DNA from: Armatimonadota bacterium
GTDB taxonomy: Bacteria; Armatimonadota; Hebobacteria; GCA-020354555; CP070648
Length of the DNA: 46,329 bases
NCBI GenBank assembly: GCA_020354555.1
Contig: CP070648.1
Coordinates: forward strand, 464,115 to 510,443
Direction: 5' to 3'
The translations under genes and the position numbers were made by a program. The notes beneath the pieces are model-generated. The model saw only the letters and a list, made by a program, of their open reading frames with translations. It had not been told where the DNA came from and did no database searches. Below are positions 1 through 46,329 of the stretch, in pieces (the first letter of the stretch is position 1; each line of letters opens with the position of its first letter).

Positions 1-131
1 CCGACGGACTGCCGCAGCGCCAAGCGCCCTGAGGTTAGACGTTGTCCGACGGCGAATGGATTACCTGGACCGTCTCGGCCAGGAAAAAGCCAAGACTCTG
101 CGGCTGGACCACGCTCGAGAGGAGCCTGACG

Positions 132-1559
132 ATGCGAAGCGATTGCCGGCGGTATCTCGTGGCGCTGGCGGTGACCCTCGCGGCGACGGTCGCGCCAACT
201 CCGGGCAACGCGAGCCCGGCATTGACGGGTCGGCCTCAATACGAGTCCAACCCGTTCGTCATTCAGACCATGCAGCCGCCCGCTGACGAGCGACAGGGCG
301 GGATCGCCGTCGCCGATCTCGACGGCGACGGCTTGATGGACTTCCTCTACACGACACCGGGCAGCGTCGGCGCGTACCACCACGACGGCCGCAGGATGTG
401 GCTCCTCGACGTGCCGATTCGGTTGAGCGGGCAATCCGAGAGCGAAGGGCTGCCCGGGCTGCACCACCCGGGCGTCCAGGCGGCGGACATTGACGGAGAC
501 GGGGCGACGGAAGTCGTCTTCCTGCTCGCCGACGGTACCGTACAGGCGGTTGACGGGGGCACCGGCAACACGAAGCTCTCGGCCCGTCCGCCGGTGTTCG
601 GTGAGGTCGAGCGCTGGGAGTCCTTCATCCTGTGCAACCTGCGCCGCAAGGGCGACCGGGACATTGTGCTGCAGGCGACGAATCCGAAGGGGTATCGCGT
701 CGGCCACTACCTCCAAGCGATGAAATTGGATGACTTGGATGGCGAGCCGCTGTGGCGACGGGACGACTTCGGCGCGCTGGCTCACGGTCCCGCTCGCGCC
801 GCCGACCTGGACGGCGACGGTCGCGACGAAATTATCGGGTTCACCATCGTCCGTCCGGACGGCACCAGCCCCGCATGGCGCTACCCTCCGATCGCGAAAG
901 ACATCGTGGACGGAGCGTCTTTCCACATTGATTCGCTATTCGTTTACGACGTACGACCTGATGTCCCCGGTCTTGAGGTCGTTCTCCTGGAGGAGGGGCG
1001 CAACTACATCGCGGTTCTCAATCCGGACAATGGAGTGCTGTGGCACAAACCGGGGCCGCGACGTCAAGAGCCGCAGAATGCAGCAGTCGGCGATTTCGAT
1101 CCGAGCCGGCCGGGACTCGAGATCTGGTGTCGTTCGCGCCATAACGTCAATCAGACGCCCTGGGTTATGGACGCCAGGGGCAAGGCCATCGCTAAGTGGA
1201 AAATGGCGGAAAAGGCGCCGCCGAACTGGACCGACGCCGGGGTAGAGGAGATCTCGGTGATTGACTGGGATGGCTCCGGGCCGCGTTACTGCGCAGCGAA
1301 GGAGCGCCACGCCCGCGGGGACATCTGCATCTTCAATCCGGCGACGGGCGATTTCGTGCGACGCTGGTCTGAGCAAGCCGACCGCATCATGGTCGCCGAT
1401 GTCGCAGGCGATTGGCGCGAGGAGATCATCGTCGTCCGCGGCAACCAGATCCGCGTCTACTGGAATCCGGCGCCCAACCCGCACGCGCCGCGCGAACGCT
1501 ATTGGACGGAGCAGCACTACCGCCGCAGCAAAACCAATTGGAACTATTACTCCCCGTGA
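132..1559 (+). CDS. Secreted FG-GAP/VCBS repeat protein
   Basis: Predicted 475-residue exported protein. The start is placed at the ATG at 132 because it follows a GAGAGGAG ribosome-binding site and opens a signal peptide (basic MRSDCRRY, then a hydrophobic stretch and an Ala-rich cleavage region); the frame is open further upstream to 42. The mature part carries calcium-binding FG-GAP type repeats, seen as ADLDGDG, ADIDGDG and ADLDGDG motifs spaced through the first half, followed by weaker copies. Such repeats fold as beta-propeller blades and commonly serve in extracellular binding. No catalytic domain is recognisable, so the ligand is unknown. The gene stands alone; the histidine kinase begins 171 bp downstream on the same strand. 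Confidence 0.8.
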   Translation: MRSDCRRYLVALAVTLAATVAPTPGNASPALTGRPQYESNPFVIQTMQPPADERQGGIAVADLDGDGLMDFLYTTPGSVGAYHHDGRRMWLLDVPIRLSGQSESEGLPGLHHPGVQAADIDGDGATEVVFLLADGTVQAVDGGTGNTKLSARPPVFGEVERWESFILCNLRRKGDRDIVLQATNPKGYRVGHYLQAMKLDDLDGEPLWRRDDFGALAHGPARAADLDGDGRDEIIGFTIVRPDGTSPAWRYPPIAKDIVDGASFHIDSLFVYDVRPDVPGLEVVLLEEGRNYIAVLNPDNGVLWHKPGPRRQEPQNAAVGDFDPSRPGLEIWCRSRHNVNQTPWVMDARGKAIAKWKMAEKAPPNWTDAGVEEISVIDWDGSGPRYCAAKERHARGDICIFNPATGDFVRRWSEQADRIMVADVAGDWREEIIVVRGNQIRVYWNPAPNPHAPRERYWTEQHYRRSKTNWNYYSP

Positions 1560-1730
1560 GAAACCCCGCCGCGGCCGATGCGTGGGCGGCGGCGCGTCCG
1601 GCAGGAGCATGCCACGGCGAAGCAGAACGTTACCTCATCAGCCGTATCAAGCGCTCGCTTGGGTACATAAGCATACTGAAGGCGCCTGGTCGCGCGCGCC
1701 CGCACCGGTCACGAGCGACCGCGCCACGCT

Positions 1731-3245
1731 GTGATGACAAGGGCGATATCCATACTGCGCAAGTCGCAGGTTCCCTTCCTCGGCGCCGTCACGCTGGCCG
1801 CGCTTTACGGCGTCAGCCGCTACGACTACCTCCTGTTCCACAGCATCGGAGAGCTGTTCAGTATCGTCGTCGCCTTCAGCATCTTCGTCATCGCGTGGAA
1901 CACTCGCCATCTCCACGATAACGCGTATCTGCTGCTGATTGGCATCGCGTATTTCTTCGTCGGCACGCTTGATCTGCTGCACACTCTCGCCTACAAGGGG
2001 ATGGGCGTCTTCCCGCATCATGATGCCAATCTGTCCACCCAACTCTGGATTGCCGGTCGCGGCCTGGAGAGCCTATCGCTGCTCATCGCTCCACTGCTTC
2101 TCGGGAAGAAGCTCCGGACCTCTCTCGTCTTCGCTGCGTATTTCGCGGTGGTTGCGCTCTTGCTCCTCGCCATCTTCGCGTGGGGCATCTTTCCGGTGTG
2201 CTATGTCGATGCGGCCGGGGGCGGCCTGACCCAATTCAAGATCGTCGCCGAGTATGTCATCTGCTGCATCCTGATCGGCGGCCTCATCGCTTTGTGGGCG
2301 CGACGGACTTGGTTCGACCCCATGGTCGTGCGATATCTCGCCGCCGCCGTTGTGACGACCATCCTGGCGGAGCTGGCCTTCACGGCTTACGTCAGCGTGT
2401 ATGGCACGTTCAATCTCGTCGGTCACCTGCTCAAGATCGTATCGTTCTACATGGTTTACCGCGCCATCGTGCAGACTGGCCTTGCGAAACCCTACGATCT
2501 CCTGTTCCGGGAGTTGAAGCAACGTGAAGAGCAGTTACAGGCGGCGCAGCAGATGCAGGAGCAGATGACCCGATTCCTGGTGCACGATCTGCGCTCGCCA
2601 CTGACCAGTGTGCTCGGAGGGATCCAGACTCTGCGCGAAGGCAGCGCGGAAGAGTGGGGAGAGACGCGTGAGGAACTGTTCGACGGCGCGATCGCCTCAG
2701 CTTCCTGGCTGTTGACGCTGACCAACGCGCTGCTGGACGCTTCTCGCCTCGAGAGCGGCAAGATGCCGGTACGGCTGCGCGACGTGGACGTCGGGGATGT
2801 GATCAATGCGGCGTGCCAGCAAGTATCGGTGTGGGCCGGGCTGTGCCGCGTGGGCCTTGTGTCGCAACTCGCCGCCGACAACATGACCGCCGTCGCAGAC
2901 CGTGAATTGACGATGCGTATTCTGGTGAACTTGCTGAGCAACGCGATCAAGTACAGCCCGTACGAGTCCGAAGTGACGATTCGAGTCGCGCCAACCGATG
3001 GCAATGCCGTGGCCTTCAGCGTCACCGACCGCGGGCCGGGCATCCCCAGGGACATGACCGACAGGGTCTTCGAGCGCTTCGGGAGCATCGAAGCGCGCGA
3101 CTCGGGAATCGGAGGCACGGGGCTCGGCCTGAATTTCTGCAAGCTCGCGGTGGAGGCGCAAGGCGGCCGCATCTGGATTGACAGCGACATCGGCCGCGGC
3201 ACGACAGTTTTCTTCACGCTGCCCGCGTCGGCGGAGCGCCCCTGA
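1731..3245 (+). CDS. MASE3-domain sensor histidine kinase
   Basis: Membrane sensor kinase of about 504 residues. Residues about 10-250 form a MASE3 sensory domain with several transmembrane helices and family signatures such as HSIGELFSIVVAFSIF and LLHTLAYKGMGVFP. A short coiled linker (about 255-278) leads to a HisKA dimerisation domain with phospho-acceptor His285 in FLVHDLRSP, then a HATPase_c domain with N-box NLLSNAIKYS (about 400), G1 DRGPGIP (433) and G2 GTGLGL (462). All catalytic boxes are intact, so it should autophosphorylate. There is no receiver domain and no response regulator beside it, so it is an orphan kinase. The start is GTG 1731 or ATG 1734; neither has a clear Shine-Dalgarno. 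The MASE3 ligand is not known from sequence. Confidence 0.9.
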   Translation: MMTRAISILRKSQVPFLGAVTLAALYGVSRYDYLLFHSIGELFSIVVAFSIFVIAWNTRHLHDNAYLLLIGIAYFFVGTLDLLHTLAYKGMGVFPHHDANLSTQLWIAGRGLESLSLLIAPLLLGKKLRTSLVFAAYFAVVALLLLAIFAWGIFPVCYVDAAGGGLTQFKIVAEYVICCILIGGLIALWARRTWFDPMVVRYLAAAVVTTILAELAFTAYVSVYGTFNLVGHLLKIVSFYMVYRAIVQTGLAKPYDLLFRELKQREEQLQAAQQMQEQMTRFLVHDLRSPLTSVLGGIQTLREGSAEEWGETREELFDGAIASASWLLTLTNALLDASRLESGKMPVRLRDVDVGDVINAACQQVSVWAGLCRVGLVSQLAADNMTAVADRELTMRILVNLLSNAIKYSPYESEVTIRVAPTDGNAVAFSVTDRGPGIPRDMTDRVFERFGSIEARDSGIGGTGLGLNFCKLAVEAQGGRIWIDSDIGRGTTVFFTLPASAERP

Positions 3246-3382
3246 TCCGCCGATCACAGACCTCCGGCGACGCCGCGGTCTCGACCGCGGGCCTCGGATC
3301 GCGTGGGGACCGACGGCGGCGCAGGAAGGCATGGCCGGGTGCCGGCGAAGGTGGCGGATAGACAAATCCCGTTTCCTCCGTA

Positions 3383-3412
3383 TTGACAAGCCGGCGCCCG
3401 TTGTGCTACCCT
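3383..3412 (+). promoter_or_regulatory. Probable promoter of the pyr operon
   Basis: A perfect -35 hexamer TTGACA (3383-3388) is followed after 18 bp by a weak -10, TACCCT (3407-3412). Transcription would begin near 3419, about 30 nt before the PyrR-binding hairpin, which is the expected layout for a pyr attenuator. The -10 match is poor, so the exact start is uncertain. Between the kinase stop (3245) and this point I see no gene. Confidence 0.55.
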
Positions 3413-3452
3413 TCGCCCGATAATCCAAGCAGTCGTCTGCCGGACGGCGTAT

Positions 3453-3486
3453 CCCTTTAATCTAGCCCTGCGAGGCTAGGAAGGAG
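3453..3486 (+). promoter_or_regulatory. PyrR-binding RNA hairpin overlapping a Shine-Dalgarno
   Basis: The segment AGCCCTGCGAGGCT (3464-3477) matches the known PyrR consensus ARUCCNGNGAGGYU at 13 of 14 positions. The one difference, U to C at position 3, turns a U-G pair into C-G and keeps the stem. It forms a hairpin: CTAGCC (3462-3467) pairs with GGCTAG (3474-3479) around the hexaloop CTGCGA. A lower stem, CCTT (3454-3457) with AAGG (3481-3484), would bury the ribosome-binding site AAGGAG (3481-3486) of the following GTG at 3491. PyrR with UMP or UTP should stabilise this structure. GGAAGG (3479-3484) can alternatively pair with TCTTCC (3518-3523) as an antiterminator. Confidence 0.85.
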
Positions 3487-3490
3487 CGAC

Positions 3491-3751
3491 GTGAACGGAT
3501 CAACGCGAGTCTACGGGTCTTCCCCTAATGGGAGGGCCCTATTTTCATGCCTGCCCGGGACTGACCCTACGATCCCTGGCGAGCGTGTATCCATCAGCGT
3601 CTCGTCCGGACTGAGCCACAGCCCAGACTCTTCCGGGATGCGACTCGCGACCACCAACCCCGATCAGTGTGCCCTTCCGGTAAGGTACGAACCCCGTTTG
3701 GATCGCGCGTGCGCGCGTGAACCGCGCGCGCTAATGGAGCCCAAGACATGA
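3491..3751 (+). CDS. Leader open frame coupled to pyrR
   Basis: An 86-codon frame starts at GTG 3491, four nt after AAGGAG, and ends at TGA 3749-3751, which overlaps the pyrR ATG (3748-3750) in an ATGA junction. The product has no recognisable domain, signal peptide or membrane segment and looks low in coding signal. It may therefore act through its translation rather than as a protein. Ribosomes translating it would pass through the terminator hairpin at 3515-3539 and be delivered to pyrR by reinitiation. That role is inferred; the frame could be fortuitous, although a stop-free run of 86 codons with a sequestered Shine-Dalgarno and exact stop-start overlap is suggestive. Confidence 0.45.
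3515..3546 (+). terminator. Intrinsic terminator (attenuator) in the pyr leader
   Basis: GGGTCTTCCC (3515-3524) pairs over ten base pairs, two of them G-T, with GGGAGGGCCC (3530-3539) around the loop CTAAT, followed by TATTTTC. The 5' arm can instead pair with GGAAGG at the base of the PyrR hairpin. This gives the three-way arrangement (PyrR site, antiterminator, terminator) known from Bacillus pyr leaders. The U-tract is short, so efficiency is uncertain. Confidence 0.7.
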
Positions 3752-4299
3752 GCAACCAGCCACCCGAGATCATGGACGCCGACGATATTCGACGCGCCTT
3801 GACCCGCGTCGCGCACGAGATCATCGAGCGCAACCGCGGAGCGGAGAATCTGGCGCTGGTGGGAGTCCTCACGCGCGGCGTGCCCCTGGCGCAGCGCCTA
3901 AGCGAACTCATCGCATCCATCGAGGGCATCAACGTCCCGGTAGGCGCGCTCGACATCACCCCGTACCGCGACGACCGCCCCGACCGCGGACCCGCCGGCG
4001 ACGACGCCAGCGACCTGCCCTTCCCCATAGACGACAAGCGCATCGTCCTGGTGGACGAAGTCATCTATACTGGGCGAACCGTACGCGCGGCTATGGACGC
4101 CTTGATGGAGCGCGGGCGGCCGGCTGCCATTCAGCTCGCCGTGCTCATTGACCGCGGCCATCGCGAACTGCCCGTCCGGCCGGATTACGTTGGCAAGAAC
4201 GTGCCGACTTCTCACCGCGAGCGCGTGACCGTGCGCCTGCGCGACCCCGACAGCGAGGAGCGCGTGATCATCGAGAAGCGGCAGGAGGGGGCGAAGTAG
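3748..4299 (+). CDS. pyrR: Bifunctional pyrimidine regulator / uracil phosphoribosyltransferase
   Basis: PyrR of 183 residues, normal family length. It binds pyr leader RNA when loaded with UMP or UTP and represses the operon; many members also convert uracil and PRPP to UMP. The diagnostic PRPP-loop region [20 protein letters not shown] lies at about 100-119. The start is ATG 3748, eight nt after GGAG (3736-3739). A GC-only hairpin (GCGCGCG with CGCGCGC) lies just upstream. It is the first gene of the pyr operon and its target hairpin is in its own leader. pyrB follows after 4 bp. Confidence 0.95.
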
Positions 4300-4303
4300 A
4301 GAG

Positions 4304-5509
4304 ATGGCACTCGTTGGTCGCGATCTGGTTTCGGTGTTCGATCTGGCTAATGCGGAGATCGAAGCGATCTTCGCCCTCGCCGACGACATGGGTCAGTATG
4401 TGCGCGCCAAGACAGATATCGCGCGCGGCAAGCTCATGGCCACGCTCTTCTACGAGCCGAGCACGCGCACCAGACTGTCCTTCGAAGCCGCCATGCTGCG
4501 CCTGGGGGGCGACGTCATCAGCTGCGCGGAAGTCGCTTCGACCTCCGTGGCCAAGGGCGAGACCATTGCCGACACGGTGCGCATCATCGAAAGCTACGCC
4601 GACGTCATCGTCATGCGCCATCCCCTGGAGGGCTCGGCGCGAGTGGCCGCAGATTACGCTGCGGCGCCCGTCATCAATGCCGGCGACGGGGCTCACGAGC
4701 ACCCGACGCAGACGCTGCTCGACCTCTACACGATCCGCAAGGAGAAGGGCCGCATCGAAGGCGTGTGGGTGGCGCTCGTCGGCGACCTCAAGCACGCCCG
4801 CACCGCCCATTCCCTCGCCTACGGCCTGGCGCGCTTCGGGGCGCGGATCGCCTGCGTTGCGCCGCAAGGCCTCGAGCTGCCGCGCGAGATCAGCGACCGC
4901 ATGCGCGAACGCTACAATGCCCCCACGCACGAATACGGCAGCCTCGACGAATTGGTGGCCGATCCGGACCTGGTGCGGTCACGCAAGGCCTCGGATCCCG
5001 ATGAGCAATTGGCGCTTACCTCCAACGCGATTTCGCTGTTCGACGCGCTCTATGTGACGCGCGTCCAACGCGAGCGCTTCGCAACGCCCGAGGAGTTCGC
5101 GGCTGCGTCAAGCTCGTACAGCATTACGGCCGACATGCTGAGCCGGGCGCGCCCGGACGCCCTGGTCATGCATCCGCTGCCGCGCGTGGATGAACTGGAC
5201 TACGACATTGACGCCGACCCCCGGGCCGCGTACTTCCGTCAGGCCGCGTACGGCGTGCCGGTGCGCATGGCGCTCGTGGCGGCGATGCTCGGCCTCGCCG
5301 ATCTCAAGATCCCGGCGGCCGACGAGCCGGAGCGCCGTGCGCCAAGGAAGACGCCCGCGCCCGGGATTAAGTGCTCCAACCCGCGGTGTGTCACGACCGA
5401 GGAGCGCCATCTGCAGCCGCTGTTTGAGCCGGTCGGCGCAACCGGCAGAAAGCTGCGCTGCGCGTACTGCGAGCGGATCACCAAAGTCCCGCAGGGGGAG
5501 AGCGCTTGA
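4304..5509 (+). CDS. pyrB: Aspartate carbamoyltransferase with fused PyrI-type zinc ribbon
   Basis: Catalyses carbamoyl phosphate plus L-aspartate to N-carbamoyl-L-aspartate, the committed step of UMP synthesis. Visible motifs are the carbamoyl-phosphate loop STRTRLSFE (53-61), HPTQTLLDL and HPLPRVDE. At 401 residues it exceeds the usual catalytic chain of about 310. Part of the excess is an insert of about 20 residues before LYVTRVQ. The rest is a C-terminal tail with Cys357, Cys362, Cys386 and Cys389 (CX4C, 23 residues, CX2C). This equals the spacing of the zinc ligands in E. coli PyrI (Cys109/114/138/141), and KCSNPRC and LRCAYCE resemble PyrI's own sequence. The nucleotide-binding allosteric half of PyrI is absent. 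It overlaps pyrC by 4 nt. Confidence 0.95.
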   Translation: MALVGRDLVSVFDLANAEIEAIFALADDMGQYVRAKTDIARGKLMATLFYEPSTRTRLSFEAAMLRLGGDVISCAEVASTSVAKGETIADTVRIIESYADVIVMRHPLEGSARVAADYAAAPVINAGDGAHEHPTQTLLDLYTIRKEKGRIEGVWVALVGDLKHARTAHSLAYGLARFGARIACVAPQGLELPREISDRMRERYNAPTHEYGSLDELVADPDLVRSRKASDPDEQLALTSNAISLFDALYVTRVQRERFATPEEFAAASSSYSITADMLSRARPDALVMHPLPRVDELDYDIDADPRAAYFRQAAYGVPVRMALVAAMLGLADLKIPAADEPERRAPRKTPAPGIKCSNPRCVTTEERHLQPLFEPVGATGRKLRCAYCERITKVPQGESA

Positions 5510-6783
5510 GTTATCTCATCCGCGGCGGCACACTGGTTGATCCTGCGACAGGACGCAGCACGCGCGGAGATCTCCTCATCGTCGGGGATAGGATAACCGC
5601 CGTGGGACGTGCGGTGCCCGCCGGCGAGGCCGAAGTCGTGGACGCGAAGGGCCTTGCGGTCTGCCCCGGCCTCATAGACATGCACGTCCATCTCCGCGAG
5701 CCGGGCTTCGAGGACAAGGAGACGATCGCCTCAGGCACGGCGGCCGCGGCGGCAGGCGGGTTCTCCACCGTCTGCGCCGAGCCCAACACGGCTCCGCCGA
5801 TTGACTCCCCGGAACTCATTGCGGATGCGATGTCGCGGGCGGAGTGCGCGGCGCTCGTACGCGTTCATTCCAAGGCGTGCCTCACGAAGACACAGCGCGG
5901 CGAGGAACCTACCGCAGCGAAAGCGCTCAAATCCGCAGGCGCGATTGCCCTAAGCGACGACGGCGAGCCGGTGCTGGACGACAGCGTGATGGCGGCATGC
6001 TTGCGCGGGGCAGCAGCAGCTCGCATGCTGGTCACCACGCATTGCGAGGAATCGCCTGCCTCGCGCGGAGTCAAGCCGTGGATCGTACCCTATGCGGCCG
6101 AGCCGCGTCTCGTCGGACGCGACCTCGGTCTCCTCGGCGACATCCCCGCCCGGCTGCACTTCTCGCATCTGAGCACGGCGGAGTCGGTCGCGGCGGTCAC
6201 GAAAGCGCGAGACAGCGGACTCAAAGTCACGGCGGAAGCGACGCCTCACCACTGCTTGCTGAGCAGCGAGCAGATCCCCGACAGCGAGGCGAACTTCAAG
6301 GTCAATCCGCCGCTGCGGTCGTCAGACGACGCGGCGGCAATCGGCACTGCGGTCGCGTTGGGTGAGATTGACGTCATCGCCAGCGATCATGCGCCGCACA
6401 CGCCCGCTGAGAAGGCGCGGGGCTGGGATGACGCGCCCTTCGGCGTCATCGGCTTGGAGACGACGCTCGCGGTCATGCTCACTTCGTTCTACCATCCGCA
6501 GCTGATGTCGCTGGTGGACCTGCTCGCGAAGATGACGTGGAATCCCGCGCGAATCCTGCGGTTGAAGTCGGGCAAGCTGTCCGTCGGTGCGCCGGCGGAT
6601 GTGGCACTGATAGACCTCGACCGCGAGTGGGTCATTGACCCGCGCGAGTTCAAATCGAAGGCGCGCAATTGCCCGTTCGCCGGCTGGCGCGTGAAGGGGC
6701 GAGCGGTCGGGCTCTTCGTCGGAGGAAGTCTGGTGATGAAGGACGGTGAGATGCTCGGCGCCGCCGTCGGTGAGAGAACATGA
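5506..6783 (+). CDS. pyrC: Dihydroorotase
   Basis: Type I dihydroorotase of 425 residues, which cyclises N-carbamoyl-L-aspartate to dihydroorotate. Metal-binding HxH is His60 and His62 in DMHVHLREPG, and the catalytic Asp294 is in SDHAPH (293-298). The start codon is TTG at 5506, overlapping the pyrB stop (TTGA) and preceded by GGGGGAG. The overlap suggests translational coupling with PyrB, with which many bacterial type I dihydroorotases form a complex. The stop overlaps the carA ATG. Confidence 0.95.
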   Translation: MSYLIRGGTLVDPATGRSTRGDLLIVGDRITAVGRAVPAGEAEVVDAKGLAVCPGLIDMHVHLREPGFEDKETIASGTAAAAAGGFSTVCAEPNTAPPIDSPELIADAMSRAECAALVRVHSKACLTKTQRGEEPTAAKALKSAGAIALSDDGEPVLDDSVMAACLRGAAAARMLVTTHCEESPASRGVKPWIVPYAAEPRLVGRDLGLLGDIPARLHFSHLSTAESVAAVTKARDSGLKVTAEATPHHCLLSSEQIPDSEANFKVNPPLRSSDDAAAIGTAVALGEIDVIASDHAPHTPAEKARGWDDAPFGVIGLETTLAVMLTSFYHPQLMSLVDLLAKMTWNPARILRLKSGKLSVGAPADVALIDLDREWVIDPREFKSKARNCPFAGWRVKGRAVGLFVGGSLVMKDGEMLGAAVGERT

Positions 6784-7904
6784 AGGCGATACTTGCACTC
6801 GAGGATGGCACGGTTTTCGAGGGCGTCGGCATCGGCGCGCCGGGGCGCGCGGTGGGGGAGGTGGTCTTCAGCACCTCGATGACGGGCTATCAGGAGATGC
6901 TCACCGACCCGAGCTACCGCGGGCAGATACTGGCCCTGACTTTCCCGCTCATCGGCAACTACGGGGCGAGCGCCGGGGACATGCAGTCGCCCCGACCGCA
7001 GGCTGAAGGGTTCGTCGTCCGCGAACTGTGCGACGAGCCGAGCAACTGGCGCTCCGAGCATGCGCTGCGCGCATTCCTCGAAGAGCACCGCGTGGTCGGC
7101 ATCACCGGCGTTGACACCCGGGCCCTAACACGGCGCCTGCGCGAGCACGGCGTCATGATGGGCACTATAACCACCGAGGAACGCCCGGCAGAGGCGCTGG
7201 AGCGCCTGCGGCAGACGCCGCGCTATGGAGAACTCGATTTCATCCATGAAGTCGGCACGGCGAGCCCGTACCAGTGGAGCCCCGAGGCGCGCTACGGCGC
7301 CGCCCAGGCGCGGATGCCTTTTGAGGAGCGCCCACGCATTGCGCTGATTGACTACGGCGTCAAACGCAGCATCCTTCAGTTCCTCCACGATCTGGGCTGC
7401 GACGTGCTGGTGCTGCCGGGCACCGTAACTTCGGAAACGATACTCGGCCTGTCGCCGGACGCGCTCGTGCTCTCGCCCGGGCCTGGAGATCCGGCGCGCC
7501 TCGACTACGAGGTGGATGTGCTGCGCGGGGTCATCGGGAAGCTGCCCATCCTTGGCATCTGCCTGGGTCATCAGTTGCTCGGTCTGGCATTGGGCGGCCG
7601 CACGTTCAAGCTGAAGTTCGGCCACCGCGGCGCCAACCACCCCGTGAAGGAAGCCGTCAACGGCGGCCGCACCTACATCACGGTGCAGAACCACGGCTAC
7701 AGCATAGACGAGGAGAGCCTCGACGGCACCGGCGCCATCATGTCCCACGTCAGCCTCAACGACGGCACCGTCGAGGGCCTGATGCATCCCGATCTCATGA
7801 TTACGTCGGTGCAGTATCACCCCGAGGCGTCGGCCGGGCCACAGGACAGTCGGCACATATTCGACGATTTCATCGCGAGCGTCAGAAAGCGCAAGGACGT
7901 TTGA
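6780..7904 (+). CDS. carA: Carbamoyl-phosphate synthase small subunit
   Basis: Glutaminase subunit of 374 residues, typical length, supplying ammonia to CarB. The N-terminal CPSase small-chain domain (1-150) is followed by a class I glutamine amidotransferase domain with nucleophile Cys261 in ICLGHQLLG, the oxyanion segment LSPGPGDP, and the His-Glu pair in QYHPEAS near 350. It starts at ATG 6780 within the pyrC stop (ATGA). Normally carB would follow at once; here 721 bp with a GxxExxY gene and dispersed repeats separate them. Confidence 0.96.
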   Translation: MKAILALEDGTVFEGVGIGAPGRAVGEVVFSTSMTGYQEMLTDPSYRGQILALTFPLIGNYGASAGDMQSPRPQAEGFVVRELCDEPSNWRSEHALRAFLEEHRVVGITGVDTRALTRRLREHGVMMGTITTEERPAEALERLRQTPRYGELDFIHEVGTASPYQWSPEARYGAAQARMPFEERPRIALIDYGVKRSILQFLHDLGCDVLVLPGTVTSETILGLSPDALVLSPGPGDPARLDYEVDVLRGVIGKLPILGICLGHQLLGLALGGRTFKLKFGHRGANHPVKEAVNGGRTYITVQNHGYSIDEESLDGTGAIMSHVSLNDGTVEGLMHPDLMITSVQYHPEASAGPQDSRHIFDDFIASVRKRKDV

Positions 7905-7927
7905 TCAGGAAATGACGGACCTTCCTG

Positions 7928-8344
7928 GTGATTAACCACAAAGACACCAAGGCACCAAGTGAGCCAATCCCAGATGAGGTCGATCGCGTGGCTGCACAGA
8001 TCGTGGACGCCGCTTTTCGTGTCCATTCCAGCTTGGGCCCTGGCTTGCTGGAGAGCGTTTACGAGGCCTGTCTGGTTCACGAACTGAGTAAGCGCGGACT
8101 GAGGGTATCACAGCAACTCGCGCTGCCCGTCGTGTATGACGGCATCCGAATCGACGCGGGACTTCGTATCGATCTTGTTGTTGAGGACTGCGTCATCGTG
8201 GAGGTGAAGACCGTTGAGAACCTGGCGCCAATCCATCACGCACAAGTGCTGACTTATCTTAGGCTGACGGGGCACCGCCTGGGGCTGCTCATCAACTTCA
8301 ATGTCGGAGCGATTAGGAATGGCATCAAGAGAATCGCCTTGTGA
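7928..8344 (+). CDS. GxxExxY family protein (PD-(D/E)XK-like)
   Basis: A 138-residue member of the GxxExxY family: Gly39, Glu42 and Tyr45 in GPGLLESVYEACL, with a nuclease-like core Asp82, Glu92-x-Lys94 (LRIDLVVED, then VEVKT). The family is widespread and its function is unknown; a nuclease fold is predicted from the motif only. The annotated GTG start lies just before a CACAAAG-type repeat, so the first residues are repeat-encoded and GTG 7988 is a possible alternative. No good Shine-Dalgarno is seen for either. It has no link to pyrimidine synthesis and splits carA from carB, so it looks like an insertion. Confidence 0.85.
   Translation: MINHKDTKAPSEPIPDEVDRVAAQIVDAAFRVHSSLGPGLLESVYEACLVHELSKRGLRVSQQLALPVVYDGIRIDAGLRIDLVVEDCVIVEVKTVENLAPIHHAQVLTYLRLTGHRLGLLINFNVGAIRNGIKRIAL
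7934..7959 (+). repeat. CACAAAG-type dispersed repeat, forward copy
   Basis: A run built from units of the form CAC(A/C)AAG(A/G), beginning AACCACAAAGACACC. Inverted copies lie at 8386-8408 and 8563-8589, so the three copies bracket the GxxExxY gene and the noncoding tail before carB. Confidence 0.75.
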
Positions 8345-8385
8345 ACAATGCCCGGTGGCACGAAAACAATTTGTCTTCTCTGACT

Positions 8386-8408
8386 CGGTGTCTTTGTGAC
8401 TTGGTGGC
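8386..8408 (-). repeat. CACAAAG-type dispersed repeat, inverted copy 1
   Basis: Read on the minus strand this is GCCACCAAGTCACAAAGACA and following bases, the same 9-mer-based motif as at 7934-7959 but inverted. It lies 41 bp after the GxxExxY stop. Confidence 0.7.
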
Positions 8409-8562
8409 TCCAATGCGTGCATCAACATCTCCTATGACGCGATGCCCTCATGCCCTGCCTGGGGCACTTGACAATACGTCACGCCAGAGCAGCCACGTCA
8501 TGAGCCAGAGGCGCGGACGCACTATGGGAGCGGTAATCCGGCTCCGAAGTGTCAGATCCGAC

Positions 8563-8589
8563 CTTTGTGTCTTTGTGCCTTGGTGGTTT
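8563..8589 (-). repeat. CACAAAG-type dispersed repeat, inverted copy 2
   Basis: The minus strand begins AAACCACCAAGGCACAAAGA. It ends 36 bp before carB and marks the right edge of the inserted segment. Apart from the two inverted copies I see nothing in 8345-8625. Confidence 0.75.
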
Positions 8590-8625
8590 CATGACCGACT
8601 CCTAGAAGCATTGGGGCGAAGCTAG

Positions 8626-11600
8626 ATGCCCAGGCAACCTGATCTGAAGAAAGTAATTGTGATCGGCTCCGGCCCGATCGTCATCGGCCAAGCGGCGGAG
8701 TTTGACTACGCCGGCACCCAGGCGTGCAAGGCTGCCAAGGAAGAAGGGCTGGAGGTGGTGCTGGTCAACAGCAACCCCGCCACCATCATGACCGATACGA
8801 ACATCGCCGACCGCGTCTATATCGAGCCTTTGACCGTCGAAGCGGTGACCGCGATCATCGACCGCGAGCGTCCGCACGGCCTGATACCGACGCTCGGCGG
8901 CCAAACTGGCCTCAATCTCGCCACCCAGCTCGCCAAGAAGGGCATCACCGACCGCTTCAACGTCCGCCTGCTGGGCACGCCGCTCGACGCGATCGAGCGC
9001 GCCGAAGACCGCGAGCATTTCAAGGCGACGATGGAGTCCATCTCGGAGCCGGTGCCGGAGAGCGCCATCATCACCTCGCTCGATGAAGCGCGCAGCTTCG
9101 CGGAGGAAATCGGCTTCCCCGTCATCGTGCGCCCCGCGTACACCTTGGGCGGCACGGGCGGCGGCATCGCTCACAACCAGCGGGAGCTCAAGGAGATCGC
9201 CAGCCGCGGCCTGCGCATGAGCATGATCGGGCAGCTGTTGTTGGAGCGCTGCGTCCTGGGCTGGAAGGAAATCGAGTTCGAGGTGATGCGCGATGGCGCC
9301 GACAACTGCATCACGGTGTGCAGCATGGAGAACCTCGACGCCATGGGCGTGCACACCGGCGACTCGATGGTCGTCGCGCCCGCGCTCACGCTGACCGATC
9401 CCGAATACCAGATGCTGCGCAGCGCGTCCATCAAGATCATCCGCGCGCTGGGCATCGAGGGCGGATGCAACGTCCAGTTCGCGCTCGACCCCAAGAGCTT
9501 CACCTACTACGTCATCGAGGTCAATCCGCGCGTCAGCCGTTCCAGCGCGCTCGCGTCCAAGGCGACCGGCTATCCCATCGCGCGCGTCGCCACCAAGATC
9601 GCCGTCGGCCTGCATCTCGACGAAATCCCCAACGCGATCACGCAGAAGACGACGGCTTGCTTCGAGCCCGCGATTGACTACGTCGTGGTCAAGGTGCCCC
9701 GCTGGCCGTTTGACAAGTTCGCCACCGGCGACCGTACCGTCGGCACGCAGATGAAAGCGACCGGCGAAGTCATGGCCATTGATCGCACGTTCGAAGCCGC
9801 ACTCAACAAAGCGCTGCGATCGCTCGAGATCGGCGTCTACGGGCCTCGCCTGCGCGGCGTCAACCTGTGGAGCGACACCCAGCTCGAAGACATCTTGCGC
9901 CACCCCACCGACGAGCGCATCTTCGCCGTCTTCGAGGCCTTCCGCCGCGGCATGTCGGTCCAGGACATCCACGAGCTATCGTTCATTGACCCCTGGTTCC
10001 TGCACCGCATGCGCAATATGATCGAGATGGAGGAGACCATCGCCGACGCGGGGCAGGAGGGGTTGACCGACGAGCTTCTTCAGAACGCCAAGCGGATGAA
10101 CTTCTCCGACCGCTACATCGCGGAGTTGATCGGCGGTTCGGAATCCGCCCTTGCTGAGCGCCGCCACTCGCTCGCTCTCGACCCGACCTACAAGATGGTT
10201 GACACCTGCGCGGCCGAGTTCGAGGCCGCCACGCCATACTACTACTCGACCTATGAGAAGGAAAACGAGGCATCCATCACGCATTCCCGCCGCGTCATCG
10301 TTATCGGCGCGGGGCCGATTCGCATCGGGCAGGGCATCGAGTTCGACTACTGCAGCGTGCACTCCGTGTGGGCGCTCGCGCAGGAAGGCTACCAGTCCAT
10401 CATCATCAACAGCAACCCGGAGACGGTCAGCACCGACTTCGATACCTCGGACAAGCTCTACTTCGAGCCGCTCGCCGAAGAAGACACGCTGAACATCATT
10501 GGCCAGGAGCAGCCGGATGCCGTGGTCGTCCAGTTCGGCGGGCAGACGGCGATCAACCTCGCCGACACGTTCCACCGCAACGGCGTCCCGATTCTCGGCA
10601 CGGCGTTCGAGGATATTGACGTCGCCGAGGACCGCGATCGCTTCGAGCATCTCCTGCGCCGGCTCGACATTTCCAAGCCACCGGGGCGTGCCGTGACGTC
10701 GGTCGAAGCGGCGCGGCGCGTGGCATCCGAAATCGGCTATCCCGTCCTGGTGCGGCCGTCCTATGTCCTCGGCGGGCGCGCGATGGAGATCGTGTTCTCG
10801 GATGAAGAGCTGCTGTCCTACATGAACATGGCGGCGGACGTGTCACCCCGGCACCCGATTCTCGTGGACAAGTACGTCCTGGGCAAAGAGGCCGAGGTGG
10901 ACGTCATCGCCGACGGCCGCGACGCGCTCATCCCCGGCATCATGGAGCACATCGAGCGCGCCGGCGTCCACTCCGGCGACAGCATGGCCGTCTGCCCGCC
11001 GGTCACGATCTCCGAGAAGGCGCAGCGCACCATCGTGGAATACTCCGTCCGCCTTGCCCGCGCGCTGCACGTCAAAGGGCTGATGAACATCCAGTTCGTG
11101 CTCGAGGGCGACCACGTGTACGTGCTCGAGGTCAACCCGCGCGCGAGCCGCACGGTGCCGTACCTCTCGAAGCTGACGGGTATCCCGATGGTCAACGTCG
11201 CGACCAAGGCGATGCTCGGCAAGTCGCTGACCGATCTCGGCTACACGCCCGGCCTCTATCCGCCGCCGCAGCACTACGGCGTCAAAGCGCCCGTGTTCTC
11301 GTTCGCCAAGCTTACGCGCGTGGACATCAACCTCGGCCCGGAGATGAAGTCCACCGGCGAGATCATGGGCATAGATCCGGAGTTTCCGAAGGCGCTGCAC
11401 AAGGCGATGGTGGCGTCTGGTGTCGCGGTGCCGGAGCGAGGGACGCTGGTGCTGACAGTGGCCGACCGGGACAAGCCCGAAGCGGCCGAACTCGCGCGTG
11501 GGTTCAATCGGCTGGGGTACACGATCCACGCTACGCGCGGCACGGCGAGTCATCTCTCGGCGCAGGGCATACCGGTCGTGCGCGTCGGGAAGATCAGCGA

Positions 11601-11871
11601 GGGCAGCCCGAACATCATTGACCTCATCATGAGCGGCGGTGTGGATCTGCTCATCAACACGATGTCGAAGGACAACCGCCCCGGCCGCGAGGGCATCCGC
11701 ATCCGCCGCTCCACAGTCGAGCACTCCATTCCCTGCCTGACCTCGCTCGACACCGCCCAGGCGCTGCTCACCGCGCTTTCCTCCCGCCGCGAAGGCGAGC
11801 GCTACGCCTACAAGACCATCGACGAGTACCTCTCAGACGGCAAGGGCGCACACGGCGCCGGCCCGGCCTGA
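8626..11871 (+). CDS. carB: Carbamoyl-phosphate synthase large subunit
   Basis: Synthetase subunit of 1081 residues, full length. The two homologous halves are visible from repeated starts [19 protein letters not shown] (10-28) and [19 protein letters not shown] (about 560), each followed by an ATP-grasp domain ([30 protein letters not shown]). The C-terminal MGS-like domain carries the allosteric site in E. coli. It makes carbamoyl phosphate from bicarbonate, 2 ATP and ammonia from CarA. The ATG at 8626 has only a weak Shine-Dalgarno (GGGGCG). Because of the insertion it is no longer tightly coupled to carA. Confidence 0.97.
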
Positions 11872-11875
11872 GCCT

Positions 11876-11928
11876 CTGCCGCCGCGACAGGTGTCACGGG
11901 ATTTCCGTGGTGTCGCGTGTTGCGGCAG
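11876..11928 (+). terminator. Long nested hairpin after carB
   Basis: Three nested stems start 5 nt after the carB stop: CTGCCGC (11876-11882) with GCGGCAG (11922-11928), CGCGACA (11883-11889) with TGTCGCG (11911-11917), and CACGG with CCGTG. There is no U-tract, so it may be a processing or stabilising structure or a factor-dependent end rather than a classic terminator. Confidence 0.5.
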
Positions 11929-11989
11929 GAAAGTCCCTCTGCAGGTTGTTGCACAATTCCAGTGCTCCGCGCTTCCCCGGCGCCGCGAC

Positions 11990-12044
11990 TGTCATTCAGA
12001 GCGTCGCGCTGAGCGTGAGCGAGGCGCAAAGCGAAGAATCTCGG
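11990..12044 (+). repeat. GTCATTC...GAAGAATCTC-type intergenic repeat
   Basis: Begins TGTCATTCAGAGCG, has internal GAGCG/GAGGCG iterations and ends GCGAAGAATCTCGG. I recall near-identical motifs as common intergenic repeats in unrelated bacterial and metagenomic genomes; that is recollection, not a search. Only one copy is in this window. Confidence 0.45.
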
Positions 12045-12112
12045 CATCGTCGAAGCAACTGCGCAACAGCCCCCTCCGCCCTCCCGCCCACCGGCCGCCG
12101 TGCCCCGGCTCG

Positions 12113-12178
12113 GCAATACCTGCAGCCGTGGAAGCCAACCATCCCACACGGCGACATCACGAAAAAGGCTGCTACCCT
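12113..12178 (+). repeat. Degenerate copy of the 13.4-kb element
   Basis: An ungapped alignment of 66 positions with 13457-13522 gives 46 matches (70%), including the shared CAGCCGT core and the AAAAGG near the right end. It lacks the terminal AACTGTCCCC. It lies upstream of the orphan membrane gene and the intact copy lies downstream, so that gene is framed by direct repeats. Confidence 0.6.
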
Positions 12179-12241
12179 CTTTGTCACGAAGCATCTATAC
12201 GTGGCGTGGCAGCGACCGCTGTCCGGGGGGACTAAATCGAC

Positions 12242-13366
12242 ATGGTTGGCACGAGGGCAACGTTCCGCTTCCGTCAGACCGTGGCTAGGGTCGTCCCGCT
12301 CGTTCTCGCCTGGGTTCCGTATCTCGCGGTTTTTGCGCTCAGCGGACTCGCGCCGTGGCCGTATTGGCTTCACCTCCTCGGCCTCAGCTTTCTATTGGCA
12401 CTGGCAGGAGGTGCGTTCACGGTAGCTGCGATACACAAACAGTTTCCCTATCCTGAATCCCTGCAGAGCTGGGCCGCCCTGATCAATGAAGCCGTAGCCT
12501 TCACATTGACACTCGGAACCCTTGCGACAGTGCTACTCTACGCTTTTGTTGCCATCCCTTTGGGGTTGATTCGAAGGATCCTGCATTACACCCGCGTCGC
12601 GCCCCGGCTGGATGCAGCACTGGGCCGTTACCCGGCAGCGCTCTCGTTGACCCGGGTTGTTGCCAGGATGATCGAAACAGACTGGGGCTCAGCGGCACTG
12701 GCGAGCCTGGCAATCAGCCGTCAGTCGGCAGCGCTTTCGCTGCATCGGGCTGTGGCCACTCGGAAGCGTGAACTCTCGGTATCCACCGCAAATGCTCTGT
12801 ACCGACTGCACTATCACCTCGCGGACGACGGAACCCTCTGGGTCATGTCCATGGATGCTCGGGGGCCAGCCCGCGAGACCGCGCAGGTGATAGCACAAAT
12901 CGTGGATCGCCCTCGGATCATTCACGCCCGTCTGGCTCTGTTCTATGCCTCGCGCCTCGGCCTTCGGCCACCGCGCTACCGATCGCCGCTGGCCATGCAC
13001 CTCTTGCTTGCCAGCACCGAGTTATCGGCAAGCCTCCGGGCCTCACGCTCGCCGGACGCAGGCCTAGTTCACCTGTCGAATGCGATCGGAGCACGGTGGG
13101 GGCCACCCGAAGGGCCAGTGCGGCGGCCCACGAGCGTTGAGCGCGACCGCCTGGAGTTCCTACGATTGCTGCGGCGATATCCGGACATCCAGCAGGATCT
13201 TCGTTACCAACTCCTGATGGGGATGCTCGAGTCGGGAACTCAGCTTGAGCGCCTGGCGCAGGCTCGGCAGCAGATCCACCCAGACCCGGAGGACGTGCAG
13301 ATGCTGCCGGAGGAACGCAAGGAGCGCGAATGGGCGGAGGCGCTAATGGCCGCCGCCGCTGCTTGA
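12242..13366 (+). CDS. Hypothetical membrane protein
   Basis: A 374-residue protein I do not recognise. The N-terminal third has about three hydrophobic segments (VVPLVLAWVPYLAVFALSGL; LLGLSFLLALAGGAFTVAA; AFTLTLGTLATVLLYAFVAI). The rest is soluble, Arg- and Ala-rich and helical, ending in an acidic stretch (PEDVQMLPEERKEREWAEAL). No catalytic motif is visible. The ATG at 12242 is preceded only by a distant GGGGG, so the start is uncertain. The gene is isolated, lies between two related repeats and is surrounded by other dispersed repeats, which points to an accessory segment. Its codon use and GC content do not stand out by eye. Confidence 0.6.
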   Translation: MVGTRATFRFRQTVARVVPLVLAWVPYLAVFALSGLAPWPYWLHLLGLSFLLALAGGAFTVAAIHKQFPYPESLQSWAALINEAVAFTLTLGTLATVLLYAFVAIPLGLIRRILHYTRVAPRLDAALGRYPAALSLTRVVARMIETDWGSAALASLAISRQSAALSLHRAVATRKRELSVSTANALYRLHYHLADDGTLWVMSMDARGPARETAQVIAQIVDRPRIIHARLALFYASRLGLRPPRYRSPLAMHLLLASTELSASLRASRSPDAGLVHLSNAIGARWGPPEGPVRRPTSVERDRLEFLRLLRRYPDIQQDLRYQLLMGMLESGTQLERLAQARQQIHPDPEDVQMLPEERKEREWAEALMAAAAA

Positions 13367-13369
13367 CCT

Positions 13370-13406
13370 TGTCTATCCGCGTCTATCTGCGTCAGTTCGT
13401 GGTTGT
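13370..13406 (+). repeat. GTCTATCYGC tandem-type repeat
   Basis: GTCTATCCGC, GTCTATCTGC and GTCAGTTCGT follow one another at 10-bp spacing right after the membrane-protein stop. The motif resembles intergenic repeats I have seen in environmental genomes, which is an impression only. Confidence 0.4.
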
Positions 13407-13411
13407 TCGGC

Positions 13412-13523
13412 GGGGACAGTTACCTTTTCTTTCCCGCCAGCCGCAACCCGGCCCAAGCGGTACCCACAGCCGTCGAGGCCAATCATCCGACATGGCGGCG
13501 TGACTGAAAAGGTAACTGTCCCC
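13412..13523 (+). mobile_element. 112-bp MITE- or REP-like element with 18-bp perfect inverted ends
   Basis: The left end GGGGACAGTTACCTTTTC (13412-13429) is the exact reverse complement of the right end at 13506-13523. The interior (about 76 bp) is partly self-complementary (CCGCCA near the left, TGGCGG near the right) and codes for nothing. Ends of this type are, as I recall, frequent around REP-associated tyrosine transposase genes; none is present here, so this would be non-autonomous. It sits 31 bp upstream of the ene-reductase start. Confidence 0.8.
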
Positions 13524-13554
13524 CAAAGTCTAACTACTCGCCGGGAGGCTCACA

Positions 13555-14553
13555 GTGCCACGACTATTCGATGCGATCCAGATACCGGGGACTGCTCTGC
13601 GCCTGCGAAACCGCGTCGTCATGCCGCCCATGAATATGGATGACGCCGGGCCGGGCGGGGTCGTCACGGACGAGGTCATCGAGCATTACGTCGCGCGTGC
13701 CCAGGGCGGCGTGGGGCTCATCATTGTCGCGGCAGCATACGTGCGCGACGACGGGAAGCTGTCCCGGAATCAACTCGGCATTTCCAGGGACGAACACGTC
13801 GAGCCGTTGTCGCGACTCGCGAAAGCAATCAAGGAGCGCGGCGCAGCGGCCGCGATTCAGATCCACCACGCCGGTGGTGTCGCAGACGCGGAGACCATCG
13901 GCGGGACGGCCGTCGCGCCGTCGGCCGAGGGCTTCCCGGATCGCGACGTGAAGGAGCTGAGCGTCCAGGAAATCCGCGAATTGGTCGAGGCGTTCGGCGC
14001 TGCCGCCGCACGCGCGAAGGCCGCCGGATTCGACGCGGTCGAGTTGCACGGCGCGCATGGCTACCTCGTCACGCAGTTCCTGTCCCCTGCCACCAACCGC
14101 CGCGACGACGACTACGGCGGCACGTCTGAGAAGCGCCTGCGTTTCGCGCTGGAGTGCGTGGATGCGATCCGCAAGGCGACGGGTCAGGACTATCCCATCA
14201 TCACGCGCATCAGCGCGAAAGAGGATGCTCCCGGCGGGCTGACGATTGAGGACGGCTGCCGCATCGCGAAGGCGCTGGATGATGCCGGCGCGTGCATCGT
14301 TCACGTGTCCGCCAGTCTTGCGAGCACGGGCGAGCGCGGGTGGGGTTACATGGTGCCGCTGGCGGAGGCTGTCAAACGGGCGGTGTCGGTGCCGGTCATC
14401 GCCGTCGGCAAGCTGCACGATCCGAAGCTCGCCAACAGCGTCATCGAGGAGGGCAAGGCCGACCTCGTCGCCATCGGTTCCCAACTGCTGGCGCAGCCCG
14501 ACTGGCCGCAGGCCGCCGCAGAGGCCCTGGGCCAGGAGATGAAGCCACTATGA
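13555..14553 (+). CDS. Old-yellow-enzyme family NADH:flavin oxidoreductase
   Basis: A single-domain FMN TIM-barrel protein of 332 residues. Family segments are IQIHHAGG, the signature VELHGAHGYLVTQFLSPATNRRDDDYGG, RISAKEDAPGG and the phosphate-binding end VIAVGKL/LVAIGSQLLAQPDW. The length stops at the barrel: there is no 4Fe-4S or NADPH-binding C-terminal half as in 2,4-dienoyl-CoA reductases. The start is GTG 13555 behind GGGAGG. It overlaps the next gene by 4 nt (ATGA), so the two enzymes are probably made together. The substrate is unknown; an activated alkene is expected from the family. Confidence 0.9.
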   Translation: MPRLFDAIQIPGTALRLRNRVVMPPMNMDDAGPGGVVTDEVIEHYVARAQGGVGLIIVAAAYVRDDGKLSRNQLGISRDEHVEPLSRLAKAIKERGAAAAIQIHHAGGVADAETIGGTAVAPSAEGFPDRDVKELSVQEIRELVEAFGAAAARAKAAGFDAVELHGAHGYLVTQFLSPATNRRDDDYGGTSEKRLRFALECVDAIRKATGQDYPIITRISAKEDAPGGLTIEDGCRIAKALDDAGACIVHVSASLASTGERGWGYMVPLAEAVKRAVSVPVIAVGKLHDPKLANSVIEEGKADLVAIGSQLLAQPDWPQAAAEALGQEMKPL

Positions 14554-15623
14554 TGCCGCAGCCCGATTTCGAGCGGTTCCGCACAGCCGTGCTCTGCCGC
14601 GAGCCGGACAGAGTGCCGCTCGCAGAGCTGAAGGTCGAGGACGCGGTGAAAGCCGCGTTTCTCGGGCGCAAGTTTGCCGACCCCTCCTCCGATCCCATTG
14701 CCTACCTGCGCGACGACATCGAGTTCAGCGCCGCCGCGGGATACGACTACGTCCGCGTCACCGCAATCCTGCCATACCCCGAAGTCAAGACCGCGCATAC
14801 CTACCGCTATGGCGGCTACGAAGGCGACACGCGCCGCGACTGGGTCAGCCTTGGCGGCGGCATCATTCGCACCTGGGAGGACTTCGAGAACTTCGCGTGG
14901 CCGAGCGCTGACGGTGCTGACATGCGGGCGCTCGAAGCGGCGGCGGAGCATCTGCCGGACGGCATGAAGGTGGTCACGGCCGTCAAAGGTGGCGGCATCT
15001 TCGAGCGCGCGTGGATGCTGATGGGCATGGAGCAATTCGCGATGTGCCTGGCCGATGACCCCGACCTGGCGAGGGCGGTGGTGGACCGCGCCGGGGCGCT
15101 CTACGTTGAAACCTGCGCGCGGGCGGTCGAACATGACGGCGTCGAGTGCGTCTGGTTTAGCGACGATCTGGCGCACTGCGGCGGCATGCTCGTCTCGCCG
15201 CAAGTGCTGCGCGACTGGGTGTTCCCGTGGTATCAGAAGCTCGCGGACCTCAGCCGTGCGCACGATCTCATCTTCATCTTCCACTCCGACGGCAAGCTGT
15301 GGGAGGTCATGGAGGATCTGCTCGACATCGGCTTCCACGCGTTGCATCCGATCGAACCGAAGGCAATGGACATCGTCGAGGTCAAGCGCCGCTATGAAGG
15401 GCGGCTGTGCGTCATCGGCAACATTGACCTGGGCTACACGCTGACCCGCGGCACGCCGGCCGAAGTGGAGGCGGAAGTTCGCGAGCGCATCCGCGCCCTC
15501 GCCCCCGGCGGCGGGTACTGCGTCAGCTCGAGCAACAGCATCACCGAGTACGTCCCGTTGGACAACTATCGGGCGATGCTCGACGCGACGCTGCGATACG
15601 GCGAGTATCCGATCAACGTCTGA
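14550..15623 (+). CDS. Uroporphyrinogen decarboxylase family protein, likely methyltransferase
   Basis: A 357-residue UroD-fold protein starting at ATG 14550 in the stop codon of the ene-reductase gene. It has the family C-terminal pattern HSDGKLWEVMEDLLDIGFHALHPIEP, GNIDLGYTLTRGTPAEVEAEV and CVSSSNSITEYVP. The heme gene hemE is less likely: no other heme gene is near and the sequence looks like the large clade of corrinoid or methylcobamide methyltransferase-like paralogues. A zinc-binding role for the conserved His and Cys residues is plausible but unproven. The pairing with an ene-reductase suggests demethylation or breakdown of a small organic compound. Confidence 0.85.
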   Translation: MMPQPDFERFRTAVLCREPDRVPLAELKVEDAVKAAFLGRKFADPSSDPIAYLRDDIEFSAAAGYDYVRVTAILPYPEVKTAHTYRYGGYEGDTRRDWVSLGGGIIRTWEDFENFAWPSADGADMRALEAAAEHLPDGMKVVTAVKGGGIFERAWMLMGMEQFAMCLADDPDLARAVVDRAGALYVETCARAVEHDGVECVWFSDDLAHCGGMLVSPQVLRDWVFPWYQKLADLSRAHDLIFIFHSDGKLWEVMEDLLDIGFHALHPIEPKAMDIVEVKRRYEGRLCVIGNIDLGYTLTRGTPAEVEAEVRERIRALAPGGGYCVSSSNSITEYVPLDNYRAMLDATLRYGEYPINV

Positions 15624-15762
15624 ACGCAGAGCGTTGAACTTGGCCCCGGATTGACGCCGATGTACGCGGATATGGATGGCCCGCTTCGCGCGACAGTTGA
15701 ACAGGATTCGCCGGCAGGGCCGTTCTGCCCGCTGGCGAAGATAACCGATGGCGGGGTGGGCG

Positions 15763-16851
15763 ATGATCGAGATCGGCATAGTCGGGCTGCCCAACGTCGG
15801 CAAGTCCACCATCTTCAACTCCCTCTGCGGCGCGCAGGCCAAGGTCTCCAATTACGCATTCTGCACCGTCGAGCCCAACCGCGCAGTCGTGCCCGTTCCC
15901 GACCCGCGTCTCGCGCGCGTGGCGGAGATCTTCGGGCAGGAGCGGGCCGTTCCCGTCACCGCCACCTTCGTTGACATCGCGGGGCTGGTGCGCGGGGCGA
16001 GCAAGGGCGAAGGGCTCGGCAACCAGTTCCTCGCGCACATCCGCGAGGTTGACGCGATACTCCACGTCGTACGATGTTTCGCTGATGCGGAGGTGTCACA
16101 CATCGAAGGCGACGTGAACCCCACGCGCGACGCGGAGATCGTTGATATCGAACTCGCCTTAGCGGATCTCGGCACGGTTCAGCGCAGACTCGAGAAGGCC
16201 AGAACGGACGCCAAGAGCGGCAATCCCGACGCGCGGGCGCAGGTCGCGTTCCTCGAACGCCTGTCGGAATCCCTCAATCAAGGAACGCCTGCGAGACTCG
16301 TCGAGGTGACCCACGCGGAGGCCCAGGTGCTGGGCGAGCTGCATTTGCTGACCGCAAAGCGGGAGTTGTATGTCGCGAACGTGGGAGAGGACGGCGATGA
16401 TTCCGGCGGGGCAGGGGAGGAGCTGCGAGAGTACGGGCAGCAGCGCGGCTCGCACGTGCTTGAACTGAGCGGCAAGATTCAGGCGGAGCTGGCAGAGCTG
16501 CCCGATGCGGAGCGAGATCAATTCGCGCGGGAGATGGATGTGCCTGCCGATGCACTGGAAAAGGTCGTCGCCGCGAGTTATAATGTACTTGAACTGGTCA
16601 CGTTCTTCACGGCAGTGGGGAAGGAAGCGCGGGCGTGGCCGGTGCGCAGAGGAACGACCGCGGCCGAAGCCGCGGGTCAGATTCATACGGATATGGAGAA
16701 AGGGTTCGTCCGCGCTGAGGTCATCGGATTCGATGTCCTGGATCGCCTCGGCTCGTGGGACGCGGCGCATCAGCAGGGCTTGCTGCGCGTGGAGGGCAGA
16801 GACTACGCGGTTGAGGAAGGCGACGTGATCCACGTGCGGTTCGCGACCTGA
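15763..16851 (+). CDS. ychF: YchF/OLA1-type ATPase
   Basis: An Obg-family P-loop protein that binds ATP rather than GTP and associates with ribosomes. The Walker A GLPNVGKST is at 8-16, switch region FVDIAGLVRGASKGEGLGNQFL follows, and the altered G4 motif is NVGE (ANVGEDG) instead of NKxD, the hallmark of YchF. A C-terminal TGS domain ends at VIHVRFAT. ATG 15763 is preferred because it gives the usual short N-terminus and has GGGGTGG upstream; ATG 15748 in frame is the alternative. It stands alone. Confidence 0.95.
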   Translation: MIEIGIVGLPNVGKSTIFNSLCGAQAKVSNYAFCTVEPNRAVVPVPDPRLARVAEIFGQERAVPVTATFVDIAGLVRGASKGEGLGNQFLAHIREVDAILHVVRCFADAEVSHIEGDVNPTRDAEIVDIELALADLGTVQRRLEKARTDAKSGNPDARAQVAFLERLSESLNQGTPARLVEVTHAEAQVLGELHLLTAKRELYVANVGEDGDDSGGAGEELREYGQQRGSHVLELSGKIQAELAELPDAERDQFAREMDVPADALEKVVAASYNVLELVTFFTAVGKEARAWPVRRGTTAAEAAGQIHTDMEKGFVRAEVIGFDVLDRLGSWDAAHQQGLLRVEGRDYAVEEGDVIHVRFAT

Positions 16852-17068
16852 GCGCGGCACCGTTCTTGCGGCGCTGGATTCCTGGAAGGGGGTGGGGGTG
16901 CTCTGCGGCAGCATCAGGAAAGCCGCCGGAGCCGACGGAAAGGCGGGTAAAACGGGTTCGTCAGGGGAATACTCAAACCGGGAGATCGGAAGGGGGACGC
17001 AGCAGCGATTGCTGCCTTGCGGCGCCGAGTCGGCACGGGCTGCTGACGAAGCGAGAAAGGAGGCGGCG

Positions 17069-18193
17069 ATGAGGCGCAACACGGCCGTGCGCGGTACGGC
17101 ATGGCTCGCAGGCCTGGTGGCGCTCGTATTCCTACTGGGCGCGCTCCTGGCGTGCGACGCCGAGGCGGGGTTCTTCAGCAAGGTCAAGGGTCCGAAAGCG
17201 AGTTCCCAGAAGGAAAGCACGTCCCCGCCCTCGACAAGCAGCAGCCAGCCGAAAAGCGGCGGCTTCCTAAGTAAGGTCAAGAGCAAGGGGCCGACGCCGT
17301 ACATCCCGTCGAAGCCCGCTCCTTCACCACCGTCAAACACGCCGCTGCCGAGCGACAAGCCCGGCTTCTTCAGCCCGACCAAGGACAAACCGCAGCTCGG
17401 CGTCCCGCACCCGTCCACACCGGGCAATCCCCCGGGCGACTTCGTGTTCACGCGGCCCAGGGATGGTTGGAAGCAGGATCCGGGAGTGCTGCGGGACGTC
17501 ACGTCGACGCCGAGGCACGGCTGGAACAGCCGTGGGTACTTCGAGCAACTGCGCCGTGAGATCGAGGCGCGCCGCCACCGAGAGCGACACGTCCATTACT
17601 GGTACTATCCCTACGACTACACCTACTACCGCTGGTACCGCTACCACGTCGTGCCGCTTTACGTGTCGGTGGACAGCTACGGTTATGGCTACACGTACCT
17701 CTATCCGGACTACCGGTTCTACTATGCCGCGCCGACGACCATCATCATGGTGGAGCCCAACGATTGGGTGTACGGCGAGACGTACGTCCCGTACGCGACC
17801 TGGCCCTCCAATGACTTGATGGAGGCGAAGCGCGACATCGAGCGCGGGTGGCGACACGAACGCCTCGAGTTGATTGACCGCCACCTGGATCCCGACCACC
17901 AGATCGCCAGCTACCTGCGCGATGAGTACACGCACAGCCTGTCGGCGGAGGAGTTCCGGCAGCTCACACTTGATGCGTTTTCCAGCATTCGCACGGTGAG
18001 CTTCGAGCTGACCTCGGCGCGCTACGTCTCGACACGCTACTGGGCGCGGCTGAAGGGTAAGCACGTCTTCTACGATCCCTTCGACAAGCGCACCGTCGTC
18101 TACGTCAGCTACCTGATGCGCCGGGTCGACTACGATGCCGGGCATGAGCGCTGGATGATCTGGGAAGTCCGCCAGTCGCCGTCCCCGGACTGA
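17069..18193 (+). CDS. Exported Pro/Ser-rich and Tyr-rich protein of unknown function
   Basis: A 374-residue protein. ATG 17069 is chosen because it follows an excellent AAAGGAGG and opens a signal sequence (MRRNTAVRGTAW, then LVALVFLLGALLAC). The Cys could be lipidated (LLAC, an atypical lipobox) or cleavage could occur after AEA. Residues about 30-125 are low-complexity Pro/Ser/Lys with a repeated GFFSKVK/GFLSKVK motif. Residues about 175-230 are extremely Tyr-rich (HYWYYPYDYTYYRWYRYH, then YGYGYTYLYPDYRFYY). The C-terminal third looks globular. I recognise no family; a surface or envelope role is inferred from export and composition. A terminator follows at 18251. Confidence 0.75.
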   Translation: MRRNTAVRGTAWLAGLVALVFLLGALLACDAEAGFFSKVKGPKASSQKESTSPPSTSSSQPKSGGFLSKVKSKGPTPYIPSKPAPSPPSNTPLPSDKPGFFSPTKDKPQLGVPHPSTPGNPPGDFVFTRPRDGWKQDPGVLRDVTSTPRHGWNSRGYFEQLRREIEARRHRERHVHYWYYPYDYTYYRWYRYHVVPLYVSVDSYGYGYTYLYPDYRFYYAAPTTIIMVEPNDWVYGETYVPYATWPSNDLMEAKRDIERGWRHERLELIDRHLDPDHQIASYLRDEYTHSLSAEEFRQLTLDAFSSIRTVSFELTSARYVSTRYWARLKGKHVFYDPFDKRTVVYVSYLMRRVDYDAGHERWMIWEVRQSPSPD

Positions 18194-18250
18194 GGCGTAC
18201 GGCGCGTTCGATTCGCGGCGAACGCGCACGCATCCAGTTTGACTGAGCGT

Positions 18251-18286
18251 CGGCCCTGGTCGCGACAGAGCGGCCAGGGCCGTTTT
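18251..18286 (+). terminator. Intrinsic terminator
   Basis: CGGCCCTGG (18251-18259) pairs perfectly with CCAGGGCCG (18274-18282), followed by TTTT. It ends the transcript of the Tyr-rich protein gene and separates it from the mini transcription unit at 18354. Confidence 0.8.
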
Positions 18287-18353
18287 CTGCTGGGGCTGAC
18301 TCATTCTGCTTGCCGTGTCGCGGCAGCGCCCCTCGAACAACCACCGCCACCGC

Positions 18354-18382
18354 TTGACAAGTCCCGGTCTTGCCGCTACTAT
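18354..18382 (+). promoter_or_regulatory. Strong promoter of a miniature transcription unit
   Basis: Perfect -35 TTGACA (18354-18359), optimal 17-bp spacer, -10 TACTAT (18377-18382, 4 of 6). Transcription should start near 18389, only a few nt before the AAAGGAGGTG at 18394. Confidence 0.75.
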
Positions 18383-18411
18383 TGCGGGTAGCGAAAGGAG
18401 GTGGTGTGCAT

Positions 18412-18447
18412 ATGGTTAACTTAGCACGAGGTGAGGCTGGAGGCTAG
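18412..18447 (+). CDS. 11-codon micro-frame (MVNLARGEAGG)
   Basis: ATG 18412 lies 10 nt after the core GGAGG of an extended AAAGGAGGTG. GTG 18406 in frame would add two residues (VH). The frame ends at TAG 18445-18447. After the TAG the same frame stays open and reads YLLEDFLHVLRHD, which looks protein-like; whether that means anything is unknown. The small size forbids homology arguments. The support is the quality of the promoter, ribosome-binding site and terminator around it. It could be a leader peptide, a secreted or signalling peptide, or fortuitous within a small RNA. Confidence 0.4.
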   Translation: MVNLARGEAGG

Positions 18448-18488
18448 TACCTGCTCGAAGACTTCCTCCATGTCCTCAGACATGACAG

Positions 18489-18526
18489 GGACGGAGCCGC
18501 AGCAGGTCGGCTCCGTCCTGCTTTTT
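18489..18526 (+). terminator. Strong intrinsic terminator
   Basis: GGACGGAGCCG (18489-18499) pairs over 11 perfect base pairs with CGGCTCCGTCC (18508-18518) around CAGCAGGT, followed by TGCTTTTT. It closes the mini transcription unit 445 bp before the diguanylate cyclase start. Confidence 0.9.
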
Positions 18527-18971
18527 GCCCCGGCCGAGTAGCGCGCCGCCCCCACGTTCGGCCGCGGCGTCCTCGCCCCGAACCCCGCGTGCACGCTGCC
18601 GCATAGACCGAATCACCTCTCCATCGAGCCCGGGCTTGTGCACGCGCGGCACCGTAGGCCCCTCCGGAGCCCCCAATGCGTCGAGGCCGTCGCACCTCCC
18701 CCGGGATCGGGCCCGTGAGCGTGATTCCTTGGTCTGCCGCCCTTCCCGTGACAGACGGACCCCGTTAATGTGGAATAACGCCCACAAAGTCTTGCTGTCA
18801 GGGGCGGACTGCCCCACCGGGCACGAACCCGCGGAAGTCGGTCCGGAAAAGGTCCCGGACCGTCTGCCGACTTGACGCCCGGCGTCGCGCAATACTGGAA
18901 GACTTTCATCAATCACATCACATCACACCGTGCGTCTGACGTGCGGCACAAAACAACAGAGGTCGCATGAC
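18527..18971 (+). other. Noncoding stretch with a structured segment
   Basis: No convincing gene. At 18835-18873 there is an imperfect hairpin: AAGTCGG with CCGACTT outside, GGTCCGG (18840-18846) with CCGGACC (18855-18861) inside. A TTGACG (18872-18877) could be a -35 for the cyclase gene but no good -10 follows at the right distance. No c-di-GMP riboswitch motif was found despite the cyclase downstream. Confidence 0.4.
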
Positions 18972-20555
18972 ATGCCCCCCGAACAGCCGTTAGGGACACA
19001 CGCCTCAACGGAACCGCCCCTCGACGCCTCCGGCGACGCGAGCGCGTCGTTCACGGCCATGACGGCACAGATAGCGTCGGTGGTTCGCCTCGTCGTTTTG
19101 CTGACCGTTGTGCTCATGCTCCGGCTGCGTCAACTGCCGCTGGTGTTCGATTCGCTTGACATCTTGCTCGCACTAGGCGCGTGCTACGTCGTCGTCACCA
19201 CGCTGTTCCCGCGGCGCTGGAGAAGCTCGCAGCTCACTCGTCTCCTTCTCATCTGCGACATCGTGCTGATCTCGGGCCTGATCTGGATCACGGGCGGCAC
19301 GCGCAGCGAGTATTACCTGCTGTATTACCTGCCGATTCTGCACGGGGCGAGCCGCCTCAACTTCCGCGACGCGATAACCGCGTCGGTGTTGGCGGCGATC
19401 TGCTATCTCTTCATCGCCATTGCCGCGGGGCCGCTCGTGCCCATTATGACGACCGGCATACTGAGAGCGGGCGCCTTTGGCGGCTCGGTCATCATCCTCG
19501 CCGTATTCTTTGCCGTTCTCTCCCACGAGGCGCGCACCAATCGACTGCTTACGGAGAAACTGCGCGAGGCGTTCGACAGCGTGTCGGCAGTGTATGACAT
19601 CGCCCGGGTGGCGAGCACCCGCGACAGCGTGCAAGACGTGATGGGCACGACGCTGCGGCAAGCGATGCGGCTCTCGGAGGCCGACGGCGGCGTCCTCGCC
19701 GTGCTCGACAGCGAGGGGCGGTTTCACGTGGCGGCGCAACACGGCGCCGACGACGCACCCGAAGTGGCATTCGACCAAGCGCTTGCTGGGACAGCGATCG
19801 AGGGCCGCCGGTGGTTGTCGCGCGAAGTCGCGGACCCGCGACCCGACAAGCAGCCCGCCCACGAGTTCTTCATCCCCATGTTTGCCGGCTGGCATCCGCT
19901 GGCGGTAATGCAGATTCGCACGACTCGCCCCGCCGGCTTGCAGGAGCGGGATATGGAACTCGTACGTGCGTTGTGCGCCGAGGCCGCGATGGCCATCGAG
20001 AATGCTCGCCTCCGCGCCGAAACGAAGCGCGCGGCGGCCACCGATTACCTGACCGGCCTATGCAATCGCCGAGAGTTCGCACTCCGTCTGGAGGCGGAGA
20101 TTCGGCGCACCGCGCGGCACGGCGGCGAAGTCGCCTTGGTGCTGCTCGACGCCGACGACTTCAAGCGCTGCAACGATTCGCACGGGCATCAAGCCGGCGA
20201 CCAGGTGCTGCAGGCGCTGGCGGAGCGCATCGAGGCCGTCATCCGCGGCGAGGATACCGCCGCACGTTACGGCGGCGACGAATTCGCAATTATCCTGCCG
20301 CAGACCGACATCGCCGGCGCCCGCGTCGTGGCGCAGAAACTTCAGCGAGAACTTCAAACGCTGACGTTCGATTGGAGCGCCGACACGTGGCAGCTCACGG
20401 TCAGTACCGGTGTCAGCGCGTCAGGCGAAGAGCTCTCCGCTAACTTGTTGCTGCAGAAGGCCGACCGAGCACTGTACGAGGCCAAGAGCGCAGGCAAGAA
20501 CCAGATCTGTGTGTGGCAGGCCAACGCACAAGCTGAATCGGCGGCAACCCCGTGA
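18972..20555 (+). CDS. Membrane GAF-GGDEF diguanylate cyclase
   Basis: A 527-residue protein that should make c-di-GMP from two GTP. The N-terminal 190 residues hold about five transmembrane helices with the shared signature GGTRSEYYLLYYLPILHGASRL; a GAF-like domain follows (about 200-360), then GGDEF. The active site is canonical: DYLTGLCNRREF, DADDFKRCNDSHGH and GGDEF at 434-438. The product-inhibition I-site RxxD is RGED at 425-428, five residues before the GGDEF as required. ATG 18972 is preferred (AGAGG nine nt upstream); the frame is open back to GTG 18930. A paralogue follows 55 bp downstream. Confidence 0.92.
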   Translation: MPPEQPLGTHASTEPPLDASGDASASFTAMTAQIASVVRLVVLLTVVLMLRLRQLPLVFDSLDILLALGACYVVVTTLFPRRWRSSQLTRLLLICDIVLISGLIWITGGTRSEYYLLYYLPILHGASRLNFRDAITASVLAAICYLFIAIAAGPLVPIMTTGILRAGAFGGSVIILAVFFAVLSHEARTNRLLTEKLREAFDSVSAVYDIARVASTRDSVQDVMGTTLRQAMRLSEADGGVLAVLDSEGRFHVAAQHGADDAPEVAFDQALAGTAIEGRRWLSREVADPRPDKQPAHEFFIPMFAGWHPLAVMQIRTTRPAGLQERDMELVRALCAEAAMAIENARLRAETKRAAATDYLTGLCNRREFALRLEAEIRRTARHGGEVALVLLDADDFKRCNDSHGHQAGDQVLQALAERIEAVIRGEDTAARYGGDEFAIILPQTDIAGARVVAQKLQRELQTLTFDWSADTWQLTVSTGVSASGEELSANLLLQKADRALYEAKSAGKNQICVWQANAQAESAATP

Positions 20556-20610
20556 CGGCCGTTGTCGCCAGGCGCTGCAACACGTTGCCACCGCAGAAGG
20601 CACACGCCAG

Positions 20611-22218
20611 GTGAAAGACGGCAACCGCCAAACACTCAATAACGCAGCAGTCGCCATCCGCGCGGTGGTCCTACTCACCGCCACGATCATGACGCGCGTG
20701 CGGATGCACGCCGCTCCGGCGACCTTGGGATTGGACATCCTTCTCGTTTGCGGGGGACTGTATGTGCTGCTGACATCTGTCCTCGATCGCCTCGGGCCGC
20801 GCTACCGGCCCGACGTCAGTGCGCTCGTCGGCTTGGACGTATTCTACATCACCGCCCTGGTGTGGCAGACCGGTGGCCTCGCCAGCGAGTTCTATCTGCT
20901 CTATTACCTGCCCATTCTACACGCCAGTGTGCGCCTCGACTTCCGCCACGCGGTGCTGTCTTCCATGCTAGCCGCGCTGTGCTACGGGTTGATAACGGTC
21001 GCGGGAGGGCCGGACGTCCCGGTGCAAAGCACCCCGGCGCTTCAGTTGGCCACGTTTGGCGGATCCGCGCTAATCCTGGCGCTTTTCTTCGCGACCGCCG
21101 CGGCTCTGTCCAGAAGCCAGCGCGAAACAACCGACCGCTTGGAGCGAACGGTCGAGCGGCTGTCGGCGCTGTACCGCATCGCGCGCGCGGTTCACGCCAA
21201 GGACAGCTTGCAGAGCGTCGTCGATACGAGCCTTGAACTCGGGTTGGAGCTCACGGGGGCGCGCTTCGGGTATGTGGCACTGGGCAACGGCGCCGGCGAA
21301 CTGCTGGTCAAAGCCAGCCGCGCCGCAAGCAGCCAGGGGGATATCGGCGAGCACCCGCCGTTCGATCGCCGTCTCGCGGAGCAGTGTCTGGTGCGGCGGG
21401 CGCCGGCGGTGACCGACGTTCGGGGCGATCATCCCGAAGTGGCCGGCGCGCTGCGCGCGGGATGCTGCGTGATCTCCGTTCCGTTGGTACACAACGACAA
21501 CGCCTATGGGGCGGTGCAGCTCTACGATGCTCCCGGCGAGACGTGCGGTGAGCGGGAACTCGAGACGCTGGTCGCGCTATGCGGGGAGGCGTCGCGCGCG
21601 ATCGAGAACGCCCGTCTGCTGGCCGAGGTTCACCGCTTGGCGGTGACAGACGAACTCACCGGGCTCTACCACCGCAGCGAGTTCCGACGTTTGCTCGCCG
21701 CGGAAGTTGACAACGCGCGGGCCAACGGGGGCGTCATCACGGTGCTTCTGTTCGATATTGACGGGATGCAGCAGATTGGGGCTGAGCACGGACCCGAGGC
21801 GGCGGACGAGGTACTGCTCGCCTTCGCAGACATGTTACGCCGGTACATCAGATCGCAGGACATCGCCGCGCGCTACGGCGCCGACGAGTTCGCAGTGCTG
21901 CTGCCGCAGGGAGGCATTGACGGTGCGCGAGCCGTTGCGGCGCGGCTGTGCCATGCCATGGCGCGCCATCCGTTCCACCTCCACAGCGAGGACGAGGTCC
22001 GTCATTTCAGCGTTTGCGCCGGCGCGGTCGTTGCCAAGGAGATGCCCGACGACCCGGATCATCTGATCGGGCGCGCCGACGAAGCGCTGTTCGAGGCAAG
22101 GCAGGCGGGGCCGGGCCAGATCCGTTTCTGGGAGGCCACCGTCAAGCGCGGCGTCGTGACGCAGATGCGTCAGATCGTGGAGCACGTGCAGCACTCCTCA
22201 GACGAGCAGTGGCGCTGA
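20611..22218 (+). CDS. Degenerate membrane GAF-GGDEF protein
   Basis: A 535-residue paralogue of the preceding cyclase with the same architecture: membrane segments containing GGLASEFYLLYYLPILHASVRL, a GAF domain (about 180-340) and a GGDEF domain. Its active site is altered at several places: GADEF (423-427) instead of GGDEF, TGLYHR instead of TGLxNR, and DIDGMQQIGAEHGP where the partner has DADDFKRCNDSHGH, so the Lys, Asn and Asp expected there are lost. The I-site RxxD is kept (RSQD, 414-417). It is probably catalytically weak or dead and may bind c-di-GMP or regulate its partner. The GTG start at 20611 has AGAAGG upstream; the frame is open further 5'. Confidence 0.85.
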   Translation: MKDGNRQTLNNAAVAIRAVVLLTATIMTRVRMHAAPATLGLDILLVCGGLYVLLTSVLDRLGPRYRPDVSALVGLDVFYITALVWQTGGLASEFYLLYYLPILHASVRLDFRHAVLSSMLAALCYGLITVAGGPDVPVQSTPALQLATFGGSALILALFFATAAALSRSQRETTDRLERTVERLSALYRIARAVHAKDSLQSVVDTSLELGLELTGARFGYVALGNGAGELLVKASRAASSQGDIGEHPPFDRRLAEQCLVRRAPAVTDVRGDHPEVAGALRAGCCVISVPLVHNDNAYGAVQLYDAPGETCGERELETLVALCGEASRAIENARLLAEVHRLAVTDELTGLYHRSEFRRLLAAEVDNARANGGVITVLLFDIDGMQQIGAEHGPEAADEVLLAFADMLRRYIRSQDIAARYGADEFAVLLPQGGIDGARAVAARLCHAMARHPFHLHSEDEVRHFSVCAGAVVAKEMPDDPDHLIGRADEALFEARQAGPGQIRFWEATVKRGVVTQMRQIVEHVQHSSDEQWR

Positions 22219-22266
22219 CGAAGTGGCTTCGCCCGGCGCCCGTGACCGGCGGCGCCGCGGGCGGCA

Positions 22267-24576
22267 TCAAGCCCCCGCCTCAGGCGGCTCCCCGGTCTTC
22301 TCCTCAAGCGCCGTCTCCGCGCCCAGGCCGCTCCGCTTGCTGAACACCACCGCGGTGCCGAGCGCGGCGATCGCCGCGAGCACCACCACAACGCGCAGCG
22401 CCGGGCTCATCTCTCCCAACTGCGTTGCCGCCACAAACGGCGCCAACAGAAGCGCCACCAAGTTCATTACCTTAATCAGCGGGTTGAGCGCGGGCCCCGC
22501 AGTGTCCTTGAGGGGATCGCCGACCGTATCGCCGATGACTGCTGCCTTGTGAAACTCGGTGCCCTTGCCGCCGTAGAGCCCGTCCTCGATCTTTTTCTTC
22601 GCGTTATCCCATGCGCCGCCGGTATTCGCCATAAACACGGCCATAAGCTGTCCGGTGAGGATCGCCCCCGCGAGGTAGCCGCCGAGCGCTGCGGCGCCGA
22701 GCCCGAAAGCGACCAGGACCGGCGTGGCGATGGCGAGCAGGCCCGGGCCGATAAGCTCCTTCTGCGCCGCGCGAGTGCTGATCTCGACACACCGAGAGTA
22801 CTCGGGGCGCCCGGTGCCTTCCATGATGCCCGGGATCTCGCGGAACTGGCGCCGCACTTCATCCACGAGCAAGCCCGCCGCGCGGCCGACTGCGCGGATG
22901 GCGAAACTGGAGAACAGGAACGGCACCGCGCCGCCGATGAGCAGCCCGATGAACACGGGCGGGAAGTTAACGCGTATTCCCGTTTCCACCAGTTCGCTCT
23001 CCGCCGCGAAGGACGCGAACAGAGAGGTCGCCGCGACCACCGCAGTGGCAATGGCGAAGCCCTTGGTCAGGGCTTTGGTCGTGTTGCCTACGGCGTCCAG
23101 GCGGGCGACGATGCGATGGGCTGCCTCCTGTTTCTTGTCCCCTTCCTTCAACGCACCCGACATCTCGAAAATGCCGTTGGCGTTGTCCGATATCGGCCCG
23201 TATGTATCCATTGCTAGAATGTAGCCGGTCGTCGTCAGCAGCCCGAGGCCGGCCAACGCAATGCCGTAGAACGCCAGCGCGAGGTTGCCGCTGAAGATCA
23301 CGAACGAAACGAGCATGGTGAAACAGATCGCCAGGATCGCCCACACGCTGCTCTCCATGCCTTCCGCGAGCCCGGCCAGCAGCATGGTGGCCGCGCCGGT
23401 GCGCGTCGAGCGCGCGATCTCGGTTACCGGCGCCTTGTCGGTGTGCGTGAAATGCTCGGTGAGTCGGCCGATGATCAGCGCGAGCACGATGCCCATTGCC
23501 GTCGCCACGAAGAAGCGCCAGTCCGGCAGGTAGAGCACCGTCACCACCCCGAATCCGGCCGCGGCGAGCAGCGCCGAGACCCAGAAGCCGACATTGATCG
23601 GCTGCATCGGGTTCATGTCCTCGTCATCGCGGCCGCGCACGCTCCAGGTGCCGACGATGGAGGCGAACACGCCCACCGCCCGCACGAGCAACGGATAGAT
23701 GATGAGCTTGAGGCCGAACCCGAGGTCGGCCCCGACGAAGATGGCCGCCGCGCCGAGAATGATGGCCGCCACCAGCGTCACTTCGTAGCTCTCGAAGACG
23801 TCGGCGGCCATGCCGGCGCAGTCCCCGACGTTGTCGCCGACGTTGTCGGCGATGACGGCGGCGTTGCGGGGGTCATCCTCGGGGATGCCCTTCTCGACCT
23901 TGCCCACGAGGTCGGCTCCGACGTCCGCCGCCTTGGTGTAGATTCCGCCGCCGACCCTCATGAAGAGCGCCGCCAGGCACCCGCCGAAGCCGAAGCCCAC
24001 GAGCACGCGCATCGCATCCTCGCGGAACACGAGAAAGATGACCGTGGCGCCGAGCAGGCCCAGGCCGACCGTGAACATCCCCGACACCGTCCCCGCCTGG
24101 AACGCCAACTCGAGCGCGCGCTTAAAGCTGCCGAGCGCCGCATTCGCCACGCGCACATTCGCGCGCACCGCCACGCCCATCCCGACGTAACCCGCGCCAT
24201 ATGACGCGAACACGCCCATGAGGAACGCCAGCGCGATCCCGAGCGCGATCATCGGATCCTCGGCGTACTTCCCCTGGTACATGAAGTAAAGGCCGATCGT
24301 GATGACGAGCACGAGGACGATCATCGTCCGGAACTGCCGACCCAGGTAGGCCATCGCCCCGTCGTGAATCGCGGAGGCGACGTTCTGCATGGCCTCGCTG
24401 CCGGCGGGCGCTCGCGCAACCTTGCGCGTCAGGTACCACCCATAGAGCAGCGCGATGACCGCTGTAATCAGCACCGCCCACAGCATACCCCACTCCAGCG
24501 GCGGCAGCGTGGGCAGCGTAAGCTCGCCCTCGCTCATCGGGATGCGTGCGTGTTGTATCTCGCCTCCCACAGGCAT
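22267..24576 (-). CDS. hppA: K+-independent H+-translocating membrane pyrophosphatase
   Basis: A 769-residue integral membrane protein with about 16 helices that hydrolyses pyrophosphate and pumps protons. The substrate loop DVGADLVGKVEKGIPEDDPRN is at about 218-238, followed by ADNVGDNVGDCAGMAADVFE. In GNTTKALTKG (497-506) the Lys501 and Thr504 replace the Ala and Gly of K+-dependent enzymes, which marks the K+-independent, H+-pumping class. The ATG at 24576 follows AAGGAGGA. A leader hairpin lies just upstream at 24594-24626. It is the last gene of the minus-strand cluster with two phosphofructokinases and two RCK proteins, and ends against the convergent GGDEF gene. Confidence 0.96.
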   Translation of the reverse strand: MPVGGEIQHARIPMSEGELTLPTLPPLEWGMLWAVLITAVIALLYGWYLTRKVARAPAGSEAMQNVASAIHDGAMAYLGRQFRTMIVLVLVITIGLYFMYQGKYAEDPMIALGIALAFLMGVFASYGAGYVGMGVAVRANVRVANAALGSFKRALELAFQAGTVSGMFTVGLGLLGATVIFLVFREDAMRVLVGFGFGGCLAALFMRVGGGIYTKAADVGADLVGKVEKGIPEDDPRNAAVIADNVGDNVGDCAGMAADVFESYEVTLVAAIILGAAAIFVGADLGFGLKLIIYPLLVRAVGVFASIVGTWSVRGRDDEDMNPMQPINVGFWVSALLAAAGFGVVTVLYLPDWRFFVATAMGIVLALIIGRLTEHFTHTDKAPVTEIARSTRTGAATMLLAGLAEGMESSVWAILAICFTMLVSFVIFSGNLALAFYGIALAGLGLLTTTGYILAMDTYGPISDNANGIFEMSGALKEGDKKQEAAHRIVARLDAVGNTTKALTKGFAIATAVVAATSLFASFAAESELVETGIRVNFPPVFIGLLIGGAVPFLFSSFAIRAVGRAAGLLVDEVRRQFREIPGIMEGTGRPEYSRCVEISTRAAQKELIGPGLLAIATPVLVAFGLGAAALGGYLAGAILTGQLMAVFMANTGGAWDNAKKKIEDGLYGGKGTEFHKAAVIGDTVGDPLKDTAGPALNPLIKVMNLVALLLAPFVAATQLGEMSPALRVVVVLAAIAALGTAVVFSKRSGLGAETALEEKTGEPPEAGA

Positions 24577-24877
24577 ATTCGAACATCCTCCTTGTCTAAT
24601 CCGCGTTATTCGCGACGAGCTTAGACCACGTACACAGCGCGCCCCACGACCGTCACGAACAACCCGAACGCCGCGGCTAGGCGGACGTGGAGACGATGCC
24701 GCCGACCCGCCGCAGGTGCGAGCTAATGACAGGCCAGCTATCTGGGCCCAGGCGCGCTCCAGGTCTCAGCAGATGCACGCGTCGTCGTTGGAGCACGGTA
24801 TCCCCCGCCGCGGCAATGATGTCGCGGCGTGCCGCACAGTCTCGCGGCCGAATCAGTGATTCCCGCCACGGCAGCGA
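24577..24877 (-). other. Intergenic gap upstream of hppA
   Basis: No gene is visible. The minus strand carries a hairpin next to the hppA ribosome-binding site: GTCTAA with TTAGAC, plus inner CGCG with CGCG (24594-24626). No clear promoter was found, so hppA could be read through from pfkA or have its own unrecognised promoter. Confidence 0.4.
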
Positions 24878-25867
24878 CTATGCCGCCAGCACGTGGGCCA
24901 ACTCGTACACCGAGGTGTCAATGGTCTTCCGCTGCGTCCATATCGTCTCGAGGGGAAAGACGACGACCTGGTTGGCCTGCATGCCGACCATGACGCCGAA
25001 CCGCCCTTCGACCATTGCGTCCACCGCAGCCGCGCCGAGCCGGGTGGCAAGCACGCGGTCGGCAGCCGTCGGCGCGCCGCCGCGCTGCAAATGGCCGAGG
25101 ACGGTCGCTCTGGTCTCGGCTCCGGTAATGGCTTCAATATCGGCGGCGACGGCTATGCCTCGCGCCGCACCCTCTGCGACGACGATGATGTACGACGTCT
25201 TGCCGCGCCGTCGTCCCCGCTTGATCGTGCTCCCAATCCTGGTTGTCTCGAACGGTATCTCCGGCACCAGGATGGCCTCGGCGCCTCCGGCGAGACCTAC
25301 CTCCAGCGCGATGAAGCCGACGTCGCGGCCCATGACCTCGACCACGAATATGCGATCGTGGCTCACCGCCGTGTCGCGGATCTTGTCTATCGCATCGAGC
25401 GCGGTGTTGACCGCGGTATCGAATCCGATGGAGAAGTCCGTCCCGGCGAGGTCGTTGTCAATGCTGCCGGGTATGCCGACCGTCGGCACCTGCCACTTCT
25501 GCCACAGCTCGTGCGCGCCGTGCAACGAGCCGTCGCCCCCGACGACGATCACCCCGTCGATCTGGTGCTGGCGCAACTGCGCTACGGCGTCTCCTTGCCC
25601 TTCTTCGGTCTTGAACTCGGGGCAGCGGGCGGTGAGCAGGATGGTGCCACCGCGATTGATGATCCCGCTGACCGCGGTGGCCGGGAGCGGCTCGAATTCG
25701 CCCTCGATCAGGCCGAGATATCCGCGGCGCACGCCGACCACTTCCGAGCCGTGATGAATCGCGCGGCGCACGACCGCGCGTATCGCCGCGTTCATCCCCG
25801 GTGCGTCGCCGCCGCTCGTCATGAGCGCGATGCGTTTGACTGGTTGCTTCCCTTTGCGCGCGCTCAC
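24878..25867 (-). CDS. pfkA: ATP-type 6-phosphofructokinase
   Basis: A 329-residue phosphofructokinase converting fructose 6-phosphate to fructose 1,6-bisphosphate. GGDGSLHGA has Gly at the position equivalent to E. coli Gly104, and PGSIDNDLAGTD has Gly at position 124, the combination typical of ATP-using enzymes. MGRDVGFIAL and PEIPF follow as expected. The start overlaps the stop of the upstream phosphofructokinase by 4 nt, so the two are translationally coupled, an unusual tandem pair. Confidence 0.9.
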   Translation of the reverse strand: MSARKGKQPVKRIALMTSGGDAPGMNAAIRAVVRRAIHHGSEVVGVRRGYLGLIEGEFEPLPATAVSGIINRGGTILLTARCPEFKTEEGQGDAVAQLRQHQIDGVIVVGGDGSLHGAHELWQKWQVPTVGIPGSIDNDLAGTDFSIGFDTAVNTALDAIDKIRDTAVSHDRIFVVEVMGRDVGFIALEVGLAGGAEAILVPEIPFETTRIGSTIKRGRRRGKTSYIIVVAEGAARGIAVAADIEAITGAETRATVLGHLQRGGAPTAADRVLATRLGAAAVDAMVEGRFGVMVGMQANQVVVFPLETIWTQRKTIDTSVYELAHVLAA

Positions 25868-26889
25868 TTGAACGTCGTCTTGATCTCTTCGTACAGTTCG
25901 TGAGGCACCGTCTTCAGCTCAGCCACGGCATCCTCCAGGGGGACGCCGATGAACTGATTGCTCGTCAGCGACGACATGTAGCCGAACTTGCCCTCGTGAA
26001 CCAGATCCACGGCTCGAATGCCCAGTCGAGTGGCTAGCATGCGATCGAACGCGGTAGGCGCTCCACCGCGGACGATGTGCCCGAGCACCGCCAGCCGCGT
26101 CTCAAAGCCGGTACGCTCCTCGACCTCCTTGGCGACGAATTCGCCGACGCCGCGCTGACGCAAGATGACGTGCCCGAAGTCGTCCGTGGTCGCGGTGCTT
26201 TGCTCAGCCTCGGTGATCTCCACGCCTTCGGACACGACGATCAGACCGAAGTTCCTTCCGCGCTCGCGCAGGTGCGCGATGTGGGCGCACATCTCGTCAA
26301 GGTCGAGGGTCACCTCGGGGATAAGGATCCAATCCGCACCCCCCGCGACGCCGGCCTCGAGAGCGACCCAGCCGGCGTGCCGTCCCATGACCTCCAGCAC
26401 CATCACGCGCCGATGGGAGCGCGCCGTGTCGCGAAGCCGGTCCGCGGCATCGGTCGCGACCTCTGCGGCGCTGTCGAAACCGAACGTGTAGTCCGTGCAA
26501 TTGAGGTCGTTGTCCATGGTCTTCGGAATGCCGACGGTCTTCACGCCCAGCGCGAACAGCTTGTGCGCCACGCCGAGCGTGTCTTCCCCGCCGAGGGCAA
26601 CGATGACGTCGAGCTTGAGTTCCTCGATGTTGCGCAGGACGGCTTGGAGATCCTCGTCGCGCTTGAAAGGGTTGGTGCGAGACGATTCGAGGATGGTGCC
26701 GCCGCGCGAGATGATGTCCTCGACCATTTCCAGCGTGAGCGGACACGTATCGTTGTCAATGAGCCCGGCCCAACCGAGCTTGATACCCACGCACTCGTCG
26801 CCGAAGTCCATGGCGCGCATCACCACTGCGCGCAGAGCTGGATTGAGACCGGGGCAGTCTCCTCCCCCAGTCAGCACACCCAATCGCAT
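25864..26889 (-). CDS. Phosphofructokinase, group III (PPi- or mixed-type signature)
   Basis: A 341-residue phosphofructokinase. The donor-site signature is GGEDTLGVA with Glu at position 104 and PKTMDND with Lys at position 124. Lys124 is the feature of PPi-using and group III enzymes, while Glu104 occurs in actinobacterial members of both donor types, so the phosphoryl donor cannot be fixed from sequence. MGRHAGWVALEAG and PEVTLD are typical. Its neighbours (a coupled ATP-type enzyme and a pyrophosphatase in the same cluster) make PPi attractive. The ATG at 26889 follows GGGAGGAG. It lies 31 bp after the RCK gene. Confidence 0.88.
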   Translation of the reverse strand: MRLGVLTGGGDCPGLNPALRAVVMRAMDFGDECVGIKLGWAGLIDNDTCPLTLEMVEDIISRGGTILESSRTNPFKRDEDLQAVLRNIEELKLDVIVALGGEDTLGVAHKLFALGVKTVGIPKTMDNDLNCTDYTFGFDSAAEVATDAADRLRDTARSHRRVMVLEVMGRHAGWVALEAGVAGGADWILIPEVTLDLDEMCAHIAHLRERGRNFGLIVVSEGVEITEAEQSTATTDDFGHVILRQRGVGEFVAKEVEERTGFETRLAVLGHIVRGGAPTAFDRMLATRLGIRAVDLVHEGKFGYMSSLTSNQFIGVPLEDAVAELKTVPHELYEEIKTTFK

Positions 26890-26920
26890 TTCCGTACTCC
26901 TCCCTTAGATCACAAAGACG

Positions 26921-27610
26921 CTACCGCGTCCCCGACTCCGCGCCGTCTCCCGCGCTTCCCGCCATCAGCTCGCGCAGCGCGCGCTCGTCCGCCGGTCGCG
27001 TGAGGGCGATGACGCAGTCACCCTCCTCCAAGCGGGTGGTACCGCTGGGAAGTACGATCTGGTCGCCGCGAATAACCACGGCCACTACGGAATCGCCGGG
27101 AAGGTGTATATCCTTCAACGCGCGGTTGACGACCGGGGACTGCGCCGTCAAATCAGCTTCAACGATCTCGATGTTCCCTCGCTTCAGTGCCGTGAGCGGC
27201 ACGACCTGTCCGGTGTCAACCTCCTGCTCGATGAGGCTGTAGATGATCTTGGTGCTGGCGAGGGTCGCATCTATCCCGAGCAGGCGAAATATCTCTTCGT
27301 TGCGCGGGTCGTTGACGCGAGCGATGGTACGCTTGACGTCGAAGTGCCGCTTCGCCATCTGGCAGATGACCAAGTTGTCCTCGTCGTCGCCGGTGACGGC
27401 CACCACCGCTTCCGCGCGGCCCATGCCGGCCTCTGACATCACCCGGACCTCGCAGCCGTCGCCGGCCATCGCCACCTCGCCAAGTTCCTCCGCGAGCAGC
27501 TCCGCGTGGCGCCGATCCTTCTCGATCAGCAGCACCTCGCGCCCCTCGCTGAGCAAGGTCTTAGTCAAGTAATACCCGACCTTGCCGCCCCCGACCACGA
27601 TGACGTACAT
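26921..27610 (-). CDS. RCK/TrkA potassium-transport regulator, two-domain
   Basis: A 229-residue cytoplasmic regulator of a Trk/Ktr-type K+ channel. The N-terminal RCK Rossmann domain has the nucleotide motif VGGGKVGYYL and the acidic end LLIEKD. A C-terminal RCK_C (TrkA-C) domain follows (about 140-215, PLTALKRGNIEIVE to LEEGDCVIAL). ATG 27610 lies seven nt after AGGAGG; a TTG one codon earlier is also possible. The membrane subunit TrkH/KtrB is not in this window. It follows a single-domain relative by 18 bp. Confidence 0.88.
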   Translation of the reverse strand: MYVIVVGGGKVGYYLTKTLLSEGREVLLIEKDRRHAELLAEELGEVAMAGDGCEVRVMSEAGMGRAEAVVAVTGDDEDNLVICQMAKRHFDVKRTIARVNDPRNEEIFRLLGIDATLASTKIIYSLIEQEVDTGQVVPLTALKRGNIEIVEADLTAQSPVVNRALKDIHLPGDSVVAVVIRGDQIVLPSGTTRLEEGDCVIALTRPADERALRELMAGSAGDGAESGTR

Positions 27611-27628
27611 CAACGCACCTCCTCGGGT

Positions 27629-28081
27629 CTAGCGCCCGAGTTCGCTCGTCAGTCGCGCGTATTCCTCGTAGCTCCGCACCGGCTGCTCCGTGATCAGGTC
27701 TCTGACGATACCCGCGCCGACCGCGGTGGAGCAGAAAGTCGCCATGCCCATCTTCCCGTACTCCTCGGCCCGAATCGGGTCATAGATTCGCGCCATCACC
27801 CTCGGGACGCCGAACTTTTCCTTGGCGATCTGCGCCGCCATGATGTTCGTGTTATCCCCGTTGGTGACCGAAACGAAAGCGTCGGCGTTCTGTACGCCCG
27901 CTCGCCGCAGGATGTCTTCGTCAATCCCATTGCCGACCACGCGCTGCCCGCCGAAATCTGAACCGAGCCGCCGGAATGCGTTACTATCCCGGTCCAGGAT
28001 AGTGACCTCGTGATTCTCGCGAGACATCAGTGTGGCGAGCGCAGAGCCCACCCGGCCGCAGCCGAGGATGAGGATCTTCAT
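27629..28081 (-). CDS. RCK_N-only TrkA-like protein
   Basis: A 150-residue protein with one RCK N-terminal domain: GCGRVGSALATLM nucleotide loop, TILDRD acidic end, and VSVTNGDNTNIMAAQIAKEKFG. It has no RCK_C domain. Split or paired RCK proteins are known in Trk systems and may form a hetero-ring with the downstream two-domain protein. It is the first gene of the minus-strand cluster; AGGTG precedes ATG 28081. Confidence 0.88.
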   Translation of the reverse strand: MKILILGCGRVGSALATLMSRENHEVTILDRDSNAFRRLGSDFGGQRVVGNGIDEDILRRAGVQNADAFVSVTNGDNTNIMAAQIAKEKFGVPRVMARIYDPIRAEEYGKMGMATFCSTAVGAGIVRDLITEQPVRSYEEYARLTSELGR

Positions 28082-28351
28082 CGCACCTGCCTCAACGTAT
28101 TCCCGCCATTAGGAGAGGGCCGCCGTGCCGCGGAGAACCGAACTCCAGCTTCACACCGGGAGGGAGTATCCCGGGTAAACCAACCGTTCCGCCGGCCCTC
28201 CCGTGAAGGCCAGGCTCCCGACAGCCCCCGGTCGGCGGTCAGTAGCCCGCCCGGCATCCCCGCGCCGACAGTGCGCCGTCCGAGGCCACACCCCTGCGGA
28301 ACGCCGAGTCTCGTCGGTCGCATCTGCCCGCCGGGGCCGTTATCCGCTTAT
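28082..28351. other. Divergent intergenic region, no gene
   Basis: This is the 5' side of the minus-strand RCK/pfk/hppA cluster. It is GC-rich with several short complementary segments, but I could match it to no known riboswitch. No clear sigma-70 promoter was seen on either strand. Confidence 0.3.
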
Positions 28352-28396
28352 AGAGTCTCGTGTATTACCGCAGCGCCCGTAATACACGTAGACTCT
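28352..28396. other. Perfect nested inverted repeat
   Basis: AGAGTCT (28352-28358) with AGACTCT (28390-28396) outside; GTGTATTAC (28360-28368) with GTAATACAC (28379-28387) inside; loop CGCAGCGCCC. That is 16 base pairs broken by small bulges. There is no U-tract on the plus strand. The AT-rich arms contrast with the GC-rich surroundings. It could be an operator, a cruciform or a terminator-like structure in the divergent region. Confidence 0.6.
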
Positions 28397-28402
28397 TCCG
28401 GA

Positions 28403-28463
28403 CGAGGTTCGTTCGGGAGGTGCCCCGCCATCCCTTGCGTCCTTCCCTAATACACGAACCTCG
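28403..28463. other. Second long inverted repeat
   Basis: CGAGGTTCGT (28403-28412) is the exact reverse complement of ACGAACCTCG (28454-28463). The right arm overlaps a further copy of TAATACACG (28448-28456), the motif also used in the hairpin just upstream (28380-28388). The two structures therefore share sequence and look related. Confidence 0.55.
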
Positions 28464-28656
28464 GTAGTACGCCCGGCTGGAGGCCAACGGCCCGGCCAAT
28501 CCCGCCGGTTCGGCGGCCAACCATCGAGGTAGCATTATAAGCGTTTGCGCCCATGCACGCAAGTGCCGGCGCGCGCCGCCGGGCCGGCGCAGTCCGGCCT
28601 GCGTGCCCTGCTGTCCCGCACCGCATCGGCACACCCCGTCACTTGCAGGAGTCACG

Positions 28657-29994
28657 TTGAAACCGACGAATGCAACGGGAGGCATGCGACCATCCCCGAG
28701 ATCCAAAGCCGGCGCGCCGGCGCGTCTTTCAACGCGCGCGCTGGTCGTGATCCTAGTCGGCTACCTGGTGCTCGCCGCAGTCTACTCATTCGCCACCCGC
28801 CTGCGCTGGGGCCCCGACGAGCCGGGTCACATCGCCTACATCGAGTCGCTTGCACTGGATGCGAGATTCCCCACCCTCGGCGAGGCCGACGTCTACCGCC
28901 CCGGTGCGGCGGTGTCTCATCAGGTGCAGCATCCGCCGTTGTATTACCTGGTCGCCGCCGGCGTATATCGGGCCGTGCTGTTTCTGCCCGAAGATGCGCG
29001 GATCAGAGCCCTGCGTCTGTTCTCCGCGGTGCTGGGCCTGGCTGCGCTGTGGTTCCTGTGGTCGCTCGCCAGCCTGATGTTCCGGGAGGACAACTCAAGC
29101 CGCCTAGCCGCAGTGGCGGCACTCGCTTTCCTCCCCCTGTTCGGCTATATGACGGCGGTGGTGAATAACGACGCCCTCGTTGTGCTGCTCGTGTCCGCAG
29201 TATTCCACACCATGGTGACGATCATGGCGGGCAACGACGCGCCCCGGCGGTGGGTCTTGCTGGGTGTTCTGACAGGGCTGGCAATCCTATCAAAGGAGGT
29301 CGCCCTGGCCCTGCTGCCGGTGCTTGTCATTGGCATGCTGCTTCCGCGGGGGGCGGAGGGGCCGCGGCTTCGCCGACGCCTGACGGGGCTCGGCGTAGCG
29401 ATGGTGCCGGCCCTCCTCATCCCATCTACCTGGTGGATTCGTAACTTCGTGCTGTTCGGCCAACCCATGGTCTATGCCTACGTCAAGCCCCCGTTTGAAA
29501 ACACGGCCGAAATGCTGGCCAACCCTTACCTCGCGCTGAGTGTTGCATCAATCTGGGCGAAGCTGAGCTTCCTGACGCTGTGGGCGCCCTACTGGGCCAT
29601 CCGGGAGGTCATCCCCCGCAGTCCGTATCTGGCGCTGACCGGGGTCGTGTGCGCGGTCGCGCTCATCGGACTCATACTGCTAGTGACGGATCATCTCCGT
29701 GGAGCAGCGCGCCTCGACCGCGTGCCGGCACAGGCGATGGGGCTCATGATGGCCTTCGCTGTCCTCGTGGCTGCGGGTGTACTGCGCTACACGCTTCTCG
29801 TGGACTATCGCACCGTTGAAGGCGGGCGCTACATGCTCGTGACCTGGCCGTACCTGGCGATTCTGGGGATAGCCGGCTGGGCGCATCTCGCGGGCCGCAG
29901 CCGGCGTGCGGTCTTGCTCGGGCTGGCAGCAGTATGGCTCGTCGCTGATCTGATCGTGCTGCTTGCGGTCGGGCGAACCTATGCCGCGTGGTAG
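28657..29994 (+). CDS. GT39/ArnT-like membrane glycosyltransferase
   Basis: A polytopic membrane protein of about 445 residues with roughly 10-12 helices. Near the N-terminus GPDEPGHIAYIESLA carries the Asp-Glu pair in the first extracytoplasmic loop that marks polyprenyl-phosphate-dependent GT-C enzymes, followed by HPPLYYLVAAGVYR and VVNNDALVVLL, both typical of the PMT/ArnT/DUF2142 group. It probably moves a sugar from a lipid carrier to an envelope acceptor; donor and acceptor are unknown. TTG 28657 is preferred since GCAGGAG lies five nt before it; ATG 28684 is the alternative. No partner genes are adjacent. Confidence 0.8.
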   Translation: MKPTNATGGMRPSPRSKAGAPARLSTRALVVILVGYLVLAAVYSFATRLRWGPDEPGHIAYIESLALDARFPTLGEADVYRPGAAVSHQVQHPPLYYLVAAGVYRAVLFLPEDARIRALRLFSAVLGLAALWFLWSLASLMFREDNSSRLAAVAALAFLPLFGYMTAVVNNDALVVLLVSAVFHTMVTIMAGNDAPRRWVLLGVLTGLAILSKEVALALLPVLVIGMLLPRGAEGPRLRRRLTGLGVAMVPALLIPSTWWIRNFVLFGQPMVYAYVKPPFENTAEMLANPYLALSVASIWAKLSFLTLWAPYWAIREVIPRSPYLALTGVVCAVALIGLILLVTDHLRGAARLDRVPAQAMGLMMAFAVLVAAGVLRYTLLVDYRTVEGGRYMLVTWPYLAILGIAGWAHLAGRSRRAVLLGLAAVWLVADLIVLLAVGRTYAAW

Positions 29995-30314
29995 TCCGTC
30001 GCAGGACGAGTCGCACCCGATCCCGGCTCGCCGCGCAGGAGGAAACGCGGCAGGAATCGGTTGGGCGACTGACGAAACCTCCGGCGAGGTCACGGGAAAT
30101 GGATGCGGGGGCGTCTTCCCGTGAGGGCCGGTTTCGGCAGGCGTTCGACGCGGACTTCGCGAAACGCGGTATGCGTGGACGACTGTGACGGATGAGTCAT
30201 GACCGCCGCAACGGACGAGCGGCCTTCCCGGGGGTGCCGCAAACGTTTTTTCTACGTGGGCGGCGCGAGGCCCGGCGGACAAGCCGCTCGAGGCGTCACA
30301 ACATGTGAGCGCGG
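29995..30314 (+). other. Gap between glycosyltransferase and prepilin promoter
   Basis: No supported gene. A 66-codon frame (29988-30188) is Arg-rich and unrecognised and looks spurious. A GCAGGA motif occurs twice within 30 bp near 30040-30060. Confidence 0.3.
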
Positions 30315-30343
30315 TAGGCAAACCGGCAAGCGCGCAGTACAAT
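30315..30343 (+). promoter_or_regulatory. Promoter of prepilin-like gene 1
   Basis: -35 TAGGCA (30315-30320), 17-bp spacer, -10 TACAAT (30338-30343). The same arrangement, including the spacer core AACCGGCAAGCG, precedes the second prepilin gene at 31604-31632, which supports function. The predicted 5' UTR is about 200 nt. Confidence 0.75.
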
Positions 30344-30425
30344 ATCGAGCAGCCAGCGCAAGATCCTCTGCTCCTGAGATTTAACGAGCTTGCGGAGACT
30401 GCGGGTGTTCTTTCAGTTCGCGTGA

Positions 30426-30552
30426 GTGGCACGATTGGGTAACGCTTGGCCCTGGAAGGAGGTGAGACCAGGCAAGAGGGCTCACGCGTCGTTATAGCCG
30501 ATCATATGAGTCTCAGTGAGACCTTTCGCGACCATTAAGGAGGCTTGTGAGC
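30426..30552 (+). promoter_or_regulatory. Conserved leader block of prepilin-like gene 1
   Basis: About 127 nt aligned almost without gaps to 31715-31842 upstream of the paralogue. Shared landmarks are GTGGCACGAT, the internal AAGGAGGTGA (30456-30465), AGAGGGCTC, CGCGTCGT and GATCATATG, then the true ribosome-binding site AAGGAGG (30537-30543). The internal site is a ten-base match to the 16S anti-Shine-Dalgarno but has no properly spaced start codon. The preceding 80-100 nt between the -10 and this block are much less alike. Confidence 0.6.
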
Positions 30553-31416
30553 ATGCGAAAGAACCGCGGCTTTACCCTGATTGAGTTGCTGGTGGTGATT
30601 GCGATCATCGCAATACTCGCCGCTATCCTGTTCCCGGTGTTCGCGCGCGCTCGGGAGGCGGCGAGGAAGGCCACCTGCCTGTCCAACCTGAAGCAGATCG
30701 CCCTTGCGGCAATCATGTACGCTCAGGACTACGATGAGGTGCTCCCGGCGGCTAACTGCACCGGTTGGCAGTCGAGCGCACACCCCCTGGACCCCGCCAA
30801 CCAGTATATCACCGACTTCACCGGCCTCGGATCGGCCGACTACTGGCAGCTGGCGGACGCTCTCGTGCCGTACATCAAGAGCCTGGACATCTTCAATTGC
30901 CCGACCAACAGCAGGCGGTACCCGGGCTTCACAGTTGAGACCGTGATTCTAACCTCCGGCACGGCTGTCGGCGTACGCAAGGTCGGCCGCCTCGCCGCGT
31001 CGAACGGCTCTGGAACGTACTGGTGGAGCTGCTGCCATTTCGATGACGCCGTCAGCGGCGCCATAGACCAGCAAGGCACGACTGGCGCCATGTTTGACAT
31101 CGCGTACGTTTTGGGCTTCATCCCCTCCGGCGACTACGACAACCCAGAGGAGTACTTCGCCTGCGCCAACGCGGTCGGCAACTTCGACGACCCCGTGTGG
31201 AAGCCGATGGGCGGCGAAGATAGCTTCGGGTGCCACGAAGGGTACTCCCACGACTTCTTGAATGGCGGACACGTCATCCCGGTCGAGTTGGGCGGGACCC
31301 CTCCCACCGTCCCGATTGCGATGCCGACAATGTTTGTTGACGGCCACGTCAAGTACATGCGGCTCGGCTTCTACCAGTTCATCGGGATGGCTTCGCAGCC
31401 GAACGAGATCCAGTAG
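30553..31416 (+). CDS. Prepilin-like protein 1 (type IV pilin/pseudopilin family)
   Basis: A 287-residue protein with a class III signal: short MRKNRG leader cut before FTLIELL (Glu5 of the mature protein) and a long hydrophobic helix ending [36 protein letters not shown] follows, a pattern I associate with Armatimonadota. The large C-terminal domain has Cys residues in pairs and Trp-rich loops and ends with [12 protein letters not shown], like the H-X9-DG processing-associated domain. It should be inserted by PilD-type processing and act at the cell surface or in secretion. ATG 30553 is chosen over GTG 30547 by comparison with the paralogue and Shine-Dalgarno spacing. Confidence 0.9.
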
Positions 31417-31472
31417 AGCCTGTTCCCGGCAGACGGTTTCCCGTCTCCACCGACGGGACCGTTGAGCGGTAG

Positions 31473-31506
31473 GCGGCCCGCCTCGATCCGGATCGAGGCG
31501 GGCCGC
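31473..31506 (+). terminator. Hairpin terminator after prepilin-like gene 1
   Basis: GCGGCCCGCCTCGATC (31473-31488) pairs with its 16-nt reverse complement (31491-31506) with only CG between the arms, followed by TTCGTT. A second, imperfect hairpin lies just before it. The stem is strong but the U-tract is poor. Confidence 0.7.
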
Positions 31507-31603
31507 TTCGTTATCCCCTCCAAACGGGGTGCTCCCGCCGTCTCGCCCGCCGAATGTGCCCACGGTGAGTCCCGCCGCAGGCGCTGACGACGGGTAAGCG
31601 TAG

Positions 31604-31632
31604 TAGGCAAACCGGCAAGCGGGTAGTATAAT
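31604..31632 (+). promoter_or_regulatory. Promoter of prepilin-like gene 2
   Basis: -35 TAGGCA (31604-31609), 17-bp spacer, perfect -10 TATAAT (31627-31632). It duplicates the promoter of gene 1, so each copy is transcribed on its own. Confidence 0.8.
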
Positions 31633-31714
31633 ATGCAGTAGTGACTACACGGCCTGCCCCAATCGGGAGGTCATGAGCATACGGTGACTGTGGACGCTGC
31701 TCCGATTCGCATAG

Positions 31715-31842
31715 GTGGCACGATCGCGTAAGGTTTAGCCCCGAAGGAGGTGACGTCAGGTCAGAGGGCTCGCGCGTCGTCATAGCTGATCATATGCGTT
31801 CCAGCGAATCCTTTCGCGTGAGACCAAAGGAGGTATGTCAGC
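31715..31842 (+). promoter_or_regulatory. Conserved leader block of prepilin-like gene 2
   Basis: Counterpart of the block at 30426-30552, with internal AAGGAGGTGA at 31744-31753 and the true site AAAGGAGG close to the ATG at 31843. Both internal sites are followed by GTG-initiated 12-codon frames of equal length ending in TAG, overlapping the Shine-Dalgarno itself; these are probably fortuitous. Confidence 0.6.
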
Positions 31843-32718
31843 ATGCGAAAGAACCGCGGTTTCACCCTGATTGAGCTGCTGGTGGTGATTGCGATCATCG
31901 CAATCCTCGCCGCCATTCTGTTCCCGGTGTTCGCGCGCGCTCGCGAGGCAGCGAGGAAGGCCACCTGCCTGTCCAATCTGAAGCAGATCGCCCTTGCGGC
32001 GATCATGTACGCTCAGGACTACGATGAGGTGCTCCCGGCGGCTAACTGCACCGGCTGGCAGTCGAGCGCACACCCCCTGGATCCCGCAAATCAGTATGTC
32101 ACCGACTTCAGCGGGCTCGGATCGGCCGACTACTGGCAACTGGCCGACGCCCTCGTGCCGTACGTCAAGAGCCTGGATCTCTTCAACTGTCCGACCGCCA
32201 TGCGGCGCTATCCGCACTTCGCCATCCACACCGAGGTCCTGACCTCCGGCACCGCTATTGGTGTCCGCAAGGTGGGGCGCCTGGCCTCCGACCCGTACGA
32301 CGCGTCGAACGGCTGCGGTACGTACTGGTGGGGCTGCTGCCACTTCGATGCTGGTGTCAGCGGCGCGACCGCCCAGCAGGGCACGACCGGCACCATTTGG
32401 GATGCAGCGGACCTCTTGGGTTTTATCCCCTCTGGCGACTATGACGACCCGCAGGACTACTGGGCTTGCGCCAATGCGGTCGGCATCTTCGACGACCCGG
32501 TGTGGAAGCCGCTGGGCGGAGAGGACGAATACGCCGTGCACGAAGGGTACTCCCACGACTACTGCATGGAACACGTCATCCCCGTCGAGCTGGGCGGCAC
32601 GCCCCCGACCATCGTCATCGCCATGCCGGTCATGTTTGTTGACGGCCACGTCAAATACATGCGACTGGGCTTCTACCCGATGCTGGCACTAGTCGTTCTG
32701 CCAAACAGCATCCAGTAG
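31843..32718 (+). CDS. Prepilin-like protein 2, tandem paralogue
   Basis: A 291-residue protein nearly identical to the preceding gene through the N-terminal 95 residues, including the cleavage site (NRG before FTLIELL), and clearly homologous to the end ([15 protein letters not shown]). Differences cluster in the middle: it has a four-residue insertion near [18 protein letters not shown] and altered residues around the variable loop before it. The order of gene, terminator, promoter, leader and gene shows a whole-unit duplication. Its own terminator follows at 32779. Confidence 0.9.
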
Positions 32719-32778
32719 GCGCCGCCATGCGACCGGCAGTCGCAACGCATCCCGGTTGACTGGGATGCACGGGTTTCC

Positions 32779-32812
32779 GCGACCCGCCTCGCTGCACCTG
32801 GAGGCGGGTCGC
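32779..32812 (+). terminator. Intrinsic terminator after prepilin-like gene 2
   Basis: GCGACCCGCCTC (32779-32790) pairs perfectly with GAGGCGGGTCGC (32801-32812) around GCTGCACCTG, followed by TCCCTTGT. It shows that the open frame running from 32756 into the mannosidase is not the real start of that gene. Confidence 0.8.
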
Positions 32813-33040
32813 TCCCTTGTGCCCACCGACTCGAATCTCAGCGGCAGCCCCGAGAACCATGTCGTCAGCATGCGCTTCGGCGGCATCAGCCCGCGAAGGG
32901 CGTCACGCATTTGTGGCGAATTGAAGAAGCGTGCTCGGGAGGCATCGAGCCCGTGCGGCTGTCGCCGGCGCGCCATCGCCCAGCCGACACCTGCCGGCTC
33001 TCACTCCACGAGCCAACACGTCATGGGAGCAATGAGAATC
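32813..33040 (+). other. Leader region of the mannosidase gene
   Basis: No gene and no clear promoter is visible. The mannosidase frame is open through it but lacks protein-like character. Confidence 0.3.
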
Positions 33041-35587
33041 ATGTCCGTCACCCGCGTCCTCGTCATCCTCTGCATCCTCGGCGCATTGGCTGTGGCGTCA
33101 CCCGCCCAGGATATCTCGGACTGCACGCTGTACATGATGGGCCAGTCGCACATTGATGTCGCCTGGCGGTGGCAGTGGGATGAGACTATCGGCGTCTGCC
33201 GCGACACCTTCGGCCAGGCGCTCCAGCTCATGCAGGACTACCCTGATTTCCGTTACACCCAGAGCCAGGCGCTCCTCTACGCGGCGATGGAGGAGCATGA
33301 CCCCGAGTTGTTCGCCGCGATCAAGCGGGCGGTCGAGGCGGGGCGCTGGAGCATCGTCGGCGGGATGTGGGTGGAGCCCGACTGCAACATGCCGAGCGGC
33401 GAGTCGCTCGTCCGGCAATGTCTTCACGGGCAGCGGTACTTCCGGGACAAGTTCGGCGTCGAGGCACACATCGCGTGTGTGCCCGATACGTTCGGCCTCG
33501 CCTGGACCCTGCCCCAGATCCTCAAGAAAAGCCATATGGACAGCCTCGGATTCGCCAAGTTCACGTTCGGCCCTGGCCCGCTGCTCAGATGGGAAGGTCC
33601 TGACGGCTCCCAGGTGTTGTTCTATAACGGGCGCGACACGCTCGAGGCAATAGGCGCGGCGCTCGGCGACCCGCCGGACTTCTCGCGATTGCCGCCCACA
33701 TTGAAAGCGCTGGCGGAGGACACCGGCGCCAACATGCTGGCCGTACCGTACGGGGTGGGGGACCACGGCGGCGGCCCCACTCGGCGTGACATCGAGATGT
33801 TCCGCGGTCTCGCCCGACTCCCTGGTATGCCCACGGTCTGCTTGGCGACCGCTGACGATGTCTTTGCCGCCCTGCGTGAGAAGGCCGACCGTCTGCCGGT
33901 CTGGCGCGACGAAGTCAACTACTACCACCGCGGCTGCTACTCGTCGCAGGCCGAGATGAAGCGCCGCAATCGCAAGTGCGAGACGCTCCTGCCCAACGGC
34001 GAGAAATTCGCGGTCATGGCCATGTTGACGGGCGGGTCTGATTACCCGCGCGCAGCCCTGACCGAGGCGTGGCGGGGAGCGCTCTTCAACCAGTTTCATG
34101 ACATTCTTCCGGGATCATCAATCACGGAGGTTCACGCCGACGCCATGGATCTCTATCGCGACGTGGAGGCGGCGGGCGAACGCGTGCTGGACGACGCGCT
34201 TGCAGCATTGGCGCAGCGCGCCAACACCGAGGGTAGCGGCGAAGCCGTGATCGTCTTCAACCCGCTGCCCTGGCCGCGCACTGACATCGCGGAGGTGACG
34301 TTGGATTACGACAAGGTGCCGGCGCAGCTCACGGCCCGCGATGCGACCGGCGCCACCTGGGCCGCGCAGGTCGCAAGCAGCAAGACGATTTACGAAGCGT
34401 TCGAGCGCTGTCAGGTGATCTTCGCTGCGCGCGACGTGCCGGCGTTCGGCTTCAAGGTGTTCTGGATCGAGCGCAGCGATGCCGCGCCGGACAGCGGCCT
34501 CGCCGCCGGCGACTACTGGATCGAGAGTCCGCGCTGCCGCGTCGAGGTCGACGCGAAGACCGGCCACGTCATCACCATACGGGACAAGCAGTTGGGGCGG
34601 GACATCCTGGCGCGCGGCGCGCGAGGCAACGTCTTGCGCCTACTGGGCGACGACAGCGGCGGGCATACGGCGTGGGAGATCAAGTACACCGGCGACGTCG
34701 CAGAGCTCGCTAACCCGGTCTCGGTTCGCGTCGTCGAGCGCGGGCCGGTGCGCGCGACGGTCGAGGTCCGGTATTTCCGAGAAGGCAGCGTGTACCACCA
34801 GCGCATCTCGCTGTACGAGGACATCGAACGCATAGACTTCCCCACGACCATTGACTGGCGCGAGTACCATACCGCGCTCAAGGTATGCTTCCCGGTTGCG
34901 GTTGACGTGGACGAGTTCGTCCGCGAAATACCGTTCGGCAACATCGCGCACCAGTGCAACGGCGACGAGGTGCCGGCGCAGAAATGGATAGACCTCTCCG
35001 GCGGCGAGTGGGGCGTCAGCCTGCTCAACGATTCCAAGTATAGCCACAGCGTCACCGGAAGCGAGATGACGATCACGCTGCTGCGCAGCACCACCGACCC
35101 GGACCCGGTCGCCGATCTCGGGCGGCACACCATGACATACAGCCTGGTTCCTCACACCGGCGGATGGCGCGAAGCCCTGACCCAGCGCCGCGCCGAGGAG
35201 CTCAATGCCCCGCTCCTGGCCCGGGCTGTCGACCGCCACGAGGGGGCGCTCGGCTCCGAGTACTCTATGCTCAGCGTCGAGCCGGACAATGTCTTCGTCT
35301 CCGCGACCAAGTTGTGCGAGGACTCCAACGACCTTCTGGTTCGCGTTTGGGAGGCGCACGGGCAGGCGACACGAGCGCGGGTGAAACTTCCGATAGCTCA
35401 GGCCGCGGTGACCGAGGTTGACCTGCTCGAGGACACGCTCGGGCCCGTCGAGGCGACCGATGGCGTCCTCGTGGTGGACATCAAGCCCTACGAGATACGC
35501 AGCTTCAAGGTCAGGACCGGCATCCGGACGCCCAAGCCGGCATCGCGGGGGCTGCTCTCCGCAGAGCGCGCGTGGGAGATGCGATAG
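33041..35587 (+). CDS. Secreted GH38 alpha-mannosidase
   Basis: About 848 residues with a signal peptide (MSVTRVLVILCILGALAVASPAQD). The zinc-dependent GH38 site is visible: HID (His37, Asp39) in QSHIDVAWRWQWDET, the nucleophile Asp in VPDTFGLAW, and the last zinc His in FNQFHDILPGSSITEV. The middle and C-terminal all-beta domains (DIAEVTLDYD onward) are present, so it is full length. It removes alpha-linked mannose from glycans. ATG 33041 is preferred with GGGAG 11 nt upstream, but ATG 33032 or 33023 would also give a signal peptide. It is followed closely by nikR and a second glycosidase on the same strand. Confidence 0.9.
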   Translation: MSVTRVLVILCILGALAVASPAQDISDCTLYMMGQSHIDVAWRWQWDETIGVCRDTFGQALQLMQDYPDFRYTQSQALLYAAMEEHDPELFAAIKRAVEAGRWSIVGGMWVEPDCNMPSGESLVRQCLHGQRYFRDKFGVEAHIACVPDTFGLAWTLPQILKKSHMDSLGFAKFTFGPGPLLRWEGPDGSQVLFYNGRDTLEAIGAALGDPPDFSRLPPTLKALAEDTGANMLAVPYGVGDHGGGPTRRDIEMFRGLARLPGMPTVCLATADDVFAALREKADRLPVWRDEVNYYHRGCYSSQAEMKRRNRKCETLLPNGEKFAVMAMLTGGSDYPRAALTEAWRGALFNQFHDILPGSSITEVHADAMDLYRDVEAAGERVLDDALAALAQRANTEGSGEAVIVFNPLPWPRTDIAEVTLDYDKVPAQLTARDATGATWAAQVASSKTIYEAFERCQVIFAARDVPAFGFKVFWIERSDAAPDSGLAAGDYWIESPRCRVEVDAKTGHVITIRDKQLGRDILARGARGNVLRLLGDDSGGHTAWEIKYTGDVAELANPVSVRVVERGPVRATVEVRYFREGSVYHQRISLYEDIERIDFPTTIDWREYHTALKVCFPVAVDVDEFVREIPFGNIAHQCNGDEVPAQKWIDLSGGEWGVSLLNDSKYSHSVTGSEMTITLLRSTTDPDPVADLGRHTMTYSLVPHTGGWREALTQRRAEELNAPLLARAVDRHEGALGSEYSMLSVEPDNVFVSATKLCEDSNDLLVRVWEAHGQATRARVKLPIAQAAVTEVDLLEDTLGPVEATDGVLVVDIKPYEIRSFKVRTGIRTPKPASRGLLSAERAWEMR

Positions 35588-35645
35588 GTGCGGCGGGGGC
35601 GCGCGCGACCGACGTCTTGCCGCCGCGCGCAGGAGTTCGCATGAC

Positions 35646-36083
35646 ATGAGCGATCACGACGACAGTAGTGAAACGGCAGAGCGCTTCGGTGTCTCCATGA
35701 GCCGGCGGCTGCTGCGTGCATTCGATCGAGTAATCCGTGAGAAGGGCTACCGCAGCCGCTCCGAGGCTATCCGCGACATCGTGCGCAACTACCTTGTCGG
35801 CCAGGAGTGGGTCGGCGGCAGGTCCCGGGTCGTGGGAACGGTCACCATCGTCTATGACCACGGGACCCGCGAGCTGGGTGACGTCCTGACCCACCTTCAG
35901 CACGAGCATCAAGCCACCGTCGTCTGCAGCACGCACGTGCACCTCGACCAGCACAACTGTCTCGAAGTGGTCGTGCTCAAGGGCCGTCCGCGGGATGTCC
36001 AGGCCATCGCCGACCGGCTCATCAGCACGCGCGGCGTGAAACACGGCCGCCTCGTCTGCACGACCACTGGCGCGCGTGTGTGA
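35646..36083 (+). CDS. nikR: Nickel-responsive regulator NikR
   Basis: A 145-residue ribbon-helix-helix plus ACT-like regulator. The N-terminal RHH is FGVSMSRRLLRAFDRVIREK and SRSEAIRDIVRNYL. High-affinity Ni ligands by spacing with E. coli NikR (His76, His87, His89, Cys95) are His86, His97, His99 and Cys105 in HEHQATVVCSTHVHLDQHNC; LEVVVLKG follows as usual. ATG 35646 has AGGAG upstream; the frame is open earlier. No nickel transporter or nickel enzyme gene is in the window. It is sandwiched between glycosidase genes, and its stop overlaps GTG/ATG codons of the next frame. Confidence 0.93.
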   Translation: MSDHDDSSETAERFGVSMSRRLLRAFDRVIREKGYRSRSEAIRDIVRNYLVGQEWVGGRSRVVGTVTIVYDHGTRELGDVLTHLQHEHQATVVCSTHVHLDQHNCLEVVVLKGRPRDVQAIADRLISTRGVKHGRLVCTTTGARV

Positions 36084-36154
36084 TGCCCCCGGCGAACCGG
36101 CCCGAAGATCCCCGCGCACACCCGATCCCGGCGCACGCAGAAAGGCAAACGCTC

Positions 36155-39145
36155 ATGCTCCTCGCGGCTGTCCTGATCGTGCTCCTGTGCGCTGCTGTCT
36201 GCGGCGCGCAGGAAGACATCCCTCGCGGAGTAGGTTCGTGGCCGGCTGACGGCCTCGGCAATCACAGGGCGGTGGTTCGGGTCGAGGAGCCATCCGACGC
36301 GGTATGGGTCCACATCACGTGGCGCCGACGTGACGATGCGCAGGATAATAACATCGTCATCATCTACGCGGCAACCGGCGAGCAGGTGACCAACGTCGTC
36401 CGAGCCGAGATAAGCCGCGAAGCCGGCGACGTCGTCTTTCAGGCCGGCGCTGCGGGCGAGTACCAGGTCTACTACATGCCCTACACGGCTTCAACCCAGC
36501 CGTGGGGCTACGCGACGCGCTATTCCTCGCCCGAGGATACCGCCGATCCCGCCTGGGTCGATCGCCACGGTCTGACGCCCGCGGGCCTCGCGCAGGGCGA
36601 ATGGCGGACGCTCCCGCGGGCTACAGTGGTGGAGATTCAAGCGCGTACGGACTTCGACCGCTTCGATCCGATGGAAGTCCCGGCGAGCGCGGCTGAGATG
36701 CAGGATATGCTGGCACGGCATCCCGGCGTACCCTACCTGCTCTTCCCGGAGGACCGCGAACACGCCATACGGATGACCGCCGATCTGCCGCTGCGGTGGG
36801 TACGGAACGGGCCGAGCAGCCGCTTCGACGGCGCGGCGCAGCGCGGCGAGTTCTACGTGTTTCAGATCGGCCTGTACGCGGCGCGGGAACGTATCGAGGG
36901 GCTCAAAGTCACATTCGACGACCTCACATCCGACAGCGGGGAACGCATCCCTGCGGCGGCGTTCCACTGCTTCAACCTCGGCGGCACCGACTGGCTCGGA
37001 CGAAGTTTCGAGAAGGACGTCACGGTGCCGCAGGGAGCGGCCCAGGCGCTGTGGTTCGGCGTGCAGCTACCAGAGGGCACGCAACCAGGCGAGTTGCGAG
37101 GCGCCCTGAACGTACGGCCCCTGAACCTTCCGGAAACGAGAGTAGACCTGTCCATCACCGTGGGCGCCGATGCCATCGCCGACCACGGCGACAACGATCT
37201 CTGGCGCCAGGCCCGGTTGCGTTGGCTGGATTCGACGATCGGACTCGATGACGAGGTCGTCGCCCCGTATACTGCGCTGCACGTGGCGGGCCGGACGGTT
37301 TCCTGCCTCGGACGCGAGGTGCGGTTCGCGGACACGGGACTCCCGGAGAGCATCACCAGCAGCGGGCGCGAGATACTGGCGAAGCCCATCGCCATGGTCG
37401 CGGAAGTGGGGGAGGGGCGCGAGTCCAATGAGACTGAATGGGGAGGCGGCCGTCCCAGGATTCTGAAGCAGGCGCCGGGCGCCGTGACGTGGCAGTCCGG
37501 CAACGCGGGCGGGCCTCTCGAGATGCGCTGCTGGGCCAAGATGGAGTGCGACGGCTACGTCAACTTCCGCGTGACCATCGCCGCGCGGCAGAGGGTGGAG
37601 GTGAAAGACATACGCCTCGAGATCCCGATGCGCCGCGAGGCGGCGACGTACATGATGGGTCTCGGACGTACCGGAGGCTACCGGCCCGAGGAATGGCAGT
37701 GGGCCTGGGATGCGCGGCGGGCGAACAACTCCGTGTGGGTGGGCGACGTGGCCGCCGGGCTGTACTGCAAGCTGAAGGATCCGGCGGACTCATGGTCACT
37801 CGGCGGGCTGCCCGACCTGCCCGCGGCGTGGCACAACGGCGGCCGCGGCGGCTGCATCGTGAGCGAAGAAGGCAACGATATCGTGACGGTTGGCGCGTAT
37901 AGTGGCCAACGCGCCTTGCAGGCCGGGGAGGAGCTTGAGTTCTGCTTCGGTCTGCTCGTCACGCCCGTCAAGTCTCTCGACCCTGCTCACTGGAATCAGC
38001 GTTACTATCACGCCGCCGTGCCCGCGCAGACGGCCGTGGATGCCGGCGCGAACATCATCAACGTCCACCACGGCAACGACCTGAATCCCAACATCAACTA
38101 TCCCTTCCTGGCTGCCAACGAGCTGGCCGCCTATGTCAACGACGCCCACGCGAAGAATGTAGCGGTCAAGATCTACTACACCGTGCGCGAACTCAGCAAC
38201 TACGTGGCGGAGATATGGGCGTTGCGGAGTCTGGGGCACGAAGTGTTCACCGACGGGACCGGCGGCGGTCACTCGTGGCTGTGCGAGCATCTCGTGGATC
38301 ATTACGCTCCCGCGTGGCATCATACGTTCGAGGATGGCCGGGTGGATGCGGCGATGGCGACCACTGGGCTTTCGCGTTGGCACAACTACTACCTGGAAGG
38401 CCTGGCGTGGCTGCTTGGGCATGTCGAGATCGACGGGCTCTATCTCGACGGCATCGGCTACAACCGCGAAATCATGAAGCGCGTGCGCAAGGTCATGGAC
38501 CGTATGCGCCCCGGGTCGCTGATGGACTTTCACTCCGGCAACGATTTCACGTTCAATGATCGCCGCGTCAGCCCGGCTTGCCTGTACATGGAGCACTTCC
38601 CGTACGTCAACAGCCTGTGGTTCGGCGAAGGGTACGACTACAACGAAAGCCCGGACTATTGGCTGGTCGAGATCTCCGGAATCCCCTTCGGCCTGTTCGG
38701 CGAGATGCTGCAGGACAACGGCAACCCGTGGCGCGGCATGGTCTATGGGATGACGGCCCGCTACTACAGCGGGGCCGACCCGAAGCATATCTGGCGCCTG
38801 TGGGACGAGTTCGGGATTCAGGACGCGCGGATGATCGGATACTGGGACCCCGCGTGCCCGGTAAGGACCGATCACCAGAACGTGCTTGCGACGGCCTATG
38901 TGAAGCCGGACAAGACGCTCGTGTCGATCGCCAGTTGGGCGCGGGAGTCGCTGTGGGGCAAGCAGCCGGTGCGCTGCCGGCTGCGCGTCGACTGGGCGGC
39001 GTTGGGCCTCGATCCGGAGAAGGCGACGATCGTCGCCCCGGCGATTCCCGGATTTCAGGACGCGGCTGAGTTCCGCCCACCTGACGAAATACCGGTCGAG
39101 TCCGGCAAAGGCTGGCTGCTGGTCCTGTCGGAAGACCGGACCTGA
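36155..39145 (+). CDS. Secreted DUF6067/GH123-like putative glycoside hydrolase
   Basis: About 996 residues with signal peptide MLLAAVLIVLLCAAVCGA, preceded by AAAGG. An in-frame start at 36080/36083 overlapping the nikR stop is possible but would put 24 residues before the signal. N-terminal beta domains lead to a segment with RTVSCLGREVRFADTGLPESI and a barrel-like half with NIINVHHGNDLNPNINYP, EIDGLYLDGIGYNRE and DFHSGNDFTFNDRRVSP. These resemble the DUF6067/GH123 group, recognised by general sequence pattern. The Asp residues in DGLYLDGIGY are candidate catalytic or substrate-binding positions. The substrate is unknown. Confidence 0.7.
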   Translation: MLLAAVLIVLLCAAVCGAQEDIPRGVGSWPADGLGNHRAVVRVEEPSDAVWVHITWRRRDDAQDNNIVIIYAATGEQVTNVVRAEISREAGDVVFQAGAAGEYQVYYMPYTASTQPWGYATRYSSPEDTADPAWVDRHGLTPAGLAQGEWRTLPRATVVEIQARTDFDRFDPMEVPASAAEMQDMLARHPGVPYLLFPEDREHAIRMTADLPLRWVRNGPSSRFDGAAQRGEFYVFQIGLYAARERIEGLKVTFDDLTSDSGERIPAAAFHCFNLGGTDWLGRSFEKDVTVPQGAAQALWFGVQLPEGTQPGELRGALNVRPLNLPETRVDLSITVGADAIADHGDNDLWRQARLRWLDSTIGLDDEVVAPYTALHVAGRTVSCLGREVRFADTGLPESITSSGREILAKPIAMVAEVGEGRESNETEWGGGRPRILKQAPGAVTWQSGNAGGPLEMRCWAKMECDGYVNFRVTIAARQRVEVKDIRLEIPMRREAATYMMGLGRTGGYRPEEWQWAWDARRANNSVWVGDVAAGLYCKLKDPADSWSLGGLPDLPAAWHNGGRGGCIVSEEGNDIVTVGAYSGQRALQAGEELEFCFGLLVTPVKSLDPAHWNQRYYHAAVPAQTAVDAGANIINVHHGNDLNPNINYPFLAANELAAYVNDAHAKNVAVKIYYTVRELSNYVAEIWALRSLGHEVFTDGTGGGHSWLCEHLVDHYAPAWHHTFEDGRVDAAMATTGLSRWHNYYLEGLAWLLGHVEIDGLYLDGIGYNREIMKRVRKVMDRMRPGSLMDFHSGNDFTFNDRRVSPACLYMEHFPYVNSLWFGEGYDYNESPDYWLVEISGIPFGLFGEMLQDNGNPWRGMVYGMTARYYSGADPKHIWRLWDEFGIQDARMIGYWDPACPVRTDHQNVLATAYVKPDKTLVSIASWARESLWGKQPVRCRLRVDWAALGLDPEKATIVAPAIPGFQDAAEFRPPDEIPVESGKGWLLVLSEDRT

Positions 39146-39204
39146 GCAACGCACGCGGTTCAAGAACGCTGCGGCTGCCGGGCAACACGCGAAAGAGACG
39201 GCCG

Positions 39205-41226
39205 CTAGCGGACAGGCTCCAGCAGCACGTAGTCTATCCCCGCCATGCGGTTAACCGGCTGCGCTGAAGGGTTCGTGCCGACGCATCGCAGGCCGATCAG
39301 CAACTCTCCGGCCGGTACGTCGAACTCGCCCAGGTTGACCTTCAGCGGCGTGATTTGCTGCGCGTAGAGATCCACGGGTCGCCCCACGGGCTCACCGCTA
39401 ACAAGCGGCTGGTGTATGCCGTAGTCCCATGACTTGGTCATGCCCAGCGTGACAGCGTAATGGCCGGCCTTTGCCACCGGCACCTTGACTTCCAGGACAT
39501 CGCCTTCCTCGGGGTTGAGCCACCACAAGTGACGGCTGTCGCTGAAGTCTCCCGACAGGTCCTGCACCTGGGTCTTGCCGCCAGTGCATCGGGCGACCTC
39601 CAGCTTCTCGCCTTCGACCGCTCCCTTCACGCGGTAAGGCTCCGGCAAGGGCCGGATGCGCCGCTCGGCCGCGGACACCGGCGCAAAGAAGTCCGTCGCG
39701 CCGGGCGCCGCGTACCAGTATGCCGTGCAGGCGTACTCGCGATCTGCACCTGACCATTTCTCGATGTCGAACCTGATGCGTCTCTGGAACGGAATGTCAT
39801 CAGAGACGTGATAGCGCGCGACCGCCGTATACCCGAAGTTGCCCGGGCCGGTGACGATGCTCTGGCTGTGGTAGGCGTGACTGAAGAGCGTGGTGTTGCA
39901 CCAGGCGTAGCCGAAGTAGTCCTCGGAGCCGGTGCCGAAATAGCTGGGGAATGTGTCGTCGTCAACCCAGACCTTCTCGTCGCCTTCGCCCCACCAGCCG
40001 GGCTTCGTGTTGACCACGCCGAGCATGACCCCGACGAAGCGCCCCGGCCCGCCGGCCTCGAGCATCGGCCAGTCAACAAACTCCGGCTGGGCGAGCAGCC
40101 AGTCATTGCGCCACTTCGCGTGAAAGTAGAGCGTACGCCCTTGCCTCCACTCCGCGGGCTTGCTCCATACGGTAAGCCGTACACTCACCGGGTCGTCTGA
40201 TTCGTTGCGAATGGCAATGCGCGCGCGTTTGGCGAAGGGCATGTACCAGTTGCAGTAGCAGCGGCCGTCCCCGAGCATGCCGACCGGAAGGCTCTCGTGC
40301 GGGTTTACGCCGGGCGTCGAGCCGAAGAAGTCGCCAATCGGCGCCCATACGCTCGGCTCGCGCTCCTCGTCGAAACTGATCGTCAGCAGCGTCTCGCGCA
40401 TCGCGGCGAACAGCTGCTCCGCAGGCACGTCGATCAAGCCCTCCATGCGCACAATCGCGCCCGGCCCCGCGAAGTCGTCGAGTACGAGTTCTCTTCCCGG
40501 CGCGATGGTAGCATCTTCGTCGCGGCGCTGCGCGCCTTTCGTCGTGAAGCTCACGGCGGGCCTGGAAAGGATCTCGCCGATCTCGCGCATCGTCGGGCGC
40601 GCCTCGTCCAGGGCCTGCATGGAGAACGGTTCCACGACTGTCCCTGTGGGGTACGTCCGATAGCCGACGTGGTAATACAAGCTCGGCTTGTCGACCGTGA
40701 CCTTGCAGCGCTGCTGGTATGCGATCGGGAAGTAGAGATTGGCCCCCAGCGCGCGGCGACCGCTGAAGGGAGCCGGGAACTCCGGCATCTGCGCCGATGT
40801 CAACGCGAGGAAGTCGGCTTCGAGCGCCGGCGTCTGCATATCGTCAACGTAGATTCGAATCGTGCCGCCGCCGTCCGGGTTTGCCGACCACAGGCGCACG
40901 ATCGCTCCCGGGCCGTCTATCTCCGCCATCACGAACTCGGTGCGCCCGTCGCGCTGCTCCTGGCGGATAAACTTGCCGGCGTCGCCGTTCGCGAACCAGC
41001 CGTCCTGTTCCGGCGATACGCTTGCTCGATCATAACTCGACTGTTGGTCGCACTCCATGCCGGGCTGCGGCGCGGTCGCGAGCCGTTCCATATCTATCAT
41101 CTCGCGCAGCAGCGCCTCGATGGTCACGCGGCCATCAGCCGGTGCCGCCTGCGCGGACCCGGGCCCCACCACAAGCCACAGCACCGCGGCCATCACCATC
41201 ACGACTTCCAGGACCATTCGTCTCAT
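39205..41226 (-). CDS. Secreted GH172 (DUF2961) glycosidase
   Basis: A 673-residue exported protein. ATG 41226 follows GGGAGGG and opens a signal peptide (MRRMVLEVVMVMAAVLWLVV...AQAA); the frame is open further upstream. The DUF2961 domain now called GH172 includes alpha-D-fructofuranosidases and D-arabinofuranosidases. The two conserved glutamates are Glu414 in WWGEGDE and Glu435 in GTGSEDYFG, 21 residues apart as in the characterised fructofuranosidase (Glu270/Glu291). A C-terminal beta domain ends at GIDYVLLEPVR. It is convergent with the DUF6067-like gene and divergent from radC. Confidence 0.9.
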   Translation of the reverse strand: MRRMVLEVVMVMAAVLWLVVGPGSAQAAPADGRVTIEALLREMIDMERLATAPQPGMECDQQSSYDRASVSPEQDGWFANGDAGKFIRQEQRDGRTEFVMAEIDGPGAIVRLWSANPDGGGTIRIYVDDMQTPALEADFLALTSAQMPEFPAPFSGRRALGANLYFPIAYQQRCKVTVDKPSLYYHVGYRTYPTGTVVEPFSMQALDEARPTMREIGEILSRPAVSFTTKGAQRRDEDATIAPGRELVLDDFAGPGAIVRMEGLIDVPAEQLFAAMRETLLTISFDEEREPSVWAPIGDFFGSTPGVNPHESLPVGMLGDGRCYCNWYMPFAKRARIAIRNESDDPVSVRLTVWSKPAEWRQGRTLYFHAKWRNDWLLAQPEFVDWPMLEAGGPGRFVGVMLGVVNTKPGWWGEGDEKVWVDDDTFPSYFGTGSEDYFGYAWCNTTLFSHAYHSQSIVTGPGNFGYTAVARYHVSDDIPFQRRIRFDIEKWSGADREYACTAYWYAAPGATDFFAPVSAAERRIRPLPEPYRVKGAVEGEKLEVARCTGGKTQVQDLSGDFSDSRHLWWLNPEEGDVLEVKVPVAKAGHYAVTLGMTKSWDYGIHQPLVSGEPVGRPVDLYAQQITPLKVNLGEFDVPAGELLIGLRCVGTNPSAQPVNRMAGIDYVLLEPVR

Positions 41227-41407
41227 GCTCGCAATCCCTCCCGTAGTCCCCATCGGGCATAACCCCGACGAACCGCAACGGTCTTCGCTGCGCGGCGCAC
41301 CGACTCCTGTCAACGGCCCGTAGAGATGGAGGTCGAGAGCACCGATACAAAGGAATCCCGCACCCCCGAGTCGAAATCGGGAGCGGTCCCGGTTCCGAGC
41401 AGGCGCC

Positions 41408-42094
41408 ATGGAAACGTACAGCACGATGATCCGCGATATCCCGGCGGATGAGCGCCCGCGGGAGAGGCTCGCCCACGCTGGCGCGGAGGCGCTGAGCGTG
41501 CCGGAGTTGCTCGCTATCATCCTGCGCGTCGGCTCGAGCCGCGGTTCAGCCATCAGCCTGGGCAACCAGTTGCTCAAGCACTTCGGCAGCTTGAGAGCGG
41601 TCGCGACGGCGACGGTGGCCGAGCTATCGGCGGTGCCGGGCGTCGGTATGGCGAAGGCGGCACAAATCAAGGCCGCGTTCGAGTTGGGCAAACGGTTAGC
41701 TACCATTACGAACGAGAAGCCGGTCGTCAATTGCCCGGAGGTGGCCGCCGGTCTCGTCATGGAGGATATGCGCTACCAGGACAAGGAGCACTTCAAGGCC
41801 CTGCTGCTCGATGTGCGCAATCGGTGCATCGCCGTGCGCCCTGTCTCGATGGGCAGTCTCACGTCGAACGTCGCCCATCCCCGCGAGGTCTTCCACGAGG
41901 CGGTGTCACATTCGGCGCATTCGGTCATCGTCGCGCACAACCATCCCAGCGGCGACCCGACGCCGAGCGAGGAAGACAAGGCTCTGACGCGGCGCCTGGT
42001 CGAAGCGGGGAAGGTCATGGGCATCGAAGTCCTCGATCACGTCATCATCGGGGACGGCCGCTGGGTCAGCCTGAAGGAAAAGGGCCTGATGTAG
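41408..42094 (+). CDS. radC: RadC family JAB-domain protein
   Basis: A 228-residue protein with an N-terminal helix-hairpin-helix (AVPGVGMAKAAQIKAAFELG, 75-94) and a C-terminal JAB/MPN metalloprotease-like domain whose JAMM motif is His177, His179 and Asp190 in HNHPSGDPTPSEED. Once thought to act in DNA repair, the family has no firmly established role. The length is standard. ATG 41408 has only a weak AGCAGG; ATG 41426 is an alternative. It is divergently arranged with the GH172 gene across 181 bp. Confidence 0.93.
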   Translation: METYSTMIRDIPADERPRERLAHAGAEALSVPELLAIILRVGSSRGSAISLGNQLLKHFGSLRAVATATVAELSAVPGVGMAKAAQIKAAFELGKRLATITNEKPVVNCPEVAAGLVMEDMRYQDKEHFKALLLDVRNRCIAVRPVSMGSLTSNVAHPREVFHEAVSHSAHSVIVAHNHPSGDPTPSEEDKALTRRLVEAGKVMGIEVLDHVIIGDGRWVSLKEKGLM

Positions 42095-42217
42095 CGCATC
42101 GCCGCGCCGCGCGTGACCCCGACTCGCATTCACCCCGTGCCGCCTCGTCGCGCACGCAGTTTGCGTTCCCGCGCCTCGGATCCCACGCCAAAGGCGCATT
42201 CAATCATACGCCATATC

Positions 42218-42231
42218 TATACTACAGTATG
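42218..42231 (+). promoter_or_regulatory. Possible -10 element and palindrome before the M48 gene
   Basis: TATACT (42218-42223) is five of six to the -10 consensus and overlaps the short palindrome ATACT-AC-AGTAT (42219-42230). No matching -35 is seen, so this is tentative. It would give a 20-nt leader to ATG 42250. Confidence 0.3.
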
Positions 42232-42249
42232 CCAGGTGGACGATACGAT

Positions 42250-43800
42250 ATGAACTCACGACCTTCCGGAGACACGGCTTCTCGCGATACGAGGCACATC
42301 GTTGTCACGGTGCTTGCCGCGGCAGTGGTTGTCTCGATCTTCTGCGCATTCGCGGCGATCATTTTCAGGGTGAGTTGGAAGATCGGGCTGCTGGGCCTGC
42401 TTGCGTTCGCGATCGCCTATGCGATTGACATCTACCGCACGCTCAATCCGAGCCTGCCGGAGGTAACGCCGGATTCAACTGACGAAGACGGCAGACGAAT
42501 CTACGCCGCGGTCAAGCAGGTCAGCGCGTCCGCGGGCATACCTATGCCCAGGATCTATCTCGACCCCGACCCGGATCCCAATGCGTACACCTACGGCTTC
42601 GGGCCGCGGCACTCGGTGATCGTGTTCCACAAGGGCATCCTCGATCTCGTCGGTGACGACGAGGAGATGCTTCGCTCGGTCGTCGGGCACGAGATTGGCC
42701 ACATGCTGAGTTTCGACTGCTCGGTCTTCACTGCCCTGATCTTTCCGATTCATATCATGACGTGGGTGTCCAACCTGCTGGTGAGCCTCGCCTATCTCGC
42801 GGGGCGGATGATCGGACCCATCATCCACACGACTCTGCGCGCCGCGACGGACATCTGGGGCCTGCTCATTGGCTTGTTCATCGCCATGTTCGTGGTGTTC
42901 CTCGCGTTCTACCTTGCGATGTGGGCCGGCCTCATCATCGCCGCGATCGCGGTGTGCACGTTGTTCGTCAACCTGCTCAAGCGCGAGCGGGAGTACGCCG
43001 CCGACGCCATCGGCGCGCGCCTGGTGGGCGGCAAGTCGGGGACGGTGCGCGTGCTTGCCCGCCTCCTCGACGCCGCGCCGCATGACGCCGAGGTGCTCGC
43101 CGCCGCGCTCGCCAGTCACCCCGGCCCCAGGCCCGATGGGGAGGAACACCCCGACCTCGAACGCTGGCCAGTCAACAGATACGTCAATGTCGGGCTCATG
43201 CACGCCGCGAAGGAACTCCTGTTCGACCATCCCTACACGGTGCGGCGCATCGGCAATGTGAACAGCGTGGCGGCGCTCGGGAAACCCCTGGTGCGCACAT
43301 CCGACTTGGCGGCATGGATCCCCGCCGGCGTTCTCATCGTGCTCTTCACCTCAAGCTCCGCCTTGTGGCCCGGCGGGGCTTCCCGCCGGCAGCCCAGTCC
43401 GCCTTCGCGCCCACCGGCTCAGACGCAAACGACCGCCCCCAGATACATCCCGCCGCCGCCGCCAAACCGCGCTGAAGAGCCGTCCGCGCCCGTTGAGGAT
43501 CTCGAGACGCCCGACGAGCCCTCGACGGTCGTCGAAGTCGTCCCGCAAGAGCAGCAGCCCGCAGAGGAGCCGGAGCCGAGCGCTGAAACCGAGCGCGGCC
43601 GGCGATTGGCTGAACTCGGGCGAGAACACCTGCGCCTGGCGGGCGAGGGCGAGACACAACAGAACTCCGCGACCGTCAGAATGCACATCCAACAAGCCAT
43701 CCGCTGCTTCGAGGAAGCCGTGCGCCTCGACCCATCGAACCAGGAAGCGCAGCAGAACCTGGATAACGCGCGCTTCCTCCTGCAAACCGTGCCGGAGTAG
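42250..43800 (+). CDS. M48 (HtpX-like) membrane metallopeptidase with TPR-like tail
   Basis: A 516-residue protein. Two N-terminal transmembrane segments (about 15-60) precede a zinc protease domain with HEIGH (147-151) and the third ligand Glu in REREYAADAIGA (about 253); further hydrophobic helices lie between. After a membrane segment near 360 comes a Pro/Glu-rich spacer of about 80 residues and a C-terminal TPR-like unit (IQQAIRCFEEAVRLDPSNQEAQQNLDNARFLL), which is unusual for HtpX. It probably performs membrane-protein quality control. ATG 42250 is chosen for AGGTGG ten nt upstream; ATG 42229 is also in frame. Confidence 0.85.
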   Translation: MNSRPSGDTASRDTRHIVVTVLAAAVVVSIFCAFAAIIFRVSWKIGLLGLLAFAIAYAIDIYRTLNPSLPEVTPDSTDEDGRRIYAAVKQVSASAGIPMPRIYLDPDPDPNAYTYGFGPRHSVIVFHKGILDLVGDDEEMLRSVVGHEIGHMLSFDCSVFTALIFPIHIMTWVSNLLVSLAYLAGRMIGPIIHTTLRAATDIWGLLIGLFIAMFVVFLAFYLAMWAGLIIAAIAVCTLFVNLLKREREYAADAIGARLVGGKSGTVRVLARLLDAAPHDAEVLAAALASHPGPRPDGEEHPDLERWPVNRYVNVGLMHAAKELLFDHPYTVRRIGNVNSVAALGKPLVRTSDLAAWIPAGVLIVLFTSSSALWPGGASRRQPSPPSRPPAQTQTTAPRYIPPPPPNRAEEPSAPVEDLETPDEPSTVVEVVPQEQQPAEEPEPSAETERGRRLAELGREHLRLAGEGETQQNSATVRMHIQQAIRCFEEAVRLDPSNQEAQQNLDNARFLLQTVPE

Positions 43801-43997
43801 GGGAGGCGGCCGCGCTTCGCCCGACTCCCGCTGCGACCTCGGCTCCGATAGGACGACCGAACACGCAGGCCGCATCAAGCCGTGCGGATTGCGAGCATAC
43901 CGGTTCTCCCTTGACACGCCCGTGACACGACTCGACCGGGCAGGACTCCCCCCTCGGCGCGCCGAAGACGCCCGCAACCGATCAGCGGAGGACTGAC

Positions 43998-45260
43998 ATG
44001 AGCGCGAAGCTAGCCATAGACGGTGGAACGCCGGTGCGAGCCGAACCCTATCCCCCGTGGCCGTTCTTCTGGGAAGAAGAGAAGCAGGCGGTTCGCGAGG
44101 TGCTTGACTCCGGCAAAATCAACTACTGGACCGGCTTTCGCGGCATGGAGTTCCAGAAGCAGTGGGCGGAGTATTGCGGCGTGAAGCACGCCATCGCGCT
44201 GAACAGCGGCACGAGCGCCTTGCACGTCGCCGCCGCCGCGGCGAGCATCGGCCCCGGTGACGAGGGGATCTGTCCCTCCTACACGTTCATCGGAACCGCC
44301 GCCGCCGTTTGCCACCAGAATGCGGTCCCCATATTCGTTGACGTTGACGAGCAGACGTACAACATTGACCCCGCCGCCGTCGAGAAAGCAATCACGCCCA
44401 GGACGAAGGCCATCATTGCGGTCCACCTGCACGGACATCCGGCAGAGATGGATCCGCTGATGGACCTGGCGAAGAAGCACAACCTCGTCGTCATCGAGGA
44501 CGCCGCGCAAGCTCACGGCGCGGAATACAAAGGAAAGAAGATCGGCTCCATCGGCCACCTCGCCGCTTTCAGCTTCTGCCAGGACAAGATCATCACCACC
44601 GGCGGCGAGGGCGGCATGGTGACGACCAACGACGACGACTTCGCCGAGATTGGCCGCAGCTTTAAGGATCACGGCTACTGGGAGGAGGAGCACAAGGACT
44701 TGCTCCAGATGGAGGCGCTCTATCCCTACATCCATCACCGCGTCGGCTTCAATTACCGCATGACCGAGATGCAATCCGTAATTGGCATGGTGTGCCTGAG
44801 GCGTCTCGATGAGTGGGTGGACAAGCGGCGCGAGAATGCACATTTCCTGAGCGAGTGCATCGGCCGGATCGCACAGCTCGAGCCGCCGCACGAGGCGCCG
44901 CACGTCAAGCATGCCTTCTACAAGTACGCATTCACCATCAAGCCGGAGACCCTGAAGTGCAGCCGCGATGACTTCATCCTTGCCCTGCGCGCCGAGGGCA
45001 TCCCTTGTATCGCCGGCGTGCCACCGAGCAACCAGATGGAGGAGGTTTTCCAGAAGCACGTTGGATACGGCCATACCAAATGTCCGTTCGCATGTCCGTG
45101 GTACGGCGATCCGCCGGACTACAGCAAGATGAAGACGCCGGTCGCGGAGCGGATTGGCGCGAGGACGGTATGGCTGCTGGTGCATCCGACCGTCGAGCGC
45201 AAGGACCTCAAGGACGCGGCCACGGCGTTGGAAAAGGTCGCCGGAGCATACGCCGTCTAG
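43998..45260 (+). CDS. DegT/DnrJ/EryC1/StrS family aminotransferase
   Basis: A PLP-dependent, fold-type I enzyme of 420 residues, usually acting on keto-sugars. NSGTSALHVA binds the cofactor phosphate, Asp168 in IEDAAQAHGA contacts the pyridine nitrogen, and Lys197 in AAFSFCQDKIITTGGEGG forms the Schiff base. Family length is typically about 370-400, so it is complete. ATG 43998 follows GGAGG. In 43801-43997 upstream I see no gene. The next gene, a Gfo/Idh/MocA dehydrogenase, starts 18 bp downstream; such pairs often make amino sugars (dehydrogenase makes the keto-sugar, aminotransferase aminates it). Confidence 0.92.
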   Translation: MSAKLAIDGGTPVRAEPYPPWPFFWEEEKQAVREVLDSGKINYWTGFRGMEFQKQWAEYCGVKHAIALNSGTSALHVAAAAASIGPGDEGICPSYTFIGTAAAVCHQNAVPIFVDVDEQTYNIDPAAVEKAITPRTKAIIAVHLHGHPAEMDPLMDLAKKHNLVVIEDAAQAHGAEYKGKKIGSIGHLAAFSFCQDKIITTGGEGGMVTTNDDDFAEIGRSFKDHGYWEEEHKDLLQMEALYPYIHHRVGFNYRMTEMQSVIGMVCLRRLDEWVDKRRENAHFLSECIGRIAQLEPPHEAPHVKHAFYKYAFTIKPETLKCSRDDFILALRAEGIPCIAGVPPSNQMEEVFQKHVGYGHTKCPFACPWYGDPPDYSKMKTPVAERIGARTVWLLVHPTVERKDLKDAATALEKVAGAYAV

Positions 45261-45278
45261 GGGAGATGGAGGCGGACG

Positions 45279-46328
45279 ATGGCCTGGAAGTGGGGAGTCA
45301 TAGGAGCGGGTGGCATCGCGGACCGGCGCACGATGCCTGAGGGGATTGTGCCCTCAGATCGGTGCGAGCTCGTGGCGCTGATGGACGTGGACGGCAACCG
45401 CCTAGGCGAGGTGGCGCGCAAGTATGGCGTGAGTCGGACGACGACCGATGTTGCTGAGCTGCTTTCATGGGACGACGTGCAGGTTGTCTATATCGGCACG
45501 CCGGTGTGTCTCCACCCCGAGCACGCGATCGCCGCCGCCGAGGCCGGGAAGCACGTCCTCTGCGAGAAGCCGCTCGCGATCACCGCGGCGGAATGCCGGC
45601 GGATCACAGGCGCAGCCGAGGCAAATGGCGTCAAGCTCGCCGTCGGGTACATGATGCGCTTCCACGCGCTTCATCGGCGTCTGAAGGAGATGATCGAAGC
45701 GGGAGATATCGGTCAGCCGGTGCTCGCGCGAGCGAACTTCACGTGCTGGTATCCTGAGATCGAGGGCGCCTGGCGCCAGGATCCGGAAAAGGGTGGGGGA
45801 GGCGCGCTTCCGGATCTCGCGACGCATTGCATTGATCTGCTGCGGTGGATGCTCGGGGAAGTCGCTTCGGTTTCCGCGCAGGCGGACACGATCACGTTCG
45901 GATACCCTGTTGACGACATCGCCACCATCATGCTGAAGTTCGCGGGCGGCGCGCACGGGATGGTCGAGGCGTGCTTCAACGTGCCGGACGCCGCATCGCA
46001 GTACATACTCGAAGTCTACGGCACCAAAGGCAGCGTGATTGCGGATCACACGCTCGGCCAGATGCCGGGCGGGAACATGGTTGCTCATGTGGTTGACGAG
46101 CCGGGCGGCTACGACGCGGCGCAGGGTACGCCATCCGGCGGCCGGACCGAAGCCATCCAGGCCCCGCTGGTCAACATGTATCAGGCTGAGGTGGAGCACC
46201 TCTTGGACTGCATCGAGGCCGAACGGGATCCGCTCATCAGTGGCGCCGAAGCGACTCGGGTCCAGGAGATCGTCGAAGCGGCGTACGAGTCCTCGCGGAC
46301 CGGCAAGCGCGTGGATATCGGCGCGTGA
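45279..46328 (+). CDS. Gfo/Idh/MocA family oxidoreductase
   Basis: A 349-residue NAD(P)-dependent sugar dehydrogenase-type enzyme. The Rossmann motif is GAGGIA (9-14), the cofactor and catalytic Lys97 is in EKPLAIT, and the active-site His183/Asp185 pair is in ATHCIDLLRWML. GGAGG-like GGGAGATGGAGG precedes ATG 45279. The stop lies one base from the window end, so further operon members cannot be seen. It is probably co-transcribed with the aminotransferase. Confidence 0.92.
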   Translation: MAWKWGVIGAGGIADRRTMPEGIVPSDRCELVALMDVDGNRLGEVARKYGVSRTTTDVAELLSWDDVQVVYIGTPVCLHPEHAIAAAEAGKHVLCEKPLAITAAECRRITGAAEANGVKLAVGYMMRFHALHRRLKEMIEAGDIGQPVLARANFTCWYPEIEGAWRQDPEKGGGGALPDLATHCIDLLRWMLGEVASVSAQADTITFGYPVDDIATIMLKFAGGAHGMVEACFNVPDAASQYILEVYGTKGSVIADHTLGQMPGGNMVAHVVDEPGGYDAAQGTPSGGRTEAIQAPLVNMYQAEVEHLLDCIEAERDPLISGAEATRVQEIVEAAYESSRTGKRVDIGA

Positions 46329-46329
46329 G

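Follow-up and report, generated by a model that had tools for sequence, protein, structure and literature searches.

A putative stand-alone small RNA gene of Armatimonadota with an extended ribosome-binding site and a very short reading frame

The window (the whole stretch of DNA analysed, 46,329 nt from an Armatimonadota bacterium, GenBank CP070648.1, positions 464,115 to 510,443) includes a unit of 173 bases at 18354-18526. A direct read found its promoter, Shine-Dalgarno sequence (SD1), 11-codon frame and terminator at the positions given in a first-pass annotation made from the letters alone. The upstream gene (16892-18193) has no Pfam match. Downstream lie two adjacent GAF-GGDEF proteins in tandem (18930-22218) and a large membrane protein conserved among homologues (22267-24576), which, naming it from its sequence, we take to be a proton pyrophosphatase. 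G+C-rich inverted repeats that have no Rfam match are present at 18790-18880, between the RNA and the first GGDEF gene. No tRNA or tmRNA was found within the window, and the phage search returned no match. The features of the unit and its upstream boundary are as follows.

18251-18282, + strand: intrinsic terminator of the upstream gene, which insulates the unit (terminator scan)
18354-18382, + strand: promoter TTGACA-17-TACTAT, with the -35 TTGACA at 18354-18359, a 17-nt spacer and the -10 TACTAT at 18377-18382
18393-18403, + strand: SD1, GAAAGGAGGTG (complementarity to the 16S 3' end)
18412-18447, + strand: mini reading frame MVNLARGEAGG, 11 codons, with the ATG at 18412 and a TAG stop at 18445-18447
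18428-18434, + strand: SD2, GAGGTGA, an SD-like core within the frame (sequence read)
18433-18477, + strand: stop-codon hairpin, the 5' arm being the end of the frame and the 3' arm including CTTCCTCC (fold compared with shuffles, family covariation)
18488-18526, + strand: intrinsic terminator with T-run (scan, fold and sister-genus comparison)

The promoter scores 10/12 and is the sole sigma-70-like site of this kind within 1.3 kb, where 0.3 would be expected; the transcription start is predicted to be near 18389-18390. Most of what the first-pass annotation had described was confirmed, namely the consensus -35 with 17-bp spacing, the ribosome site with its 11-codon ATG frame, the isolation by another terminator and the terminator with a T-run, though the stem of the last (18488-18519) has 12 pairs by the scan rather than 11. 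This stem has a fold z of -4.5 and is preserved in the sister genus with a G-C to A-U compensatory change (window compared with L002). All 11 nt of SD1 are perfectly complementary to the 16S 3' end of the same genome, GGATCACCTCCTTTCT. SD2, which was absent from the earlier description, lies 10 nt 5' of the P-site codon when the stop occupies the A site.

The nucleotide search of relatives that the annotation had proposed did return homologues: BLAST with the unit gave a 78 % match in the sister genus, and more distant relatives matched only in the core (AAGGAGGTGGTG..ATG..GAGGTGR). A search pattern for this SD1-ATG-SD2 core, which excludes the stop codon, was found in 31 of 291 Armatimonadota genomes with exactly one copy per genome, and the reversed control pattern had no matches in the 291. 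The frame is 10-12 codons long in all 31 copies found in this way. R1, a model of the core built on sequence alone and spanning the stop region, matched 130 of the 291 genomes at E<=0.1, and the 40 further copies read after this search bring the number inspected to 71, from 17 of 45 families; since R1 covers the stop region, these 40 were partly selected for it. Weaker R1 matches were left uncounted because the model also matches ordinary SD-plus-start sites in Chloroflexota (21/251 at E<=0.001, mostly with the SD and start matched only). No convincing copy came from the largest Armatimonadota families at the R1 sensitivity used, which may reflect true absence or divergence. Candidates L034/L188 and L026/L189 were rejected as chance SDs or ordinary genes, and many loci from the genome contig scan (e.g. 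L021-L023, L025-L027) were dropped as ordinary coding sequence.

The extended SD is present in all 71 inspected copies and SD1 is the most conserved part of the unit, with AAGGAGGTGGTG kept in every row of a 25-row core alignment (the string is itself part of the search pattern). A promoter scoring at least 9/12 lies within 65 nt of SD1 in 56 of 70 family copies compared to 5 % of control positions, a placement that puts the predicted start of transcription a few nt 5' of SD1. Codon 11-14 is the first in-frame stop in 71/71 copies, giving a frame of 10-13 codons. SD2 (GAGGTGR or similar) is found within the frame in nearly all of the 71, and in 70/71 it is 7-10 nt away from the P site of a ribosome whose A site holds the stop. 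The SD2-to-stop distance is correspondingly narrow (15-18 nt in 70/71), whereas the distance from ATG to SD2 varies, mostly between 12 and 21 nt. A shift of SD2 by 1-2 nt against the frame sets three small groups apart (L176/L182/L183/L185/L186; L179/L180; L184), whose frames still have 11-12 codons. TAG is the stop in 48/71 copies vs 34/90 neighbouring genes, and this excess may reflect the hairpin or release factor 1.

From these comparisons of sequence, we conclude that the window unit is one copy of a family of stand-alone small RNA genes of Armatimonadota, with predicted transcripts of about 140-200 nt each. Though an SD or a terminator is individually common, a chance arrangement of such elements is refuted by the conservation (71 copies, none for the control pattern) and deserves practically no credence. 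The earlier remarks that the unit is too well formed for chance and may be a regulatory RNA both gain support from its conservation across 17 families.

Two secondary structures had been proposed for the window, a hairpin around the start codon and a switch in which a CCTCC segment would pair with either the SD or the end of the frame. Shuffled sequences fold as well as the start-codon hairpin, both in the window (z +0.6) and across the family (mean z -0.17). Only one arm of the switch stood: CCTCC at 18465-18469 pairs with the frame-end GGAGG, and this is the window copy of a conserved stop-codon hairpin, but its pairing with SD1, while possible, does not exceed chance in the window (p 0.42) and is not conserved in most of the family. 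An SD1/anti-SD switch exceeds chance in clade C, with its CACCUCCUU, and otherwise in a few scattered copies only.

The stop-region fold is better than dinucleotide shuffles in 64/64 distinct copies (z<0; mean z -1.60, kinship between copies being ignored), and for the window hairpin z is -2.12 on 46 nt and -0.70, i.e. moderate stability, on the 49-nt frame used family-wide. The covariation analysis that had been suggested was also positive, as the 9-nt arms of the hairpin covary, with only 2 of 5000 between-copy re-pairings reaching the observed pairing (kinship again ignored), and in other clades the arms carry C-G to U-A and G-C to A-U replacements. Many families have in addition a module after the stop, GUU-UUAGCC ... 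GGUCAUG-AAC, with covariation in its P1 helix: the observed value of 5.36/7 pairs, lowered by assignments that are certainly wrong in L164, L169 and L170, exceeds both the mean (4.68) and the maximum (5.27) of 2000 re-pairings, with kinship not taken into account. The repeated module UUUUAGCC ... GGUCAUGAAC was seen after the stop codon in Armatimonadota copies, e.g. L150-L186, and is duplicated in clade A. The two-genome clade that includes the window (f1) does not have the post-stop module; hence, the 3' part in the window is a reduced or different version.

The annotation had also suggested a micropeptide gene, for which a peptide of 10-13 residues would be the product. The frame is indeed kept in every copy and M-x-x-S-Q-R-G-D/E/G is common among the family peptides. 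However, the common residues S-Q-R-G-D and the final G coincide with nucleotide motifs, namely AGTCAACGAGGTGA and the GGC of the hairpin, and the other codons change residue freely. Among near pairs of copies 33 % of the changes are synonymous when 24 % would be expected, from which the residues appear to be weakly constrained, and here too the overlap of common residues with nucleotide motifs applies. The peptides of clade C (MLHRPGGGVS) and clade E (MSNHTHGGGER) are largely unrelated, and the phase in which SD2 is read differs in clade f26 and in Actinomycetota. Hence, the length of the frame is kept but its residues are not closely held, and a peptide product, weakly supported at best, is quite improbable. 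Judged from its sequence, the unit looks less like a peptide gene or an accident than like a small RNA made for ribosomes to read.

A further possibility is that the frame encodes a leader peptide which, with a transcription attenuator, controls the downstream diguanylate cyclase genes. The RNA does precede the same two GGDEF genes and the proton pyrophosphatase in the window and in the sister genome G001, but this order is kept only inside family f1 and in no other family, and about 400 nt of unconserved sequence separates the terminator from the first GGDEF gene. Among the 65 copies with a downstream gene, that gene is on the same strand in 31 and on the opposite strand in 34. No neighbouring gene is common to different clades in this set; shared downstream clusters reach 7 members at most, and each of these largest clusters comes from a single group of relatives. 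As the neighbouring genes differ between clades, the unit is best regarded as a stand-alone RNA gene and control of the adjacent genes as very unlikely. The earlier idea of a leader whose target is gone is likewise not supported, because the genes beside the copies of other families are unrelated and lie on either strand. A c-di-GMP-I riboswitch and a second, weaker one were observed near a clade B copy (L108:2512-2909).

The reading that we favour, tentatively and at a little short of an even chance, is that the unit is a translated riboregulator that senses ribosomes or translation. Transcription would begin just upstream of the extended SD, making a high-affinity ribosome-binding site nearly the first element that the RNA offers, and the placement and size of SD1 would serve ribosome capture. 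A captured ribosome would initiate, read 10-13 codons and meet a stop inside a hairpin that it must open. SD-like sites slow or hold ribosomes, and SD2, which is 7-10 nt 5' of the P site once the stop has entered the A site, would be within the hold of the 16S anti-SD. The ribosome that terminates there, or its 30S subunit, would therefore stay longer and prevent the hairpin from closing. Occupancy by the ribosome would in this way be converted to a change of fold in the 3' part, which, once freed or refolded, may act in trans; alternatively, the bound ribosome may itself be the output. For the window copy, transcription and translation, the lingering of the ribosome and any downstream output are all inferred.

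Another possibility is an SD decoy: free 30S subunits would be titrated by the extended SD, and the frame would serve only to clear and recycle them. It would account for SD1 being both the most conserved part and, in the window, complementary to 16S over 11 nt, but it leaves the frame length, the SD2-stop spacing and the stop hairpin unexplained, and a single gene would have to out-compete many mRNAs. We consider it improbable. An ordinary dual-function or base-pairing small RNA, whose 3' part pairs with mRNA targets and whose mini-frame merely protects or tunes the RNA, is somewhat more plausible, though still unlikely. The unit stands alone with its own promoter and terminator, one per genome, and known dual-function RNAs share this general plan, e.g. 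rnTrpL (PMC10117765). However, a comparison of sister genera in the window clade shows little conservation of the 3' part and near identity of SD1, frame and SD2, the opposite of what would be expected for a small RNA driven by a seed. The rnTrpL RNA of Sinorhizobium, a trp attenuator with the peptide peTrpL, also resembles the Armatimonadota RNA in having a tiny frame on a terminated small RNA, but it is leaderless, lies upstream of trpE and has regulatory codons, none of which applies to the Armatimonadota RNA (PMC10117765).

The claim of the first-pass annotation that the unit matches no known class holds at Rfam thresholds: with both gathering and permissive thresholds there was no significant match for the window or for the Armatimonadota copies scanned. 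It does not hold for architecture, which is shared with Ms_IGR-5 (RF02471) and CC2171 (RF01867), the two families to which weak full-length alignments of other copies pointed (E 0.23-0.24). Against the cut-off of 45 bits, Ms_IGR-5 had no match in the window and a best score of 19.8 bits (L090) among the Armatimonadota copies scanned; for CC2171, with a cut-off of 75 bits, the window scored 12.3 bits (E 0.89) and L095 21.1 bits.

Ms_IGR-5 was detected in 48 of the 246 Actinomycetota sampled. Its transcription has been confirmed in Streptomyces (PMC8079986, PMC8780764), and ribosome-protected reads have been reported to cover its homologues in M. abscessus and M. smegmatis (PMC4974804). It too has the layout of a 5' extended SD, a short frame, SD2 near the stop and the stop in a hairpin, this layout being our description and not the Rfam definition. 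The common layout and the ribosome-protected reads both speak for the preferred reading of a ribosome-sensing RNA. Like the Armatimonadota RNA, it is a stand-alone RNA with an SD, GGAGGTGGT, near the 5' end; a frame of 12-14 codons was found in 25 of 32 distinct copies (the other 7 being without a canonical start in the stretch examined), GAGGTGR lies exactly 8 nt from the termination P site in 32/32, and the stop is in a stable local fold (28/32 with z<0). Four of the best-scoring copies (L191-L194) have a TTG start and 12 codons. In contrast, the sequence after SD1 differs from that of the Armatimonadota RNA, as does the phase of SD2, which is read as GAG GTG in Ms_IGR-5 and as CGA GGT in the Armatimonadota RNA. 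Because R1 finds Ms_IGR-5 without significance (best E 0.04), common descent of the two is not established.

CC2171, an alphaproteobacterial small RNA detected in 55 of 299 genomes sampled from its phylum, similarly begins with GAAAGGAGGTGATCC followed directly by GTG or ATG and a short frame, and its stop is in a stable fold in 23/32 copies (z<0). It differs in having a frame of 14-27 codons and in that SD2 is not general. In all of the CC2171 copies read (L114-L116, L221-L249) the short frame comes directly after the SD, and in several the stop is in a very stable hairpin. Two formerly predicted ncRNAs of Caulobacter have been shown to be translated, neither of them named as CC2171 in the available portion of that paper (PMC4117421).

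Units of related appearance were also seen in Chloroflexota. In L251:1501-1640 a stand-alone AAAGGAGGTGGTG unit has a 19-codon frame, MDDSHSYSSGIRCTEVTAN, the start of which resembles the Armatimonadota copies and the end of which (GAG GTG ACT GCG AAC TGA) resembles Ms_IGR-5. On sequence resemblance it is a possible bridge between the two. Six others (L250, L255, L256, L259, L260 and L254) have TTGACA-type promoters and AAAGGAGGTGGTGTG, then a short frame. Those of the six that were scanned gave no match to Rfam.

We suggest, as a possibility towards which we are more doubtful than inclined, that the RNAs of Armatimonadota, Actinomycetota (Ms_IGR-5), Alphaproteobacteria (CC2171) and some Chloroflexota make up one unrecognized class of stand-alone RNA, with a 5' extended SD, a very short frame, the stop in a hairpin and often an SD-like hold site, which would report the availability of ribosomes or termination to the cell. 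The family described here occurs in at least 71 species of a little-studied phylum, is without an entry in Rfam 15, and is linked by its layout to two catalogued small RNAs to which no function has been assigned. It would follow that Ms_IGR-5 and CC2171 are translated, and that translation of the tiny frame is itself the regulatory event.
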